Source: Psychromonas sp. CNPT3 (GTDB lineage Bacteria; Pseudomonadota; Gammaproteobacteria; Enterobacterales; Psychromonadaceae). Taken from it: DNA of 64,000 nt. Positions within the stretch are counted from its first letter, which is position 1, and the number at the start of each line of letters is the position of its first letter. Positions 1 to 64,000 of this stretch are shown here, piece by piece. The DNA lies in assembly GCF_000153405.2 (NCBI RefSeq), contig NC_020802.1, forward strand, positions 1,507,883-1,571,882, written 5' to 3'. Under the pieces are notes generated by a model. The model was not told the DNA's origin. It did not search any database and saw only the letters and a list, made by a program, of their open reading frames with translations. Position numbers and translations under genes: made by a program.

Positions 1-1753
1 GCGCTTTAATTTTAATGTCGCTAGGCGAGCCAGTTACCTTAAACTTAGCGTTTATTTTGCCTTTTGCGTCTGCCAACAAGTTTTTCATGTCTTGTATGTC
101 GACTTTAATGCTTAAATTGTTTTTTTCGCCGAGTCGGCCTTTTATCGAGATTTTATTTTTTTCATTAATAATATTAAAGGTTTCAATATTAGCGCCAGTG
201 TCCTTATTCGCCGATAATTTTGCGTCTACTGAAAAATCACGTTGTAGATATTTACCTTCAAGCTGTAGTTTAGGAATAGAAACAGACCAGTTCGGTGCGC
301 GATCATAATAAAACTGCGTTTGCATTGTTTGTTTTATCGAGCCAGAAACAATACTCTCGTCGCCTTTAATAAAGGCTTTTAATGCTAAGTTATCTAAGTT
401 TAAATCACCTTGCCAATACAATTTATCCGACCAAGATAAATCACCCGAAAAGCGTGCAATGCCTTGGAGCGTCTTAAGCGTTAAACTTTCCAAGTTTAAT
501 TTTTTGAGATCACCTTGCACTTTTAATTGCACTTTACCGGGCGCAATATCCTGCCCTTGATAATCCGCATTAAACAATAACGTATAATCATTCAGGGCGC
601 CCTGCGACTCTAGCTTTCCAAATTTAGATTGAAATTTAGGTGTGTCTGTTAATGGCCAATACAAATGTGTCCATTTTAGTTGCAGAGAATAAGGCATATT
701 TTCAGTTAACAAATCAACTTCAGAAGATAACTCTAAGCGCATCTTTTTAGTTAAGAGCAATTTGCTTTTTAGCGCACTAAGATCGCCACTCACGTTGAGT
801 TGATACTTTTGCCCTTTCAATAGCGCATGCGTATTTTGCATCTCTATTGTTTTTACCTTGCCCTTTATTTCTAACGCTAAAGGATAGTTATTATTAAAAT
901 CAATTTTACCTTGTAAGTCAAAGCTTGTCTCGGGCGTCTCAAAGGCTAAAGCCTTCACCTCTAAATGCGTATCAATAAAACTTAACTGCGTCTCAAAACG
1001 CTGCAAATTGAATATGTTTTTATCTTCTTGGACCACCTTAAGATCAAAAATAGCAATGGGATCAAGATATAAGTTAAAAGGTAAACGAATGGGGGTTAAT
1101 TGGTTTTTGGCAATCAGCGGGGCGACCTCAGTAAAGACCAATTTCTTTTTGCCTGCTTTGAGCAATATAGGTGCAATGATCGTTGGCTTTGGTAGTTGCA
1201 CAAATACCTTACGTAATGTGCTACTGATATAAACATTACTTTTTTGAGCGCGTACATCTAAAGCGAGATCGTCAAATGAAAAAGCAAAGTCGCCTTGGGT
1301 TACATTAATATCTTTTAAGTGGATATTAGATAAATGTATTTTAATCGGAAGAGACAACAAGGCCATGGGTTCATGCGTTTCTTCCTGCGCGACGGGGACA
1401 CTATCATTGACCGGTAAATGTAAGTTAACCCCAATAATATTAACTTGCTGCATACAAATTTCTTGTACCAAGCAAGAATAACCAAAGACATAATTGAGTT
1501 TTTCAATATTTAGAGTGGTCGAATCATCTTGCCAAGAAATATTTTCAAAGGTAGGAGAAAAGAACACGCTACCTTGTGTTAATGGCAGTGAGAGCCTCGG
1601 CTCTATCGACTCGATAACACTGATGATAACTTTATTACCGGGATGCGTTAATAATAACAGAGCCAATATAACGCTCAGCCCCGCTAGTAATATCAATAAG
1701 CATTTTGTTATTTTTTTACACATTTTAAGGTTACATCGCATAATAGATATCAT
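1..1753 (-). CDS. tamB: TamB, translocation and assembly module inner-membrane protein (5' part only)
   Basis: An open frame runs leftward from 1753 and leaves the window, so only about 584 N-terminal residues of a protein that is usually about 1250 residues are visible. Its ATG overlaps the tamA stop codon (ATGA at 1750-1753), which implies translational coupling. The first 35 residues hold a Lys/Cys-rich start followed by one hydrophobic helix (LLILLAGLSVILALLLL), the signal anchor of TamB. The rest is a long beta-rich region lacking cysteine clusters, typical of TamB's bridge-like lipid-transfer groove. TamB works with outer-membrane TamA in outer membrane protein assembly and anterograde phospholipid transport. 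The call rests on the anchor, the neighbour and the lack of stops; it has no short diagnostic motif. Confidence 0.85.
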   Translation of the reverse strand, partial: MISIMRCNLKMCKKITKCLLILLAGLSVILALLLLTHPGNKVIISVIESIEPRLSLPLTQGSVFFSPTFENISWQDDSTTLNIEKLNYVFGYSCLVQEICMQQVNIIGVNLHLPVNDSVPVAQEETHEPMALLSLPIKIHLSNIHLKDINVTQGDFAFSFDDLALDVRAQKSNVYISSTLRKVFVQLPKPTIIAPILLKAGKKKLVFTEVAPLIAKNQLTPIRLPFNLYLDPIAIFDLKVVQEDKNIFNLQRFETQLSFIDTHLEVKALAFETPETSFDLQGKIDFNNNYPLALEIKGKVKTIEMQNTHALLKGQKYQLNVSGDLSALKSKLLLTKKMRLELSSEVDLLTENMPYSLQLKWTHLYWPLTDTPKFQSKFGKLESQGALNDYTLLFNADYQGQDIAPGKVQLKVQGDLKKLNLESLTLKTLQGIARFSGDLSWSDKLYWQGDLNLDNLALKAFIKGDESIVSGSIKQTMQTQFYYDRAPNWSVSIPKLQLEGKYLQRDFSVDAKLSANKDTGANIETFNIINEKNKISIKGRLGEKNNLSIKVDIQDMKNLLADAKGKINAKFKVTGSPSDIKIKA

Positions 1754-3462
1754 AATTCAGGCCCTATCATAAAATGTATTTTCCATGCGTTGTTACTCTG
1801 CGTTAAAGGCGCCGCCCAATAAAGGCGAATAGGCCCCACTAATGAGAGCCAAATAATACCCACACCCACACTCTGCGATATCGGTTCGGAGAAATCATTC
1901 GTTGCGGTGCCTGTATCGCTAAAAAAGGCGATTTTCCAGTTTTCAGCTATTGGCAATCTATATTCTAAACTTAACGTTGCTAAATATTTTGCGCCCATAT
2001 ACTCGCCCAGAGAGTCAGTCGGACTAATACTTTCATAATCAAAGCCTCGCACACTTTGGTCACCCCCACTAAAAAAGCGCATCGAAGAGGGGACGTCATT
2101 GAGGCTATCTGTAAAAATAGCGCCCAGTTCAACAGAGGTTATAAATTGATGTTGTTTATAACGATTAATAAACTTTCCTTGCGCATAAAGTTTAATGAGA
2201 TTGGCGCTAGAAAGCCACGCTTTATGAGAAACTTCAATGGAGGCTAATAATTTACGTCCAGAGGTAACATTGATACCGCCTTCCGATTGCACATGACTAT
2301 AACTAAATCCAGGCAAAATCAATTTACTATCAAAATATTGCTCGCCTTGTCGACCATATTCATGATCGAATTTTAACGACAAGGTGGATCGCCAATTATC
2401 TTTTGCGCGCCAATGGCGACTGATCCCAAATAAATAACGGTCGGTATCGGTATCATTTTGCTTTTCTGCTTTGTAGCCACCTTGTAATGAAAGATAATTA
2501 TAAAGTGGATCTTGCAGAGGGATTTTATAGGTTAAAGAGGCTTCTTGTTGAAACCTTGACGCGATAATAGATGTCTCTAATGAATGCCCATATTGGTTTA
2601 ACCAAGGGTGCTCCCAACGAAACTTTCCGCGTATGCCCTCATCTGTACTATAACCCCCACCGAGTTTAAATGAATTTTTAGGACGCATTTTCACAATCAC
2701 ATTAAGCGGGATCAAACGCCCTTTTTTTTGTTTAATATCGGGCAAGATCATTAAACGCGCGAAATAACCCGTCGCGGTGAGATCTTGACTGTATTCATTT
2801 AATGTCGAACTTAAAAAAGGATCCCCTGATTTGAAATTTTTCAAACGCTTTATTTGCTGCTTGGCTGAGACATCGCCATTAAATACCAGCTCACCAAATT
2901 GATAACGTATACCGCTATCAAACCAAAAATATAAGGTTGCTTCTGCTGTTTTACGTTTAACTTCAACGCGAGATTTTTTATAAAAAGCGTCAAAATAGCC
3001 CCTTTGTATGGCTAATTTTTTGAACAATGCTTTTGCTTGTGTGTAGTGCGCGTGATTTAAAGGGGAATTTATTTTAAGCGGGAAATCGTCAAGTATTTTT
3101 TGAAAGGCAGGATCTGTTTTCGCTTCGCCCGTTAAACGAATATCTAACGTCACTATGCGCGTTTGTTTGCCTTTATTAATGGTTAATAAAAGAGTCTGTT
3201 TTCCCGTTTCACCCGTTACTTTACTGCTCAGTGTAACTTGATAATAACCTAAAGCTTGCAGTGCTTCACGGGTGCTCTTCTCTACTTGTTGTAAATAAAT
3301 ACTGTTTTTGGCATTATTTGTTACGGGAAGTGTTTCTAAATAAAAGGTGACGTTAGCACTTTCATCTCGATCTAAACCTTCAATCTGAAAACTCACGTTC
3401 GCATAAGAAAAAGTACTAAAAAGTAGAACGCTCAATAAAAAATGAAAACGTAATAATTTCAT
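1750..3462 (-). CDS. tamA: TamA, outer-membrane Omp85-family barrel
   Basis: About 570 residues from the preferred ATG at 3462, which opens a clean signal peptide (MKLLRFHFLLSVLLF, cleavage near SYA-NV). An in-frame ATG at 3540 would add 26 residues before the signal peptide and is unlikely, although neither start has a strong ribosome site. The N-terminal half has POTRA-like repeats. The C-terminal half is an Omp85 barrel with GGDQSVRGFDYESISP near residue 465, matching the conserved loop-6 VRGF/Y motif, and it ends in a strand near the C-terminus. It pairs with TamB, encoded directly downstream with a 4-base overlap. Confidence 0.95.
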   Translation of the reverse strand: MKLLRFHFLLSVLLFSTFSYANVSFQIEGLDRDESANVTFYLETLPVTNNAKNSIYLQQVEKSTREALQALGYYQVTLSSKVTGETGKQTLLLTINKGKQTRIVTLDIRLTGEAKTDPAFQKILDDFPLKINSPLNHAHYTQAKALFKKLAIQRGYFDAFYKKSRVEVKRKTAEATLYFWFDSGIRYQFGELVFNGDVSAKQQIKRLKNFKSGDPFLSSTLNEYSQDLTATGYFARLMILPDIKQKKGRLIPLNVIVKMRPKNSFKLGGGYSTDEGIRGKFRWEHPWLNQYGHSLETSIIASRFQQEASLTYKIPLQDPLYNYLSLQGGYKAEKQNDTDTDRYLFGISRHWRAKDNWRSTLSLKFDHEYGRQGEQYFDSKLILPGFSYSHVQSEGGINVTSGRKLLASIEVSHKAWLSSANLIKLYAQGKFINRYKQHQFITSVELGAIFTDSLNDVPSSMRFFSGGDQSVRGFDYESISPTDSLGEYMGAKYLATLSLEYRLPIAENWKIAFFSDTGTATNDFSEPISQSVGVGIIWLSLVGPIRLYWAAPLTQSNNAWKIHFMIGPEL

Positions 3463-3651
3463 AGTATATGCGTTGTTGAGGCTGCTGAGTACATTAATTA
3501 TTTCAAACTCCCTTTCAAATAACATGCGCTTGTGATCCATATCGATAAGTTGCTTTAGTGCGCGCTATTATTATCTATTTATCATTAGATTTAAAGCCTT
3601 ACGGCATATTATGCTTTCACCTTGTCAATAATGTTGCGTGCATCAATAAAT

Positions 3652-4323
3652 TTAATAAAAAATATCTTCCGTTAAATCGGCAGCTGCGCATAACTTACTA
3701 ATATCGGGAATACTAATACAACCCGCAGACTCAACAATTAACTGTTTATCTTTTAATCTTTTGATAACCCGTGACAACGTTTCAGGCGTCATTGCCAATT
3801 GTGTTGCCAGTAATTTTTTTGTTACCGACAAAAACACCTTGCCCTCTTTTTTTAACTGACATTTATAAATATCAGCAAGTTTCATCACCAATCTTTGATT
3901 TGCATTCACTTGCGTTAAAATATTTTGAGTCTCCATTAAATGGTGAATACGGTTACTCATAAAATGCATTACCTGCAAAGATAATTGCGAACAATGACTC
4001 ACACATTGAAGCACATCTTTATAATATAAAGCGGAGATAACCGAATATTGATCTGCTTTGGCGTGCATGGGATAAATCCTTGGTTGCATAAAAATCGCCA
4101 TTTCTGCAATCATATCACCGGGTAAAAAGACTGAAAATAATTTTTCATCACCGTTTGCCATCAGGCGATACAAGGATATTTTTCCTTTTTCAACGCGATA
4201 CATGTTATCGGCGGGCGTCGCATGCTCAAAAAGCATGTCTCCACTTTGTAGCTCAATGGTTTTATTTTTGCTAAAAACCGCCTGCTTTTGTTGCTCATTA
4301 AACAAACATAAAATAGATGCCAT
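3652..4323 (-). CDS. Crp/Fnr-family transcription regulator
   Basis: About 223 residues from ATG 4323. A longer frame to 4353 would start inside an FNR box, so 4323 is preferred. Residues about 15-120 form a cyclic-nucleotide-binding-type beta barrel; residues about 150-215 form a winged helix. The recognition helix reads PETLSRVIKRL, with the E..SR pattern that reads TTGAT half-sites in FNR-type proteins. The N-terminus lacks the Cys cluster of true oxygen-sensing FNR, so the signal is unknown; DNR-like NO sensing is possible. A perfect FNR box at 4340-4353 sits just upstream, suggesting autoregulation or control by FNR. The divergent neighbour is a decayed methyltransferase. Confidence 0.85.
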   Translation of the reverse strand: MASILCLFNEQQKQAVFSKNKTIELQSGDMLFEHATPADNMYRVEKGKISLYRLMANGDEKLFSVFLPGDMIAEMAIFMQPRIYPMHAKADQYSVISALYYKDVLQCVSHCSQLSLQVMHFMSNRIHHLMETQNILTQVNANQRLVMKLADIYKCQLKKEGKVFLSVTKKLLATQLAMTPETLSRVIKRLKDKQLIVESAGCISIPDISKLCAAADLTEDIFY

Positions 4324-4339
4324 CTCCTTCCTCACACAC

Positions 4340-4353
4340 TTGATAATAATCAA
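4340..4353. promoter_or_regulatory. FNR-type operator
   Basis: The sequence TTGATAATAATCAA is a perfect match to the FNR consensus TTGAT-N4-ATCAA. It lies 17 bp upstream of the regulator start at 4323 and about 70 bp upstream of the small divergent ORF at 4423, so it could act on either. Its closeness to the regulator start suggests repression of that gene. Confidence 0.75.
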
Positions 4354-4422
4354 GTAGCAGTTTACGGACTATCATCCATAATGCAAATGATAGCTAATAT
4401 CAAACCACTTTGGAGAAATACA

Positions 4423-4506
4423 ATGCAAGGACTCAGCCCCGTATTCAGATGGATAGCCGTTATCTCTTTTTTATGCTTACTGGTAATACTTATTTTAAAT
4501 ACCTAG
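4423..4506 (+). CDS. Possible 27-residue single-helix membrane peptide
   Basis: ATG at 4423 is preceded by a good ribosome site (GGAGAAATACA-ATG). The peptide is MQGLSPVFRWIAVISF followed by CLLVILILNT and a stop. It is almost wholly one hydrophobic helix with a single Arg and Trp near the N-side. It lies between the Crp/Fnr regulator and the methyltransferase remnant, under the FNR box. I do not recognise the family. It could be a real microprotein or the leader of a decayed operon. Confidence 0.4.
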   Translation: MQGLSPVFRWIAVISFLCLLVILILNT

Positions 4507-4518
4507 GAAATCCCGACG

Positions 4519-4966
4519 ATGCAAAAAAAATTGATGATGCCAGGGCAAACCCACGATATAAAAAAAATGCCAGGCCATTGGATTTTAGCGCAATTAGGCA
4601 AAAAAGCATGGTGGCCGGGAGGAAAAAAACTAACAGAAACCATGTTACAAGCTTACAGATAACACCTCTAGATAAGGTGCTTGAATTTGCGCCAGGATCA
4701 GGGTTTAGTGCCAAGCTTTTTTTAAAAAACAAACCTTGTTAAAAAACAAACCTAAAAGTTATATTGCAATAGAGCAAAACGCACAAGCGGTGCAGATTGT
4801 TAAACAATACCTACAAGGTGAAAATCAGGATTGTAAACTTGCGAACGGCCAAGAAACAGGACTCGAAAGTGGCTCTGCCCGTGGCTCAGCCATCATTCCT
4901 ATTATTCTGGGTAGTGCGACGTTGACCGTTGAGTCTGACGTTAAAGAAGTCACTGCGGGAGCCTGA
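4519..4966 (+). pseudogene. Decayed SAM-dependent methyltransferase
   Basis: The first frame from ATG 4519 (QKKLMMPGQTHDIKKMPGHW...WWPGGKKLTETMLQAYR) stops at about 4660. The match continues in a second frame with ITPLDKVLEFAPGSGFSAKLFLKN, the class I SAM-binding motif I, then in a third with KSYIAIEQNAQAVQIVKQYL. One shift comes from a short tandem duplication of ttaaaaaacaaacct at about 4722-4754. After about 4890 the sequence degrades and ends at 4966, far short of the usual length of about 240 residues or more. The gene is dead by at least two frameshifts and loss of the 3' half. Confidence 0.75.
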
Positions 4967-4983
4967 GTACATATACAAGAATT

Positions 4984-5011
4984 AAAAAGCTCGCATTGAC
5001 GCGAGCTTTTT
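4984..5011. terminator. Bidirectional intrinsic terminator
   Basis: A perfect 11-bp stem (AAAAAGCTCGC / GCGAGCTTTTT) with a 6-base loop, with T runs in both directions. It serves htpX on the minus strand and closes the methyltransferase remnant on the plus strand. Confidence 0.9.
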
Positions 5012-5017
5012 AGTTGA

Positions 5018-5890
5018 TCACATTGCCGTTTTTAAGGCTTCAATGCGCAGCTCGAGCGGTGGATGAGACATAAATAAGCCCCCTTTGCGCTTACCTGAAA
5101 TACCAAATGCCATCAGAGTACCCTCAAGTTTAGGCTCTGCGCTTTGCTGTAAGCGTTGCAGTGCTGCGATCATTTTCTCTTTACCGACCAATTTAGCAGC
5201 ACCTGCATCAGCGCTGAACTCGCGGCGACGTGAAAAATACATCACAATGGTACTGGCTAAAATACCAAAAACCATCTCTAAAACAAATACGATAATAAAA
5301 TAGGAGAAGCCATGCCCAGACGATTCATTTTCGTCATTAGAGCTTAAGAAGTTATCAATAATTCCCCCCACGATACGTGCAATAAAAATAACAAAGGTAT
5401 TAACAACCCCTTGTATTAATGCCAGCGTCACCATATCGCCACTCGCGACATGACTGATTTCATGTGCCAGTACGGCCTCTGCCTCATCACGCGTCATCTG
5501 CTCGAGTAAACCAGAGCTAACAGCAACGAGCGCTTTGTTTTTATTCATACCGGTTGCAAACGCATTGATATCTGCGCTGTTATAAATCGCGACTTCTGGG
5601 CAGCTAATACCCGCTTTTTTTGCTTGTTGATTTACCGTTTTTAATAACCAAGATTCAGTTTCATTAGCGGGCGAGGTGATAACCACAGCGCCAGTACTGC
5701 GCTTTGCAATCCATTTTGACATAGCTAACGAAATAAAAGAGCCACCAAACCCAAAAACAATCGCTAAAACTAATAATCCGCCAACACTGCTTGAATTAAG
5801 CCCTAATACCGAAAATACAATGTTTAACACAATACCGAGTACTAATACGATCGCTAAATTCGTAATTAAAAACAGTCCAATTCGTTTCAT
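5018..5890 (-). CDS. htpX: HtpX, membrane zinc metalloprotease
   Basis: 290 residues, the usual length. Two N-terminal membrane helices (about residues 4-24 and 34-57) precede the cytosolic protease domain. The zinc motif HEISH lies near residue 143, and further hydrophobic segments follow at about 155-175 and 195-220. [13 protein letters not shown] supplies the third zinc ligand region. The ribosome site is GAGG seven bases before ATG. HtpX degrades misfolded membrane proteins together with FtsH. It is a lone gene with its own terminator. Confidence 0.97.
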
Positions 5891-6022
5891 TCAAACCTCA
5901 TTAATAAATAAACTTATAATTAGACATAATATGGCAGTTTAGGTTTTTTGCAAGGTAAAAGTTGATCCAGAACAAGATTTCATTTATCTTGCGCTTTATT
6001 CATAAATAAAAAGGAAATAACG

Positions 6023-6304
6023 ATGGCTTTAGCACGTGCAAGACATATTTTAGTAACTAGCTCTGAACTTTGTGAAGATCTTAAAAAACAAATTGAAGCA
6101 GGTAGCGACTTTACAAGTATCGCTCAAAAGCATTCAACTTGCCCATCTGGCGCAACCGGTGGTGATTTAGGTCAATTTGGACCAGGACAAATGGTACCTG
6201 AATTTGATAAAGTTGTTTTTAGTGCGCCGATTGGTGAAGTTCAAGGCCCTGTAAAAACACAATTTGGTTATCATTTGTTAGAAGTAACTGAGCGTGACGA
6301 TTAA
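6023..6304 (+). CDS. ppiC: PpiC, parvulin-type peptidyl-prolyl isomerase
   Basis: 93 residues, the size of a single free parvulin domain with no signal peptide, hence cytoplasmic. Typical blocks are ARHILV at the start, CPSGATGGDLGQFGPGQMVPEFDKVVF in the middle (split by parvulin signature glycines) and VKTQFGYHLLEV near the end. Ribosome site AAGGAAATAACG before ATG. It is monocistronic, with a weak hairpin at 6349-6363 and a strong shared terminator at 6397-6430. Confidence 0.96.
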   Translation: MALARARHILVTSSELCEDLKKQIEAGSDFTSIAQKHSTCPSGATGGDLGQFGPGQMVPEFDKVVFSAPIGEVQGPVKTQFGYHLLEVTERDD

Positions 6305-6396
6305 TATTTATTATTAATGTTACTCAATATGCTTTAGGCCGAGATGCTAAGCCCAACGGGCTTATTAATCTTGTGTTTTAGGTATCATGAGTATAT

Positions 6397-6430
6397 AAAA
6401 ATGCACCTTATCAATAAGGTGCATTTTTTT
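6397..6430. terminator. Bidirectional intrinsic terminator between ppiC and ubiT
   Basis: A 13-bp stem (AAAATGCACCTTA / TAAGGTGCATTTT) with a 4-base TCAA loop, flanked by A and T runs. It lies between convergent ppiC (plus) and ubiT (minus). Confidence 0.92.
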
Positions 6431-6953
6431 AAATCGCATTTAATGCCGATGCTTCAGGTTGTAAACCTTGTTGCACAAACGTTGAAAAATAGTGAATAGA
6501 ATGTTTGATTGCTGCAGGTAAGCTATCATGATCAATATTATCTAATAGATTTTTCACCTCTAAACCAAGCTCCGTATCACCTTGAATGGATAGACGGCGC
6601 TGAAAAAATAAAGTGTCAGGATCTTCCTTGCGCCCTGCAATTAAAATCAGTTCATTCACATTGGCTGCAAAAGTGACATCGACTTGAGGACAGTCTTCTT
6701 GAATCAACAATTGTCCCTCTGCCAAGCTTAAAAACCACGTAAGATGCAGATCTGTGATCTCTACTTTCAACCATTTACCTTCTAAAAATGCTAACTCATC
6801 ATCTTCCATCGCCTCTTTAAAAAGATGCGCTAATAATTGTGCCAATAATTTCTTTTGTATAAAGAAGGGCAACAATGTACAGGGTAAGGCTAAGAACTCA
6901 GGAGCTTGCTTAACAGCATGTTGATGTAGTTTAAATAACGCCTTTTTTAACAT
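6429..6953 (-). CDS. ubiT: UbiT, SCP2-domain accessory factor of ubiquinone synthesis
   Basis: 174 residues with an SCP2/sterol-carrier lipid-binding fold (EGKWLKVEITDLHLTWFLSLAEGQLLI, then a hydrophobic patch DVTFAANVNELILIAGRKEDPDTLFFQRRLSIQGDTELGL, here split by description). UbiT is the lipid-binding partner needed with UbiU-UbiV for oxygen-independent ubiquinone synthesis. It is transcribed divergently from ubiU across a 126-bp gap, the arrangement known from Enterobacterales (yhbT/yhbU). I looked for an FNR box in the gap and found only a half-site. Confidence 0.93.
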   Translation of the reverse strand: MLKKALFKLHQHAVKQAPEFLALPCTLLPFFIQKKLLAQLLAHLFKEAMEDDELAFLEGKWLKVEITDLHLTWFLSLAEGQLLIQEDCPQVDVTFAANVNELILIAGRKEDPDTLFFQRRLSIQGDTELGLEVKNLLDNIDHDSLPAAIKHSIHYFSTFVQQGLQPEASALNAI

Positions 6954-7079
6954 TATATTTCTCGATAAATAAAAAATACCATTATAAAGAGGAAAGAATC
7001 ATACAACCCTGCCCTACATCAATAAAAGTTTTACCATTTTTTTTACAATTGCATAACTTTAGTCGCGATGAGAATAATT

Positions 7080-8075
7080 ATGGAACTTCTTTGCCCTGCG
7101 GGTAGCTTACCTGCACTGAAAATGGCCATTGACTGCGGTGCAGATGCCGTCTACGTCGGTTTAAAAGACGATACCAACGCCCGTCATTTTGCGGGATTAA
7201 ATTTTAATGATAAAAAATTAATAAAAGGTGCGCAATACGTCAAAGATCATCATAAAAACTTACATGTCGCTATCAATACGTTCTCACATCCAGGCAATGA
7301 AGTGCGCTGGCAAAATGCGGTGGATAAATGCGTTGATTTAGGCGCCGATGTTGCCATTATTGCCGATATTGCCACGCTCGATTACGCCGTCAATAAACAC
7401 CCTGATCTCGAATTACATTTGAGTGTGCAAGCGTCGGCAACGAATACCGCTGCCATTGATTTTTACCAGAAAAATTTCAATATTAAACGTGTCGTTTTAC
7501 CGCGTGTACTGTCCATGCAACAAGTAAAACAGCTGTCTCGTAACACCGACATGGCCTTAGAGGTTTTTGCTTTTGGCAGTTTATGCATTATGGCTGAAGG
7601 TCGTTGTTATTTGTCCTCGTACTTTACCGGTGAGTCGCCAAATACGGTAGGCGCCTGCTCCCCTGCCAAATATGTTCGCTGGCAAGAGACAGATACAGGC
7701 CTAGAGTCGCGTTTAAATAATATTTTAATAGATCGTTACCAAGCAGATGAAAAAACCGGTTACCCCACCTTGTGTAAAGGTCGCTTTAATGTCGGAGGCA
7801 AGCTTTATCATGCCCTTGAAGAGCCAACCAGTTTAAATACGTTATCGATGTTACCTGAATTAATGCGCGCAAATATTAGCTCTGTAAAAATAGAAGGACG
7901 TCAGCGTAGCCCTGCTTATGTTGAGCAAATAACGCGTGTTTGGCGCGCTGCCATTGATGCATATCTTGCTGCTCCCGATAGCTATAAAGTGCAACCTGCT
8001 TGGGATCGCGTACTTGAGAACGTCTCCGAAGGTAATCAAACCACACTCGGCGCATATCATCGAAAATGGCAGTAA
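7080..8075 (+). CDS. ubiU: UbiU, O2-independent ubiquinone hydroxylation protein (U32 family)
   Basis: 331 residues when started at ATG 7080 (MELLCPAGSLPALK), the family start; an in-frame ATG at 7068 would add four residues. The U32 family core is visible: GADAVYVGLKDDTNARHFAG, LSVQASATN, EVFAFGSLCIMAEGRCYLS, GACSPAKYVRW and TLCKGRFNV. The cysteines in these last motifs bind a 4Fe-4S cluster. It forms a heterodimer with UbiV that hydroxylates the ubiquinone ring under anoxia. The ubiV gene follows 9 bases downstream, so the two are an operon. Confidence 0.96.
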   Translation: MELLCPAGSLPALKMAIDCGADAVYVGLKDDTNARHFAGLNFNDKKLIKGAQYVKDHHKNLHVAINTFSHPGNEVRWQNAVDKCVDLGADVAIIADIATLDYAVNKHPDLELHLSVQASATNTAAIDFYQKNFNIKRVVLPRVLSMQQVKQLSRNTDMALEVFAFGSLCIMAEGRCYLSSYFTGESPNTVGACSPAKYVRWQETDTGLESRLNNILIDRYQADEKTGYPTLCKGRFNVGGKLYHALEEPTSLNTLSMLPELMRANISSVKIEGRQRSPAYVEQITRVWRAAIDAYLAAPDSYKVQPAWDRVLENVSEGNQTTLGAYHRKWQ

Positions 8076-8084
8076 GGAATTAAC

Positions 8085-8963
8085 ATGAAATTATCATTAG
8101 GCCCTGTGCTCTATTATTGGCCCAAACAAAGTATTAACGATTTTTATGATCAAGCCGTCACTAGCGATGCAGATATCATATATTTAGGTGAAACGGTATG
8201 CAGTAAACGTAGAGAGCTAAAAACGCGCGACTGGATAGAGCTTGCAAAATCATTATCCCAACAAGGTAAAGAAGTGGTTTTATCGAGTATGGCGTTACTG
8301 GAAGCGCCATCGGAGATAAAAATATTACAACAGCTCTGTAATAATGGAGAGCTGAGTGTAGAGGCTAATGATGTGGGAGCCATTCAATTACTGCATGAAC
8401 AAAAAGTGCCCTTTACCTGTGGTCCCGCCATTAATTGCTATAACGCATCAGTACTTAAATTATTTGTAAATAAAGGTATGCAACGCTGGGTAATGCCCGT
8501 TGAGCTTTCTCGAGACTGGCTAGTCAAAGTGGTTGAAGATTGTCTAACATTAGGTATTCGTGAACAATTTGAAATCGAAGTTTTCGCGCATGGTTTTATG
8601 CCTCTTGCGTATTCTGCAAGGTGCTTTACCGCCCGATCCGAAAACAAAGCCAAAGATGATTGTGAACTTTGCTGCATTAAATACCCGCAAGGCAGGCCGA
8701 CAACGACACAAGAAGATCAGCAGGTTTTCATCCTTAATGGCATCCAAACGCAATCAGGATCTTGCTATAATTTGATCAACGATATGTCATCAATGCAGGG
8801 CTTAGTTGATATATTACGTATCAGTCCTTCATCAACCCAGGCATTTGAGGTGTTAAAACAATTTAGAGATGCCGTGACAGGCCATCATATCAAAGAGGCC
8901 CTGTCGCATCAGGAATGTAATGGTTTTTGGCATAAGATAGCGGGATTAGACACACTACGCTAA
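8085..8963 (+). CDS. ubiV: UbiV, O2-independent ubiquinone hydroxylation protein (U32 family)
   Basis: 292 residues, the same as Escherichia coli YhbV/UbiV. It has the shorter U32 core. The cluster-binding Cys motif is ARCFTARSENKAKDDCELCCIKYPQG near residues 180-205, with an isolated Cys near residue 39 (ETVCSKRRELK). It is the partner of UbiU, nine bases downstream of it. A long stem-loop at 8991-9029 closes the operon. Confidence 0.96.
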   Translation: MKLSLGPVLYYWPKQSINDFYDQAVTSDADIIYLGETVCSKRRELKTRDWIELAKSLSQQGKEVVLSSMALLEAPSEIKILQQLCNNGELSVEANDVGAIQLLHEQKVPFTCGPAINCYNASVLKLFVNKGMQRWVMPVELSRDWLVKVVEDCLTLGIREQFEIEVFAHGFMPLAYSARCFTARSENKAKDDCELCCIKYPQGRPTTTQEDQQVFILNGIQTQSGSCYNLINDMSSMQGLVDILRISPSSTQAFEVLKQFRDAVTGHHIKEALSHQECNGFWHKIAGLDTLR

Positions 8964-8990
8964 ATGCGAAATAACACCAGATAGACCTGA

Positions 8991-9029
8991 ATTAAGATAG
9001 GTGTTTTGTAATAAAATACCTATCTTAAT
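8991..9029. terminator. Long stem-loop between convergent ubiV and EAL gene
   Basis: ATTAAGATAGGT at 8991-9002 pairs perfectly with ACCTATCTTAAT at 9018-9029. Pairing continues inward through a G-T wobble and TTTT/AAAA to leave a five-base loop. There is no long T run after it, so it is a probable but non-canonical terminator for both convergent genes. Confidence 0.6.
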
Positions 9030-9042
9030 GACTCCCACAAGG

Positions 9043-9777
9043 TTAGCGAATATATTCAAAGAGAGGTTTATATAAAAAACCCTGCACATAATCTACGCCA
9101 AGTTGCCTTGCAAAAAATAAGTCTTCTGTTGTTTCAACGCCCTCTAATATTACTTTTTTATTAGTGGCATGCGCATAGCCTACCATTGCTTTTACTAAAG
9201 GTAATAAGCTTTGATTTTTTTGTTCTTGGATCACATATTTATCGAGTTTAATAAAATCAACAAGTTGTATAACGGATGTCGATAACATAGAAAGGGGATC
9301 AAACAAGTCGTCGATGGCCGTATCAATACCATTATTCGATAAGTTATCAATCATTGCCAGACTAACGAGCGCATCTTTTATTTGTGAGTTTTCAATAAGT
9401 TCAACAATAATATTGGCTTTTTTGTAATCCTTAAACAGTACAACAAAGGGATTATCTTGGCCTAATTGATCGGATGCAGAATAAGAGTCTTGATCTAAGT
9501 TCACAAAAATATCCGTGCTATCAGGGGCATTGTCTAATTGTAATAGTTTTTGCTGGTATTCAACTTGAAATAAACTCAGAGGGTTTTTATGTAAGGAGGC
9601 ATACACAATATCGGGAGCGATAGCTTGACCTTGTGCATCATAAAATCGAGATAAACACTCGTAAGCAAAAATATGACCATTTTTAACTTCAATAATTGGC
9701 TGATACTCTGCGCCAAAACGTTTTGCGTGTATTAAATCTAACAATTGGCACGCACTTAATTGTTGCATTTTATGCAT
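9043..9777 (-). CDS. EAL-domain cyclic-di-GMP phosphodiesterase-like protein
   Basis: 244 residues, a stand-alone EAL domain with no sensor or membrane part. The catalytic blocks can be followed: YECLSRF (ECL in place of EAL), FVNLDQDSY, IVELIENS, DTAIDDLFDPLSML, FIKLDKYVI, VILEGVETTED and VQGFLYKP. The metal-binding acidic residues and Lys are kept. The loop after the DD pair reads LFDPLSML rather than FGTGYSSL, so activity may be altered; it could be a weak phosphodiesterase or a c-di-GMP sensor. It is monocistronic. Confidence 0.85.
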   Translation of the reverse strand: MHKMQQLSACQLLDLIHAKRFGAEYQPIIEVKNGHIFAYECLSRFYDAQGQAIAPDIVYASLHKNPLSLFQVEYQQKLLQLDNAPDSTDIFVNLDQDSYSASDQLGQDNPFVVLFKDYKKANIIVELIENSQIKDALVSLAMIDNLSNNGIDTAIDDLFDPLSMLSTSVIQLVDFIKLDKYVIQEQKNQSLLPLVKAMVGYAHATNKKVILEGVETTEDLFFARQLGVDYVQGFLYKPLFEYIR

Positions 9778-9915
9778 TTACTTTGTCCCTAAAGCATTGG
9801 TTAGTAAGACTTTAATCCATTAAAGTTGATAAGTAAACATACTGGTTTAACTTTGATTAAAATTTAACTAAACCCTTATTGTTTTTATTTTCTTTATAAT
9901 AAGTTCATACACTAT

Positions 9916-10959
9916 TCAATCTAACCCAATCAAACTCAGTGCTTTTATATAAGCAAAAACAAACTGCCCTTCTTGTAGTTTAAGTTCAACTAAAGATTTA
10001 TGGGTTATTTTTGCTAATAAGATTTGCTTATTAAGCGCTAACGCTAACATAACTTGCGTTGCAGATACATGCTCTATTTCTTTGATATGACACTGTAAGC
10101 AATTTTGTAGCGAACATCCTATTAATGGTTGCAACGCAATGATCACGTCCGTACTTTCTACTTTTATTTTAAGATCGCAGCCTAAAGGCTCTGTTTCCAC
10201 ATTTAAGAGTAATGTCTGTCCGTCTACTTGTGCTTTTAATAATGCGTTTTTTGGATCCCATTGCAGATTTGTAACACTTAATAATGCGCCAGAATGCATC
10301 AACTTTGACAAGCTCAAAGCGGGATCGATAAACAGCGCTTGAGGCGTCCCATACGCTTCTATTTTCCCTTGGTGGATAAGTAGCATATGCGATCCCAGAT
10401 AAAACAGCTCAGCTAAGGAATGGGTAATATATAAGATAGGTATCTGTTTACTTACTTTCTTGATAAAGGGTAATAGTATTTTTTTACTGTGCGCGTCGAG
10501 TGAAGACAAAGGCTCGTCCATAATAAGCAACCGAGGCGCGGTAAGTACTGCGCGCGCAATCGCAATGCGCTGTTTTTGGCCACCCGAAAGCGTTTGCGCC
10601 GACGCCGTTAATAACGCTGTAAATTGTAATAAATCGGCCAGTTCATCTAAGGTATACAAGCTGTCTTTGTGGGCTGCCAAACTTAAGTTTTTTTGCACAT
10701 TAAGATGCGGGAATAAACGTGGCTCTTGGAACACCATCCCGATACGTCGATTTTCTGTTTTTATAAATTTCGTTGGATCTTGCCAAATCTCGTCTTTAAA
10801 AACAACGTCACCGATAAAATCATTATCAAGGCCAATTAAGGCGCGCACCAATGAGGTTTTCCCTGCGCCCGAATCACCAAAAATAACGCAAACACCTTGT
10901 AAGTTAATCGCACTTTTAAAGTTAAAAAGCGTCGTTTTAGATAAGTTAAATTTAAGCAT
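9916..10959 (-). CDS. modC: ModC, molybdate ABC transporter ATPase
   Basis: 347 residues. The ABC domain has Walker A GDSGAGKTSL (about residue 29), signature LSGGQKQRIAIARA, Walker B LLIMDEPLSSLD and an H-loop THSLAEL. The C-terminal 120 residues form a MOP-type molybdate-binding domain, as in ModC. Its start overlaps the 3' end of modB by 8 bases. It is the last gene of moaC-moaD-moaE-modA-modB-modC. Confidence 0.96.
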   Translation of the reverse strand: MLKFNLSKTTLFNFKSAINLQGVCVIFGDSGAGKTSLVRALIGLDNDFIGDVVFKDEIWQDPTKFIKTENRRIGMVFQEPRLFPHLNVQKNLSLAAHKDSLYTLDELADLLQFTALLTASAQTLSGGQKQRIAIARAVLTAPRLLIMDEPLSSLDAHSKKILLPFIKKVSKQIPILYITHSLAELFYLGSHMLLIHQGKIEAYGTPQALFIDPALSLSKLMHSGALLSVTNLQWDPKNALLKAQVDGQTLLLNVETEPLGCDLKIKVESTDVIIALQPLIGCSLQNCLQCHIKEIEHVSATQVMLALALNKQILLAKITHKSLVELKLQEGQFVFAYIKALSLIGLD

Positions 10960-11638
10960 GATTTAAGCGCTTTTGACGTTTATGTAAAATGGCATAAATA
11001 AACATTAATAAAAACATTGAAAAGCCCAGTAATAATAAAGACAGAAAATGTGCCTGCTCATATTCTAAGGTTTCAACATGATCAAATAATGCAATGGATA
11101 ACACTTGTGTTTCTCCGGGTATATTCCCGCCAATCATCAGCACCACCCCAAACTCACCAATGGTGTGCGCAAAGCCTAACGCACCGGCAATAATGAAACT
11201 GGGTAAGGTCATCGGAAAAACAACTTTATAGAAGGTTTTTTTCGCACTAAAGCCTAAGGTAGATGCCACCTCTAAATAGTTTTTATCTAAATTGATAAAG
11301 GCACTTTGCAAAGGTTGTACCACAAAAGGCAAAGAGTAAATAACGGAGGCAATTAACAATCCTGAAAAAGAAAATGCGAGGCCTGATCCCGTCATTTGTA
11401 TCCAAAAGGCGCCAAAATAACTATCAGGTGAGAACGCCAGTAACAGATAAAACCCCAAAACAGTGGGCGGTAAAACTAACGGTAAAGCGACCAAAGATTC
11501 AATAAACGGTCGATAAATGCGAGAACTTCGCGCCAACCACCAAGCAAGCGGTGGCGAAATTAATAATAAAATGAACGTTGTTAATGATGCGAGTTTCAAT
11601 GTTAAGTAAATCGCACTAATATCAAATTCTGTCAACAT
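10952..11638 (-). CDS. modB: ModB, molybdate ABC transporter permease
   Basis: 228 residues with about five membrane helices. The ATPase-contact (EAA) loop reads EVASTLGFSAKKTFYKVVFPMTLPS, with the conserved Gly. HTIGEFGVVLMIGGNIPGET is the conserved molybdate/tungstate permease block. It lies 3 bases after modA and overlaps modC. Confidence 0.96.
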   Translation of the reverse strand: MLTEFDISAIYLTLKLASLTTFILLLISPPLAWWLARSSRIYRPFIESLVALPLVLPPTVLGFYLLLAFSPDSYFGAFWIQMTGSGLAFSFSGLLIASVIYSLPFVVQPLQSAFINLDKNYLEVASTLGFSAKKTFYKVVFPMTLPSFIIAGALGFAHTIGEFGVVLMIGGNIPGETQVLSIALFDHVETLEYEQAHFLSLLLLGFSMFLLMFIYAILHKRQKRLNHA

Positions 11639-11641
11639 CGC

Positions 11642-12370
11642 TTATAAATACCCATGAGCACGGATCAATGCTTGTATGGCATCCGACCTTAAAAAGGCAA
11701 CAAATTTTTGCACCTCGTGTTGCTTACTCTGTGCATGCGTTAATAATACACCTTGTTGTAATATGGGGGCATAAGATTGGGGCGCTAATACATAATAATG
11801 GGTTTTATTATTTTGCAATAAGAGAGAAAGTGCCACAAAACCCGCTTGTGCATTACCTGAATCAATAAATTGATAGGTTTGCGCAATATTACTGCCTTTT
11901 ACATACGATAATTTCGACCATAACATGATACTTTCTAGCGTCTCTTTGGCCGCTTTTCCATAAGGTGCTAAGCGAGGATCCGCGATTGCGATGCGCCCTT
12001 TGGTCGTTAGTAGGGTATTTTTTAGCGTACTTTCATCCATAATACCTTGGTACTTAGGCGCCCAAAAGGCTAAACGACCCTGCGCATAAGTAAAACGAGA
12101 TCCTAAAACCCCCTGTTTACTTTGTTCAATTAATTTAGCGCGTTTACTGTCTGCCGATAAAAACAAATCAAAAGGCGCGCCAAGCATGATTTGCCGATAT
12201 AAAGTGCCCGTTGAAGCGCTCGATATTAATATTTTTTGGGAAGACACCTCACTGTAACGTGCAACGATCTCAGATAGCGTCACTTTAAAGTTACTGGCCG
12301 CACATATGTTAAGCGCAGCCTGAGTATTTGACATGAAAAGCAAACTGATTATTACCAATATAAAGCGCAT
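11642..12370 (-). CDS. modA: ModA, periplasmic molybdate-binding protein
   Basis: About 242 residues from ATG 12370, whose codon overlaps the moaE stop (TAATG); an ATG four codons earlier is less likely. Signal peptide MRFILVIISLLFMSNTQA is cleaved before ALNICAASN. The oxyanion-binding segments LISSASTGTLYRQIMLGAPFDLFLSAD and IAIADPRLAPYGKAAKETL are visible (quoted in part). It delivers molybdate to ModB/ModC. Confidence 0.95.
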   Translation of the reverse strand: MRFILVIISLLFMSNTQAALNICAASNFKVTLSEIVARYSEVSSQKILISSASTGTLYRQIMLGAPFDLFLSADSKRAKLIEQSKQGVLGSRFTYAQGRLAFWAPKYQGIMDESTLKNTLLTTKGRIAIADPRLAPYGKAAKETLESIMLWSKLSYVKGSNIAQTYQFIDSGNAQAGFVALSLLLQNNKTHYYVLAPQSYAPILQQGVLLTHAQSKQHEVQKFVAFLRSDAIQALIRAHGYL

Positions 12371-12819
12371 TATAACTGCCATTTTTTTAAGGCGTTTTGA
12401 TCGCTTTCACGAGCATCAACCCAGTAAGATTTACCTGCATTATTACGTTCTTTTTTCCAAAAAGGTACCGCTGCTTTTAAATGATCCATAATGTATTCAC
12501 ATGCAGCAAAGGCATCTCCACGATGTAAGCTTGCAATACCCACAAATACAATTTGATCTAATAATTGCAACTCACCCACTCGGTGGATAACGCGCACGTT
12601 TAAAATAGACCAACGCAAACTTGCCTGCGCCACGATCTCGTTTAAGACTTTCTCTGTCATTAACGGATAATGCTCCAAGGTCAATAAACTAATCTGCTCT
12701 CCTTGGTTAACATCGCGTACTAAGCCCGTAAAAGTAACAATCGCGCCCGTTTGACTTGCAGCGCGTAAATGCTCATATTCAACTTGCTGATTAAAGTCCT
12801 GAGTTTGTACTTTGATCAT
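12370..12819 (-). CDS. moaE: MoaE, molybdopterin synthase catalytic subunit
   Basis: 149 residues from ATG 12819, which has a GGAGG ribosome site five bases upstream and overlaps the moaD stop. Key family blocks are GAIVTFTGLVRD, LEHYPLMTEK, VIHRVGEL, HRGDAFAACEYIMD and the catalytic Lys in PFWKKE. It transfers sulfur from MoaD thiocarboxylate to precursor Z (cyclic pyranopterin monophosphate). Confidence 0.96.
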   Translation of the reverse strand: MIKVQTQDFNQQVEYEHLRAASQTGAIVTFTGLVRDVNQGEQISLLTLEHYPLMTEKVLNEIVAQASLRWSILNVRVIHRVGELQLLDQIVFVGIASLHRGDAFAACEYIMDHLKAAVPFWKKERNNAGKSYWVDARESDQNALKKWQL

Positions 12820-12820
12820 A

Positions 12821-13069
12821 CTAGCCTCCGGTAACCGGTGGGAAAAAAGCAACTTCATCACCACGGCATAACGGCGTGCTCATATTGCCCATACTTTGAT
12901 TAACGGCAACCATTAACGTCTGGCTTGATAAAATAGGTTGCCATTGCGTATTTTCGGCTTTTAAATGCGCGAGTAATATTGCGACCGTCATATTATCTTC
13001 ATAAGGCATATTTAATGTGTCGGTACCTAATTGTTCACGTAATTGTGCAAAAAACAGAATGTTGATCAT
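12821..13069 (-). CDS. moaD: MoaD, molybdopterin synthase sulfur carrier
   Basis: 82 residues with a ubiquitin-like fold and the diagnostic C-terminal Gly-Gly (FFPPVTGG), which is adenylated and thiocarboxylated. It is two bases downstream of moaC and overlaps moaE. Confidence 0.96.
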   Translation of the reverse strand: MINILFFAQLREQLGTDTLNMPYEDNMTVAILLAHLKAENTQWQPILSSQTLMVAVNQSMGNMSTPLCRGDEVAFFPPVTGG

Positions 13070-13071
13070 AC

Positions 13072-13554
13072 TTACTCCTGCGCTTTAAAATGGCCAGATT
13101 TGCCACCTGTTTTTTCTAATAACTTCACATTCGAGATGATCATATCTTTTTGTAGCGCTTTACACATGTCATAAATAGTAAGGGCTGCCACAGAGGCTGC
13201 GGTTAACGCTTCCATCTCAACGCCTGTTTTGCCAGATAATTTACATAAACTGGTAATACGCACGCGATTAAATTCTGGCTCAGCAATTAATTCAACTTCT
13301 ACTTTCGTCAGTGCAAGCGGATGGCATAACGGGATCAAATCAGCCGTTTTTTTAGCTGCCATAATACCCGCAATACGCGCCGTGGCAAAAACATCACCTT
13401 TATGGTGGTTACCATCGACAATTGCTTTTAATGTTGATGCCGACATTTCAATAAAGGCTTGTGCTCTTGCTTGACGCTCAGTGACGATCTTATGGGTGAC
13501 ATCAACCATATTTGCTTTGCCATCTTGGTTAATATGCGTAAACGGGTTTGTCAT
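13072..13554 (-). CDS. moaC: MoaC, cyclic pyranopterin monophosphate synthase
   Basis: 160 residues from ATG 13554 ([20 protein letters not shown]), the family start; the longer frame to 13665 runs through a terminator hairpin. Conserved blocks are [47 protein letters not shown] and KSGHF. It acts with MoaA in the first step of molybdenum-cofactor synthesis. It heads the moaCDE-modABC unit. Confidence 0.96.
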
Positions 13555-13585
13555 GGTGTTACCTTTTCTATCTATATGATTAAAA

Positions 13586-13623
13586 ATAAAAACACAAATC
13601 CTTTTTAGGCTCTGTGTTTTTAT
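13586..13623. terminator. Hairpin between moaB and moaC
   Basis: An 11-bp perfect stem (ATAAAAACACA at 13586-13596 with TGTGTTTTTAT at 13613-13623) in the 120-bp gap between moaB and moaC. It is AT-rich and T-ended on the minus strand. It probably separates the mobA-moaB transcript from moaCDE-modABC. Confidence 0.6.
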
Positions 13624-13675
13624 CTGATATTTATTACTAAAAAACAAAACAGATGCGTGTGCCATCCTCGCGATT

Positions 13676-14191
13676 TTATTGACCTAAATGCGGCATAAAA
13701 TTACACGGAGTGTGCGTTGAGTCCATTTGTTCTTTAATGATTTTTGTCCACGCGGTGCGGCACGCGCCCGTTGAACCCGGCATACAATAAATGACAGTAT
13801 TATTTGCAAAACCCGCTAAAGCGCGACTTTGAATGGTTGATGAACCAATCTCAAGATACGACACATGGCGAAAAAGCTCACCAAAGCCTTCTACCGCTTT
13901 ATCAAATAAAACACTCACCGCTTCAGGCGTCGTATCGCGTTGTGTAAAGCCTGTTCCGCCGGTGATCAATATCCCTTCTATATTTTCATCCGCAATCCAA
14001 GTTGCAACAATAGCTCTTATTTTATAAGGACAATCAATCACGATTTTTTTATCGCGTAATTCATGGCCGGCCTCGAGTAAAGACTCGACCAAATATTTTC
14101 CCGAGGTATCTGTCTCTTCATTGCGCGTATCAGATACGGTTAACACTGCCATTTTAGCACTTTTAAATTTACTGCTGCTCAGGTGACTCAT
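13676..14191 (-). CDS. moaB: MoaB, molybdopterin adenylyltransferase-family protein
   Basis: 171 residues. The MogA/MoaB-family core is present: [40 protein letters not shown] and [19 protein letters not shown] (quoted in part). It adenylates molybdopterin before molybdate insertion, or substitutes for MogA, which is not in the window. It overlaps mobA by 23 bases. Confidence 0.93.
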
Positions 14192-14780
14192 TTCGGTTCC
14201 TTTGATTTTTTAATAGAGAATAAAGTGTTTTACAACGCTGCCATTGCTCAGGTGTATTGGTGTTTTGTAAATAGAAACGCTCTTCTTGGCTCGCACTTAT
14301 TGGCGCGACCTTGAGTGTTCTTAATAAACTGTATAATGAACGCTGACGAGGATCGTTGCTGTCAACTAATCTCGAAAGTTCTTCTTTTAAAGGCATATTG
14401 AGAGGCAAGAAAAGAGGGAATAATGCATCCGCGCTATAAACGCCATGCGCACTGTTACTGGCTTTTTTTAATATTGCCTGACACGTTTGTACATTTAAAA
14501 GTGGCATATCAACGGCAATAACATACAGCGCATCGTAATCATAACACAATGCCTGCTCACAGGCATATAACGCCCCAATGGGCCCCATTTCCTTATGCAC
14601 ATCGCTAATACAGCGATATCCTGCATACGATCCACTGATAAAAACATCGGTTAGATTAAGAGATAATAGTAATTCCTGGGCGTGCTTTAACAATGTTTTT
14701 TGTGTTAATAAAAGCGAGGCTTTATCAATGCCCATACGACTTGATAACCCCCCTGCTAATACTACCCCTGCTATTTTCAC
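14169..14780 (-). CDS. mobA: MobA, molybdenum cofactor guanylyltransferase
   Basis: About 203 residues from GTG 14780 (VKIAGVVLAGGLSSRMG). The upstream ATG at 14810 sits inside the nap terminator hairpin, while AAGGAAAATAG precedes the GTG, so the GTG is preferred. The nucleotide-binding motif LAGGLSSRMGIDKA and the Mg-binding VIAVDMPLL are clear. It attaches GMP to molybdopterin, giving the bis-MGD cofactor needed by NapA, encoded just upstream. Confidence 0.93.
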   Translation of the reverse strand: MKIAGVVLAGGLSSRMGIDKASLLLTQKTLLKHAQELLLSLNLTDVFISGSYAGYRCISDVHKEMGPIGALYACEQALCYDYDALYVIAVDMPLLNVQTCQAILKKASNSAHGVYSADALFPLFLPLNMPLKEELSRLVDSNDPRQRSLYSLLRTLKVAPISASQEERFYLQNTNTPEQWQRCKTLYSLLKNQRNRNESPEQQ

Positions 14781-14798
14781 ACCTATTTTCCTTACAAA

Positions 14799-14820
14799 AA
14801 AAGGGGCCAAAGCCCCTTTT
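14799..14820 (-). terminator. Intrinsic terminator of the nap operon
   Basis: Stem AAAAGGGGC / GCCCCTTTT with a four-base loop. In the minus-strand direction the stem is followed by a T7 run. It lies between napC (stop at 14847) and the mobA GTG at 14780, so nap and mobA may be linked by partial read-through. Confidence 0.85.
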
Positions 14821-14846
14821 ACTGGTTAACCCTTGAATAATATCGC

Positions 14847-15425
14847 TTACCAGCCTTTAATGCCACTCATATCAGGTAATCTATGTGCAATACCTTTATG
14901 GCAATCCACACAGGTTTTTTCACCCGACGCTAATGCGGTGGAGTGTTGTTTCACACTACGCCTGCCTTGCTCACTAAAGTCCATAAATTCAAATTGATGA
15001 CAGTTACGACATTCTTGAGAATCATTTTTCTTCATTCGTTGCCATTCACGGTTAGCCAGATGGCTACGTCTCGCTTGGAACTTCTCTTTGGTGTCGATAG
15101 TACCAAGGGCAAAGGCTACAAGCTCTTTTGACGCTTGCACTTTACGTACTATTTTATCAGTCCAGTTATGTGGAACATGACAATCACTACAAATAGCGCG
15201 AACGCCTGAACGATTTGAATAATGGATAGTTTCTTGAATTTCTTCAACAATGGGCGCATGACAACTCGCACAAAAAGCTTCTGAGTTGGTTGCCTCCATG
15301 CCCATATTAAATCCGCCCCAGAAAATTATCCCGCCACTAAAGCCGAGTATTAAAATAAAACCCATGGCAGCAGTTGAAGGCGTGCGCATGATCAGCCATA
15401 AACGCTTTAATAAATTAAGCATCAC
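14847..15425 (-). CDS. napC: NapC, tetraheme c-type cytochrome quinol dehydrogenase
   Basis: 192 residues. One N-terminal membrane helix (about residues 18-38) anchors a periplasmic domain with four CXXCH heme sites: CASCH, CSDCH, CRNCH and CVDCH. It passes electrons from the quinol pool to NapB/NapA. It ends the operon napF-napD-napA-napB-napC. Confidence 0.97.
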   Translation of the reverse strand: MMLNLLKRLWLIMRTPSTAAMGFILILGFSGGIIFWGGFNMGMEATNSEAFCASCHAPIVEEIQETIHYSNRSGVRAICSDCHVPHNWTDKIVRKVQASKELVAFALGTIDTKEKFQARRSHLANREWQRMKKNDSQECRNCHQFEFMDFSEQGRRSVKQHSTALASGEKTCVDCHKGIAHRLPDMSGIKGW

Positions 15426-15436
15426 ATTTTGCTCCT

Positions 15437-15904
15437 TTATTGTAACGATTTAACCGGTTGGAAACTATTTTCCACTAACGGCTTTGCCGCCACTTGCGTG
15501 ACATGACACTGCAAACAAAAATAACGACGCGGTGAAACATCAGATAACGTCATACCATCACGTGCCTGAAAATGTGTCACGCTCACTTTTGTTGCACCCA
15601 TCTCGCCTGCATTTTTAAAACTATGACATGACAAACATTTGTTCACATTTAAGTTTACATGATAACCACGCGTTGTATGAGGGATCATCGGGGGTTGTTG
15701 TACGTAATTACGATCTATTAAAGGCTGATCTCTAGGTACTCTTTTCAACATCTCTGATTTATTAATCGCAGAGATCTCAACTTGCCCACGCAAAGATTTG
15801 ACGCCTCCATTATTAGAGGTTAAATCACTCGTTTCACTGCTTACCGGCAAGGCCATAAACGTGATCATTGCCGCGCTACATATTGCCATTAATCGTTTTT
15901 TCAT
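15437..15904 (-). CDS. napB: NapB, diheme c-type cytochrome subunit of nitrate reductase
   Basis: 155 residues from ATG 15904, preceded by GGTGGAGATAAAA. The longer frame to 15979 would precede the signal peptide MKKRLMAICSAAMITFMALP. Two heme sites, CLSCH and CLQCH, match NapB. It is the electron-transfer partner of NapA, which lies upstream. Confidence 0.95.
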   Translation of the reverse strand: MKKRLMAICSAAMITFMALPVSSETSDLTSNNGGVKSLRGQVEISAINKSEMLKRVPRDQPLIDRNYVQQPPMIPHTTRGYHVNLNVNKCLSCHSFKNAGEMGATKVSVTHFQARDGMTLSDVSPRRYFCLQCHVTQVAAKPLVENSFQPVKSLQ

Positions 15905-16003
15905 TTTTATCTCCACCTCATTCAGACTTTCGGCTCTACGCCCTATTTTGTCTTTCTTAACCAAAATAGGCGTAGTCATCGAAGTGCAAAACAGTCCTTA
16001 TCT

Positions 16004-18502
16004 TTAGACTTGTTTCTTTGTTATTTTAACCGCACACTTTTTGTAATCCGTTTGTTTCGATAACGGATCAGTGGCATCAAGGGTGATTTTATTAACCAAC
16101 TGTTTAGCATCAAACCACGGCATAAATACCAGACCTATCGGTGGACGATTACGTCCTCGTGTTTCAACGCGGGACGTTAACTCGCCACGTCGCGAGGCTA
16201 ATATAATTTCATCACCACGGCGTAAACCACGTTTTTTTGCATCTTCAGGGTGCATAAATACCACTGCATCTGGGAAAGCGCGGTACAGTTCAGGTACGCG
16301 ACGCGTCATTGAACCTGAATGCCAATGCTCTAATACACGGCCCGTACTTAACCAAAGGTCATATTCTTCATCCGGAGACTCTGCAGGTGGCTCATAAGGT
16401 AAAGCAAAGATGCGCGCGCGTTTATCTTTGTGTCCGTAAAATTGAAATTCTGATCCTTTTTCAACATAAGGATCAGATCCTTCACGAAAACGCCAAAGTG
16501 TCTCTTTGCCATTAACAACAGGCCAGCGTAGACCGCGCGCTTTGTGGTAATCATTAAAAGGCGCTAAATCATGTCCATGGCCACGACCAAAAGTCGCATA
16601 CTCTTCAAAAAGACCTTTTTGAACATAAAAACCAAAATGCTTTGATTCATCATTTAACTTGTCTTCTGGCACTTCATCAATTGAAAACGCATTAACATTG
16701 CCATTTTCATAAAGCACTTCATACATTGTTTTACCTTTAACTGACGGCATTTTCGCTATCAGCTCAGCAGGCCAAACCTCTTCAATTTTAAAGCGCTTTG
16801 CAAATTCCATTAATTGCCAAAGATCCGACTGAGCCCCTTGAGGCGCTTTAACTTGCTGATACCAAAATTGTGTACGACGCTCTGCATTACCATAAGCGCC
16901 CTCTTTTTCTACCCACATAGCCGTCGGTAAAATAAGATCACCTAATTGCGCTGTCACCGTTGGATAAGGATCAGACACCACAATGAAATTGTCTGGATTA
17001 CGATAACCTGGGATAACCTCTTCATTAATATTAGCGGCAGCTTGCACGTTATTATTACACATCACCCAATAGGCATTTAACTTACCATCTTTGAGCATGC
17101 GGTTCTGCTCGACGGCATGATAACCCGGTTTAGCCGGGATAGTACCTTCAGGTAGTTTCCATATTTTTTCAGCAATAGCGCGATGCTTCGGATTTTTAAC
17201 CATTAAATCGGCAGGTAAACGATGTGAAAACGTGCCCACTTCACGCGCGGTGCCACAGGCAGAGGGTTGACCCGTTAATGAAAAAGGTCCACTGCCGGGT
17301 TTAGATATTTTACCCGTTAATAAATGGATATTATATACAAGGTTATTTGCCCATACGCCACGCGTATGTTGATTAAAGCCCATGGTCCAATATGACGTTA
17401 CTTTAAGCTTTGGATCTGCATATACTTTTGCCAGTTCAATCAGTTTAGCTGCCGGTACGCCTGACATTTTTTCGGCATATTCAACATCAAAAGGTTCTAC
17501 ATATTTTTTATACTCACTAAAACTCATTGGCGAGGACGCGCCACTGTTAGGGTTTTTAGCTTTTTTCTGTAGAGGATCAGTATCTCGAAGGCCATAGCCA
17601 ATATCGGTAACACCTTTACGGAAATTAATATGTTTTTTAACAAAGTCTTCATCAACACCATCATTTTGAATAATATAATTGGCGATGAAGTTTAAGATGG
17701 CAAGATCAGATTGTGGCGTAAAAATCATGCCATTATCTGCAAGTTCAAAAGAGCGATGCGTATAAGTAGATAACACATGTACACGAACATCCGGATGACT
17801 TAAGCGGCGATCAGTTAAACGCGACCAAAGAATAGGATGCATCTCGGCCATATTAGAGCCCCATAAGACAAACACATCTGCATTTTCAAGATCATCATAA
17901 CAGCCCATCGGCTCATCAATACCAAAGGTACGCATAAAGCCACCCACAGCAGACGCCATACAGTGACGTGCATTAGGATCTAAGTTATTACTACGAAACC
18001 CTGCTTTCATTAGCTTTGAGGCGGCATAACCTTCCCATAACGTCCATTGGCCGGAGCCAAACATACCGACAGCTGTTGGGCCTTTTTCACGTAATGTTTT
18101 TTTAAACTTATCAGCCATTACATCAAAAGCGCGATCCCAAGAAACAGGCGCAAATTCACCATTTTTATCATAAACACCATTGCTCATGCGTAATAATGGC
18201 GTGGTTAAACGATCTTTGCCATACATTATTTTAGATAAGAAATAGCCTTTAACACAGTTAAGACCTTTGTTTACAGGGGACTCAGGATCTCCCTGCGTTG
18301 CCACTACTTTACCATTTTGAGTGCCGACAAGGACGCTACAACCTGTACCACAAAATCGGCATGGTGCTTTATCCCATTTTATTTTACTGTCATCTCGACT
18401 GGCAATTAAATTACTTGCTGAAACGGGTAGAGCTATCCCTGCAACGACAGCCGCTGAGGCCACCGCTTGCGCTTTCATAAATTCACGTCTGCTAAATTTC
18501 AT
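16004..18502 (-). CDS. napA: NapA, periplasmic nitrate reductase catalytic subunit
   Basis: 832 residues, the usual size. Twin-arginine signal ([19 protein letters not shown]) at the N-terminus. The 4Fe-4S motif CRFCGTGC...CVKGYF lies at about residues 48-85. The Mo ligand Cys is in [36 protein letters not shown] near the C-terminus is the typical bis-MGD contact segment. It reduces nitrate to nitrite in the periplasm. Its start overlaps the napD stop by 4 bases. Confidence 0.98.
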
Positions 18503-18789
18503 ATTATTTCCTTACTTTCTGGCGACTTTTCTTCTTCATATTCTATTTTTTCAAATTCATGGTAAACCAGCCCAGTATTGAGCACGCCATCGAGGTCATT
18601 AATGTTATCTATCACTTCCATTATTTCACGTTGGTGTGATGACTCTAATAACACGATGCCTTTACCTTGCTCAGAGATGGACACAACTTCTGCGCCACAA
18701 AAAGCGTTAATACTTTTTTTAATCGATTCGGACTTATGCGGTCGCATGTGTACAATTAAACTCGATATATGTAACTCTGCTTGTTGCAT
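18499..18789 (-). CDS. napD: NapD, NapA maturation chaperone
   Basis: 96 residues beginning [19 protein letters not shown], with the typical ferredoxin-like fold pattern and [12 protein letters not shown] at the end. NapD binds the NapA twin-arginine signal and prevents premature export. It sits between napF and napA with close spacing. Confidence 0.93.
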
Positions 18790-18791
18790 TT

Positions 18792-19268
18792 TTATTCCTT
18801 AATTATAATCGCCTGAGTAGGGCAAGGTGCAACGCAGCCACCACAACCATTACACAGGTCAAGATTAATAGTGGGTAGTGCACTGATCCCTAGTTGAAAC
18901 GTTAATGCTTGCGCTTCACAACTATCACTGCAACTCCGACAATAAATATTTTTATTCGCTAAACAACTTTCACTGATCTGTGCTTTTTTAGACCACGCGG
19001 GTAAGCGAGTATCTAAAAACAGTGGCTGTGTGCATATATCTGCGCATTTTGAGCAAAACTCACATTCTCCTAAATTAAAATCTATTTTAGGATATCCTCC
19101 ATCACCTTTTACAATGATCTGCGTTGGACAAGCACTTAAGCAATCACCACATTGTGTACATTGCTCAAAAAAAATATCGGCATCTTTTAGCCACGGCAGT
19201 AAATTATCTTTATTAATCTGTTTCTTAGGGCGCCATAAACTGCGTTTAGCACTGTTTATTTTTAACAT
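18792..19268 (-). CDS. napF: NapF, 4Fe-4S ferredoxin-type protein
   Basis: 158 residues with Cys clusters CTQCGDCLSACP, CEFCSKCADIC, CRSCSDSC and CNGCGGCVAPCP. NapF is a cytoplasmic iron-sulfur protein that helps load NapA. It is the first gene of the nap operon; the FNR box lies about 100 bp upstream of its start. Confidence 0.95.
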   Translation of the reverse strand: MLKINSAKRSLWRPKKQINKDNLLPWLKDADIFFEQCTQCGDCLSACPTQIIVKGDGGYPKIDFNLGECEFCSKCADICTQPLFLDTRLPAWSKKAQISESCLANKNIYCRSCSDSCEAQALTFQLGISALPTINLDLCNGCGGCVAPCPTQAIIIKE

Positions 19269-19337
19269 CGAAGCCCCTTCATAAACGGAATGTTAATATA
19301 ATACGTTGATTGTTAATGACTCTGAGTTCATAAAATA

Positions 19338-19359
19338 TACCTCTTTAGGGTAAAAGAGG
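19338..19359. promoter_or_regulatory. NarP-like inverted heptamers and inverted repeat upstream of napF
   Basis: TACCTCT-T-TAGGGTA at 19338-19352 resembles paired NarL/NarP heptamers, but with a spacing of 1 instead of the usual 2. It overlaps a perfect 7-bp inverted repeat, CCTCTTT (19340-19346) and AAAGAGG (19353-19359). The narQ-narP pair is encoded 1.8 kb away. Assignment is tentative. Confidence 0.4.
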
Positions 19360-19366
19360 CCCTGAC

Positions 19367-19380
19367 TTGATATATATCAA
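19367..19380. promoter_or_regulatory. FNR box of the nap operon
   Basis: TTGATATATATCAA is a perfect match to TTGAT-N4-ATCAA, centred about 105 bp upstream of the napF start on the minus strand. This fits anaerobic activation of nap by FNR. Confidence 0.85.
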
Positions 19381-19469
19381 GGTAACTTTAAATATAAGTT
19401 ATATTGGAGGTTTTGCGCTTGTCAGTGATAAGTTTTTTAGATAGGCGCATTTAAAATGGGGGTATGTTA

Positions 19470-19630
19470 ATACCAAAGGAACTAAAAAGGTTACCCATCT
19501 TGCTTGTTGAAATTATCCCACCCGGCGTTGTGAGTTTTGAAGTGAGAACAACTACCTCCTACAACTCACACCTTGCTAGTGTTTATTTTTCCTTCGCAAT
19601 ACATGAAAACTTAATTAATTCCTTTGGTAT
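19470..19630. repeat. MITE-like repeat, copy 1
   Basis: 161 bp beginning ATACCAAAGGAA and ending TTCCTTTGGTAT, a perfect 12-bp terminal inverted repeat. It has no real coding frame. It is nearly identical over its length to 27466-27625, and a shorter relative lies at 30561-30650. It lies in the napF-moaA gap. The target duplication is not obvious; a TA is possible. Confidence 0.85.
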
Positions 19631-19929
19631 AACTAAAATTATCAGTGTATATGCCACGGGTGTGGGAAAATACATACTATCGTTATGTTACTTCAAGGTT
19701 TTTTTTGCGCTGGCGAAGAGAGTAATTAAAGGCACAACCCGTGTTAAGGGTTATTTCCTTTCATCTGTTACTACGTAGAAGGTGTATTCAAACTGGCTCG
19801 CCACAGGGCAAGCCAATTGAACGTATCGGTGCAATGGCATGTTGCGCTAAAACGTCAATGCACAATCACTGTTTTCAAATTTAGGCGCAGAAGCTAAACA
19901 CAATGAGGTCTTAAGTCTCATGGCAATCA
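19631..19929. other. Gap between MITE copy 1 and moaA
   Basis: About 300 bp downstream of moaA and upstream of the nap promoter region. I see short open stretches on the minus strand (for example MRLKTSLCLASAPKFE from about 19920) that might be remnants, but no recognisable gene, RNA or strong terminator. Confidence 0.4.
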
Positions 19930-20913
19930 TTAGCCGCCAATAGAGGCAAGATGAGGCGTGCCTCCGGTTATCCCTTGTTGTAAATAATGGCTTATCTTTT
20001 TATCTTTAAGCGCATTACTAATGCGTTGTTTTAATGCTTCTTTATCGCAACTATTACCTAAAAGGTCGCGTAAATCCACCCCTTCTTCGCCAAATAAACA
20101 AAGATGCAAACGCCCAGTAGAGGAAACGCGTAAGCGATTACAACTTTTACAAAAATCTTTGCTATAAGGCATGATCAAACCAATTTCACCCTCATATTCA
20201 GGGTGCTTAAATACTTGGGCGGGGCCATCGTGACTTAAAGGCTGTTTTTGTTGCCACCCTTCTGCCAATAATCGCGCCTTTATTGATTCACCCGACAAAT
20301 GATATTTATTAAAAAACGCATCATTATCATCTGTTTGCATTAACTCAATGAAGCGCAATTGAATTTTCTCTGTTTTTATCCAATTTAAAAATAAAGCCAG
20401 ATCATTATCATTAACGCCCTTCATTAACACACTGTTCACTTTAACTTGTGCATAACCCGCTTTGAGACTTGCTTGTACGCCACGCATCACTTTTTGAAAT
20501 ATATTCTTGCCGGTGATCAAGTGAAAAGTATTGGCATCTAAGCTATCGACACTGATATTTATGGCAGACAATCCTGCATCAAACCAATCTTTAGCTTGTT
20601 TTTCAAGTTGAAACCCATTCGTCGTTGTCGCTACTTTTTCAATACCATCGACGCTTGCTACCGAAGCAATTATCTGCGTAAAATCTTTACGTAGACTAGG
20701 CTCCCCGCCTGTAATGCGGACTTTTTTTGTGCCGAGTTCAGCAAAGGCAATCACTAAATTGTTAATCTCTTGATGACTTAAAAACGATTTTTGATGACTA
20801 CGTTGATAACCATCAGGCAAACAATAATTGCATTTGAAATTACATTCATCGGTGATCGATAAGCGTAAGTATTCAAACTTTCGTTCAAAATTATCAATAA
20901 GTTGTTGTTGCAT
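19930..20913 (-). CDS. moaA: MoaA, GTP 3',8-cyclase (radical SAM)
   Basis: 327 residues. The radical-SAM cluster motif CNFKCNYC is at residues 24-31. The second 4Fe-4S site is CKSCNRLRVSSTGRLHLC(L)FG near residue 260, and the C-terminus ends in the essential Gly-Gly (LASIGG). It makes the first pterin intermediate with MoaC. It stands apart from the other moa genes and is divergent from narQ. I searched its 190-bp leader for a Moco-riboswitch-like fold and could not support one. Confidence 0.97.
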   Translation of the reverse strand: MQQQLIDNFERKFEYLRLSITDECNFKCNYCLPDGYQRSHQKSFLSHQEINNLVIAFAELGTKKVRITGGEPSLRKDFTQIIASVASVDGIEKVATTTNGFQLEKQAKDWFDAGLSAINISVDSLDANTFHLITGKNIFQKVMRGVQASLKAGYAQVKVNSVLMKGVNDNDLALFLNWIKTEKIQLRFIELMQTDDNDAFFNKYHLSGESIKARLLAEGWQQKQPLSHDGPAQVFKHPEYEGEIGLIMPYSKDFCKSCNRLRVSSTGRLHLCLFGEEGVDLRDLLGNSCDKEALKQRISNALKDKKISHYLQQGITGGTPHLASIGG

Positions 20914-21103
20914 TTAAGTTCCTTTAAAAAGAGGGAATAATGAATTAATCCCTTCCCTCATCATAGATCTAGGACCAATTGTATTTGAGGATCCCTTGAT
21001 CTCTTCTATTTACTGATATTAGTGTACAGATCATATTAATTTCATACCACTAATGTAGCAATTATGTTACATTATTATAATTTTTGCATATGCTCTTATA
21101 GCC

Positions 21104-22816
21104 ATGAAAATTAATCTACTATTTCGTTCTCATTCAATAACAAAAGTTATCTCAAACAGCTGTTTGGTGATCCTTCTTATCTCTGTTGTACACCTATTGG
21201 CGACTTTTAGTACGTTTGACAGTCACATTGCAGATACACGCAGTATCAGCAAGTTAGGTGAGTTTAAAATAAATACGTTTAAACTGCTCTATGCCTTACA
21301 AAACGATCCTGAAAAAACGCCGTTATTACTGGCCGAGATTGAAAATACAATCCGCCCGGCTAAACTATTAAAAAGTTCGTGGTTTAATACGCACTCTTTA
21401 AATGAAAATAGTGCACTATTACTTGCACGTTGGCAAAGCATCGAAGAAGCCTTTGCGCAGAATGACGTGGCAGGTGCACACGTAAAATTACTGTATTTCA
21501 TAAAATCCATCAATAGAGTCATCGATCAATATCAAACGCTCGCAGATCAAAAAATGACCTTGGTACATCTCGCTGAATTCATCGCTTTTATGCTGCTTGC
21601 TTGCACTGGCTTATTTCTTTATTTTTATTCTAAAAACTATATTTCAGAGCCCATCAACCAATTGGCCAAAAACGTAGAAAGTATAAAAAAACACCAATAT
21701 GATGTTAATTTTCCTCATTATAAAAATGAATTTGGCATATTAGCACAAGGTATGCGCGATATGTATGCTGAAATACAGCAACTAATATCACAAATGAAAA
21801 CGCAAGTGCACCAAAAAACTCAAGAGCTAGAAAATGCAAACCAAACGATTGCTTTTTTACTTTCTATTTCACAGCAACTTGGTTCGGTTAAATTAACCTC
21901 TCCGGTGTTATATGACGCCCTTAATGCACTGGTAAAACAAGCGAATTTGAAAAGAGTCTGCATTGAATTAAACAATGGTACGTTTATTCAAAGTAAGTCT
22001 GGCTGTTCAGGCATAAATTGTCGCAATTCACGCTTCCCGATTGTCATTAATGGCAAACCCTATGGATTTTTAAACTACTATAGTGAAAATGAAAGTCCGG
22101 AACAACGCGCCCTCATTGAAAGCTTTAGTGTGCTGATTGCGCGAGCATTATGCCAGCAAGAAAATGTACAACAAACACAAAAAATACTGATCATGGAAGA
22201 GCGTAATATTATCGCACGTGAATTACATGACTCCATTGCCCAATCACTTTCATTTTTGAAAATACAATGCACTGTATTACATCAACAAGTACATCAAAAA
22301 GAGCAACAAAAAGCATTGCAAAGTATTCATCATATCGATGAAGCTATCAGTGATGCTTATGCGCAGCTACGCTCTTTACTTTCAACGTTTCGTCTCACTG
22401 CTACTCATTCTAATTTTAAAGAGGCGGTGCAAATGTTGATAAGCACCTTACAGAAACAAACCAGCGCGCAGATCACCCTAAAAGAATTCTCAACGCATTT
22501 TTACAGTGCTGCCAATCAGCAAATTCATTTGTTACAAATTGTGCGAGAAGCTATTATTAATGCAATCAAACACGCTGATTGCCAACATATTGATGTGTCA
22601 TGTCTTCTCACCCCCGATAATAATATTTGGATAAGTATTATTGATGACGGTAAAGGCATCACAAATACCAGCGCCATCGAAAACCATTACGGCATTTCTA
22701 TTATGGAGCAACGTAGCGATGAAATTGGGGCTACATTTTCGATATTGCCATTAGCCAGTGGTACGGAGGTGAAACTTATTTTCCCTTATAAAAAACAACA
22801 CACTTACAAGGAATAA
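21104..22816 (+). CDS. narQ: NarQ/NarX-type nitrate-nitrite sensor histidine kinase
   Basis: 570 residues. TM1 about 13-33, a periplasmic four-helix sensor domain, TM2 about 158-178, HAMP, a central region and a HisKA_3 kinase with ARELHDSIAQSLSF (phosphorylated His near 375). The ATPase has REAIINAIKHA and IIDDGKGI. The P-box equivalent in the periplasmic part reads ISKLGEFKINTFKLL, aligning with the NarX/NarQ block but with Lys at the nitrate-binding Arg and Ile at the next Met. It is followed two bases later by the response-regulator gene. Choice of NarQ over NarX rests on pairing with a NarP-type regulator and nap. Confidence 0.88.
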   Translation: MKINLLFRSHSITKVISNSCLVILLISVVHLLATFSTFDSHIADTRSISKLGEFKINTFKLLYALQNDPEKTPLLLAEIENTIRPAKLLKSSWFNTHSLNENSALLLARWQSIEEAFAQNDVAGAHVKLLYFIKSINRVIDQYQTLADQKMTLVHLAEFIAFMLLACTGLFLYFYSKNYISEPINQLAKNVESIKKHQYDVNFPHYKNEFGILAQGMRDMYAEIQQLISQMKTQVHQKTQELENANQTIAFLLSISQQLGSVKLTSPVLYDALNALVKQANLKRVCIELNNGTFIQSKSGCSGINCRNSRFPIVINGKPYGFLNYYSENESPEQRALIESFSVLIARALCQQENVQQTQKILIMEERNIIARELHDSIAQSLSFLKIQCTVLHQQVHQKEQQKALQSIHHIDEAISDAYAQLRSLLSTFRLTATHSNFKEAVQMLISTLQKQTSAQITLKEFSTHFYSAANQQIHLLQIVREAIINAIKHADCQHIDVSCLLTPDNNIWISIIDDGKGITNTSAIENHYGISIMEQRSDEIGATFSILPLASGTEVKLIFPYKKQHTYKE

Positions 22817-22818
22817 AA

Positions 22819-23454
22819 ATGTCGAATGCTATACGCGTCATGATCATTGATGATCACCCTTTAATGCGTAAAGGGATAGCGCAATTGCTTAGTTTAGATA
22901 GTAAATTTGAAATCGTTGTCGAGGCAAAAAGTGGTGAAGAAGGCCTAGAATTTGCAAACCAATATCAGCTAGATCTCATCTTACTCGATTTTAATATGCA
23001 AGGGATATCCGGGCTTGAAACGCTGAAAAGATTACGTAGTCAGGGCCATTTAACTAAAATCATCATTTTAACCGTCTCAGATAATAAGCAAGATGTGATT
23101 GCCATGATAAATCATGGTGCTAACGGTTATTTCTTAAAAGATTCAGATGCCAGTTTATTACTCTCCAATATTAATAAAGTATTGGCCGGCGAACTGGTAC
23201 TCAGTGATGACTTAATTAAATATCTTAATGATCTCGATGAAGAAGATAATATTCGTGAAAAATTAAACAACCTCACTAAACGCGAAAGACAGATTTTACA
23301 AGAGATTGCAAAAGGGCAAAGTAATAAAGAGATATCAATAAACTTACACATTTCAGAAGGTACCGTAAAAGTACATGTTAAAAGTTTATTAAAAAAATTA
23401 CAGGCAAAATCACGTGTTGAAGCAGCGATTGTTTATTTACAACAACCTAAATAA
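22819..23454 (+). CDS. narP: NarP/NarL-type response regulator
   Basis: 211 residues. Receiver domain with IIDDHPL and phosphoacceptor Asp in LILLDFNM (about residue 59), and Lys in GYFLKDSD. The C-terminal LuxR-type helix-turn-helix reads LTKRERQILQEIAKGQSNKEI (split: LTKRERQ and GQSNKEIS) and SEGTVKVHVKSLLKKL. It is the target of NarQ and should control nap in response to nitrate. Confidence 0.9.
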   Translation: MSNAIRVMIIDDHPLMRKGIAQLLSLDSKFEIVVEAKSGEEGLEFANQYQLDLILLDFNMQGISGLETLKRLRSQGHLTKIIILTVSDNKQDVIAMINHGANGYFLKDSDASLLLSNINKVLAGELVLSDDLIKYLNDLDEEDNIREKLNNLTKRERQILQEIAKGQSNKEISINLHISEGTVKVHVKSLLKKLQAKSRVEAAIVYLQQPK

Positions 23455-23527
23455 AAAGCATATACGATGATCCGCCTATAGAAATTTGCTAAAATAATAA
23501 ATTCGTTTATCTCAGTGGCCTACTTTT

Positions 23528-25591
23528 ATGCTTTCAGACTCTTTAAAAAAACAGATCCGTCATAATTATGAGAAGATAACTCAAGCATTACCTAACTTTC
23601 AAAAACGGCAGGCGCAAAATTTTCTGATAGCCGAAATAGCAAAAGTATTGGCGGGTGAATACGATAAATCTCGACGTATTCTGGTTGCTGAAGCGGGTAC
23701 AGGTATTGGTAAATCACTCGCATATATCTTAGCGGCCCTGCCAGTCGCTCAAAAAATGAAAAAAAAGTTGATCATCTCTACGGCAACGATTGCACTGCAA
23801 GAGCAATTAATGCATAAAGATTTACCTTTTTTTCTACGTCACAGCGATTATAAATTTGCATTTACATTGGCTAAAGGCAGACAACGTTATTGTTGTGAGC
23901 ATAAGTTATTTACAGCGCAACAAGAAGATGCTCAACAAGCCATGTTTACCGAAAAGCCACACAGTGGCGATATGCATTTATTAAAAAAATTAAATGCAGC
24001 TTATCTTGCGGGTAAATGGCATGGCGATAGAGACAGTTGGCCGGAGCAGATCCCAAATCGTATTTGGCAAAATATTGTTGCCGATAAATTTAGCTGTAAA
24101 CGCGCCCTCTCTCAACATCGACAATGTCCTTTCCACCGAGCGCGTGATGCGGTCAATAAAGCCGATGTGATCATTGTTAATCATGCCCTTTTACTCGCAG
24201 ATCTTGAGCTTGGTGGGGGTATTATTTTACCTGAGCCCGAGCATTGCTTCTATATCTTAGATGAAGCGCATCATCTGCCTAAAATATCGCGTGATTTCTC
24301 AAGCGCGCAGGTCAATATTAAAAACAGTATTGATAATTTAAAGAAAACAAAATCACTCAAACAACATATTGATCGCCTTGTTAAACGCCAAACGGTCATA
24401 GGCCCCGGTTTAAATTTACTGGAAAGTGCCGTTGATTTAGAAGCACACTTAAAAGAAACCCAACAATTTTTTAAAATCAATCCTCAATTTCTCGGTGACA
24501 CCAATCAATATCGATTTCCGCTTGGCGAGTTACCAGAGCCTTTATTAGATCTCATCTTAAACTTAAAAGAAGCCTCGAAGAAATGTTTAAGCGCGCTTAG
24601 AAAACTCTCTAATATTATTGATGAAGAGGTAAAAGATGACAACATTAAGCATTCAGAGGTCGAGCCTTTACTCATTGATATAGGCTCGTTCATACAACGC
24701 ATCGAAAACATGAATAGTTTATGGCATATGTTAACCAAAGCGCGCAATGAAAAATATGCACCGATGGCGGCTTGGGTTGAAATAGAAAATGAGGAGATCT
24801 CTTTGCAAGCATCACCTCTAGAAGTCGGCGCTATTTTAGAACATATTTTTTGGTCTCAGGCCAGTGCTGTGATCTTGTGCTCAGCGACGTTAACCAGTTT
24901 AAATAGCTTTGCCTATTTTCAACGTCAAAGTGGCTTACGTGATGATGATGGCACACAATTCTTACGTTTAAAGTCCCCTTTTGATTATGAGAAGATCCCT
25001 TTAGTCATTGCCGATATGCAATATGATCCGACGCAGAAAAATTTTGATAGTGAATTGGTAGACAAAATAGATAATGCGATCATAGATAAAGAAGCGCATT
25101 TAGTGCTTTTTTCCTCTTATTGGCAAATGAATTTAGTTGCTCAAAAACTGCAGAAAAAATATAAATCAGCATTACTCGTACAAGGTGAATTATCTCGACG
25201 TTTATTAATAGAAACCCATAAGAAACGTTGCGACAAAGGCTTAACCAGTATCTTATTTGGCACTGCAAGTCTCTCTGAAGGCTTAGATTTACCAGGGCAC
25301 TACTTAACTAATTTAATGATCACAAAACTGCCCTTTGCCGTGCCAAACTCACCCGTCGAAGAAGCACATTCTGAATGGATCCAATCGAAAGGAGGCAATC
25401 CCTTTATGCAATTGTCCGTCCCCGAAACCAGTAAAAAACTCATTCAGTCTTGTGGACGCTTAATTCGTAATGAAGCCGACACAGGAAAAATAATTATTTT
25501 TGATAAGCGCGTAAAAACAAAACGTTATGGCAAAGGTTTGTTAGATGCTTTGCCTCCCTTTAATATTCAATTTGAGGTAAAACATGACTGA
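23528..25591 (+). CDS. dinG: DinG-family ATP-dependent DNA helicase
   Basis: 687 residues. Walker A AEAGTGIGKSLAYIL near residue 57, DEAHH box near 245 and the C-terminal helicase motif SCGRLIRNEADTGKI. Four cysteines between motifs I and II (CCEHKLF ... CKRALSQHRQCPFH) fit the XPD/DinG 4Fe-4S domain. It unwinds R-loops, D-loops and G-quadruplexes. Its 3' end overlaps the next gene by 8 bases. Confidence 0.93.
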   Translation: MLSDSLKKQIRHNYEKITQALPNFQKRQAQNFLIAEIAKVLAGEYDKSRRILVAEAGTGIGKSLAYILAALPVAQKMKKKLIISTATIALQEQLMHKDLPFFLRHSDYKFAFTLAKGRQRYCCEHKLFTAQQEDAQQAMFTEKPHSGDMHLLKKLNAAYLAGKWHGDRDSWPEQIPNRIWQNIVADKFSCKRALSQHRQCPFHRARDAVNKADVIIVNHALLLADLELGGGIILPEPEHCFYILDEAHHLPKISRDFSSAQVNIKNSIDNLKKTKSLKQHIDRLVKRQTVIGPGLNLLESAVDLEAHLKETQQFFKINPQFLGDTNQYRFPLGELPEPLLDLILNLKEASKKCLSALRKLSNIIDEEVKDDNIKHSEVEPLLIDIGSFIQRIENMNSLWHMLTKARNEKYAPMAAWVEIENEEISLQASPLEVGAILEHIFWSQASAVILCSATLTSLNSFAYFQRQSGLRDDDGTQFLRLKSPFDYEKIPLVIADMQYDPTQKNFDSELVDKIDNAIIDKEAHLVLFSSYWQMNLVAQKLQKKYKSALLVQGELSRRLLIETHKKRCDKGLTSILFGTASLSEGLDLPGHYLTNLMITKLPFAVPNSPVEEAHSEWIQSKGGNPFMQLSVPETSKKLIQSCGRLIRNEADTGKIIIFDKRVKTKRYGKGLLDALPPFNIQFEVKHD

Positions 25592-26363
25592 ATTACTCCT
25601 TGATCCTAGTAACCTCTTCTTATTAGCCTCGGTCGGTTTATTGGCAGGTTTTATTGATGCTATCGTTGGCGGTGGCGGGCTCCTTACCGTTCCCACATTA
25701 CTCAGCTTAGGCTTATCACCCCATTTAACCTTAGGCACCAATAAACTGGCAGCCTCTTTTGGCTCAGCGACAGCCGCCTTTACTTATTTTAAAAAGAACT
25801 TATTTGATCCCGTTTTTTGGAAACATAGTTTCTATAGCTCATTAATTGGCGCATTAGCCGGCACGTTAGTTATTAATGCCATAGAGGCGCCTTGGTTAGA
25901 TAAGTTTTTACCAGTGCTGATTTTTTGTGTGGCGTTATATACCTTATTCAATCGTTTACATGATATCGATAATCAAACGTTACCCGCAATAACACCCGAC
26001 TTTAAATTTAAGCAAAAATGCCAAGCCTTTATTCTCGGCTTTTATGATGGTGTATCAGGCCCTGGTACCGGGGCTTTTTGGGTGATATCAAGTATGCGCC
26101 TTTATCAACTTAACATTTTATTAGCCAGTGGTTTGGCTAAAGCGATGAACTTTACCAGTAACATTACTGCATTATGTGTTTTCATCTACTTTGGGCAGGT
26201 CAACTGGATCATTGGTTTAACGATGGGGGGCTGTATCATGATTGGCTCTTATATTGGCGCACATTCCGCCATTCGTTTTGGGGGGAAATTCATACGCCCT
26301 ATTTTCATCTGCGTCGTGTTGATAATGTCTCTTAAATTAGGATATAACGCATGGCTAGCATAA
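25584..26363 (+). CDS. TSUP family (TauE/SafE/YfcA-like) membrane permease
   Basis: 259 residues with about eight hydrophobic helices. Both TSUP signature repeats are present: GLLAGFIDAIVGGGGLLTVP near the N-terminus and LGFYDGVSGPGTGAFW in the middle. Members export sulfite or organosulfur anions; the substrate here is not known. It overlaps dinG at the 5' end and priC at the 3' end. Confidence 0.88.
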   Translation: MTELLLDPSNLFLLASVGLLAGFIDAIVGGGGLLTVPTLLSLGLSPHLTLGTNKLAASFGSATAAFTYFKKNLFDPVFWKHSFYSSLIGALAGTLVINAIEAPWLDKFLPVLIFCVALYTLFNRLHDIDNQTLPAITPDFKFKQKCQAFILGFYDGVSGPGTGAFWVISSMRLYQLNILLASGLAKAMNFTSNITALCVFIYFGQVNWIIGLTMGGCIMIGSYIGAHSAIRFGGKFIRPIFICVVLIMSLKLGYNAWLA

Positions 26364-26920
26364 ATAAAAGTTACCAAACATTACTCAGCCAACTGCAACA
26401 ACAATTATTACAACTTAGCCAGCGCTGTAAGCCTTTAGACGCACACTTGAAACAAACTGAAAATCATTATTTTGCGTTTGAAGTGCATATGTTTAGCAAA
26501 AAAAGTTTAACCTTGATGGGTTACATCAAACAGATACAAACAACCTTAAAAAATCTTAATCTCATTATTAATAAACACTTGCCAGACTCATTGATAAATA
26601 TTGAATGTGAACGTTTTATTGCACAGTATCAGCTGTTACTGCAATTGGTTATTTGTATCGAAAAAGGCGAAGAGAAAAAATTATATCACTCGTATTCAAA
26701 CCCCAAAGAAAAGATTTACCAACAACTCAAAAAACAATATGACTACGAACAGCGTTTATTAAATATGATAGCAGAGCAAGAAGAGAAATTAGCAACCTCC
26801 CCTGCGTTTGACGCACCCGAAATTAGGTATAAAATAGATGCTCTGAAAGTGCGTTACCAAAAATGTAATGCCTTTACCCAAAATTTAGAATTTAAACTTG
26901 AGGCCATGCAAAATGAATAA
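26351..26920 (+). CDS. priC: PriC, primosomal replication protein N''
   Basis: 189 residues, largely helical and rich in Gln and Lys, with the PriC pattern of an RF..E-type helix pair near the C-terminus (IRYKIDALKVRYQKCNAFTQ). PriC reloads the replicative helicase at stalled forks. The assignment is supported by the ybaM-like gene directly after it, the priC-ybaM order known from E. coli. Confidence 0.8.
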   Translation: MASINKSYQTLLSQLQQQLLQLSQRCKPLDAHLKQTENHYFAFEVHMFSKKSLTLMGYIKQIQTTLKNLNLIINKHLPDSLINIECERFIAQYQLLLQLVICIEKGEEKKLYHSYSNPKEKIYQQLKKQYDYEQRLLNMIAEQEEKLATSPAFDAPEIRYKIDALKVRYQKCNAFTQNLEFKLEAMQNE

Positions 26921-27065
26921 AAACGTAAATGAAGCGCCAGAAAGTGTGAAAATCGCAGTCGATATCATTATGCTCTTAGAGCAAAATAAAGTGCCCACGT
27001 TGACGGCTGTTGAAGCACTTGAGATAGCTTTAAATGATTTTAAAAAAAAGCAAACGGCAAGCTAA
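26913..27065 (+). CDS. YbaM-like DUF2496 small protein
   Basis: A 50-residue frame starting ATG 26913, overlapping the priC stop (ATGAATAA). The sequence MNKNVNEAPESVKIAVDIIM then LLEQNKVPTLTAVEALEIAL matches the DUF2496/YbaM pattern (APxxVKxAVDxIxLLE followed by a TxxxALxI helix). Function is unknown. It is easily missed because of its size. Confidence 0.85.
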   Translation: MNKNVNEAPESVKIAVDIIMLLEQNKVPTLTAVEALEIALNDFKKKQTAS

Positions 27066-27147
27066 CAAAGTAGTAGCATCACCCAACGTGTATTGGGTGC
27101 TAACGTGATTGTTTAGAATAGGCTCTATCTATGTCTTGTTGTCTACT

Positions 27148-27420
27148 TTAAAAACATAAAAATTGTTGATGATCGTGATAAGTGATCGCCGTTTTTATGA
27201 TGTTATCAACACGTGCTCGGGGTGGGCCCGTTTCTAACCAATGCAATAATTGCGTGATATTATTTGCATCTCCGTATAACAAGCACTCTACATCACCATT
27301 CTCTAAGTTTTTTGCGTGACCCGTGATAGCGTAACGTAGCGCTTCTTGTTGCGTAAAATAACGAAAACCAACACCTTGTACATGTCCTGATACAATCACT
27401 TTAAAAGCCAGTGTTTTCAT
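27148..27420 (-). CDS. acyP: Acylphosphatase
   Basis: 90 residues, one acylphosphatase domain. VSGHVQGVGFRYFTQQEA holds the catalytic Arg (GFRYF), and GHAKNLENGDVE holds the catalytic Asn. It hydrolyses acyl phosphates. Monocistronic, just upstream of MITE copy 2. Confidence 0.96.
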   Translation of the reverse strand: MKTLAFKVIVSGHVQGVGFRYFTQQEALRYAITGHAKNLENGDVECLLYGDANNITQLLHWLETGPPRARVDNIIKTAITYHDHQQFLCF

Positions 27421-27465
27421 CGCCCTTTATCCTTTGCCGCAAAGATAAGTAAAGAATAGAGCGAA

Positions 27466-27625
27466 ATACCAAAGGAACTAAAAAGGTTACCCGTCTTACT
27501 TGTTAAAATTATGCCTACCTGCGTTGTGAGTTTTGAAGTGATAACAACTATCTCCTGCAACTCACGCCTTGCTAGTTCTAATTTTTCCAACGTAGTACAT
27601 GAAGCTTAATTAATTCCATTGGTAT
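27466..27625. repeat. MITE-like repeat, copy 2
   Basis: 160 bp, ATACCAAAGGAACT...AATTCCATTGGTAT. It matches copy 1 across its length with scattered substitutions, so the two are related by transposition and not by a larger duplication. It lies between the acyP promoter region and the 3' end of cysS. Confidence 0.85.
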
Positions 27626-27650
27626 AATACCCTATTCTTTTATTATCGGC

Positions 27651-29033
27651 TTATTGTTTACGCCACGTGGTGCCGTTAGCGCCATCTTCTAGCACAATAT
27701 TTAATGCACTTAATTGCGCGCGTGCATCATCTGCACTCGCCCAATCTTTATTTGCACGTGCATCGTTACGTTGTTTTATCAGTAACTCTATTTTTTCGAC
27801 TTCGGCGCTACTTTCATCACCTTGTAAGAAATCATCTGCTGATTGATCTAACAAACCTAACACATTACCAAGCGTGCGTAACAACAATGCTAATTCAGGA
27901 GCGCTTTTATCTGCGCTCAGTTTTGCCTTGTTTAAGGCTTTAGCAAGTTCAAATAATACAGCAAGGGCTTCAGGTGTATTAAAGTCATCATCCATCGCTT
28001 TACAAAAGGCTTGATAATGCGAATTATCTTTCGCAATAGGTGCATCACTGATATCGACATCACGAAGCGCGGTATATAAACGCTCAAGACTGGCGCGAGC
28101 TTGTTTTAAATTATCTTCAGAATAGTTCAACTGACTGCGGTAATGGCCTGATATTAGAAAGTAACGTACAGACTCAGCATCATAAGCTTCTAAAACATCT
28201 TTGATGGTGAAGAAATTATTAAGTGATTTTGACATCTTAACTTTATCAACTTGCACCATACCGGAATGCATCCAAGTATTCGCATAGGTCGCATCATGTG
28301 CACAGCAAGATTGCGCAATTTCATTCTCGTGATGCGGGAAGGTAAGATCTGATCCGCCACCGTGTATATCAAAGATAGGGCCTAAATGTTTAAAGCTCAT
28401 TGCCGAACATTCAATATGCCAACCAGGGCGACCTGCCCCCCAAGGCGACTCCCAAGAAGGCTCGTTTTCTTTAGACATTTTCCAAAGCACAAAATCTAAC
28501 GGATCATGTTTACTTTCTTCAACATCAACACGTGCCCCAGCCTGCAGCATATCTAAATTCTGGCCACTTAATTTACCGTAACCGTCAAAACTTGAAACAG
28601 AGAATAAAACATCTCCATTACTCGCAACATAAGCATGTTGTTTTTCGATAAGCGTTTTGATCATCGCAATCACATCAGGCATATGCTCCGTTACACGAGG
28701 CTCTAAATCAGGACGCAATATATTGAGTGCATCAAAGTCGCGATGCATGGCTTTGGTAAAACGCGCCGTCAATGCATCGCATGATTCATTATTTTCGTTC
28801 GCTCGTTTGATGATTTTATCATCGACATCGGTAATATTACGAATAAAGTTTAAATCGTAACCTTTAAAACGTAAATAACGCACAACGCTGTCGAAGGCAA
28901 CAAACGTACGACCATGGCCAATATGGCAATTATCATAAATTGTCACACCACACACATACATACTCACTTTTCCGGCCACTAAGGGGGTGAATTCTTCTTT
29001 TTGTTTTGAGAGTGTGTTATATATTTTTAACAT
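27651..29033 (-). CDS. cysS: Cysteinyl-tRNA synthetase
   Basis: 460 residues. Class I motifs GHIGHGRTF (HIGH) near residue 38 and KMSKSLNNF (KMSKS) near 268. Zinc ligands are the Cys in VCGVTIYD, the Cys in WHIECSAMS, and the His and Glu in [12 protein letters not shown]. It is divergent from ppiB. Confidence 0.98.
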
Positions 29034-29159
29034 TATGCTTCCAATTTATGATCTTAAAGGCTTATTCTAAAACACTCTGCCGACAAATTCACCCTTTGTA
29101 TTTAATCAAATTCGTTGTTAATGTATGATAGCTTCTTTTTATATCCACAGGATCGACAA

Positions 29160-29654
29160 ATGATTACATTACATACAAATTTTGGTGACATTAAACTGGC
29201 ATTAAATACAGAAAAAGCCCCTAAAACAGTGGCTAACTTCCTAAAATATGCAGCCTCTGGTCACTACGATAATACTATTTTCCATCGTGTGATTGCAGGT
29301 TTCATGATCCAAGGTGGTGGTTTTCAACCGGGTATGGAAGAAAAAGACACCAACAAACCAGTAAAAAATGAAGCAAGTAATGGTCTTTCAAATGTAAATT
29401 ACTCAGTTGCAATGGCGCGTACCATGGAACCGCATTCAGCTTCTGCGCAGTTCTTTATCAATATCAATGATAATAAATTTCTTGATTTCAAATCTGAAAC
29501 AACGGATGGTTGGGGCTACTGTGTATTTGCAGAAGTTGTTGAAGGTTTTGATATTGTTGACAAAATTAAAGATGTTGCGACAGGTAACTTTGGGTTCGTA
29601 CATCAAGATGTACCTCTTGAAGATGTGTTACTGACACATGTGACTATCGCCTAA
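29160..29654 (+). CDS. ppiB: PpiB, cytoplasmic cyclophilin-type peptidyl-prolyl isomerase
   Basis: 164 residues from ATG 29160 ([13 protein letters not shown]), preceded by AGGATCGACAA; the longer frame to 29115 is unsupported. Cyclophilin core [26 protein letters not shown] and [13 protein letters not shown]. No signal peptide. The stop overlaps the lpxH start (TAATG). Confidence 0.97.
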
Positions 29655-30388
29655 TGCGCACGCTCTTTATTGCAGATCTGCATTTAAGTGAAACTAGCCC
29701 GCAATTAACACGCGCTTTCTTTACTTTTTTAGAGCAAGAAAATACGGATGTTGACGCCTTATATATTTTGGGCGACTTGTTTGAAGTGTGGATCGGTGAT
29801 GATGAGCACACCCCTTTGATGGATGAGGTAGCACAAAAGTTATCTCAATATCATCAACGTTTTAATATCCCTATTTATTATATTCATGGTAATCGCGACT
29901 TTATGATCGGCAAACGTTATGCAAAACAGTCTTGCATGCAATTATTGCCCGAGCATTATGAAATTGATTTATATGCGCAAAGAGTTTTGATCATGCACGG
30001 TGATACGCTTTGCCTTGCGGATAAAAATTATCAGCGTTTACGAAAAATTATTCATAACCCTCTTTTACAGTTTATTTTTAATTGCCTACCGTTAAAGTTG
30101 CGCAAAAAAATTGGTTGGAAAATTCGCACCGCAAGCCAATCTAAAAAAGCATATAAAAAAGGTAATGTGATGGGGGTAACCGAATCTGAAGTGCAACGTT
30201 TATTGAACGTACACCAATGTACACTGCTTATTCACGGACATACTCATCAAGTGGGCAGTTATAGCGTACTTGGTGAAGGGGATAATAAATGCAGAATGGA
30301 TGTTGGCGATTGGTTTAATGAATATAGTTTTATTGAAGCGACAGCCTCCTCAACGCAGATAATCTTCAGGCCCGTCTTACCTATTTAA
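29654..30388 (+). CDS. lpxH: LpxH, UDP-2,3-diacylglucosamine diphosphatase
   Basis: 244 residues. Calcineurin-like metallophosphatase motifs: FIADLHLS, LGDLFEVWIGDD, HGNRDFM, LIMHGDTLC and HGHTHQ. It makes lipid X in lipid A synthesis. It is coupled to ppiB. Its last 150 bp recur in decayed form at 35941-36109. Confidence 0.97.
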   Translation: MRTLFIADLHLSETSPQLTRAFFTFLEQENTDVDALYILGDLFEVWIGDDEHTPLMDEVAQKLSQYHQRFNIPIYYIHGNRDFMIGKRYAKQSCMQLLPEHYEIDLYAQRVLIMHGDTLCLADKNYQRLRKIIHNPLLQFIFNCLPLKLRKKIGWKIRTASQSKKAYKKGNVMGVTESEVQRLLNVHQCTLLIHGHTHQVGSYSVLGEGDNKCRMDVGDWFNEYSFIEATASSTQIIFRPVLPI

Positions 30389-30395
30389 CATTAAA

Positions 30396-30424
30396 TGGGG
30401 TGTGGCTCCTTTGAGCGACACCCA
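30396..30424 (+). terminator. Hairpin after lpxH
   Basis: TGGGGTGTGGCTC and GAGCGACACCCA pair around a CTTT loop, with one or two mismatches. It has no long T run. It lies 8 bp after the lpxH stop and is a probable terminator. Confidence 0.55.
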
Positions 30425-30440
30425 ATTATCCCTCATTACG

Positions 30441-30554
30441 CTATTTTTCTTGTTTTTTATAATGATCACAGTCTTTTTCAAAGCACCGCTGGATAGACTC
30501 TCCCGTGTCATCAATCGCAACTGAACGTTTCTGTTTGCAAGATTTTACTGTTTC
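30441..30554 (-). pseudogene. Possible 3' remnant of a small gene next to MITE copy 3
   Basis: On the minus strand a frame of about 36 codons ends at TAG 30441-30443 and reads ETVKSCKQKRSVAIDD then TGESIQRCFEKDCDHYKKQEK. The composition is protein-like, with paired Cys. It has no start codon, and MITE copy 3 begins just upstream (30561), so it may be the surviving tail of a gene cut off by that insertion. Family not recognised. Confidence 0.3.
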
Positions 30555-30560
30555 TTACTC

Positions 30561-30650
30561 ATACCTAAAGAACTAAAAAAGTGATCCGTCTTGCTGGAAA
30601 AATAATCCCTACCTGCTAATACATGCAAGCTTAATTAAGTCCATTGCTAT
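30561..30650. repeat. MITE-like repeat, copy 3 (internally deleted)
   Basis: 90 bp, ATACCTAAAGAACT...AAGTCCATTGCTAT. Both ends and the sequence up to CTACCTGC align with copies 1 and 2, but the middle is missing. Its right end supplies the last codons and the stop of the adjacent LysR gene. Confidence 0.75.
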
Positions 30651-31557
30651 CATTAATTAACAGTGTCGACTTTATTTCCTTTTTATTTTCATTTTCAAAG
30701 CGCTGTAACGTAAAATCTAAAAATTTACGTAATCGTTTAGTCATTAATTTACGCTCTGGATAAATGAAATTAATCGGTACTTTTTCAGCATAAATATTAG
30801 GCAGTAGATGCTTTAATTTACCTTCTTTAATCAGATCTCGGCACAATAATTCAGACATATAAGCAATGCCCAGACCTTTAACACAGGCGTTTAAAGACGC
30901 GCTTAAAGTATTCACTTTAAATCGATAAGGTAACCCGGATAATACATGACCTCCGGTACCATGCTTCATGGTACTTAGCACAATTTGCTGATGCGGTGCT
31001 TTTAAATCTTTTAACGTCATGGGTTCATTATTGCGTTCTAAATACTCGGGACTGGCGATAAGTATCCGAGTGGCGTGATAAAAGACGCGAGCGATTAAAG
31101 ATGAATCCTCGACATTACCGGCTTGAATAATAAAATCGACACCCTCACTAATAATATCTACTTTTCGATTCGATATTTCTAACTTGATAATTAACTCGGG
31201 ATGTATTTTCATAAAGTCGGTAATGCACTCTCTCATCAAACTATTCTCAGCTTCAACGGGGATCACAATACTCATGGTGCCTCGAATAAAGTCATGGCTT
31301 TCCATGACGTCAATTTCGGCTTGATCAATTCGATCTAATATTTGAGAAGTCGACTGATAGAAATTGATACCTTCTTTGGTGAGCGTTAAATTCCGAGTAG
31401 AGCGAGTAAGCAATCGAGCCCCTAAATGATCTTCTAATTCCGCTATTTTCCGACTGACTGTCGACTTAGTGATACCTAAATTAATAGCCGCTTTAGTGAA
31501 ACTATTACAGTTCACAACCTGAGTGAAAATAGTCAATGTATTTAAGTCAAAACCCAT
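30631..31557 (-). CDS. LysR-family transcription regulator of the efflux operon
   Basis: 308 residues. N-terminal winged helix: FTKAAINLGITKSTVSRKIAELEDHLGARLLTR (residues 18-50, quoted in summary form), then a LysR substrate-binding domain. It is divergent from the outer membrane efflux gene with about 100 bp between, so it likely regulates it. The final residues and TAA stop come from MITE copy 3, so the C-terminus may differ from relatives. Confidence 0.9.
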   Translation of the reverse strand: MGFDLNTLTIFTQVVNCNSFTKAAINLGITKSTVSRKIAELEDHLGARLLTRSTRNLTLTKEGINFYQSTSQILDRIDQAEIDVMESHDFIRGTMSIVIPVEAENSLMRECITDFMKIHPELIIKLEISNRKVDIISEGVDFIIQAGNVEDSSLIARVFYHATRILIASPEYLERNNEPMTLKDLKAPHQQIVLSTMKHGTGGHVLSGLPYRFKVNTLSASLNACVKGLGIAYMSELLCRDLIKEGKLKHLLPNIYAEKVPINFIYPERKLMTKRLRKFLDFTLQRFENENKKEIKSTLLINDSNGLN

Positions 31558-31658
31558 ATTGATTGTTCCTTTGGTGCAACAGTCTTTTCATTTGTGGTGT
31601 ATATATTATCAATGTACTGACGGTTATACTACTGAAATTGACCTACCTAGAGTATATT

Positions 31659-33053
31659 ATGAGAAAAAAACATCAATTAGCGATGCCCTTATTTTTGGCA
31701 ACATCAATACTGTCAGGCTGTAGCATGAGTCCTCCTGAAGCACCGGTTCAAAAAAAACTATTAACATCTCAACAAGTTAAACTTTCCAGCATAGAAATGA
31801 ACGTAATACACGAACAATGGTGGGCTCAATTTAATGATCCTCAGCTCACTCAGTTGATTAACCTTGGTTTCAATAATAATTTAACGCTACAACAAGCTCA
31901 GCAAAAAGTAGAATTAGCGTCTCAACAAATTGCATTAGCGGAAGCCGGAAATCAAGTCAAGGTGAACTTAAATATAAGTGCGGGTGGTTTTGGTACGAAC
32001 GCGGGATCTTTTAATCTCGATGGCGCAAAATATTCGGGTTTAGGAATGTTACTCCCTTCTTTTTCTTATCAATTTGATTTTTGGGGTAAGCATGACGCTA
32101 TTATTGCGGCAGCAAGCAATCAAAAAAAATCAGTGCAAGCTAAACAAGAGCAAGCCAAACAGATTATTGCAGCCTCAATTACAAACAGTTATCTTTATTT
32201 ACAAAGCAGCTATCAAATCGAAAAAAACCTTAATGTGTTACTCAATGAAATTGAGCAACAAAATATCGTCATAATAAAGCAGGTAAAAAGAGGACTTGCG
32301 GTCCCCTCAGATGAGCTTTTAAATCAAGGTGATATCGATACTTTATTGGCGCAAATTTCGACAGAAAAAACGCATCAAAAACTCGCTAAAAATCAACTGG
32401 CTTTATACCTTGGCACCACCCCTGATCAATTAATAAGTTTAGTGGCCCCAACAGCAAAACCTATCAAGCCTCTTAACAGCATAACGGCTGTTCCAATGAG
32501 TTTACTTGAACGACGATCCGATATTATCGCCAGTAAATGGCTGGTTGAAATGAGCCAACAACAAGTAACACAAGCAAAGTTAGCTTATTACCCAGACGTT
32601 AATTTAATGGCCGTGGGCGTTGTTCAAGCATTGACTAATTTAAATCCGAGTCGATTACTCATCGGCTCAGCGACAGCGGGAACAAACCTTCCCATTTACG
32701 ATGGTGGTGTGAGAGACGCCAATTACACCTCTGCAAATATAAAATTTGACAGTGCAGTGCTTGATTATAACCAAACGGTGCTAACGGCGGTTAAGCAAGC
32801 ATCAGATGCCATTATCAACCTCCAAGAAGCACATCGACAACTCGCTTTATCCACCTCTGCAGTCACTCATTACCAAGACGCATTTGAGCTTATCAATAAA
32901 CGCTATAAACGTGGATTAATAAGCTTTTTCGAAATGAATGCAGCGCGAATGTTATGGCACAAGCAAGTGATTATAGAAGTGAATGCTGACGCTCACGTAT
33001 TGCAAAATCAGCTGCAACTGATCAGTGCGTTAGGTGGAAGTTACACTCGATAA
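31659..33053 (+). CDS. NodT-family outer membrane efflux lipoprotein (TolC-like)
   Basis: 464 residues from ATG 31659, which opens a lipoprotein signal (MRKKHQLAMPLFLATSILSGC, lipobox LSGC). The longer frame to 31563 lacks a signal logic. Two outer-membrane efflux domains follow, with long coiled-coil helices rich in Gln. It would be the outer channel of the pump encoded with the next two genes. Confidence 0.92.
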   Translation: MRKKHQLAMPLFLATSILSGCSMSPPEAPVQKKLLTSQQVKLSSIEMNVIHEQWWAQFNDPQLTQLINLGFNNNLTLQQAQQKVELASQQIALAEAGNQVKVNLNISAGGFGTNAGSFNLDGAKYSGLGMLLPSFSYQFDFWGKHDAIIAAASNQKKSVQAKQEQAKQIIAASITNSYLYLQSSYQIEKNLNVLLNEIEQQNIVIIKQVKRGLAVPSDELLNQGDIDTLLAQISTEKTHQKLAKNQLALYLGTTPDQLISLVAPTAKPIKPLNSITAVPMSLLERRSDIIASKWLVEMSQQQVTQAKLAYYPDVNLMAVGVVQALTNLNPSRLLIGSATAGTNLPIYDGGVRDANYTSANIKFDSAVLDYNQTVLTAVKQASDAIINLQEAHRQLALSTSAVTHYQDAFELINKRYKRGLISFFEMNAARMLWHKQVIIEVNADAHVLQNQLQLISALGGSYTR

Positions 33054-33094
33054 TAACCTAAATTAAATGACTCCAAACAGTAAAAGAGATCCTA

Positions 33095-34225
33095 ATGACA
33101 ATCCAATCAACAAAAAAACGTAACATTCTTCTTAGCGTATTTATTTTATCGGTATTCACAGTAAGCGCAGGACTTTACCTAACCCTCCCCTCTAACGAAC
33201 AAAGCACCGAAGACGCTTATGTCATGGGTAAAAAAGTGATCGTCACTTCGACACTCGCAGGCACCATTGGAAAAATAACGTCCGATGAAACCCAAACAGT
33301 ACAACAAGGTACCACCTTAATATTACTGAGTAACAATGAAATATTAATCGCAACGCAAGCAGCAGAAGCCAATGTAGAAATAGCGTTACGACAAGTGAAC
33401 AGTAATTACTTAAAAATAGACAAGTTAAGCGCACAAATATCCGCAGAAAAAATAAAATTATCTCAAGTAACCCAAGATTATAAGCGCCGTATAGGAGGAG
33501 ATAAAGACGGCACTGTGTTACCCGAAGTACTTATGCACGCCAAAAAATCGGTCGCAATAACGAAAGCAAACCTTCGTGCTTTACATATGCAATTAGCTGC
33601 TGATAAAGCGTTATTGCCTGCCATAAATAAACTACAAACACCGCAAGTACAGCTGGCGATTTCGCAACTTCGCAAAATATATTTAGCAAAAGAAAATGCG
33701 TCTATTGTCGCCCCTATCAGTGGCGTTATCGCGAATAAATCGGCGTATATCGGCCAACAAATAAAACCAGGGCAACCCTTGATGACGATTGTTCCACTGC
33801 ATAACCTTTGGATTGAAGCCAATTTTAAAGAAACTCAGCTGAAAAATATTCGTCCGGGTCAATCCGTTAATATTAGCTCCGACTTATACGGTGAAGAGCA
33901 TAATTACAACGGTATCGTTGTGGGTATCCATGCAGGAACAGGTAACGTTTTCTCTGCCATCCCAGCTCAAAATGCCACGGGTAACTGGATAAAAATAATT
34001 CAACGTATTCCAGTGCGCATTTATATTAACCCCTCTCAACTCAAAGCGTTTCCTCTGCGCATTGGTATGTCAATGAAGGTCACGGTTAAGACCAATTCAC
34101 AACCAAAAGGCAGTTTTGATGCCGATGCATTAATACACAATGAAAACATAATTGGATCATACCAACAAAAATTAGCACGCGTGGATACTAGGGTCGCGAA
34201 ATTAATTAAAAAATTAGGTGTTTAG
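33095..34225 (+). CDS. HlyD/EmrA-type periplasmic adaptor
   Basis: 376 residues. One N-terminal membrane anchor (about 11-30), then STEDAYVMGKKVIVTSTLAGTI, the biotinyl-lipoyl-like domain start. A helical hairpin and a second lipoyl half follow (SIVAPISGVIANKSAYIGQQIKPGQ, quoted in part). It links the inner pump to the outer channel. Its stop is directly followed by the pump start. Confidence 0.92.
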   Translation: MTIQSTKKRNILLSVFILSVFTVSAGLYLTLPSNEQSTEDAYVMGKKVIVTSTLAGTIGKITSDETQTVQQGTTLILLSNNEILIATQAAEANVEIALRQVNSNYLKIDKLSAQISAEKIKLSQVTQDYKRRIGGDKDGTVLPEVLMHAKKSVAITKANLRALHMQLAADKALLPAINKLQTPQVQLAISQLRKIYLAKENASIVAPISGVIANKSAYIGQQIKPGQPLMTIVPLHNLWIEANFKETQLKNIRPGQSVNISSDLYGEEHNYNGIVVGIHAGTGNVFSAIPAQNATGNWIKIIQRIPVRIYINPSQLKAFPLRIGMSMKVTVKTNSQPKGSFDADALIHNENIIGSYQQKLARVDTRVAKLIKKLGV

Positions 34226-35713
34226 GTGAGTACTGAATCGCCTTTGCAAGGAATAAAGCTAATATTAATCACTCTCGCCACGTCTATGGCGACGTTTATG
34301 ATGGTGTTAGATACTTCGATCGCCAACGTCGCTATCCCCACAATTTCAGGCAGTTTAGGGGTATCAACAAACCAAGGTATTTGGATCATTACCGCATTTG
34401 GTGCAGCTAACGCCATTTCTATGCCTATGACGGGGTTTTTAAGTAAACGATTTGGAGAAATTAAGTTATTTACGTTTGCGACCTTAGGTTTTGTGATCAC
34501 CTCTTTTTTATGTGGCATGTCAAATAACATGGAAATGCTTCTCTTTTTTAGAGTATTACAAGGTGCCGTTTCAGGTTCGATTGCACCTTTATCACAGAGT
34601 ATTCTGTTGCGTAATTTCCCCAGAGAAAAGCATGGTATGGCCATGGCTTTATGGTCGATGACAATCGTTGTTGCCCCTATCATGGGCCCTCTTTTAGGCG
34701 GTGTGCTGACAGATAATTATTCCTGGTCGTGGATTTTTTATATTAATATTCCCATTGGTATCATCGCCAGCGGTTTGGTTTTCTTTTTATTAAAAAACAG
34801 AGAATCAAAATCCGAAAAGGAGAATATAAACTACATTGGTATTGGTTTACTAGTGATCGCAGCTGGCAGTATTCAATTACTGTTCGATCTTGGAAAAGAT
34901 GAGGATTGGTTCCAATCAAACTTAATAATCGGTCTCGCTATTATTGCTATTTTATCATGGGGTATTATGATCATATGGGAATCATATCATGAGAATCCCG
35001 TTGTTAATTTCCGATTTTTTAAGCAACGCAATTTTACTGTCGCCATCATTGTTATGTGCTTAGGCTTCATGGTTTATTTTGGCTCTACTCTGTTATTGCC
35101 ACTTTGGTTGCAAGGCGTGATGGGTTATACCGCATCATGGTCTGGTTATGCGACCGCGCCAATCGGCATATTAGCCGTCATAAGTGCCCCCATAATCGGC
35201 AAGTTAATTCAAAAAGTAGATGTGCGCTATATTTTATCTTACGCATTTGTCGTCTTTGCGATCGTTGGTTTTTGGCGATCCAGCTATACTTTAGACGCTC
35301 CTTTTTCCTATATTATGATGCCACAGTTTATACTTGGCGCCGCTAATTTGGCTTTTTTTGTGCCTTTACAAAGTCTCGTTATTAATAGCGTCCCAAGGCA
35401 TGAAATCGCCAATGCCGTTGCATTGTCGACCTTCTTTAGGACGCTGTGCGGTAGTTTGTCTTCTTCTCTCGTGACAACCATATGGGATGGACGAATGGAA
35501 TTTCATCACGCAAGAATTGCAGAAGGATTTACGACATCAAATCAGGCGGCCGTTGAGTATATAGAAAAACTAGGTAATAATTTAACGGCAGTTAATGGCG
35601 TAATAACCCGGCAGGCCTATATGCTATCAACCAGTGAGATTTTTTGGGCATCCGGCATCATCTGTTTATTACTGATCCCTATCATTTGGCTCGCAAAACC
35701 AGTAAAGCATTGA
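34226..35713 (+). CDS. MFS drug:H+ antiporter of the DHA2 (EmrB/QacA) family
   Basis: 495 residues starting with GTG at 34226, immediately after the adaptor stop. About 14 helices. Motif A is in GFLSKRFGEIKLF, motif C-like in GPLLGGVLTDNYSWSWIFYINIPIG. LDTSIANVAIPTI near the N-terminus is the DHA2 motif D1. With the two preceding genes it makes an EmrAB-TolC-like tripartite pump; the substrate is unknown. Confidence 0.93.
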   Translation: MSTESPLQGIKLILITLATSMATFMMVLDTSIANVAIPTISGSLGVSTNQGIWIITAFGAANAISMPMTGFLSKRFGEIKLFTFATLGFVITSFLCGMSNNMEMLLFFRVLQGAVSGSIAPLSQSILLRNFPREKHGMAMALWSMTIVVAPIMGPLLGGVLTDNYSWSWIFYINIPIGIIASGLVFFLLKNRESKSEKENINYIGIGLLVIAAGSIQLLFDLGKDEDWFQSNLIIGLAIIAILSWGIMIIWESYHENPVVNFRFFKQRNFTVAIIVMCLGFMVYFGSTLLLPLWLQGVMGYTASWSGYATAPIGILAVISAPIIGKLIQKVDVRYILSYAFVVFAIVGFWRSSYTLDAPFSYIMMPQFILGAANLAFFVPLQSLVINSVPRHEIANAVALSTFFRTLCGSLSSSLVTTIWDGRMEFHHARIAEGFTTSNQAAVEYIEKLGNNLTAVNGVITRQAYMLSTSEIFWASGIICLLLIPIIWLAKPVKH

Positions 35714-35746
35714 TTCTTGTAGCGAATAACCGACGACATCATAGGA

Positions 35747-35890
35747 CTTTTGGTACGGGTATTCATCGCGATTTCGGTCGCTGAATTACCCGAAATACAA
35801 TTAAGAAATACGAATATTGTAGTTCTAACTTTAATGGCCATTGGTATGGCGGTTGGCTTCGTTTATATGGGCAAACATTACGTTCAATGA
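35747..35890 (+). pseudogene. Remnant with one hydrophobic helix
   Basis: An open stretch ending at TGA (about 35890) reads LVRVFIAISVAELPEIQLRN then TNIVVLTLMAIGMAVGFVYM and GKHYVQ. It has a convincing membrane helix but no good start, and I do not recognise it. It lies between the MFS gene and the lpxH-like remnant, so it is probably debris from the insertion. Confidence 0.35.
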
Positions 35891-35940
35891 GCTTAATATT
35901 TGGTGTTATTCGTTCGCCAATGAGTAATGAAAGACGGTTT

Positions 35941-36109
35941 CTTCACGGACAGTTTTATCAGTGGGCAGTTAACGTACTAGTGAAGGGATCATAAGTGTAG
36001 AGTGGATATTAGCGATTAGTTTGAGGAAGATTAGTTTAAGAAATATAGTTTTATTGAAGAAAGCACCGCGTCAACGAAAATAATATCCCGCCCTGCCTTA
36101 TCCATTTAA
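35941..36109 (+). pseudogene. Decayed direct copy of the lpxH 3' end
   Basis: The stretch from TTCACGGACAG through GTGGGCAGTTA, ATATAGTTTTATTGAAG and the final CCATTTAA aligns in order with 30233-30388, the last 150 bp of lpxH including its stop codon. It carries many substitutions and indels and is not coding. With the intact gene it brackets the efflux operon in direct orientation. Confidence 0.8.
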
Positions 36110-36123
36110 ACGTTATCTTATAT

Positions 36124-36155
36124 AAAAAACCGATCCCTTAAAGATCGGTTTTTTT
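36124..36155 (-). terminator. Intrinsic terminator of proQ-prc
   Basis: Stem AAAAAACCGATC / GATCGGTTTTTT with a 7-base loop, flanked by T runs on both strands. It lies 10 bp beyond the prc stop. Confidence 0.92.
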
Positions 36156-36164
36156 ATTTGCGCA

Positions 36165-38159
36165 TTATAATTTAGAAAAGTCTAAGGTAATATGCGCAGC
36201 TTCAATTAACAATGCATCTAATATTTCAAAATCTTCAGGAATATCATCAAGACTTTTAACTTGCTTTAAGCCTGCACGTTTTAATCGTTCATTGGTGCGC
36301 AATAAGGTTTTATTTTCATTTTCATCACGCTTTTTAATACGTACTTTTTCATCTAACGATATTGTTTTCTTGTTTTTTTCTATTTGATACTGCTTAATAT
36401 CGTCTGCAATATAAGTGAATTCGATTTCTGTTTTAATACGCTGTTGATATTCACTTTTAAGTTGCGTGATTTTTTTCGTTAACGGCCCTAACGATTTGTA
36501 ATGGGCAGCGCGAATATTATCCCAAGGTAACGCATTTTCTTCTAAGCTTTCACCGGTATCTTCCGGTGCAACGGCGCTTGGGAATGAGATATCGGGAGTA
36601 ACCCCTTTATTTTGTGTGCTTCCGCCATTGATACGATAAAATTTTGCAATTGTATATTGCACCGAGCCAATAACGTCAGCATCTTGGTCATAAAAACGGG
36701 CAATGCGTCTGTGTTGTTGCACTGTGCCTTTACCAAAGCTTTGTTCACCTAGAATAATTGCGCGATCATAATCTTGTAAGGCGGCTGCAAAAATTTCAGA
36801 GGCTGACGCACTGTAACGATTTATCAAAATCGTTAACGGACCGTCATAACTGATTTTAGGATTTTTATCTTTATGTACAAATATTTCATTGCGACTATCG
36901 CGCACTTGTACAACAGGGCCAGTTTTAATAAATAGTCCGGTTAATAAGGTCGCTTCGCTTAATGCGCCACCGCCATTATTACGTAAATCGATGACGATGC
37001 CTTCGACATTTTTAGCTTTAAGTTTTTCTAATTCTTTATCGACATCAATGCTTAAGTTCATATAGAAGCTAGGAATACTGATCACACCGATATTTTTACC
37101 GTCAATAACTTCAATGCTCGATTTTGCTTCACGCTCTTCAAGATGAATCTTTTCGCGCACCAACTCAATGATACGATTTTTATCACCCGATTTACTTGCC
37201 AAGATCTCCAATAAAACTTTGGTGCCTTTTGGGCCTTTTATCAAATCGACAATATCATCAAGACGCCAACCAATCACATCAATCATGGCTGCACCATCTT
37301 GACCCACACTGATTATTTTATCATCTTTAAATATTTTTTTAGAACGATCCGCAGGTCCACCCGGCACTAAGCTACGGATAATAGTGTAATCATCTTGTAA
37401 TTGTAATACAGCACCAATTCCCTCAAGAGAAAGGTTCATGTCCATATTAAAACGTTCGGCATTACGGGGAGATAGGTAACTAGTATGAGGCTCTATAGCG
37501 TGTGAATAGGCATTCATGAAACTTTGAAAAATATCTTCACTTTCGGTTTGCGAAAGGTGTTTAATGGCCATTTGATAACGTTTAGCGAGGGTCTTTTTGA
37601 TCTCCTTCCACGTTTTATCGCTGAGTTTCAGCGTTAAAGCATCGTATTTTACTTTGTCTTGCCACAGTCGATCTAGGGTTGCTTTATCTTTCGCCCAAGG
37701 TGACTCAGTGCGATCAAATTGATACTTTTGATCGCTGTTAAACTGCATTTCGGTATCAAGTAACGTTAAGGCATAACTAAAGCGTTCATAACGGCGCTGT
37801 AAGTTTAATTGAAATATTTTATAAACATCATCTAATTGGCCCGTTTTCAAATTATCATCTAAAACATCTTGATACTTTTTGAGCGCATCAATATCGCCTT
37901 GAATGAAAAATTGTCGATTAAAATCTAACATTTTAATATAACGCGTAAAGACTTTTTCCGATAACGCATCATCCAACGGGATATATTTATAATGTGAGCG
38001 ACTATAAAGGTCGCTCACTCTCTTCGCCACTTTACCATGTTGAGCTTGTTGCTCTAAATGGGGTATGTCTTTAAGCGCTATATTAGCTGGAATGCAAAAG
38101 GCACTGCCTACATATAACGAACCAATTAAACAAAAACTATGACGAAAAGTATATTTCAT
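36165..38159 (-). CDS. prc: Prc, tail-specific periplasmic protease
   Basis: 664 residues. Signal peptide at the N-terminus (MKYTFRHSFCLIGSLYVGSAF). A PDZ domain (LEGIGAVLQLQDDYTIIRSLVPGGPADRS, quoted in part) is near residues 240-330. The S41 catalytic core RYSASASEIFAAALQDYDRA (catalytic Ser) precedes GEQSFGKGTVQ (catalytic Lys). It trims C-termini of periplasmic proteins. It follows proQ by 10 bases, as in E. coli. Confidence 0.97.
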   Translation of the reverse strand: MKYTFRHSFCLIGSLYVGSAFCIPANIALKDIPHLEQQAQHGKVAKRVSDLYSRSHYKYIPLDDALSEKVFTRYIKMLDFNRQFFIQGDIDALKKYQDVLDDNLKTGQLDDVYKIFQLNLQRRYERFSYALTLLDTEMQFNSDQKYQFDRTESPWAKDKATLDRLWQDKVKYDALTLKLSDKTWKEIKKTLAKRYQMAIKHLSQTESEDIFQSFMNAYSHAIEPHTSYLSPRNAERFNMDMNLSLEGIGAVLQLQDDYTIIRSLVPGGPADRSKKIFKDDKIISVGQDGAAMIDVIGWRLDDIVDLIKGPKGTKVLLEILASKSGDKNRIIELVREKIHLEEREAKSSIEVIDGKNIGVISIPSFYMNLSIDVDKELEKLKAKNVEGIVIDLRNNGGGALSEATLLTGLFIKTGPVVQVRDSRNEIFVHKDKNPKISYDGPLTILINRYSASASEIFAAALQDYDRAIILGEQSFGKGTVQQHRRIARFYDQDADVIGSVQYTIAKFYRINGGSTQNKGVTPDISFPSAVAPEDTGESLEENALPWDNIRAAHYKSLGPLTKKITQLKSEYQQRIKTEIEFTYIADDIKQYQIEKNKKTISLDEKVRIKKRDENENKTLLRTNERLKRAGLKQVKSLDDIPEDFEILDALLIEAAHITLDFSKL

Positions 38160-38169
38160 TAACGATCCT

Positions 38170-38793
38170 TTATTCGACGATCAAATGTTTAGCTTGCACT
38201 TTCACAACCATGCCTGAGTTTAATTGAACTTGAACGTCATCTTTCATCACTTCAATTACAGTGCCAGAAACAGGCACTTTACCTAACAATACTTTAACGA
38301 CCTGTTGTACCGATAGCTCTGCATGTGTAGCAGGTTTGTAATTGCTCAAATCTTCAACAACTTCTTTTTTCACGGGGGCTGTTTTACGTTTTGGCACATG
38401 CACTTTTTTAGGTGCGCGTTTTTCGTTTTCTGTATTCGTTGTTTTTTTCTTGTTAGCAAAAACTTTATCTTTGCTTTCTTTTAACGTTTTAAGGGCGTGT
38501 TGTGCGTGCTCAAGAGACACGTCATCGCCTTCTACGCCGTCAAGATCAACACGTTTTACCGCTTCTTTAACGCAATGCAAGTAGCGCCAGCTTAATGTGT
38601 ATTGGCGTAAAGCACCACGAAGCTGCGTTTTACTAACCCGAGATTCATCTTCTAAACGCGCGACAAGTTCTTGGAAAATTCCAATTTTTAATGGTTTAGC
38701 TGGCGTACTACCGGCCGTGAAACATAAAGGGAATTTCTCGGTGATAAAATTGATTATCTGTTTGTTGTTAGTAAATTTTTCTGTGTTTTCCAT
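38170..38793 (-). CDS. proQ: ProQ, RNA chaperone
   Basis: 207 residues from ATG 38793 ([14 protein letters not shown]), with AGGTTCTCC upstream; the longer frame to 38817 is less likely. The N-terminal FinO/ProQ domain has FPLCFT and [18 protein letters not shown] basic linker follows, and a C-terminal Tudor-like domain ends in [13 protein letters not shown]. It binds structured small RNAs. Confidence 0.96.
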
Positions 38794-39073
38794 GGAGAAC
38801 CTAATTAGTGATAACAATAAATGATGTTGTGCTCTAAATAACCGAAGTTGTTATTTTGACCATCATAATATAAAAATATTTTAATATTATAGTGATGCAC
38901 TCAAGAAATGTGAAACTTAATTTGTTATTCTTTGCTATTTTTTAAATAGTTGCTTAAAAAACAGTCAACGTAAACAAATAAACAACACTATCGTTCTTTT
39001 ATAAAATCGCGTAAACTTCAGCCCCGCTATTACGCGCCTGAACTTCCTGATTTAATTTCAAAAGAGAAATTTT

Positions 39074-40417
39074 ATGAAACCAGAACTACTTTCCCCTGCC
39101 GGTACCCTTAAAAACATGCGTTATGCCTTTGCATATGGTGCAGATGCCGTTTATGCAGGCCAGCCACGCTACTCTTTACGCGTGCGTAATAATGAATTCA
39201 ATTTAGAAAAATTGAAAATTGGTATTGATGAAGCGCATGCGCAAGGAAAGCATTTATTTGTGGTGTGTAATATTCAACCACATAATTCCAAATTAAAAAC
39301 CTTTATTCGTGATATGACGCCAGTGATCGCGCTAAAACCGGATGCTTTGATCATGTCTGATCCGGGTTTGATCATGATGGTACGTGAAGCCTTCCCTGAC
39401 ATGACTATCCATTTAAGTGTCCAAGCCAATGCGGTCAATTGGGCAAGCGTTAAGTTTTGGGAAAGCCAAGGCATTAAACGCGTCATTTTATCACGTGAAT
39501 TATCGTTAGACGAAATCGAAGATATTCGTCAACATTGTCCGGATATTGAGATTGAAGTTTTCGTACACGGTGCGTTGTGTATGGCATATTCTGGGCGTTG
39601 CCTATTATCGGGCTATATTAATAAGCGTGACCCTAATCAAGGGACTTGTACTAATTCATGCCGCTGGAAATATAATGCACATGAAGCCAAAGAAAATGAA
39701 ACGGGTGATATCGTCGCTATTCAAGGTGTCGCGCCAACATTAGGCTTAGGTCAACCGACGGATAAAATATTCTTATTGCAAGAAGAAGGCCGTCCTAACG
39801 AATATATGCCTGCGTTTGAAGATGAGCACGGCACATATATCATGAACTCAAAAGACTTACGTGCTATCCAGCATGTTGAGCGCTTACTCGAAATTGGGGT
39901 TAACTCCTTTAAAATCGAAGGTCGTACCAAAAGTTTTTATTATTGTGCACGTACTGCGCAAGTTTATCGTAAAGCGATGGATGATGCGATTGCAGGCCGA
40001 CCTTTTGATCCTAAATTAATGGGTACGCTTGAAAACTTAGCGCATCGCGGTTACACCGAAGGCTTCTTAAGTCGCCATACGCATGATAAATATCAAAACT
40101 ATGATTATGGTTACTCTATCAGCGACACCCAACAGTTTGTGGGTGAAATGACAGGACGCCTTGCAAATGGTCTGGCCGAAGTGACGGTTAAAAACAAGTT
40201 TTTAGTCGGTGATACGTTAGAATTGATGACCCCACAAGGTAATATTAATTTTAAACTTGAAGAGTTACATAACCGCAAAGGTGAACTTGTTGATGTCGCG
40301 CCGGGATCGGGGCATGTACTTTATATCCCTGTACCTCAAGAAATTGACTTAAGCCACGCATTATTAATGCGCAATTTAAGTCCAGGCAGTAATACTCGCA
40401 ACCCACACAAAAAATAA
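39074..40417 (+). CDS. trhP: TrhP, U32-family tRNA 5-hydroxyuridine synthesis protein (YegQ)
   Basis: 447 residues. U32 core: MKPELLSPAGTLKNMRYAFAYGADAVYAG (quoted in part), LSVQANAVNWASV, EVFVHGALCMAYSGRCLLSGY and GTCTNSCRWKY with cluster Cys. TrhP makes 5-hydroxyuridine at tRNA position 34 by an O2-independent route. It is followed 2 bases later by a YfhL-type ferredoxin gene. It is the third U32 protein in the window. Confidence 0.95.
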   Translation: MKPELLSPAGTLKNMRYAFAYGADAVYAGQPRYSLRVRNNEFNLEKLKIGIDEAHAQGKHLFVVCNIQPHNSKLKTFIRDMTPVIALKPDALIMSDPGLIMMVREAFPDMTIHLSVQANAVNWASVKFWESQGIKRVILSRELSLDEIEDIRQHCPDIEIEVFVHGALCMAYSGRCLLSGYINKRDPNQGTCTNSCRWKYNAHEAKENETGDIVAIQGVAPTLGLGQPTDKIFLLQEEGRPNEYMPAFEDEHGTYIMNSKDLRAIQHVERLLEIGVNSFKIEGRTKSFYYCARTAQVYRKAMDDAIAGRPFDPKLMGTLENLAHRGYTEGFLSRHTHDKYQNYDYGYSISDTQQFVGEMTGRLANGLAEVTVKNKFLVGDTLELMTPQGNINFKLEELHNRKGELVDVAPGSGHVLYIPVPQEIDLSHALLMRNLSPGSNTRNPHKK

Positions 40418-40418
40418 T

Positions 40419-40664
40419 ATGGCCTTATTAATCAAAGACAACTGCATTAATTGTGATATGTGCGATCCGGAATGTCCGAATGAAGCTATCACTTTTGGTG
40501 ACGAAATTTATGAAATAAATGCAGCGTTATGCACAGAGTGCGTTGGTTTTTATGAAAAACCAACGTGTATTGCCGTATGCCCTATCAATTGTATTATTAT
40601 TGACCCAGAGCATATTGAGAGTGCAGACGAATTATTAGATAAATTTGCACAATTACATGTTTAA
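40419..40664 (+). CDS. yfhL: YfhL-type 2x4Fe-4S ferredoxin
   Basis: 81 residues with CINCDMCDPECPNEAI and CTECVGFYEKPTCIAVCPINCI, the Alvin-type 8Fe ferredoxin pattern with a longer second loop. Placement directly after trhP suggests that it supplies electrons or clusters to the tRNA hydroxylation system. Confidence 0.93.
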   Translation: MALLIKDNCINCDMCDPECPNEAITFGDEIYEINAALCTECVGFYEKPTCIAVCPINCIIIDPEHIESADELLDKFAQLHV

Positions 40665-40676
40665 TAAAGGCTATTA

Positions 40677-42020
40677 ATGGCAACACAGGCAAAATTTATA
40701 CAAGGATCCATATTAAAGCATGTCATCACCATGACCAGTACTAATGCGATTGGTTTAAGTGCCTTGTTTATGGTTGATCTGATCAATATCTTTTTTATCA
40801 GCTCACTTGGAAATTCTGCCTTTACCGCTGCCATCGGTTACGCCAGCGCGTTATTATTTTTTAGTACCTCTTTAAGTATTGGTTTAGTAACGGTCAATAG
40901 CGCCATTATTTCAAAATTGATTGGCCAGCATAAATATCAACAAGCACGTCAATCTGTGAGTCACCTAAGCATTTACGCGTTAATCTTAAGTGCCTCAATC
41001 AGTTTACTTATTTGGCTTTTAGCGCCTACATTATTAGCCTTAATTGGCGCCCGCGGTGAAGAATTACATCGCGCTACACAATACATTCGCATCATTATTC
41101 CTTCTTTACCTATTTTAGCGTTAGCCATGCAAATGGGCGCGACGTTGCGCAGCCTAGGTAATGCTAAGCATGCGATGTACGTGACGCTTGGCGGTGGGCT
41201 CATTAATGCATTATTAGATCCTATCTTTATTTTTGTATTACACCTTGACTTGCGGGGCGCTGCCATCGCAACAGTGATTGCGCGCATTGCCACTTTAACC
41301 TTAGGGCTGTATTTTTTAATCAAAAAATACGACATGCTTGCCATGCCACATTGGGGCCGTTTCAAAAAAGAGATCAAACGTATTACCGCGATTGCACTGC
41401 CGGCGATGCTAACCCAAATTGCTACGCCATTAGGTAATATTTATGTGACTTACGAGGTCGCACACTTTGGCAGTAAATATGTAGCGGGTTGGGCAATCAT
41501 TGGCCGTTTGATCCCCGTGGCGTTTAGTCTTTTATTTGCATTATCAGGCGCCATCGGCCCCATTATTGGTCAAAATTTTGGAGCGGGTAACTTTTTGCGA
41601 GTACGCGAAACGTTCACCCAATCCTTACGTTTGACGGTTGCCTACACCGCTTGTGTTGCTATACTTCTCGCCTTAGGCCAAGAAACCATTATTCGCGTTT
41701 TTCATGCGCAAAATGAAAGTGCAGAAATCATTCAAATCTTCTGCCAATATATTGGTATTACCTTTGTTTTTACAGGGTTTACCTTTGTTTGCATGGCTTT
41801 TTTAAATAACTTAGGTTATGCAAAATATGCCACGTTACTTAATGTGGGTAAAATGACCTTAGGCACAGTGCCTTTTGTCTCTTTAGGTGCTTTTTATTTT
41901 AATGCACCGGGTATACTCTATGGGCAAGCACTTGGTAGTATTATATTTGGTTTGTTAGCCTTATGCTTAACCTATACAATACTCAATTTAAGTGAACGAA
42001 AAACAAAGGGTATACACTAA
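40677..42020 (+). CDS. MATE-family efflux transporter
   Basis: 447 residues, about 12 membrane helices in two related halves. MATE features include the repeated ALPAMLTQIATPLGN segment opening the second half and SGAIGPIIGQNFGAG. It is an Na+ or H+ coupled multidrug exporter by family. It follows yfhL by 12 bases, so may be cotranscribed. Confidence 0.9.
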   Translation: MATQAKFIQGSILKHVITMTSTNAIGLSALFMVDLINIFFISSLGNSAFTAAIGYASALLFFSTSLSIGLVTVNSAIISKLIGQHKYQQARQSVSHLSIYALILSASISLLIWLLAPTLLALIGARGEELHRATQYIRIIIPSLPILALAMQMGATLRSLGNAKHAMYVTLGGGLINALLDPIFIFVLHLDLRGAAIATVIARIATLTLGLYFLIKKYDMLAMPHWGRFKKEIKRITAIALPAMLTQIATPLGNIYVTYEVAHFGSKYVAGWAIIGRLIPVAFSLLFALSGAIGPIIGQNFGAGNFLRVRETFTQSLRLTVAYTACVAILLALGQETIIRVFHAQNESAEIIQIFCQYIGITFVFTGFTFVCMAFLNNLGYAKYATLLNVGKMTLGTVPFVSLGAFYFNAPGILYGQALGSIIFGLLALCLTYTILNLSERKTKGIH

Positions 42021-42100
42021 ATATGCCTCTGCGCACGGATGTGTCGCGATCTTGTTATTTAGCAAAATCTTCACTGTGTTTTTTACAATGGTCTTTATAA

Positions 42101-43717
42101 ATGGAAACTAATCTCATGCGCATACTGCTTGTTTTTATTGCGTCTCTTTCTCTAAGCGCTTGTTATGAAAGCGGATCAGAGCAAAAAGATAGTTTAATAT
42201 ATTGCCCTGAAAATGCCCCGCTCTCTTTTAATCCACAGATAAATCATGATATTGCGACGCTCGATGCCAGTACCTATCAACTTTATAATCGTTTAATTAA
42301 AATCGATCCGATAAACCGCCGTTTTGTCGCTGATTTAGCAACAACATGGTCTTTAAGTGCTGACAAACTGACCTATACCTTTCATTTACGAAAAAAAGTA
42401 CCGTTTCATCACAATGACGACTTTACGCCAAGTCGGTTTTTTAATGCGGATGATGTGTTGTTTAGCTTTAAACGTTTATTAGATGAAAGTGCACCCTATT
42501 ATACGGTTAACCGCATGTTTTCTGATGATAGCTTTACCCAACCTTTACGCCATTTATTATACGATGTGCAAAAAGTAGATAAGCATACCGTCAAATTTAT
42601 TTTAAAAAGACCCAATGTCACCTTGCTGGCAAATCTAGCGGCCTCTTATAGTGTGATTTTATCTGCACAATATGCGCAGCATCTCAGCGCGATAAATCAA
42701 CAAGAGCGTATCGATCATTATCCGATCGGTACTGGTCCTTATCAATTTAAGAGTGCCACCCGAGATATTCAGCGCTATAGCGCTTTTAGTCGCTATTGGG
42801 GCGAAAAAGCCAGCATAAAAAACTTAATATATGAAGTGACGCCAAATCCGACCAAACGTTATACTAAGTTGTTATCGGGTGAATGTGATGTCATCACTTA
42901 CCCCGCGCCAAGTCAATTAAAGACAATAAGTGCCAATAGAAACATCATTTTAAGCAGTCAGCCTACCGACAATCTTATTTATTTGGCATTTAATAGCCAG
43001 AAAATGCCTTTCAAAGAAAAACGTGTACGCCAAGCGATAAGCATGGCCATTGATAGAGAAACATTGGTTAATGCCCTGTTTTTTCAAAGTGCTACCTTGA
43101 CCAATAGTTTGCTATCTGATCATTCATGGGCATTTGATCCGCGCGTCAGCGATATTGAGTTTAATTCTAAAAAAAGCCTACAAGCGTTACAACAAACCGA
43201 TTTTGACTTCTCTAAAAAGTTGATCATATTAAGCGCGCGCAATGATGTTGCTTTTAGTCCTAACTTCCATAAGACCGCCGAGCTAGTGCAGGCTAATTTA
43301 GCGGAAATAGGCATTGAGAGTGAGATAATTTCACTTCCGAAGAGCGAACTAAAACCACGCCTTATCCGTGGCGATTATGATCTTTACCTCAGTGGTATCA
43401 ATATACAAAGTAATGATCCCGATAGCTTATTTAGGCCCTTGCTCAGTTGTAGTAGCGGTATCTCAGAGGGTAACAGTAGCCATTGGTGCTCCAATAAAAC
43501 AGAAAAATTAATCAACAAGGCGCGCTTACAAAGTCGTTTTACAAGGCGTATTCAAAGCTATTATCAACTGCAAGCGTTGATCCAAACGATGCGTCCTTAC
43601 TTACCTATCGCCCATGTTTACCGCATGGATGCTTTTAAACTTAATATTAAAGGGCTACATGTAGATCCTTTGGCTGGCATTGATTTTCAACATGTCACTA
43701 AAATAGAAGAGCCGTAA
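42101..43717 (+). CDS. sapA: SapA, peptide ABC transporter substrate-binding protein
   Basis: 538 residues; an internal ATG at 42116 (MRILLVFIASLSLSAC) gives a shorter signal with a lipobox-like LSAC, so it may be a lipoprotein. An SBP_bac_5 domain follows (LATTWSLSADKLTYTFHLRK, FNADDVLFSFKRLLD, GTGPYQFKS). It heads sapABCDF, implicated in antimicrobial-peptide resistance and potassium or putrescine related roles in other bacteria. Confidence 0.93.
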   Translation: METNLMRILLVFIASLSLSACYESGSEQKDSLIYCPENAPLSFNPQINHDIATLDASTYQLYNRLIKIDPINRRFVADLATTWSLSADKLTYTFHLRKKVPFHHNDDFTPSRFFNADDVLFSFKRLLDESAPYYTVNRMFSDDSFTQPLRHLLYDVQKVDKHTVKFILKRPNVTLLANLAASYSVILSAQYAQHLSAINQQERIDHYPIGTGPYQFKSATRDIQRYSAFSRYWGEKASIKNLIYEVTPNPTKRYTKLLSGECDVITYPAPSQLKTISANRNIILSSQPTDNLIYLAFNSQKMPFKEKRVRQAISMAIDRETLVNALFFQSATLTNSLLSDHSWAFDPRVSDIEFNSKKSLQALQQTDFDFSKKLIILSARNDVAFSPNFHKTAELVQANLAEIGIESEIISLPKSELKPRLIRGDYDLYLSGINIQSNDPDSLFRPLLSCSSGISEGNSSHWCSNKTEKLINKARLQSRFTRRIQSYYQLQALIQTMRPYLPIAHVYRMDAFKLNIKGLHVDPLAGIDFQHVTKIEEP

Positions 43718-43718
43718 T

Positions 43719-44684
43719 ATGTTTATTTATCTTTTACGCAGGTTAAACCTTATCGTGATCACGGCCTTTATTTTAACCGTGCTAACCTTCATTCTCGAGC
43801 ACTGGCATAATGGTGCGTTGATGACGCAAAGCAACTATTTTGTTTCTTACTATCAATATATTGGTACGCTTATCGAGGGAAATTGGGGCTATTCCAATAT
43901 GGATCAGTTACCCATTTTAGAGAAAGGTTTGGTGGCGTTTGCATCCACATTAGAGCTGTGTTTTTTAGCGTTTTTGAGCGCCAGTATTATTGCGATCCCA
44001 TTAGGGATTTTAGCCGGGCTAGATCGTAACAGCCGTCTCGATTACATCATTATGAGTATTGTTTTGATAACCCTCGCGTTACCTGTTTTTTGGGTATCGA
44101 TTGTGATGACAATGCTTCCTCATGCCATCGGCTTAAATTTACCCATTGATGGCAATATCAGCCCTATTTATGAAGTGCCCACACTGACAGGCTTTCTCCT
44201 TATCGATAGTCTTTTAAGTGCACAAACTTATCGCTTAGATGCTTTTTTTGATCATCTCGCACATTTAACCTTACCTGCAACGGTACTTTCTCTGTTTTTG
44301 ATCACAGAAATCATTCGCTTAACGCGTCATTCTATTACTATGGTCATGCAAAAAAATTACATTAAATCCGCAAAAGCAAAAGGTTTAAGTCGTCTCAGTA
44401 TTATTTTTAGGCATGTATTACAAAATGCCCTGCCTTCGATAATTCATCAATTATGGGTGCAAATAAGTACCATTATATCCTTTGCGATGGCCATTGAGAT
44501 TGTCTTCTCTTTACCGGGTGCGGGAACGTGGTTATATAGAAGTATTAATCATGCAGATTACATTGCACTGCCCACTGCCATCTTAATTATTTCGGGATTT
44601 ATTTTAATATCGAGTATCTTAGTCGATATCTTTCTAATGCTTATCTCACCGATTAAAAGAGAAACTTTATATGTTAGAAAATGA
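43719..44684 (+). CDS. sapB: SapB, ABC transporter permease
   Basis: 321 residues of the OppB/DppB type with six helices. The EAA loop reads YIKSAKAKGLSRLSIIFRHVLQNALPS (quoted in part). It starts one base after the sapA stop and overlaps sapC. Confidence 0.94.
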   Translation: MFIYLLRRLNLIVITAFILTVLTFILEHWHNGALMTQSNYFVSYYQYIGTLIEGNWGYSNMDQLPILEKGLVAFASTLELCFLAFLSASIIAIPLGILAGLDRNSRLDYIIMSIVLITLALPVFWVSIVMTMLPHAIGLNLPIDGNISPIYEVPTLTGFLLIDSLLSAQTYRLDAFFDHLAHLTLPATVLSLFLITEIIRLTRHSITMVMQKNYIKSAKAKGLSRLSIIFRHVLQNALPSIIHQLWVQISTIISFAMAIEIVFSLPGAGTWLYRSINHADYIALPTAILIISGFILISSILVDIFLMLISPIKRETLYVRK

Positions 44685-45561
44685 TGAATTCGATGAACAA
44701 AAGATCCAATCGCCTTTACAATATATTTGGAGTATTTTTAAAGGTAAAAGCAGTGCTGTTATGGCGCTATGGGGGATCGTAATTTTACTTTTGGTAACGC
44801 TTTTAGCCGGTAATATTGCCCCTCACATTCCCTCTACACTCAACAGCGAATATTTATTGTTGCCCCCTTATTGGTTTGAAGGTGGGAGCACTGCGCATAT
44901 ATTAGGTACGGACGACTTAGGCCGAGACACCTTGGCTCGCCTTTTACAAGGGACGCAATTAACCTTAGGTGGTGCCTTATTAATTAGTGCATGTATCTTT
45001 ATGTTAGGCACCCTCATTGGCGCAAGTGCAGCGCTGAGTAAAGGTTTAAAATCAAGCGTGTTATTACACCTTTTAGATGCCTTATTAACTTTGCCGACAC
45101 TGTTGATGGCCTTGATTTTAATTGTGCTTTTTGGTGCCAGTTACAGTAACTGCTTATTGGCGGTATTACTGTCATTATTACCGCAGTTTATTCGGGGTAT
45201 TTATCTGTGCATTGAGATTGAATTAAATAAACAATATATTATTGCCCTGCGCATGGACGGCGCGACTAATTTTCGTTTATTACGTTATGGTATCTTCCCA
45301 AATATATTAGAGCCCTTAACGACGATCAGCATTCGTATTTTTACCATGGCAGTACTTGAGATATCAACCTTAGGCTTCTTAGGCTTTGGGACGCAATTAC
45401 CCAATGTAGAATTAGGCTCTCTTATCGCGGGCAGTCTTGATTTAATCTATTTAGCGCCCGCACTGGTGTTATTTCCGGGGATAACCATTTTTATTATCAT
45501 TCTCGTTTTTAATGTTTTTGCAGAAGGCGTACGCCACTCTATTTTAGAAGGTGAAGAATAA
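44671..45561 (+). CDS. sapC: SapC, ABC transporter permease
   Basis: 296 residues of the OppC/DppC type: GTDDLGRDTLARLLQGTQLTL, then helices and an EAA loop YIIALRMDGATNFRLLRYGIFPN. It overlaps sapB by 14 bases and shares one base with sapD. Confidence 0.94.
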   Translation: MLENDEFDEQKIQSPLQYIWSIFKGKSSAVMALWGIVILLLVTLLAGNIAPHIPSTLNSEYLLLPPYWFEGGSTAHILGTDDLGRDTLARLLQGTQLTLGGALLISACIFMLGTLIGASAALSKGLKSSVLLHLLDALLTLPTLLMALILIVLFGASYSNCLLAVLLSLLPQFIRGIYLCIEIELNKQYIIALRMDGATNFRLLRYGIFPNILEPLTTISIRIFTMAVLEISTLGFLGFGTQLPNVELGSLIAGSLDLIYLAPALVLFPGITIFIIILVFNVFAEGVRHSILEGEE

Positions 45562-46595
45562 TGGCGTTACTTGATATTCGTAATCTGAGCATCGACATAT
45601 CGACGGCACAAGGCAAGGTCCGTGTTATTGATAAATTTTCACTGACCATAGTAGATGGCTCCATTCATGCGCTTATTGGTGAGTCAGGATCGGGTAAAAC
45701 CCTTATCGCAAAAGCGATATTGGGTTTGCATAATGATAGCTGGACGGTGACGGCAGATCGCCTGTTTTTAGGTAAAATAGATTTAACCAAACTTTCAAAC
45801 CGAGAGCGACGTAAGATCATGGGTGAAGATATTGCAATGATCTTTCAGCATCCGCGCTCATACTTAGATCCCAGTAAAAAAATATTGATCCAAATGAAAG
45901 AAATTTTAACCGGGATCTCTTTAAAAAATAAATTTTTTGATCTTTTCAAATCCCGTAAAAAACAATCGAGCATGCCCCGCATTAAAGAATTATTGCATCG
46001 CGTAGGGATCCAAAATGATACCGAAATATTAAATAGCTATCCGCATGATTTATCCGAGGGTGTCTGTCAAAAACTCATGATAGCGATGGCCATTGCCAAC
46101 AACCCACGCTTGCTCATTGCAGATGAGCCGGTCACCGCGATGGAGTCTGTCACCCAATCACAAATTTTGCGTTTGCTCTATAAACTCAATCAACTCAATA
46201 ACACCACTATTTTACTGATGAGTAATAATTTTTCACACATCGGTGATTTTGCAGACTATATCTCTTTGATCTACTGTGGGCAGATGGTTGAATCTGGCAG
46301 TTATAAGCAAATAATCAGTACGGCAATGCATCCCTATACCGAAGCGATGATAAAAACGGTGCTCCATTTTGAAGAAGGCTTGAATCACAAGAGTCTCTTA
46401 TATACGTTACCGGGCAATATCCCCTCTTCGAACCAATTACCAATTGGTTGTCGTTTAGGACCAAGGTGCCCTCGTGCGCAAAGAGAATGCGTACAAAAAC
46501 CGCGAAGTTCACACTTTAAAGGACATATCGTTCGTTGCCACTTTCCGACTTTAAATGAAAATAAGAGTAAGAATGACAATACTTCTCCAAGTTAA
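45561..46595 (+). CDS. sapD: SapD, ABC transporter ATPase
   Basis: 344 residues. Walker A GESGSGKTLIAKA, Q-loop MIFQHP, a weak signature LSEGVCQKLMIAMAIA and Walker B LLIADEPVTAME. The H-loop position reads LLMSNNFSH, with Asn where E. coli SapD has His (LLISHD). The C-terminal oligopeptide-transport domain has IGCRLGPRCPRAQREC. It likely pairs with SapF, which keeps the His. Confidence 0.94.
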   Translation: MALLDIRNLSIDISTAQGKVRVIDKFSLTIVDGSIHALIGESGSGKTLIAKAILGLHNDSWTVTADRLFLGKIDLTKLSNRERRKIMGEDIAMIFQHPRSYLDPSKKILIQMKEILTGISLKNKFFDLFKSRKKQSSMPRIKELLHRVGIQNDTEILNSYPHDLSEGVCQKLMIAMAIANNPRLLIADEPVTAMESVTQSQILRLLYKLNQLNNTTILLMSNNFSHIGDFADYISLIYCGQMVESGSYKQIISTAMHPYTEAMIKTVLHFEEGLNHKSLLYTLPGNIPSSNQLPIGCRLGPRCPRAQRECVQKPRSSHFKGHIVRCHFPTLNENKSKNDNTSPS

Positions 46596-47352
46596 AGATT
46601 TATGTAAAAACTACCGACGTAGCGCCGGTTTTTTTAGATCAACGATCCATAATGCTTATGGCCCCCTTAATTTCACCCTCGAAAAAGGTGAGACTTTATC
46701 TTTGGTTGGAGAGAGTGGATCAGGGAAAAGCTCTTTGGTTAAAAGTATTGCAGGCCTGAGAGCCCAAAGCTCTGGTGAAATTTATCTACATGGTCAGTCT
46801 CTCGAGGATATTTCACAGCAACAGCGCTGTCAGTCTATCCGCATGATTTTTCAAGATCCCAGTGACTCTTTGAACCCTAAGGCGACTATCCGCCGAATTT
46901 TAGGTGCACCACTGGAATTAAACAGTGATTTAAGTATGGCGGATCGCGATCAGCAGTTACAAGAAACATTGGATCTCGTCGGCTTACAAACAACTTACTT
47001 AGATTTCTATCCCAATATGTTATCCGCAATGCAGCAACATCAAGTCGCTATTGCCAGAGCGATGATTTTAAATCCGGATATTGTGGTTGCTGATGAAATT
47101 TTTGCAACGCTTGATATTTCATTGCGTTTTAAAATTGTTAATTTATTGCTGGATATCCAACGTAAAAAAGGCCTCAGTTACATCTTTGTGGCTCATAATA
47201 TGAATTTAGTGCGTCATATGAGTGATCGCGTTATTGTGATGCATAAAGGTAAAATTATTGAAAATAATAGCAGTGAAGCCATCTTTAATGATCCACAAAA
47301 TAGCATCACAAAATTCTTATTACAAAGCCATGCACCTGATTATAAAAAGTAA
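46573..47352 (+). CDS. sapF: SapF, ABC transporter ATPase
   Basis: 259 residues from ATG 46573 (MTILLQVKDLCKNY); an ATG at 46555 is possible. Walker A GESGSGKSSLVKS, signature region LSAMQQHQVAIARAMI (divergent from LSGGQ), Walker B IVVADEIFATLD and H-loop FVAHNMN. It overlaps sapD and ends the operon. Confidence 0.94.
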   Translation: MTILLQVKDLCKNYRRSAGFFRSTIHNAYGPLNFTLEKGETLSLVGESGSGKSSLVKSIAGLRAQSSGEIYLHGQSLEDISQQQRCQSIRMIFQDPSDSLNPKATIRRILGAPLELNSDLSMADRDQQLQETLDLVGLQTTYLDFYPNMLSAMQQHQVAIARAMILNPDIVVADEIFATLDISLRFKIVNLLLDIQRKKGLSYIFVAHNMNLVRHMSDRVIVMHKGKIIENNSSEAIFNDPQNSITKFLLQSHAPDYKK

Positions 47353-47546
47353 TGATAAGTCTGCCATATCCCCTTGCGACCTCACTAAAATAATACGTCA
47401 CGTGACAGACGCGAAAAGAAGAGGCATCAAAAGGGTAAACCAAATTGAAGTGTCATGACTCTAGACTCTCAGGCTAAGTCCTACTCGCTTTGCTTGTGTG
47501 GTGCTTTTGTTGTTAGAATGTCGTTTTTTATCAGCAGCAGGTACGC

Positions 47547-48476
47547 ATGTCCGATTTACTTTCTCCAAAGCAAACATTCACCATTAAAAAGTTAAATAAA
47601 AATTTACGCCATTTATGCGGACAAGCTATCCGCGATCATAATATGATTGAAGATGGTGATAGAATAATGGTGTGCCTGTCAGGCGGGAAAGATAGCTTTA
47701 CCATGCTCGATATTTTATTAGAACTGCGAGCTGCAGCGCCTATCAACTTTGATATTATTGCCATTAATTTAGATCAAAAACAGCCGGGGTTTCCCGAGCA
47801 TGTATTACCTCAATACTTAACAGCATTAGGCGTTGAATATAGAATTATCGAAGAAAACACTTATGCGATTGTAAAAGAAAAAATAGAAGAAGGTAAAACG
47901 ACCTGTAGTCTTTGTTCGCGTTTACGCCGTGGTATTCTTTATCGCACCGCCAAAGAAGTTGGCGCGACTAAAATTGCATTGGGTCATCACCGTGATGATA
48001 TGTTAGCCACCATGATGCTCAATATGTTTTTTAATGGTAAGTTAAAATCAATGCCTCCTAAATTAGTTTCAGATAATGGCGAGCACGTGATCATTCGCCC
48101 CTTGGCTTATTGTAAAGAAAAAGAAATTGAAGCCTACGCCCGCCTTAAAAAATACCCTATTATTCCTTGTAACCTTTGTGGCTCACAGCCGAACCTGCAG
48201 CGCCAAGTCGTCAAAGAAATGTTAAACGACTGGGATGAAAAATATCAAGGCCGTTTAGAGTCGATGTTTACTGCCATGCAAAATGTGGTGCCGTCGCACC
48301 TTGCCGATAAAAACTTATTTGATTTTAAATCCATTAATAAGCAGTCAGGTGTGATAAATGGGGGCGATATTGGTTTTGATAAAGAAGAGTTTCAAGCAGG
48401 TAGCCCCCAAGAAACGGCGATAGCAACGCAATTTTATCAACAACAAGGCGCATTCGAAATTAAAGCGCTCGATTAG
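47547..48476 (+). CDS. ttcA: TtcA, tRNA 2-thiocytidine(32) synthetase
   Basis: 309 residues. PP-loop ATP-binding motif CLSGGKDSF near residue 44, and two CXXC pairs (CSLC and CNLC) that bind the 4Fe-4S cluster. [12 protein letters not shown] is the family block. It thiolates C32 of tRNA. Confidence 0.97.
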
Positions 48477-48496
48477 GTTTGTTTTAGATCATTATA

Positions 48497-48533
48497 TTTG
48501 GCTTTTATGTAATTTTATTACATAAAAGCCAAA
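48497..48533. other. 17-bp perfect palindrome between ttcA and tpiA
   Basis: TTTGGCTTTTATGTAAT (48497-48513) and ATTACATAAAAGCCAAA (48517-48533) are perfect complements around a TTT loop. It is followed by A7 and not by a T run, so it is not a canonical terminator for ttcA. It could be a transcription end processed by a nuclease or an operator for tpiA. Confidence 0.7.
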
Positions 48534-48605
48534 AAAAGGATGGGTTTCGACTCAGAGTCATTTATAATCAACGCAGTATTTTATTAAACATTAATGGAGA
48601 ACACC

Positions 48606-49358
48606 ATGAGAACACCACTTGTAATGGGTAACTGGAAATTAAACGGAACAAAAGCATCTGTAAAAAGCCTTATCGAAGGTCTTGAAGCTGCGGCTGATGC
48701 TGCAACAAATGTTGAAGTTGCTGTTTGTCCTCCCGCTATTTTTATGGAGCAAGTTGCAAATTTAACGGCTAACAACAGCATTAAATTTGGCGCACAAGAT
48801 GTAAGCACACATATTGACGGTGCCTACACAGGTGAAACATCTCCTGTTATGGTTAAAGAGTTTGGCGCAACATATAGCTTAGTTGGTCACTCTGAGCGTC
48901 GTCAATACCACAATGAAACAAATGAAGTTGTTGCTGCTAAATTTGTTGCTATACAAGCACATGGTTTAGTACCTGTTCTTTGTATTGGTGAAACATTAGA
49001 AGAGCGCGAAAGCAATGTTACATCACAAGTTGTTGAAACTCAGCTTAAAGCTGTTATCGATGTTGCTGGTATTAATGCATTTGAAAACTGTGTTATTGCA
49101 TATGAGCCTATCTGGGCAATCGGTACTGGTAAAGTTGCAACGTCTGCACAAGCACAAGAAGTACATGCACATATCCGTAACTGGTTAAAAGCACAAAGTG
49201 AAGTTGTTGCAGAAAAAGTACAAATCCTTTACGGCGGTAGTGTTAAAGCTGCATCTGCAAAAGAACTTTTTGCTCAAGCTGATATCGACGGTGGTTTAGT
49301 TGGTGGTGCTGCACTTATCATTACAGAATTTGTTGGTATTATCGAAGGCGCTAAATAA
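48606..49358 (+). CDS. tpiA: Triosephosphate isomerase
   Basis: 250 residues from ATG 48606 (MRTPLVMGNWKLNG). GGAG lies seven bases upstream, and an in-frame ATG at 48594 overlaps that ribosome site, so 48606 is chosen. Catalytic Lys in GNWKLNG, His in GHSERR and Glu in AYEPIWAIGTGK. Codon use is strongly biased, in keeping with high expression. Monocistronic, with its own terminator. Confidence 0.98.
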   Translation: MRTPLVMGNWKLNGTKASVKSLIEGLEAAADAATNVEVAVCPPAIFMEQVANLTANNSIKFGAQDVSTHIDGAYTGETSPVMVKEFGATYSLVGHSERRQYHNETNEVVAAKFVAIQAHGLVPVLCIGETLEERESNVTSQVVETQLKAVIDVAGINAFENCVIAYEPIWAIGTGKVATSAQAQEVHAHIRNWLKAQSEVVAEKVQILYGGSVKAASAKELFAQADIDGGLVGGAALIITEFVGIIEGAK

Positions 49359-49377
49359 GCCTTCCTCTATTCTGTTA

Positions 49378-49405
49378 AAGGTGCTCATTGAGCACCTTTT
49401 TTTTG
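49378..49405 (+). terminator. tpiA intrinsic terminator
   Basis: Stem AAAGGTGCTC / GAGCACCTTT with an ATT loop followed by T8. Confidence 0.95.
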
Positions 49406-49657
49406 TAGTTTTTTTACAAAAACACATATTTACCGCCAAAATCTCAACTAGAAATAAAAACAAAAGCATAAAATTATAATAATATAACGCGTTTTGATAT
49501 TTTTATTCTCCGACCTCTAACTACTTAAATTTATTCTCAAATATCGTCAAATCATCTATGCAAATAGCGTATTTAACGCTACTATCAAATAGGATTATTT
49601 TTTTAATAAACGTTTATTAATAACAATAATTCTATTACGATCATCACTGGAGAACAT

Positions 49658-50311
49658 ATGAATACCCCTTTAACGCAGAATTATACCCATACGCTTTCAG
49701 TTAATAAGGTGCTAAAAAACACCTATATTTTACTGGGCTTAACCTTAGCATTTTCAGCAATGACAGCGACGATCGCGACGCTTATCGGTATTGGTGCAGT
49801 GGCATCTTTAGTGTTAATGGTCATTGGATTTGCGCTATTATTTGTTGTATCTAAAACAGCTGATTCAAGTAAAGGCATTTTTTGGATATTTATGTTTACC
49901 GGCGTTCTTGGCGCATCTTTAGGTAATCTGCTTAATAATTACTTAGCGATGGAAAATGGTCCAGCCCTAATTTTACAAGCATTAGGCACCACAGCGCTTA
50001 TCTTTTTTGCACTTTCAGCTTACGTACTAACCTCTAAAAAAGACTTCTCTTTCATGGGTGGATTTTTAATGGCGGGCATGATAGCCGTGGTTATTGCGAT
50101 GATTGCTAATATCTTCTTACAGATCCCTCTTATGCAAGTGGTGATCAGTAGCGTCGTAGTATTAATTATGTCTGGTATGATCTTATTTGATACTAGCCGT
50201 ATTATTAACGGCGGAGAAACAAACTATATCCGTGCGACTGTTTCTCTTTATCTTAATTTATATAATATGTTTATTCATCTTCTTGTACTTTTAAATATCG
50301 TAGATGATTAA
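49658..50311 (+). CDS. Bax inhibitor-1/YccA family membrane protein
   Basis: 217 residues with seven hydrophobic helices and the BI-1 pattern: LTLAFSAMTATIA, SFMGGFLMAGMIAVV and the C-terminal MILFDTSRIINGGETNYIRATVSLYLNLYNMF (quoted in part). E. coli YccA of this family modulates FtsH. The upstream 250 bp is very AT-rich and probably holds the promoter. Confidence 0.92.
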   Translation: MNTPLTQNYTHTLSVNKVLKNTYILLGLTLAFSAMTATIATLIGIGAVASLVLMVIGFALLFVVSKTADSSKGIFWIFMFTGVLGASLGNLLNNYLAMENGPALILQALGTTALIFFALSAYVLTSKKDFSFMGGFLMAGMIAVVIAMIANIFLQIPLMQVVISSVVVLIMSGMILFDTSRIINGGETNYIRATVSLYLNLYNMFIHLLVLLNIVDD

Positions 50312-50329
50312 ACGCGCACTTTATAAATA

Positions 50330-50357
50330 AAAAAACGCACTCGGTGCGTTTTTTTTT
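50330..50357 (+). terminator. Intrinsic terminator after the BI-1 gene
   Basis: AAAAAAACGCAC / GTGCGTTTTTTT with a short TCG loop and a T9 run; works in both directions. Confidence 0.93.
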
Positions 50358-50422
50358 GCGTTGAAAACGTGAGCGCTAAACCCTGTCCCTTTATCTTTTG
50401 TCGTGACTGACAAGGCGTGGGG

Positions 50423-50662
50423 TCAAGACGTTGAAAAGCCTTTACTTTTGCAACTACGAGCCTGCTTTCTTAAAACGCGAACCTTCTCTCTTAAGCGCTC
50501 CCCCTTCTTCTCATTATAATTAACTCGCATATCTTTCTTCGTATCAGAAACCCTTTGATCAAGTTTAGAGCACGAATACTCGTTAACGTCGAAATGACTT
50601 CCGGCAGTGACGGTCATTGGAACGATTAGAAAACCGAGTATTAAAATTGTTTTTTTAACATA
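50423..50662 (-). pseudogene. Small secreted protein gene with a frameshift in a poly-A tract
   Basis: The readable part from ATG 50617 gives 64 residues (MTVTAGSHFDVNEYSCSKLD...CKSKGFSTS), charged, with two Cys. The frame stays open upstream, reading KKTILILGFLIVP, a signal-peptide core, but has no start codon. An ATG with AAGGATTTATT upstream (about 50660) begins ATG TTA followed by A runs in the wrong frame. One extra A in the seven-A tract would give MLKKTILILGFLIVPMTVTAG, a perfect signal peptide. It is therefore a one-base frameshift, a slippage-decoded gene or a sequencing error. Function unknown. Confidence 0.6.
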
Positions 50663-50812
50663 ATAAATCCTTTTATAGCGAAAAATAACACGTTATTTTT
50701 TGTGCGTTAAATGGCTTGTTATAAAGTTGGCTTAGATAAATTTAACCCTCACTTTTTGATTCTTTGTTTATAAATAGTATCGAAACTAGTTATATCAAAT
50801 CACCTTGTAGGA

Positions 50813-50992
50813 CTAACCCATTATTAGACAGCATTAGACTGCATTAGCATTAATACACATCCAATAATGACTTCTTAGTTTATTTGATAACACAAAAACA
50901 TAGCAGCAAACAGAACACTGACATTTTTTCTTATGTATGTGTGATTTTTTTATGTTTAAATCGTGTTTTATTGTTATAGATACTTCTATAAA
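50813..50992. repeat. Cassette-type repeat, copy D (diverged, outside the array)
   Basis: Begins CTAAC and contains TTAGACTGCATT, TTAATACACATC, then ATGTTTAAA and TGTTATAGATACTTCTATAA in the same order as 54426-54610 and 63114-63290. Similarity is clear but much lower than among the array copies, and only the first 180 bp is present. The flanking 50663-50812 and 50993-51122 hold no gene I can support. Confidence 0.65.
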
Positions 50993-51122
50993 TGAACGTT
51001 AATCTTTAATATCACAGGTTTACGCTAAGTTAAAGTGAGTGATATTATTCATCGCTATCAGAGTAAAGACATGGCCCCATAGGCCCATTCACTCAAGTTT
51101 GAAAATGCGCTAAGTCATTTAT

Positions 51123-51479
51123 CTAAATATCATGCTCTTCTGCCCACTCTTTTAAGCGCGTTAAAATATCTAACGCAGTGCCACCGAACTCGGTGATCTC
51201 ATAAGAAACAGCAATCGGCCTATCGCTGATCACTTTACGAGTCACCAAACCTTGGCTTTCCAATTCTTTCAGACGTTGATCTACCATTTTTTTACTCGCC
51301 CCACCGAGCATTCTTGCTAAATCATTAAATCTAACGGGACCATCTTGCAGATGCCAAAGTATCGAGGCTTTCCACTTTCCGCCCAAAATACGCATCCCAC
51401 GCTCAACAGAGCAAGGTTCAACACAAGGATTTGTAACTTTTTTTTGACCGTTAGCCATTGTTTCTACTGTCGTTTTCAT
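51123..51479 (-). CDS. HxlR-family transcription regulator
   Basis: 118 residues from ATG 51479 (MKTTVETMANG), with GGTGAGTAAG upstream; a frame to 51536 is less likely. HxlR winged helix: CSVERGMRILGGKWKASILWHL, GASKKMVDQRLKELESQGLV and VSYEITEFG. The Cys pair CVEPC near residue 20 could be a redox or electrophile sensor. It is divergent from the aldehyde dehydrogenase gene, its likely target. Confidence 0.92.
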   Translation of the reverse strand: MKTTVETMANGQKKVTNPCVEPCSVERGMRILGGKWKASILWHLQDGPVRFNDLARMLGGASKKMVDQRLKELESQGLVTRKVISDRPIAVSYEITEFGGTALDILTRLKEWAEEHDI

Positions 51480-51588
51480 CTTACTCACCGTGGTTACTAA
51501 AAGTATACTGGTTGCTTTTATATCCCAGTGTATCAAAATATGCTAAATACACACATTTATATTTACAGCCAATGAGGAAGTCCCCCCT

Positions 51589-52923
51589 ATGTCAACGTTA
51601 ACGTCTTATGATCCCATCACCCGAGAAGCTATCGGTACCGTTGCAATAACAACGCCAGAACAAATACCGGCATTAGTCGCCTCCTCACGCAAAGCGCAGA
51701 AAAATTGGGGTGCATTATCATTAACTCAACGTCAGCAGTTAGTGACGCAGGCATACCAACATTTAGAGTCAGTACAAGATCAACTTGCGATATTGATCAG
51801 CCAAGAAATGGGAAAAGACTACCAACGCGCCACTTATGAAGCGGGCGGCACAATACAAAGTGGCGCTTACTTTGCACAAGAAATCGCAGAGGCATTGAGC
51901 ACTGAAAAAGTCGATAGAAGCACTGAATTACAATATCGACCACTGGGTGTGGTCGCTGTCATTTCGCCTTGGAACTACCCATTAGCAATGGCGAATAATT
52001 TAATTATGCCGGCATTAATGGCAGGTAATAGTGTCGTTTTAAAACCGTCAGAAGAAACGCCACTTGTTGCTGAGCTTTTTGTAAATACGTTAAACGAAAT
52101 TTTGCCTGAAAACGTATTACAACTTGCTCAAGGCGACAAACAGACGGGACAAGCATTGGTTAGCAGTGATATCAATATGGTTGCGTTTACAGGCTCGATG
52201 GCGACAGGTAAACATATTATGGCGAGTGCCGCGCCAGGTTTAAAACGTTTAGTCATGGAGCTTGGTGGTAATGATCCCATGATAGTGATGGCCAGCGCTA
52301 ATATTGATGCTGCCGTACAATTTGCCGTTGGCAGCTCTTTTGAAAATGCGGGACAAATGTGTACATCAACAGAGCGTATTTATGTTGATGCACGTATTGC
52401 CGATGAGTTTGAGCGTAAAGTGGTTGCATTAGCGGGTCGTTATCAAGTGGGTCCATGGGATCAAGCTAACGTTAATATTGGTCCTATCGTTAACCAGAAG
52501 CAGCATGAAAATATAGTGGCACAATTAAAAGATGCAACGCAAAAAGGCGCGCAACTATTACTTGGGCGAGATGAGTATGCTTTGCCTTTTATTCAACCCA
52601 CTGTGATCACAGGTATGACGCCGGATATGCTCTTAGAGCAAGTTGAAACGTTTGCCCCTGTTATTGCTATCAGTCACTTTAAATCCATTAATGAGGCCAT
52701 TACGCGCGCAAATGATAGCCCTTACGGATTGGGTGCGGTTGTTTTCGGTGGTCAGGGTGCAAATTCTGTTGCTGAGCAACTTGAAGCTGGCATGGTTGCG
52801 GTCAATCAAGGCGTCGGTGGTGGTAATGCTCCTTGGGTGGGTGCGAAGCAAAGTGGCTTTGGTTTTCATGGCACGGCATCTGGGCATCGTCAGTTTGCAC
52901 AAGTGCGCGTGATCAGTAAATAA
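51589..52923 (+). CDS. NAD(P)-dependent aldehyde dehydrogenase (succinate-semialdehyde type)
   Basis: 444 residues, a little short for the family. PWNYPLAMANNLIMPALMAGN is the cofactor fold region (split: PWNYPLAM and LMAGN), FTGSMATGKHIM the NAD loop, LELGGNDPMIV holds the catalytic Glu and GQMCTSTERI the catalytic Cys. The substrate is not determined; relatives act on succinate semialdehyde. It forms an operon with the oxygenase after it. Confidence 0.9.
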   Translation: MSTLTSYDPITREAIGTVAITTPEQIPALVASSRKAQKNWGALSLTQRQQLVTQAYQHLESVQDQLAILISQEMGKDYQRATYEAGGTIQSGAYFAQEIAEALSTEKVDRSTELQYRPLGVVAVISPWNYPLAMANNLIMPALMAGNSVVLKPSEETPLVAELFVNTLNEILPENVLQLAQGDKQTGQALVSSDINMVAFTGSMATGKHIMASAAPGLKRLVMELGGNDPMIVMASANIDAAVQFAVGSSFENAGQMCTSTERIYVDARIADEFERKVVALAGRYQVGPWDQANVNIGPIVNQKQHENIVAQLKDATQKGAQLLLGRDEYALPFIQPTVITGMTPDMLLEQVETFAPVIAISHFKSINEAITRANDSPYGLGAVVFGGQGANSVAEQLEAGMVAVNQGVGGGNAPWVGAKQSGFGFHGTASGHRQFAQVRVISK

Positions 52924-52947
52924 CAGCGTTTTATAAAAATAAGGATA

Positions 52948-53739
52948 ATGTCAAATATCATGAATAAATCATCTCAACACAGTGATTATTTTGTTGCAGC
53001 CTATGAAGCTGGCGCAGAGCACCCAGCATTACCAACTTGGGCAAATAATAAGGCGAATATCGCTGAATTATCTGAAGCATCTACTCAAAAAGTCACTAAA
53101 AAAATAGTTTTGCAAGTACCTGGTGCATTTCAACTGCTCAATGTATTTTCAAAAAATGAGTGCGAACGCCTGATCACGTTAAGTGAATCAATGGGATACT
53201 TAGCAGATGCTGCCGTGTCACTGCCTCGGGATGTACGTCATAATGACAGTTTAACTTGGGTTGTGGATCAACAGACAGATAAGATCATGTGGGATCGGAT
53301 CAAGCATTTAATGGTTGACGATCAAGGTATCTTCGAGGGGAAGCGAGCGCTGGGATTAAACGCCCGTTTTCGTTTTTATCGTTACAAAAAAGGCGATTAT
53401 TTCAAACCGCATTCCGATGGCTCTTGGCCTGGTAGCCGAGTTATTAATGATCAGTTAGTTGCCGATGCTTATGGTGATCGCTTTAGTCAAATGACCTTTT
53501 TAATATTGCTAACGGACGACTTTGAAGGCGGTGCGACACGATTTTTAGTGAATGCAGACGACCCAAGCCAACCTGCACGTCGTGGTGATAATGTTAAAGA
53601 AATTGATGTCCGCACGCCAGCAGGCTCAGTACTTTGCTTTCCGCATGGAATGCATTATTTGCACTGTATACATAGTTCAGAGCCAATAAGCAAAGGGGTG
53701 AAATATATTATCCGCACGGATGTCTTATTTGAGTTGTAA
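52948..53739 (+). CDS. 2-oxoglutarate/Fe(II)-dependent oxygenase (prolyl-4-hydroxylase-like)
   Basis: 263 residues. Fe ligands HSD in FKPHSDGSWPG and the distal His in MHYLHCIHSSEP, followed by the 2-oxoglutarate-binding basic residue in GVKYIIRTDV. FEGGATRFL is the typical strand between them. The ribosome site is AAGGATA before ATG 52948. It lies 24 bp after the aldehyde dehydrogenase gene. The substrate is unknown; coupling suggests that an oxidised product is passed to the dehydrogenase, or the reverse. Confidence 0.85.
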   Translation: MSNIMNKSSQHSDYFVAAYEAGAEHPALPTWANNKANIAELSEASTQKVTKKIVLQVPGAFQLLNVFSKNECERLITLSESMGYLADAAVSLPRDVRHNDSLTWVVDQQTDKIMWDRIKHLMVDDQGIFEGKRALGLNARFRFYRYKKGDYFKPHSDGSWPGSRVINDQLVADAYGDRFSQMTFLILLTDDFEGGATRFLVNADDPSQPARRGDNVKEIDVRTPAGSVLCFPHGMHYLHCIHSSEPISKGVKYIIRTDVLFEL

Positions 53740-53782
53740 CAAACTGTATTTCTTTTCCAGCTAAGACGGATAAAGAAGGCAA

Positions 53783-53832
53783 GTTTAGGTCAGATAGATC
53801 AGGTTTTTAATCCTGATCCCTCTGACCTAAAC
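53783..53832 (+). terminator. Two-tier stem-loop after the oxygenase gene
   Basis: GTTTAGGTCAGA (53783-53794) pairs with TCTGACCTAAAC (53821-53832). Inside it ATCAGG pairs with CCTGAT around TTTTTAAT. It lies 43 bp after the stop and probably ends the aldehyde dehydrogenase operon. Confidence 0.75.
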
Positions 53833-53893
53833 ACTTCATTTGATAAATAATTATCACGATGCTTTTTATAAATGAATCTTGCATGTGTTAAAT

Positions 53894-53924
53894 AGATTAA
53901 AGATTAAAGATTCAAGATTAAAGA
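53894..53924. repeat. Short tandem repeat AGATTAAA
   Basis: Four near-perfect 8-base units (agattaaa, agattaaa, gattcaa, gattaaag). Just after it, at 53953-53975, GCCGGCC and GGCCGG form a small hairpin. No gene is present in 53833-54017. Confidence 0.6.
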
Positions 53925-54017
53925 CAGAACATCACGGCAACGAGTGCTACTAAGCCGGCCTATTCTTGGCCGGTTAATCATCCCAATACCATTAAATTTA
54001 GTTTTATTAATAATACA

Positions 54018-54119
54018 GCTAACGCCACAAACACTGGTGGCGTACTGGCACTTTTTTGTGCCTTTGTTTTTTGCAAAAAACAGGACAGTTTTAGCCGTCC
54101 AGTGATTTGACTTGTTAGC
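54018..54119 (-). other. attC site at the distal end of the cassette array
   Basis: GCTAAC at 54018 and GTTAGC at 54114-54119 are complementary core boxes 102 bp apart. Inside are partly complementary arms, including CACTGG/CCAGTG and GGCAC/GTGCC. The gene at 54122 ends three bases beyond it, as a cassette gene should. The right arm (GTCCAGTGATTTGACTTGT) recurs exactly in the site broken by the IS110 element at 60252. Nothing integron-like lies to the left except a short AT-rich match to the repeat end. Confidence 0.8.
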
Positions 54120-54121
54120 AA

Positions 54122-54391
54122 TTATTTATATGCATAGCCACCGTTTGGCTTTACAAATGCGTTTGCTACATTATCAGCTTCATTTCGCTCTTCAGCCGAA
54201 TCATGAGTACTCCATATACTTTTAATTAATTTATATGTCCCACGACCACCTTTATATTTAGATCCATAGCTAGTGCGAAAACCATTTCGATTAAGGTGTA
54301 CAGCTAACTCTTCACCAGACATTACTTTGCCTTGATTACTTAGAAATGTAGCAAGATCCGAAATATATTTTTTTTTGATGTCCATATTCAT
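54122..54391 (-). CDS. Hypothetical cassette protein
   Basis: 89 residues beginning MNMDIKKKYISDLATFLSNQ; the middle GEELAVHLNRNGFRTSYGSKY and the end AFVKPNGGYAYK resemble small conserved proteins seen in integron cassettes. There is no signal peptide or membrane helix. The helical N-terminal part looks like a degenerate helix-turn-helix. Function unknown. It is the last cassette of the array, three bases from its attC. Confidence 0.8.
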   Translation of the reverse strand: MNMDIKKKYISDLATFLSNQGKVMSGEELAVHLNRNGFRTSYGSKYKGGRGTYKLIKSIWSTHDSAEERNEADNVANAFVKPNGGYAYK

Positions 54392-54425
54392 ATCCTAATT
54401 ATTCGTAATGTAAATTTACAAGATT

Positions 54426-54833
54426 GCTAACAGTGTATTAGACTGCATTCTTACTAATACACATCTAACAATTACTTATAGTTCATTTAATAGCATAAAA
54501 ATACACTAATAAACAGCATGTTGGCGTTATTCGTTAATGAGTGAGTGATATTTTTATATGTTTTAAGTGAGTTCTGTTGTTATAGGGGTCTCTATAAGTA
54601 CAGATTTGATAAAAAGTATTGCTTTTTTACAGAGAGTTACACTTTTTTTGATGTGGAAGTAATGCATTTACTGCACTAAAAAAACAAAAAAATAACAATT
54701 TAAGACAAACGAAAATTAACCTGTATATAAACACAGGTTAATTTCAGAGCGCGTAAAATCATCACTTTTATGGCGTATTACATTATTTTTGGCGTGTTAT
54801 AAGGCTAAAGTTGTTAGAAAGTGACTTTTTATA
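54426..54833. repeat. ORF-less cassette-type repeat, copy A
   Basis: Starts GCTAACAGTGTATTAGACTG. It matches copy C (63114-63557) over about 400 bp and copy B (58395-58676) over its second half. The hairpin at 54713-54744 is a perfect 12-bp stem AAATTAACCTGT / ACAGGTTAATTT. There is no convincing coding frame. Its right end is replaced by unrelated sequence and an IS30 remnant. Confidence 0.85.
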
Positions 54834-54930
54834 TCTTAGATTCAAATAATAAGTGCATAACTTGAATAGGTGGGAAAAGTGGCCAGCTGAATATATGCTA
54901 ATCGTTTTTTTCCAGCAAGGGATTGTATTC

Positions 54931-55041
54931 ATGAAAACATATAAATATGAGCTAAGATGCCAGATTTGTGCTTTAAATAAAACAAAGTTGAGTCAAAATA
55001 AAATGGCGCGACAGTTAAACGCCAGCCAAGCTAATGGCTGA
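54931..55041 (+). pseudogene. IS30-family transposase N-terminal fragment
   Basis: ATG 54931 opens MKTYKYELRCQICALNKTKL then SQNKMARQLNASQANG and a stop. This resembles the first 35 residues of IS30-type transposases, where a helix-turn-helix (..LTQ.EIAKQL.VS..TISREL) follows. The rest is missing. Low-level support. Confidence 0.5.
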
Positions 55042-55082
55042 ACATATGGTAACTGCACTTCAATGTTGAATCTGCCCCTTAA

Positions 55083-55119
55083 AATGTCACATCTTTAATT
55101 CATTTAAAAATGTGACGTT
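55083..55119 (-). terminator. Hairpin after the repeat-lipoprotein gene
   Basis: AATGTCACAT (55083-55092) and ATGTGACGTT (55110-55119) pair over 10 positions, one a wobble. It lies about 33 bp beyond the stop of the lipoprotein gene on the minus strand. Confidence 0.5.
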
Positions 55120-55151
55120 AAAATTGACTTTATAACACTGATTTTAGCTTA

Positions 55152-57884
55152 CTAATCTGGAAGCAAAATCGCCGCGAAAGCACGGTCATTTCCAGTTATG
55201 GATTTAACATTATGGAGTTTTTCTTGCACGAAACTACTGTCCCCGCCATCGTCATCGTTACCCCATGTAACAACGTCGCCATTCTCTGTTATTGCGGCGA
55301 AAGCATGGTCCGTTGCAGAGATGGACACAATGTTATGAAGTTCAGATAGCACTAAACCGCTGTCCCCACCATAGCGAAAGGCTCCCCATGTAACAACGTT
55401 GCCATCCTCTGTTATTGCTGCGAAAGCACCGCTAGACGCAGATATAGATACAATATGATGAAGTTCTGTTTGCACTGAAGAGCTGTCACCACCATAGCGA
55501 GGCGTGCCCCATGTAACAACGTTGCCGTCCTCTGTTATTATGGCAAAAGCATAGTCTGTCGCAGATATGGCTGCAATCTTAGGAAGTCCAATTGGCGCGG
55601 AGCCGCCATAGTCAGCACTACCCCATGTAACAACATCGTCATCCTCTGTTATTGCAGCGAAAGCTCTGCCCGACGCAGATATGAATTTAATGTGATGAAG
55701 ACTATCTTTCACTGAAGTACTGTTACCTCCCGAGTTAGGGTTGCCCCATGTAACAACGTCGCCATTCTCTGTTATTGCGGCGAAAGCATGATCCGTTGCA
55801 GAGATGGACACAATGTTATGAAGTTCAGATAGCACTGAACCGCCGTCACCCCCATAGCGAGAGGCTCCCCATGTAACAACGTTGCCATCCTCTGTTATTG
55901 CTGCGAAAGCGCCGTACGACGCAGATATGGCTGCAATCTTAGGAAGCCCAGTTGGCGCGGAGCCGCCATAATCTGCACTACCCCATGTAACAACGCTGGC
56001 ATTCTTTGTTATTGCGGCAAAAGCATAGTTTGTCCCCGATATGGACACAATGTTCTGAAGTTTATCTTGCACTAAATCGCTGTCACCGCCTAAAGTTTCA
56101 TCACCCCATGTAACAACGTTGTCATCCTCTGTTATGGCGGCGAAAGCACCGCCAGACACAGATATAGACACAATATGATGAAGTTCTTTTTGCACTGAAG
56201 AGCTGTCACCGCCATAACCATAGGCTTCGCCTCCCCATGTAACAGTAGATATAGGGTTGCCAACGCGAACTGTAATTGTGTCTATTTCATTCGCAAGAGT
56301 ACCTTTGCCTGTGGCGGTGATCAAAAGTGTGCTTCCTGGCTCTATACCCGACGCATTCAACATCCCCTCATAAGTGATCGTAGCTTTGGGATCATTTGTG
56401 CTCCAATTAAGATAGAATATATCATCGTCACCATCGAGTGTTGAGAGCATTGAATCACTCAACTCAGCTTCAACCTCAAGTTGGGTTGGCGTGTCTATAT
56501 CGAGAAATTGATCATCAGAGCTGTCCCCATCGATCTTGATGATCAACGAATTAACAGTAACGATTTCATCAGAAATTATCACTGTTATTGTATCCACTTC
56601 CCCCTTTAAAGTTCCTTTTCCGGTAGCGGTGATCACTATTTCCGTACCTGTGGGAATACTCGTGGTATGTAACATACCTTCATCCGTGATAGTGGCATTG
56701 GAATTATCGGTACTCCAATAAATATAAGCCGTATCATCGTCACCATCCAATGTTGACAGTGTAGAATCACTCAACGTTGCTTTAATTTCAAGCTGAGTTG
56801 GTATGCCTAAAATGACCGATTGGCCATCGGAACTATCTCCATCAATATTAATCATCAATGAACCGGCCATAATAATTTCATCAGAAATAATCACACGGAT
56901 CGTGTCACTTTCACCATTCAGAGTCCTCTTTCCGGTGGCCGTGATCAAAATTTCAGTTCCCGGGATAATACCTGTCGTGTATAACATACCTTCGTCCGTG
57001 ATAGTGGCATTGGTATTATTTGTGTTCCAATTAATATAGGTCGAATCATCTTCACCATCCAATGTAGACAGTGTTGAATCGCTCATAGTTGCTTTAACTT
57101 CAAGTTGAGTTGGTATACCTAAAATGACGGATTGGCCATCGGAACTATCACCGTCAATATTAATGATCAATGAACCTGCCACGACCACTTCATCAGAAAT
57201 TATCACTGTTATAGTATCAACTTCTCCTTCAAGCTTTCCTTTTCCCTCGGTCGTTAATATAATTTCAGTACCCGGAGCAATACCAGTGGTATGCAGCATA
57301 CCTTCCTCTGTTATCGTCGCGTTTGCATTATTCGTAGTCCAACTCAGATATGTAGCATCATCTTCGCTACTCAATGAGGATAACGTTGAATTGTCAGTAA
57401 AATGGGCTTTTACTTCCAGTTGCGTTGGAATTCCTAAAATGACGGATTGACCATCTGCAGTATTACCGTCAATATTAATAGTCAGTGAGCCTGATTCGAC
57501 GACACTGTTTGTCACCTTCACATTACCCGAATCAGAAAATATTTTACCTTCGTGTTGACTCGTAGCCGTAATAACAGACGTTCCTTCTTTTATAGTGGTC
57601 ACCAAACCCTTGGTGTTGACGGTTGCGACACTCACATCTGACGATGACCAAATTAAATCATATTCACCTGTTACATCAAGCACGCTGTCACTAATCAGCT
57701 CTACTTTGGCTTCCTTCTGCCTCGTAAACCCCGCTGGTAATATCGTATTTTTAGGCGTGACCACGAGTTTGATCTTTGTTTGAGATGTTTGTGTTGGAGC
57801 ACTTAATAGACTAGTGTCACCATTATTACAGCCCGTTAATAATATGGAGAATGCACACAAGCATGCAAATATATATTTTTTCAT
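55152..57884 (-). CDS. Lipoprotein with bacterial Ig-like repeats and RCC1-like repeats
   Basis: 910 residues. Lipoprotein signal MKKYIFACLCAFSILLTGC with lipobox LTGC. Residues about 35-130 form a BIG_2 Ig-like domain (AKVELISDSV ... GLVTTIKEGTSVITATS). Four repeats of about 105 residues follow (units starting GSLxINIDGxSxDGQ and ending DTITVIISDE). From about residue 545 to the end come nine RCC1-like units of about 40-48 residues, each with a VVTWG...GGDSS...L..I.SISA...AFAAITEDG pattern. It is a surface-exposed, probable binding or adhesion protein. Its ATG overlaps the stop of an OmpA-like fragment. It is very large for an integron cassette gene. Confidence 0.85.
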   Translation of the reverse strand: MKKYIFACLCAFSILLTGCNNGDTSLLSAPTQTSQTKIKLVVTPKNTILPAGFTRQKEAKVELISDSVLDVTGEYDLIWSSSDVSVATVNTKGLVTTIKEGTSVITATSQHEGKIFSDSGNVKVTNSVVESGSLTINIDGNTADGQSVILGIPTQLEVKAHFTDNSTLSSLSSEDDATYLSWTTNNANATITEEGMLHTTGIAPGTEIILTTEGKGKLEGEVDTITVIISDEVVVAGSLIINIDGDSSDGQSVILGIPTQLEVKATMSDSTLSTLDGEDDSTYINWNTNNTNATITDEGMLYTTGIIPGTEILITATGKRTLNGESDTIRVIISDEIIMAGSLMINIDGDSSDGQSVILGIPTQLEIKATLSDSTLSTLDGDDDTAYIYWSTDNSNATITDEGMLHTTSIPTGTEIVITATGKGTLKGEVDTITVIISDEIVTVNSLIIKIDGDSSDDQFLDIDTPTQLEVEAELSDSMLSTLDGDDDIFYLNWSTNDPKATITYEGMLNASGIEPGSTLLITATGKGTLANEIDTITVRVGNPISTVTWGGEAYGYGGDSSSVQKELHHIVSISVSGGAFAAITEDDNVVTWGDETLGGDSDLVQDKLQNIVSISGTNYAFAAITKNASVVTWGSADYGGSAPTGLPKIAAISASYGAFAAITEDGNVVTWGASRYGGDGGSVLSELHNIVSISATDHAFAAITENGDVVTWGNPNSGGNSTSVKDSLHHIKFISASGRAFAAITEDDDVVTWGSADYGGSAPIGLPKIAAISATDYAFAIITEDGNVVTWGTPRYGGDSSSVQTELHHIVSISASSGAFAAITEDGNVVTWGAFRYGGDSGLVLSELHNIVSISATDHAFAAITENGDVVTWGNDDDGGDSSFVQEKLHNVKSITGNDRAFAAILLPD

Positions 57885-58212
57885 AAAATTAATTCCTTAT
57901 TTAGCAATTGATACTCACATCTCAAATGCCACTTTGACGATATTTTATAATTTAGATCTATGGCTGCTAGAGCATTAAGATCATGCGCGGATATTTTATC
58001 TCCTGATGAAAACTCTTTATCTATAAACTGATATCCCCCATACAAACCAAGCCCCAACGTTTTGTGATCACAAAACATGTCGTTATTGACACAAGAATTT
58101 TTAGCTTTGATCCTATTCGTTCCTTTAAATTTACAGTGTTCATGCTACTAGCTAATATATTCATGCTAATAAGACATGTAGAAGTTACAGTGATGAATTT
58201 ATATTTTGCCAT
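57881..58212 (-). pseudogene. Frameshifted small outer-membrane (OmpA-like) barrel gene
   Basis: The first frame from ATG 58212 gives a signal peptide (MAKYKFITVTSTCLISMNIL ASS). After a shift near 58135 the second frame reads KGTNRIKAKNSCVNNDMFC then DHKTLGLGLYGGYQFIDKEF, with LNALAAIDLNYKISSKWHLR and EYQLLNKEL at the end. The GLGLYGGYQF and alternating strands resemble an OmpA-type barrel. It is short, about 110 residues if rejoined. Its TGA overlaps the lipoprotein ATG (ATGA), so the two were translationally coupled. Confidence 0.6.
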
Positions 58213-58394
58213 CTATACCCTTGAAAATTAATTGATATTTCTAATCTATATATTTATAAACCACTATTATCCTAGTTCGTTATTAAAAATAATTACGTAA
58301 ATTACTTTAATTACTTAATTAAATTTGCTTTTTTTGAAGTTTGATCATCACAAAAAATAATTTAAGTGCTATTACGCTAATAATTTAATTGAAA
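58213..58394. other. AT-rich gap upstream of the OmpA-like fragment
   Basis: About 180 bp with no gene. It is rich in AATTA motifs and probably contains the promoter for the barrel-lipoprotein pair on the minus strand. Confidence 0.4.
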
Positions 58395-58676
58395 TCGCTA
58401 TAACCACAGGATTTGTAAAAAGTATTATTTATTTACAAGGGGTAGACTTTTTTAAAATGGGGAGGTAATGCATTGACTGCATTAAAAAATTGAAAAAATC
58501 ACAATTTAAGACAAACGTAAATTAACCAGCATGTATATGCAGGATAATTTTAGTCACGTAATATCATCACTTTTATGGCGTATTAAATTGTTTTTGGGAG
58601 TGTTATAAGATGAAAGTCGTTAGAAAGTGGATTTTCATTGATAGGGGGAAGTGACATTTAATTTATTGAAAATACA
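58395..58676. repeat. ORF-less cassette-type repeat, copy B (3' half)
   Basis: From tcgctataaccacag to aatttattgaaaatacag, aligning with the second half of copies A and C. It ends directly at GCTAAC of an attC (58677), so this repeat edge coincides with a cassette junction. Its hairpin (58519-58550) has a different inner stem, GCAT/ATGC, that still pairs. Confidence 0.8.
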
Positions 58677-58726
58677 GCTAACGCTGCAAACACCGAAAGC
58701 TGTCCGCGTGATTTCCCTTATTATGT
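58677..58726 (-). other. Short attC-type site with an altered core
   Basis: GCTAAC (58677) to ATTATGT (58720-58726), 50 bp. Other sites here end GTTATGT or GTTAGC; this one has A at the G next to the crossover point. The stop codon of the ClbS/DfsB-like gene (58721-58723) lies inside the box, as in the next cassette. Confidence 0.55.
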
Positions 58727-59230
58727 GAATTCTCGATTGAAGCGCCGAACTTTTGTACGCATATTTTTCATAGGTGATGACGTATTAAACTGGATCATGC
58801 GCCCTAAAGTCCATTGCTCATACCACGCAACGCCATACAACTCATGGTTACTTAAATTTGAAATAAGTAAAAGTATATCGCTAACCGTAGACTCTAACTC
58901 AACAAGTAGGTCATCGTATTTCCAATCACGATATTCTTTGTGAAAACAATCGGCAAGTAAGCCTAATTGATTCCACTTATAACCCGTTTCAGGAAAATCA
59001 ACATGCTGGTTTTGAGATTTTAAGTGATGCCACTTTAGGACAAGCTTGCCCCATCCAATCAAGTAAGCAACCGTATCACTAACGCTAATGGTTGTACCTT
59101 TGATGTTTCCCTCTACACCCTTTTCACGCGTGTAGCTTTCTGGAATTGAACGATAATCAGCCATTAGCTTGAGAATAATTGAGCTTATGGCTAACTCCAA
59201 TTCATCCTTATTTTTTGGTACAGAAGACAA
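58721..59230 (-). CDS. ClbS/DfsB-family four-helix bundle protein
   Basis: 169 residues. The DUF1706 pattern is clear: MSSVPKNKDELELAISS at the start, VSDTVAYLIGWGKLVLKWHH, FPETGYKWNQLGLLADCF and LYGVAWYEQWTLGRMIQFNT SSP near the end. ClbS protects against colibactin by hydrolysing its cyclopropane; DfsB is a relative. A role in resistance to a DNA-damaging or reactive small molecule is plausible but unproven. Typical integron cassette gene, ending in an attC. Confidence 0.9.
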   Translation of the reverse strand: MSSVPKNKDELELAISSIILKLMADYRSIPESYTREKGVEGNIKGTTISVSDTVAYLIGWGKLVLKWHHLKSQNQHVDFPETGYKWNQLGLLADCFHKEYRDWKYDDLLVELESTVSDILLLISNLSNHELYGVAWYEQWTLGRMIQFNTSSPMKNMRTKVRRFNREFT

Positions 59231-59245
59231 TATCGACCTCCATTC

Positions 59246-59360
59246 ACATGACGCTTTTGTAACAGGCGAATTTTATGAAGCAGTTTGTGTGATACTGATG
59301 CGCAGTGGCAACACAAAAATGTTTAGCTAAAAGTTGTCCCCGTGGAAGCGCGTGTTATGT
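59246..59360 (-). other. attC site between cassettes
   Basis: ACATGAC at 59246 and GTTATGT at 59354-59360 bound a 115-bp stretch with partly complementary arms. The next gene's stop codon (59355-59357) falls in the right box. The left box has one mismatch to ACATAAC. Confidence 0.65.
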
Positions 59361-60128
59361 GCATTTCCAGTCGGAATAATATTTTAATAAATAGATCTTT
59401 AGAGCATCTCTTTTTGACGAGTACTTATCATCAATTTGATCTAAATAACCATCAATTAAGCTAATGACTTCATTATCGGAACATTCACGATACCAGCTAC
59501 CAGATATTTTCAGATGACCTCCTCCACCTTGTAGTACCCATGAAGGATCATTGATTTTTATAAATTCAGAACTACGCTGACGTAAAATTCTATTATGCCT
59601 ACCATTAAAAGAGATCACCGTATTCGGACTTAAAGCATCTAATTCTTGACTCGATAACCTATCATTTTCACTCCAGTAGAGCATTGGACATTGATAATTT
59701 TTCAATTTTTTATCAGGATTAATATCAGCTCCATCATTCATAGAAAATTTGTAATAGTTGGTTACTGAGATTGAGTTATGAATCTCAGTAAAACTACTCA
59801 ATTTATCACCGAATTTTGCATGAATATATAGCCCTGCTATCGCAAGCATTACTTTATATGGTGCTATCCAAATGTTTGTATACTCACCAGCATCGAGCAT
59901 CTGGCATACCTTTTCCCGTCTAGTTTTATTCAATAAACTGTCCCACGGTTCGGAGACGTTTTGCGCCATACCGTACATAATGATTTTGTACTTATCATAT
60001 TCAGAACCAATATGAGGGATGTAAGGAGGAAATATATTTCCCATATGGTCTTTAGTGGATATAAGTTCATGGTAAGGTTTCAGGACTTCAGTATTGTACG
60101 CCTGAAAAATGTCTATTAAATTGTCCAT
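59355..60128 (-). CDS. Hypothetical cassette protein
   Basis: 257 residues from ATG 60128 (MDNLIDIFQAYNTEVL), preceded by GGAAGTAAC; the frame to 60212 starts inside the attC arm. There is no signal or membrane segment. Visible motifs are KIIMYGMAQNVSEPWDS, IWIAPYKVMLAIAGLYIHAKFG, and VISFNGRHNRILRQRS. Looks like a soluble alpha/beta enzyme. I do not recognise the family. Confidence 0.75.
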   Translation of the reverse strand: MDNLIDIFQAYNTEVLKPYHELISTKDHMGNIFPPYIPHIGSEYDKYKIIMYGMAQNVSEPWDSLLNKTRREKVCQMLDAGEYTNIWIAPYKVMLAIAGLYIHAKFGDKLSSFTEIHNSISVTNYYKFSMNDGADINPDKKLKNYQCPMLYWSENDRLSSQELDALSPNTVISFNGRHNRILRQRSSEFIKINDPSWVLQGGGGHLKISGSWYRECSDNEVISLIDGYLDQIDDKYSSKRDALKIYLLKYYSDWKCT

Positions 60129-60162
60129 GTTACTTCCATTTAGTGATTGCACATAATGCTTT

Positions 60163-60252
60163 GCTAACCGACGTAGAGGTTTGGCTTTATTTTTGCACTC
60201 TTTCTTTGGCAAAAACTGCGACAGCCGTTATGCGTCCAGTGATTTGACTTGT
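60163..60252 (-). other. Left part of an attC broken by an IS110-family element
   Basis: From GCTAAC (60163) to ACTTGT (60247-60252); the last 19 bases before the break, GTCCAGTGATTTGACTTGT, equal the end of the attC at 54018-54119. The remainder, ACTTGTTATGT, resumes at 61359-61369 after the element. Confidence 0.75.
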
Positions 60253-60266
60253 ATGGATAATAACCC

Positions 60267-60335
60267 CCTAAAATGATTACCATTTAATCCTTTTAGGGTA
60301 ATGTGAGACCCAAGCTTTGGCTGCAACCAAAGCTT
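60267..60335 (+). ncRNA. Possible bridge-RNA remnant of the IS110 element
   Basis: Hairpin 1: CCCTAAAA (60267-60274) with TTTTAGGG (60291-60298). Hairpin 2: AAGCTTTGG (60312-60320) with CCAAAGCTT (60327-60335) around CTGCAA. Both lie between the left boundary and the transposase start, where IS110 bridge RNAs are encoded. Inferred from position and structure only. Confidence 0.4.
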
Positions 60336-60393
60336 TCTTATACAACAGTTCGATGAATGCCAGGCTCCTCATTTGAGAGACCGTTAACAAGAA

Positions 60394-61341
60394 TGAACGT
60401 TGTACAAGACTCCAAGCATTAAAGTCGGACAGTCAACTGGGCCTCGAGCCCGAATAGCAAGGCGGAGTCAGCTTATTATGAATTGCACAAACAATCAAAA
60501 AGGCATTAAAGAAGCCATTAAAAAAATCAAACCACATAAACTGACGCGTATTGTTATTGAAGCTACGGGTCGACTTGAACATGCGTTTATCATTGTGCTC
60601 ACAAGCAGAATTACCGTTTACAGTGGCAAATCCAGCCCATGTTAAAAAGTTTGCAGGCGCGATTGGCCGCAAGGCTAAAACAGATAAACTTGATGCCCAA
60701 TTAATTGCACATTATGGCGAAGCCATTAAACCAACCTTATCGACATTAAAGCCCGAAAACATGCAGTTAATGAGCGATTTATTATCTCGAAGAAGGCAAC
60801 TCATGGCCATGCAAACCATGGAGAAAAATTGCCTTCAAATCATGCCAAAAGAGATCTCGAATATTATAAAACCCATATTGACTGCTATTAAAAATTAGAT
60901 AGAAAAAGTCGACGGTAAACTCAGTAAGCTGATTGAAAAGTGCGATGAATACAAAGCCAAAAACACCATCATTCAAAGTATGCCAAGCATCGGTCTGTGG
61001 TTGCTTTTAACCTATTGAGTGACATGCCAGAGCTCGGTTATTTAACAAATAAAGAAGCAGCATTATTAATTGGTGTTGCACCATTCAATAAAGAAAGTGA
61101 TAGTTATGAAGGTCAACGAAGAATACATGGTGGTCGCCATAAAATAAGAACGGTGATGTACATGGCAATGATGTCAGCAATGCAATACAATCCTGTTTTT
61201 AAAACTACATATCAGCGATTAGTTACAACAGGAAAACCGAAGAAAACAGCGATAATTGCCTGCGTTCGTAAGATGATTACCATACTAAATTCGATGGTGA
61301 GAGATGGTGCCATGTGGGATCCTGAAATAAATAAAAATTAG
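60394..61341 (+). pseudogene. IS110-family transposase, multiply frameshifted
   Basis: A short start MNVVQDSKH (from 60394) resembles the IS110 N-terminus. The frame then shifts to CTNNQKGIKEAIKKIKPHKL and IVIEATGRLEHAF, then near 60600 to LPFTVANPAHVKKFAGAIGR and KAKTDKLDAQLIAHYGEA, the RuvC-like DEDD region. An in-frame TAG interrupts at 60896-60898. Another shift near 60990 restores the C-terminal Tnp domain (LTNKEAALLIGVAPFNKES and GRHKIRTVMYMAMMSA). It cannot be active. Confidence 0.85.
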
Positions 61342-61379
61342 GAATTGACACCATAGTCACTTGTTATGTTTATAGGCTA

Positions 61380-61910
61380 TTATCTCACTCGGCCAACACA
61401 CTTATTACTTATATTCATTTTTTGGTCTTCTGATTTTGAGACAACTGAAAATACACCTTTCATGTCGTCAAGATTTAAACTGAATTTCATCTTTTTGTTG
61501 GGATTTCCCTGATTATCGTTAGAACCATAAGCAATACCATAGACATTTAACAATTCCCCTTCTTTTTCCATATAGTCTATACAGACAAGAGGTAAGCGTG
61601 GCTGTTTAATTTTAGTTAAAACTACAGGATCGTTAAATCCTGAAATTAAGACGACTGAAAATACAGGATTTATAGTTCCACGACCTCCAAAGCACTCTAA
61701 ATCACCTTCCCAATAAACAACGTATTGATCATCAGATTCATCTATACCCTTTTCCCCTCTTGTCTTAACAACTTTATATGAATCATCATTAATTGAACAC
61801 GCAACCGTTGAACTGAATTTTTTAACTAAATTAACAGCATCACGATTATCGAATGCAGTTACAGTATTTACAGCCGAAAGCATTAGAAAACCAATCATTA
61901 TTTTTTTCAT
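61380..61910 (-). CDS. Hypothetical secreted cassette protein
   Basis: 176 residues. Signal peptide MKKIMIGFLMLSAVNTVTAF. Mature protein about 156 residues with four Cys (SSTVACSIND, GDLECFGGRG, PLVCIDYME, SNKCVGRV), probably two disulfides in the periplasm. I do not recognise the family. The attC at its 3' end was rebuilt around the IS110 element. Confidence 0.75.
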   Translation of the reverse strand: MKKIMIGFLMLSAVNTVTAFDNRDAVNLVKKFSSTVACSINDDSYKVVKTRGEKGIDESDDQYVVYWEGDLECFGGRGTINPVFSVVLISGFNDPVVLTKIKQPRLPLVCIDYMEKEGELLNVYGIAYGSNDNQGNPNKKMKFSLNLDDMKGVFSVVSKSEDQKMNISNKCVGRVR

Positions 61911-61949
61911 TTTATTGCTCTTTTTATATAAAAAACAGGGTATATTTAA

Positions 61950-61988
61950 ACATAAACGTTTGCGTCCAAGTTAAGTAACTTGTTATGT
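61950..61988 (-). other. Short attC-type site
   Basis: ACATAAACG (61950) to GTTATGT (61982-61988), about 39 bp, with an internal stem AAGTTA/TAACTT. It has an extra A in the left box compared with ACATAAC. It lies between the 176-residue and 82-residue cassettes and is shorter than a normal attC, so may be truncated. Confidence 0.5.
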
Positions 61989-62009
61989 TTAACGTACTTA
62001 TTTATTTAA

Positions 62010-62258
62010 CTATCTTTCTTTATTTGATTGAGACAGAACAGATGCAGCTAGCTCTTTAGTATTTTCATTATATTTTGCACTCTTGAGAACTTTTGATGCC
62101 AAAGTTTCAAGTTCAGCACCAGTTTGCTTCGTTTTAGATTTTTGAGATAAAGCTGAAGCAGCTAATTTTTTAGCTGTCTGCGAAGATTTATTATTTTGTA
62201 ATATTTTCGCAGCCTTAGATGCAACTTTCTTAGATGTAGTTTTAGTATTTTTAGACAT
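62010..62258 (-). CDS. Conserved small hypothetical protein
   Basis: 82 residues from ATG 62258, with GGAG five bases upstream (the first of two adjacent ATGs is at 62261). The longer frame to 62378 runs through the attC and is not real. Sequence MSKNTKTTSKKVASKAAKIL then SSQTAKKLAASALSQ and YNENTKELAASVLSQSNKER contains two similar helical repeats ending in AASxLSQ. A protein of this type is widespread in Gammaproteobacteria and of unknown function. Confidence 0.85.
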   Translation of the reverse strand: MSKNTKTTSKKVASKAAKILQNNKSSQTAKKLAASALSQKSKTKQTGAELETLASKVLKSAKYNENTKELAASVLSQSNKER

Positions 62259-62365
62259 CATAACTCCATATGATTTGTAGATAACTTTAAAAAAAACTTC
62301 ATTATTAGATAAAGCATCAAAACTATTTACCCAAACACACCTGCATGAATAAACTGTAATAATAA

Positions 62366-62465
62366 ACATAACGCCCACTTAAGCGGACAAAAATTGTTGG
62401 CTATAATGTGAAGCGAAGCAAAACGTAGCCAACTGTTTTTGTTCCGTTTAAAGTGCTTGTTATGT
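62366..62465 (-). other. Textbook attC site
   Basis: ACATAAC (62366-62372) and GTTATGT (62459-62465) are perfect complements exactly 100 bp apart. The arms pair for most of their length, for example CCACTTAAGCGGAC with GTTCCGTTTAAAGTG, AAAAATTGTTGGCTA with TAGCCAACTGTTTTT. This is the structure of a Vibrio-type chromosomal-integron attC, and the best single proof of the array. Confidence 0.95.
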
Positions 62466-62470
62466 GACGA

Positions 62471-63094
62471 TTACCAACGACCTATAATTGGTTTGCTACC
62501 GCTTAAAGTTATTTGGTTTAACTGACCATGCCCATTAGTTATAGAAATGGATTTGTGCATTTTATTTGGTTTTTTATGAAACCAGCGGTTGCATATAACT
62601 ACTAAATCGATAAAGGTGGAACTTGACTCAAGGTGTTTAGCTAATGATTTAGTAACATCCATATCAGGAATAACCAAGAAATCCCCAGAGTTTTTTATAT
62701 AATCTGGTCCCTCCGCCATACTATCAAGTTTACTTTGCATCATTTTTCTTGGGATTGGCGCATCATATCCTTTAGAAAGCATAACATTTGGAAATTCTGG
62801 AGCCATAAAGTCAATTAACCAACCATCGGCCTCTATCCATGAATGAAACTCATCTTCGGATGATTTCAGCTGACCATCTACGATTGAGCCAAAACCTAAA
62901 ATATTTTCCACACCTAGATGATAAGCGGCAAACCCTGAATAAACCTTTGCGTTTATTTTATAATGCTCATTCAGTATGTAAGCACCACAGTAATTGTAAA
63001 ATAAACATGACTTATTGGTATCCGAGTTTTCACTTTTTAAAACGGCATGCGCAATACTATAAATTCTTTGATAATCAGAAAGTGTAATTAACAA
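62471..63094 (-). CDS. DUF2026-family cassette protein
   Basis: 207 residues from TTG 63094 (MLITLSDYQRIYSIAHAVLK), with GAGGGGTTAGG upstream; a GTG at 63115 is the longer alternative. Family blocks: CLFYNYCGAYILNEHYKIN, GFAAYHLG, FHSWIEADGWLIDFMAPEF and PRKMMQSKL. The Cys/His/Asp arrangement (CGAYIL...FHSWIE...WLIDFMAP) resembles transglutaminase-like proteins, but this is inference. It is common in integron cassettes. Confidence 0.8.
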   Translation of the reverse strand: MLITLSDYQRIYSIAHAVLKSENSDTNKSCLFYNYCGAYILNEHYKINAKVYSGFAAYHLGVENILGFGSIVDGQLKSSEDEFHSWIEADGWLIDFMAPEFPNVMLSKGYDAPIPRKMMQSKLDSMAEGPDYIKNSGDFLVIPDMDVTKSLAKHLESSSTFIDLVVICNRWFHKKPNKMHKSISITNGHGQLNQITLSGSKPIIGRW

Positions 63095-63113
63095 CCTAAC
63101 CCCTCTTAAAGTC

Positions 63114-63557
63114 ACATAACAGCGTATTAGACTGCATTCTTACTAATACACATCTAACAATTACTTATAGTTCATTTAATAACATAAAAACATATTAATA
63201 AACAGCATGTTGGCGTTATTTATTGATGAGTGAGTGATATTTTTTATGTTTAAAGTGAGTTCTGTTGTTATCGAGGTCTCTATAACAACAGATTTTACAA
63301 AAAGTATTGCTTATTTACAGAGGGTTATACGTTTTTGGATGTGGAAGTAATGCATCTATTGCACTAAAAAAACGAAAAAGTCATATTATAAGGCAAACGC
63401 AAATTAACCTGTGTATATACACATGTTAATTTTAGGTCGCGTAAAATCATCACTTTTATGGCGTATTACATTATTTTGGGAGTGTTATCAGACGAAAATC
63501 GTAAGAAAGTGGCTTTTTATCTTCATTGAGAGGGAAAGTGACATTGAATTTATTGAA
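63114..63557. repeat. ORF-less cassette-type repeat, copy C (fullest)
   Basis: Starts ACATAACAGCGTATTAGACT, so its left edge is an attC-like core box next to the DUF2026 cassette. It matches copy A over 400 bp and copy B at the right end (gaaagtgacatt.aatttattgaa). The hairpin at 63401-63432 is AAATTAAC, a mismatch, TGTGTA-TA-TACACA, a mismatch, GTTAATTT. Confidence 0.85.
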
Positions 63558-63733
63558 CTTTGGTTAATGAAGCTCGAGTATAAAGGGATCCTCGCGGGAG
63601 CTTTCTGCACTATTACGCCTCAGAGTATTGCCCCAAAAACACCTTTTGGGGAAATGTTATTTATTAGTTCATGAAGCAGCAGATGTGAATCGTACATCTC
63701 AAGGTTAAAGACATTACTATTAATGCTTCCTTA
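63558..63733. other. Gap between copy C and the antitoxin gene
   Basis: No attC is visible here even though one is expected after the antitoxin gene. A hairpin CCCCAAAA...TTTTGGGG lies at about 63631-63652 and could be a terminator. No gene is supported. Confidence 0.4.
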
Positions 63734-64000
63734 TTATAACTCTGCTATTTGAGTCAATGTTTCAGGGTAGCGCTGAACTAATTTTAATAGCGTTATTGCT
63801 TGACCATTTGGTGCACTACGCCCTTGCTCCCAATTTTCTAATGTCCTTGATGATGTGTGCAGTAACTGCGCGAAGACACCTCGAGATAAGTTAAATTTTT
63901 CTCTTATCCCAATAATTTCAACGGGACTAATTCCAAGTCCACTACTTAAGGCAACTTTATGTGTTCGTAAAGTTAATTTACCTTCTGAGTGATTTTTAGC
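63734..64000 (-). CDS. higA: HigA-2-like antitoxin (partial, cut by the right edge)
   Basis: 88 C-terminal residues before TAA at 63734-63736; the start is off the window. AKNHSEGKLTLRTHKV, then SPVEIIGIREKFNLSRGVFA, LLHTSSRTLENWEQGRSAPN and GQAITLLKLVQRYPETL form an XRE-type helix-turn-helix. It is very close to the HigA-2 antitoxin of the Vibrio cholerae superintegron as I remember it. Toxin higB should precede it, just to the right of the window. Confidence 0.88.
   Translation of the reverse strand, partial: AKNHSEGKLTLRTHKVALSSGLGISPVEIIGIREKFNLSRGVFAQLLHTSSRTLENWEQGRSAPNGQAITLLKLVQRYPETLTQIAEL

Follow-up and report, generated by a model that had tools for sequence, protein, structure and literature searches.

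The non-coding repeat that recurs in the 64-kb window (the whole stretch of DNA analysed here) is very probably an integron head, that is, an attI site with the control region of an integrase gene that has since been lost or has decayed. Such orphan attI heads would have multiplied and scattered over the chromosomes of Psychromonas, with the cassettes behind some of them being exchanged. The argument rests on features that can be read from the sequences themselves: the anatomy of the heads, their junctions with cassettes, the missing intI, the dispersal of the copies, and the differing cassettes found behind one and the same head.

The three copies of the original prediction are all present, on the minus strand, at 54428-54832 (copy A), 58395-58676 (copy B, a remnant whose attI end is lost) and 63114-63557 (copy C). 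They are 80-89% identical in comparisons made against A or C, and A and C share 89% identity. The block they have in common was said to be non-coding, and zero ORFs of at least 60 aa run through it; two ORFs touch its edges, one being a cassette ORF at 62471-63115 that reaches 2 bases into C, the other (63411-63674) crossing the far edge of C. A fourth and degenerate copy, H, which had gone unnoticed before, was found at 50828-50991 on the minus strand by genome search and alignment. In the window's own genome (G000, a single contig of 3,052,410 bases) the search gave 14 rows that merge into 10 repeat places, with a best off-self E-value of 3.6e-148. Eight of these copies lie in two stretches, at about 1463-1479 kb and about 1558-1575 kb, in one shared orientation, and the remaining two are distant from them, at 1071 kb (J) and 2020 kb (I). 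Six copies, A, C, D, E, I and J, keep the hairpin end described below; in D the cut is altered to CACT^TTA in place of CACTG^TTA.

Read along the minus strand, copy A starts with a palindrome that holds a LexA-type box, followed by about 125 bases, a second, TATAGAGAYCTCKATA-like palindrome, and about 150 bases to the cut, with the hairpin end taking up the final 36; a gene follows directly. The consensus of this end over the heads is TGTGTATTAGTAAGAATGCAGACTAATACACTG^TTA. In other words, a conserved 36-nt attI-like end finishes in ...CTAATACACTG^TTA, and cassettes with attC stand directly behind it. The attI-like end lies at 54428-54462 in A, with the cut between 54431 and 54430, and at 63117-63151 in C, with the cut between 63120 and 63119. 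The LexA-type box of A, an exact CTGT-N8-ACAG, occupies 54721-54736 within the 32-bp palindrome 54713-54744. There are two exact boxes of this form in the window against 0.45 expected, a number reached by 7 of 100 shuffles. Among the copies the exact box is found in A and D only: the corresponding palindrome of C (63401-63432) has one half-site degenerate, the box in B is degenerate, that in F is shortened, and E is without it. The 19-base LexA consensus has no match in the window. On the minus strand the palindrome of A has a terminator-like score as well and may thus double as a terminator, and its outer arms are left unexplained by the head reading, a point that we count against it. We also observed a palindrome, GCATTTATAGAGATCTCTATAAATGC or near variants of it, in the spacer of several heads of the genome G006 (e.g., loci L090, L088 and L091), and related forms in G000 and G001. 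Integron integrase promoters with LexA-type boxes have been described, and the loss of LexA control has also been linked to integrase inactivation (PMC3108266, in excerpt). On our reading, a head would be made of the remnant of a LexA-controlled integrase promoter region, a spacer with the second palindrome, and an attI ending in ...CTAATACACTG^TTA; gene cassettes would enter at the G^TTA cut and stand behind the head, and the integrase gene would once have lain on the far side.

The suggestion that the element derives from attI had been made in the original prediction, and it is borne out at G001:C34, where the hairpin end is flanked by an intI pseudogene and the first cassette, and by cassettes joining at G^TTA. 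In G001:C34 the cut is 329 bases from the start of the divergent intI, which is in broken frames. Of 28 intI upstream regions from the genus, 17 contain the end motif TAATA..[CA]TGTTR, the G001 head being counted as one of these 17, and in 11 of them it lies at a distance of 215-245 bases; the background amounts to two chance matches in 50 kb of other DNA, counting both strands. Counted against the reading is that this strict motif fits only 20/39 heads. In a set of 37 heads, mean conservation is 1.43 bits at positions -36 to -1 and 0.20 bits at +4 to +40. The three bases of TTA score 2.0, 2.0 and 1.59 bits, and conservation up to +3 is partly due to selection, because the heads were found with a motif ending in TTA. 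The set includes two heads added by hand, as well as D and G001:C161, in which the cut was moved by one base by hand; nine wrong-strand hairpin readings were left out, as was a rearranged G006 copy in both its readings, and the later-found G006 copies (518, 3130, 1914 and 2333 kb, and others) are outside it. Some of the heads have a short stretch downstream (91, 335, 1161, 1617 and 1700 bases).

When a cassette is inserted, the bases behind G^ derive from its own attC, and they must match the R'' box behind its gene. A match of 8 nt plus C was found in 10/37 heads compared with 23 of 1328 mismatched pairs, and permutation gave a mean of 0.67 and a maximum of 5. At 7 nt the match is seen in 12/37 heads versus 52 of 1306 mismatched pairs (permuted maximum 7), and at 9 nt in 7/37 versus 7 of 1330. 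The loosest form, 6 nt plus CA, also gave 12/37; it discriminates less because its permuted maximum is likewise 12 (mean 2.7), a value reached in at least one of 2000 permutations. The heads that do not pass, 27/37 at 8 nt and 25/37 at 7 nt, are counted against the reading. Among the heads of G000, A, C, D and J pass at 8 nt and E at 7 nt, and I fails. In copy A, for example, TTAGCAAT behind the cut is the reverse complement of ATTGCTAA preceding the attC; in copy C the corresponding pair is TTATGTGA and TCACATAA. A GNAT cassette provides a view of the same junction from two sides. In G006 it stands behind a head, as ...CTAATACACTG^TTATGTTTATTCC, and in G021:C165 it stands behind the ordinary attC of another cassette, as ...AATGCGGCG^TTATGTTTATTAC, joined at the same base.

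The genes behind the heads were also compared with 49 control ORFs from the non-integron part of the window. For the 35 heads with an ORF start within 250 bases, TAACAAG, the start of attC, occurs within -10 to +60 of the gene stop in 16, all six G000 heads with an attI end among them, compared with none of the controls; TAACAA occurs behind the gene in 20/35 versus 1/49. Pattern searches for attC were less useful. The strict pattern gave no match, the canonical form gave a few false sites and the looser form many. Automatic attC scoring separated 4/36 ORF-bearing head entries (wrong-strand readings among them) from 0/49 controls at a score of at least 14, with no separation below it, and gave no site at all for 16/36 head entries and 23/49 controls; it was superseded by the R'' test and the TAACAAG count. 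Judged by the junctions, the hairpin end appears to be an attI with insertion at G^TTRRRY, and the genes behind it appear to be cassettes with attC.

In the window itself, head A is followed by a minus-strand cassette consisting of a gene for 89 aa with no Pfam match (54122-54391) and an attC at 54017-54120, and head C by one, on the minus strand too, with the DUF2026 gene at 62471-63115 and an attC at 62366-62465, both attC sites coming from the attC scans and the TAACAAG count. Between B and C there are four further minus-strand ORFs that are putative cassette genes: one with DUF1706 (58721-59230), and three with no Pfam match at 59355-60212, 61380-61910 and 62010-62261, the last being a listed ORF of 62010-62378 with its start placed at 62261 by eye. 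A short degenerate attC-like site next to B (58677-58733, minus strand) was read by eye and missed by the automatic scans. Another attC-like site is interrupted, on the plus strand, by a broken IS110-family transposase (60400-61350) in two Pfam-matched ORF pieces. This attC/IS110 junction was recognised by eye behind the head of G001:C34 too (locus L097, behind 8540). IS groups that target attC exist, and the IS110/attC junction fits such an IS. The interval between A and B holds a 910-aa protein with Big_2 and RCC1 repeats (55152-57884) and no visible attC.

The integrase gene is missing from the heads, and its remnants are found at some of them. An intI above the family cut-off is present in 21 of 24 genomes of the genus, the window's own included; the three without it are G000, G004 and G021. 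There is none in G000, whether in cis to the heads or elsewhere, and none in the 32-kb phage record discussed below (which may itself be a fragment). The search of G000 returned four weak integrase rows in two frames of 307 and 316 aa, presumably XerC and XerD. The genome G006 has an intI without stops, of 324 aa, located elsewhere (1711251-1712198), and G021 has broken intI pieces on its contig C2. Stubs of the intI start were recognised by eye at five loci of G006 (L088, L089, L115, L086 and L117) and two of G021 (L128 and L125), with differing ends; in L088 and L089 an exact CTGT-N8-ACAG box precedes the stub. The idea that these copies share one common far end was dropped, as the alignment shows stubs ending at different places. 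The copies in G000 have no recognisable intI stub, which we count against the head reading. With no integron integrase above the cut-off in this genome, the G000 copies are most likely fossil landing sites now.

Beside the integrase-promoter remnant of head I there is, by eye, an apparent insertion-sequence start in the place of intI (L083, G000:C1 about 2021100-2021200), and a stretch similar to it lies upstream of intI in L061. Upstream of head J (L084 3185-4403, about 1070-1071 kb of G000) there are five tRNA-Val genes and one tRNA-Met gene; this locus is the only one with tRNA genes among the 37 head loci scanned. Head J also has a tRNA-like 3' end, TTCAAATCCTGCTCTCGCAACCA, uncalled by ARAGORN, about 40 bases before the integrase-promoter remnant, and this may be the mark of an older integration at a tRNA gene.

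In a collection of 84,980 species the hairpin pattern was found in nine stretches, all from Psychromonas records; absence from these nine is no proof of absence, because G006 carries the pattern and is missing there. Copy C matched 9 of 60 genomes, its own included, of which seven are of the genus and the two outside it have one short row each. With a long head from G006 as the query, matches came from 7 of 8 chosen genomes, and in G006 itself the homology to it comprises 43 rows at 27 places (rows within 1.5 kb being merged) with a median gap of 91 kb; the attI end is missing in three of the 27. There was no match of copy A in a plasmid collection, nor of copy C in a phage collection. In a FastTree tree of the heads, which was midpoint-rooted and considered without support values, the six G000 heads with an attI end form one branch, most heads of G006 and G021 intermix, and one G006 head falls with G001, G015 and G023. 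This grouping by lineage points to multiplication within lineages. A 2731-bp segment that holds a head and two larger ORFs occurs twice in G006 (G006:C1 515706-518436 and 3128103-3130833; L151 and L152), 99.8% identical and 2.6 Mb apart, which suggests one recent copying of a head. Both ends of the segment fall within REP-like palindromes, which are also present in the remaining G006 stretches of the comparison, and the segment could be a repeat-bounded mobile unit.

These 27 places, and the near-identical segment with its REP-like ends, would also be expected of a MITE-like transposable element that is unrelated to integrons and came to insert beside cassettes by chance. We consider this highly improbable, since the unit has no fixed far end, as seen in the varying length of the intI stubs, while its near end is the G^TTA cassette junction, and the head does not reach to either end of the duplicated segment.

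A somewhat slimmer chance still is given to the idea, which was that of the original prediction, that the block is itself a complete cassette with no gene, moving out of and into DNA by means of a core site at each end. The edges of the copies bear on it in both directions. A and C each start with a TAAC core site (GCTAAC at 54426-54431 and ACATAAC at 63114-63120), so the claim of core sites at the left edges holds for these two and fails for B, which is truncated on the left; the right edge of B does adjoin, as claimed, the GCTAAC of the degenerate attC-like site. The single orientation of 8/10 G000 heads in two stretches would also suit a cassette. However, the core site found at the near edge is part of the junction with the following cassette, whose own R'' matches it in the five heads given above, and no core site marks the far (right) edge of A, C, D or E; to the eye, C remains homologous to D, E and G beyond 63557. 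The unit has no convincing attC of its own: none was seen by eye or in the stricter scan, and the one pairing that the loose scan placed inside A (54463-54585, with 5/7 R and 6/7 L bases) is no better than the false sites of that scan. Copies elsewhere, in addition, adjoin intI remnants. A head may still be carried as part of a cassette, as the right edge of B adjoins the attC-like junction.

The hairpin that had been described as covarying is the palindrome at 54713-54744 and 63401-63432, i.e., the LexA-type box plus its arms. Of its 14 pairs, 2 are changed on both sides, each in one of four sequences, and 63 of 500 shuffles reach that much; for the attI hairpin the number is 2 of 10 pairs over 31 distinct sequences, which 124 of 500 shuffles reach. 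The covariation is thus not significant for either hairpin. That the block is a structured RNA or a leader selected for its folding, as had been suggested, is the least probable of these alternatives: three palindromes, a position upstream of genes and a fold of copy C somewhat better than that of shuffles (z -1.76, with 5 of 100 shuffles folding equally well) stand against the insignificant covariation, an Rfam search with no match inside the copies, and a LexA-type box in one of the palindromes, where integron integrase promoters carry such a box (PMC3108266, in excerpt).

The mobile promoter that had been claimed is a weak possibility. More heads than expected, 20/37 compared with a shuffled mean of 7.8 and a maximum of 16, hold an extended -10-like motif, but A, C, D and E are not among them, and scanning for sigma-70 promoters gave none on the minus strand within A or C. 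Expression of the cassettes from a Pc promoter in the head would be conceivable.

A phage provides a case of one head with different cassettes behind it. The IMG/VR record G060 (L109; 32,166 bases) has a spanin gene on one side of a head, and portal and terminase genes behind the cassettes on the other. The Psychromonas contig G021:C155 has the spanin gene and head as in G060, with 90.7% identity over 1007 bp. The two align up to CTAATACACTG^TTA, and from the cut on their DNA and genes differ. The simplest account would be an exchange at an attI without its own integrase, carried out by an integrase acting in trans. In the phage array the strict scan gave no attC; visual inspection placed one between the two cassettes. 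The second ORF behind the phage head (L159 1050-3761) has Mrr-type nuclease and STAND-type NTPase domains and is possibly a defence gene carried by the phage. In a second pair, L116 of G006 and L126 of G021, the flanks on the far side of the head match and the DNA behind the head differs, the end of L116 being rearranged. Exchange is not general, because L137, from P. aquimarina, and L138, from P. ossibalaenae, agree in both the head and the cassette behind it (97.6% identity over 1386 bases). A search for empty sites using L085 and L084 found no clean empty site.

Taken as orphan integron heads, the repeats would have multiplied within lineages to give several to many attI sites per chromosome, each with one to a few cassettes, and at some of them the cassettes would have been swapped after the heads had separated. 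Such an exchange at separated heads would require an integrase from elsewhere, and use of the heads in trans is what the differing cassettes suggest. One may tentatively go a step further, to a distributed integron, which we rate as a possibility somewhat short of even: in Psychromonas the attI heads would spread as repeats do, reaching scattered places on the chromosome as well as phages, and resident or visiting integrases would act on them in trans, each of the many heads being a landing site of its own, with cassettes ending up beside unrelated genes throughout the genome and not queued in one array.

Integrons are taught as one integrase, one attI and one array. The heads share with the platform of sedentary chromosomal integrons (intI, PintI with a LexA box, attI) the order of parts, the LexA-type box, the G^TTA cut and the attC cassettes (PMC3108266, in excerpt). 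They differ from it in having no functional intI in cis, in being several to many per chromosome, and in occurring once on a phage. There is a likeness to CALINs, clusters of attC sites lacking integrase, in the attC cassettes of a genome without an integron integrase above the cut-off. However, CALINs are defined by attC sites alone (PMC9892861, in excerpt), and here an attI-like head precedes the cassettes, repeatedly. The delta-attI-type cassettes of mobile integrons likewise have an attI outside its normal single place and involved in cassette exchange, but there a shortened attI replaces the attC of a cassette in resistance integrons, whereas here the attI lies before the cassettes together with an integrase control region (PMC12901181, in excerpt). 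Integrons and CALINs borne by phages have integron parts on a phage, as is the case here (PMC9892861, in excerpt); the difference is in the attI head without intI in the 32-kb record, and in the differing cassettes of two related phage regions. In the open literature we found no paper that combines integron, attI and Psychromonas. Judged by their titles, none of the works on Psychromonas and integrons is about scattered attI heads, and none of those on dispersed, multiple, duplicated or additional attI, on CALINs with an orphan attI, or on several integrons in trans describes anything alike. The genome paper of P. ingrahamii mentions phage integrases and transposases (PMC2405808, in excerpt). 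The parts are thus ordinary ones; it is the number and the arrangement that are unusual, with orphan attI heads that are multiplied and scattered.

Chromosomes of one genus with as many as dozens of attI heads that lack an integrase, together with a phage head whose cassettes differ between two relatives, would mean that the landing site can spread, and can be used, apart from its integrase. The scattered heads offer a natural test of the use of attI in trans, and they mark genome positions to which searches limited to intI and attC do not point. The phage head with its cassettes, in turn, would offer phages one route to acquiring genes of their hosts, the cassette with the Mrr-type nuclease and STAND-type domains, as in some defence genes, being an example.
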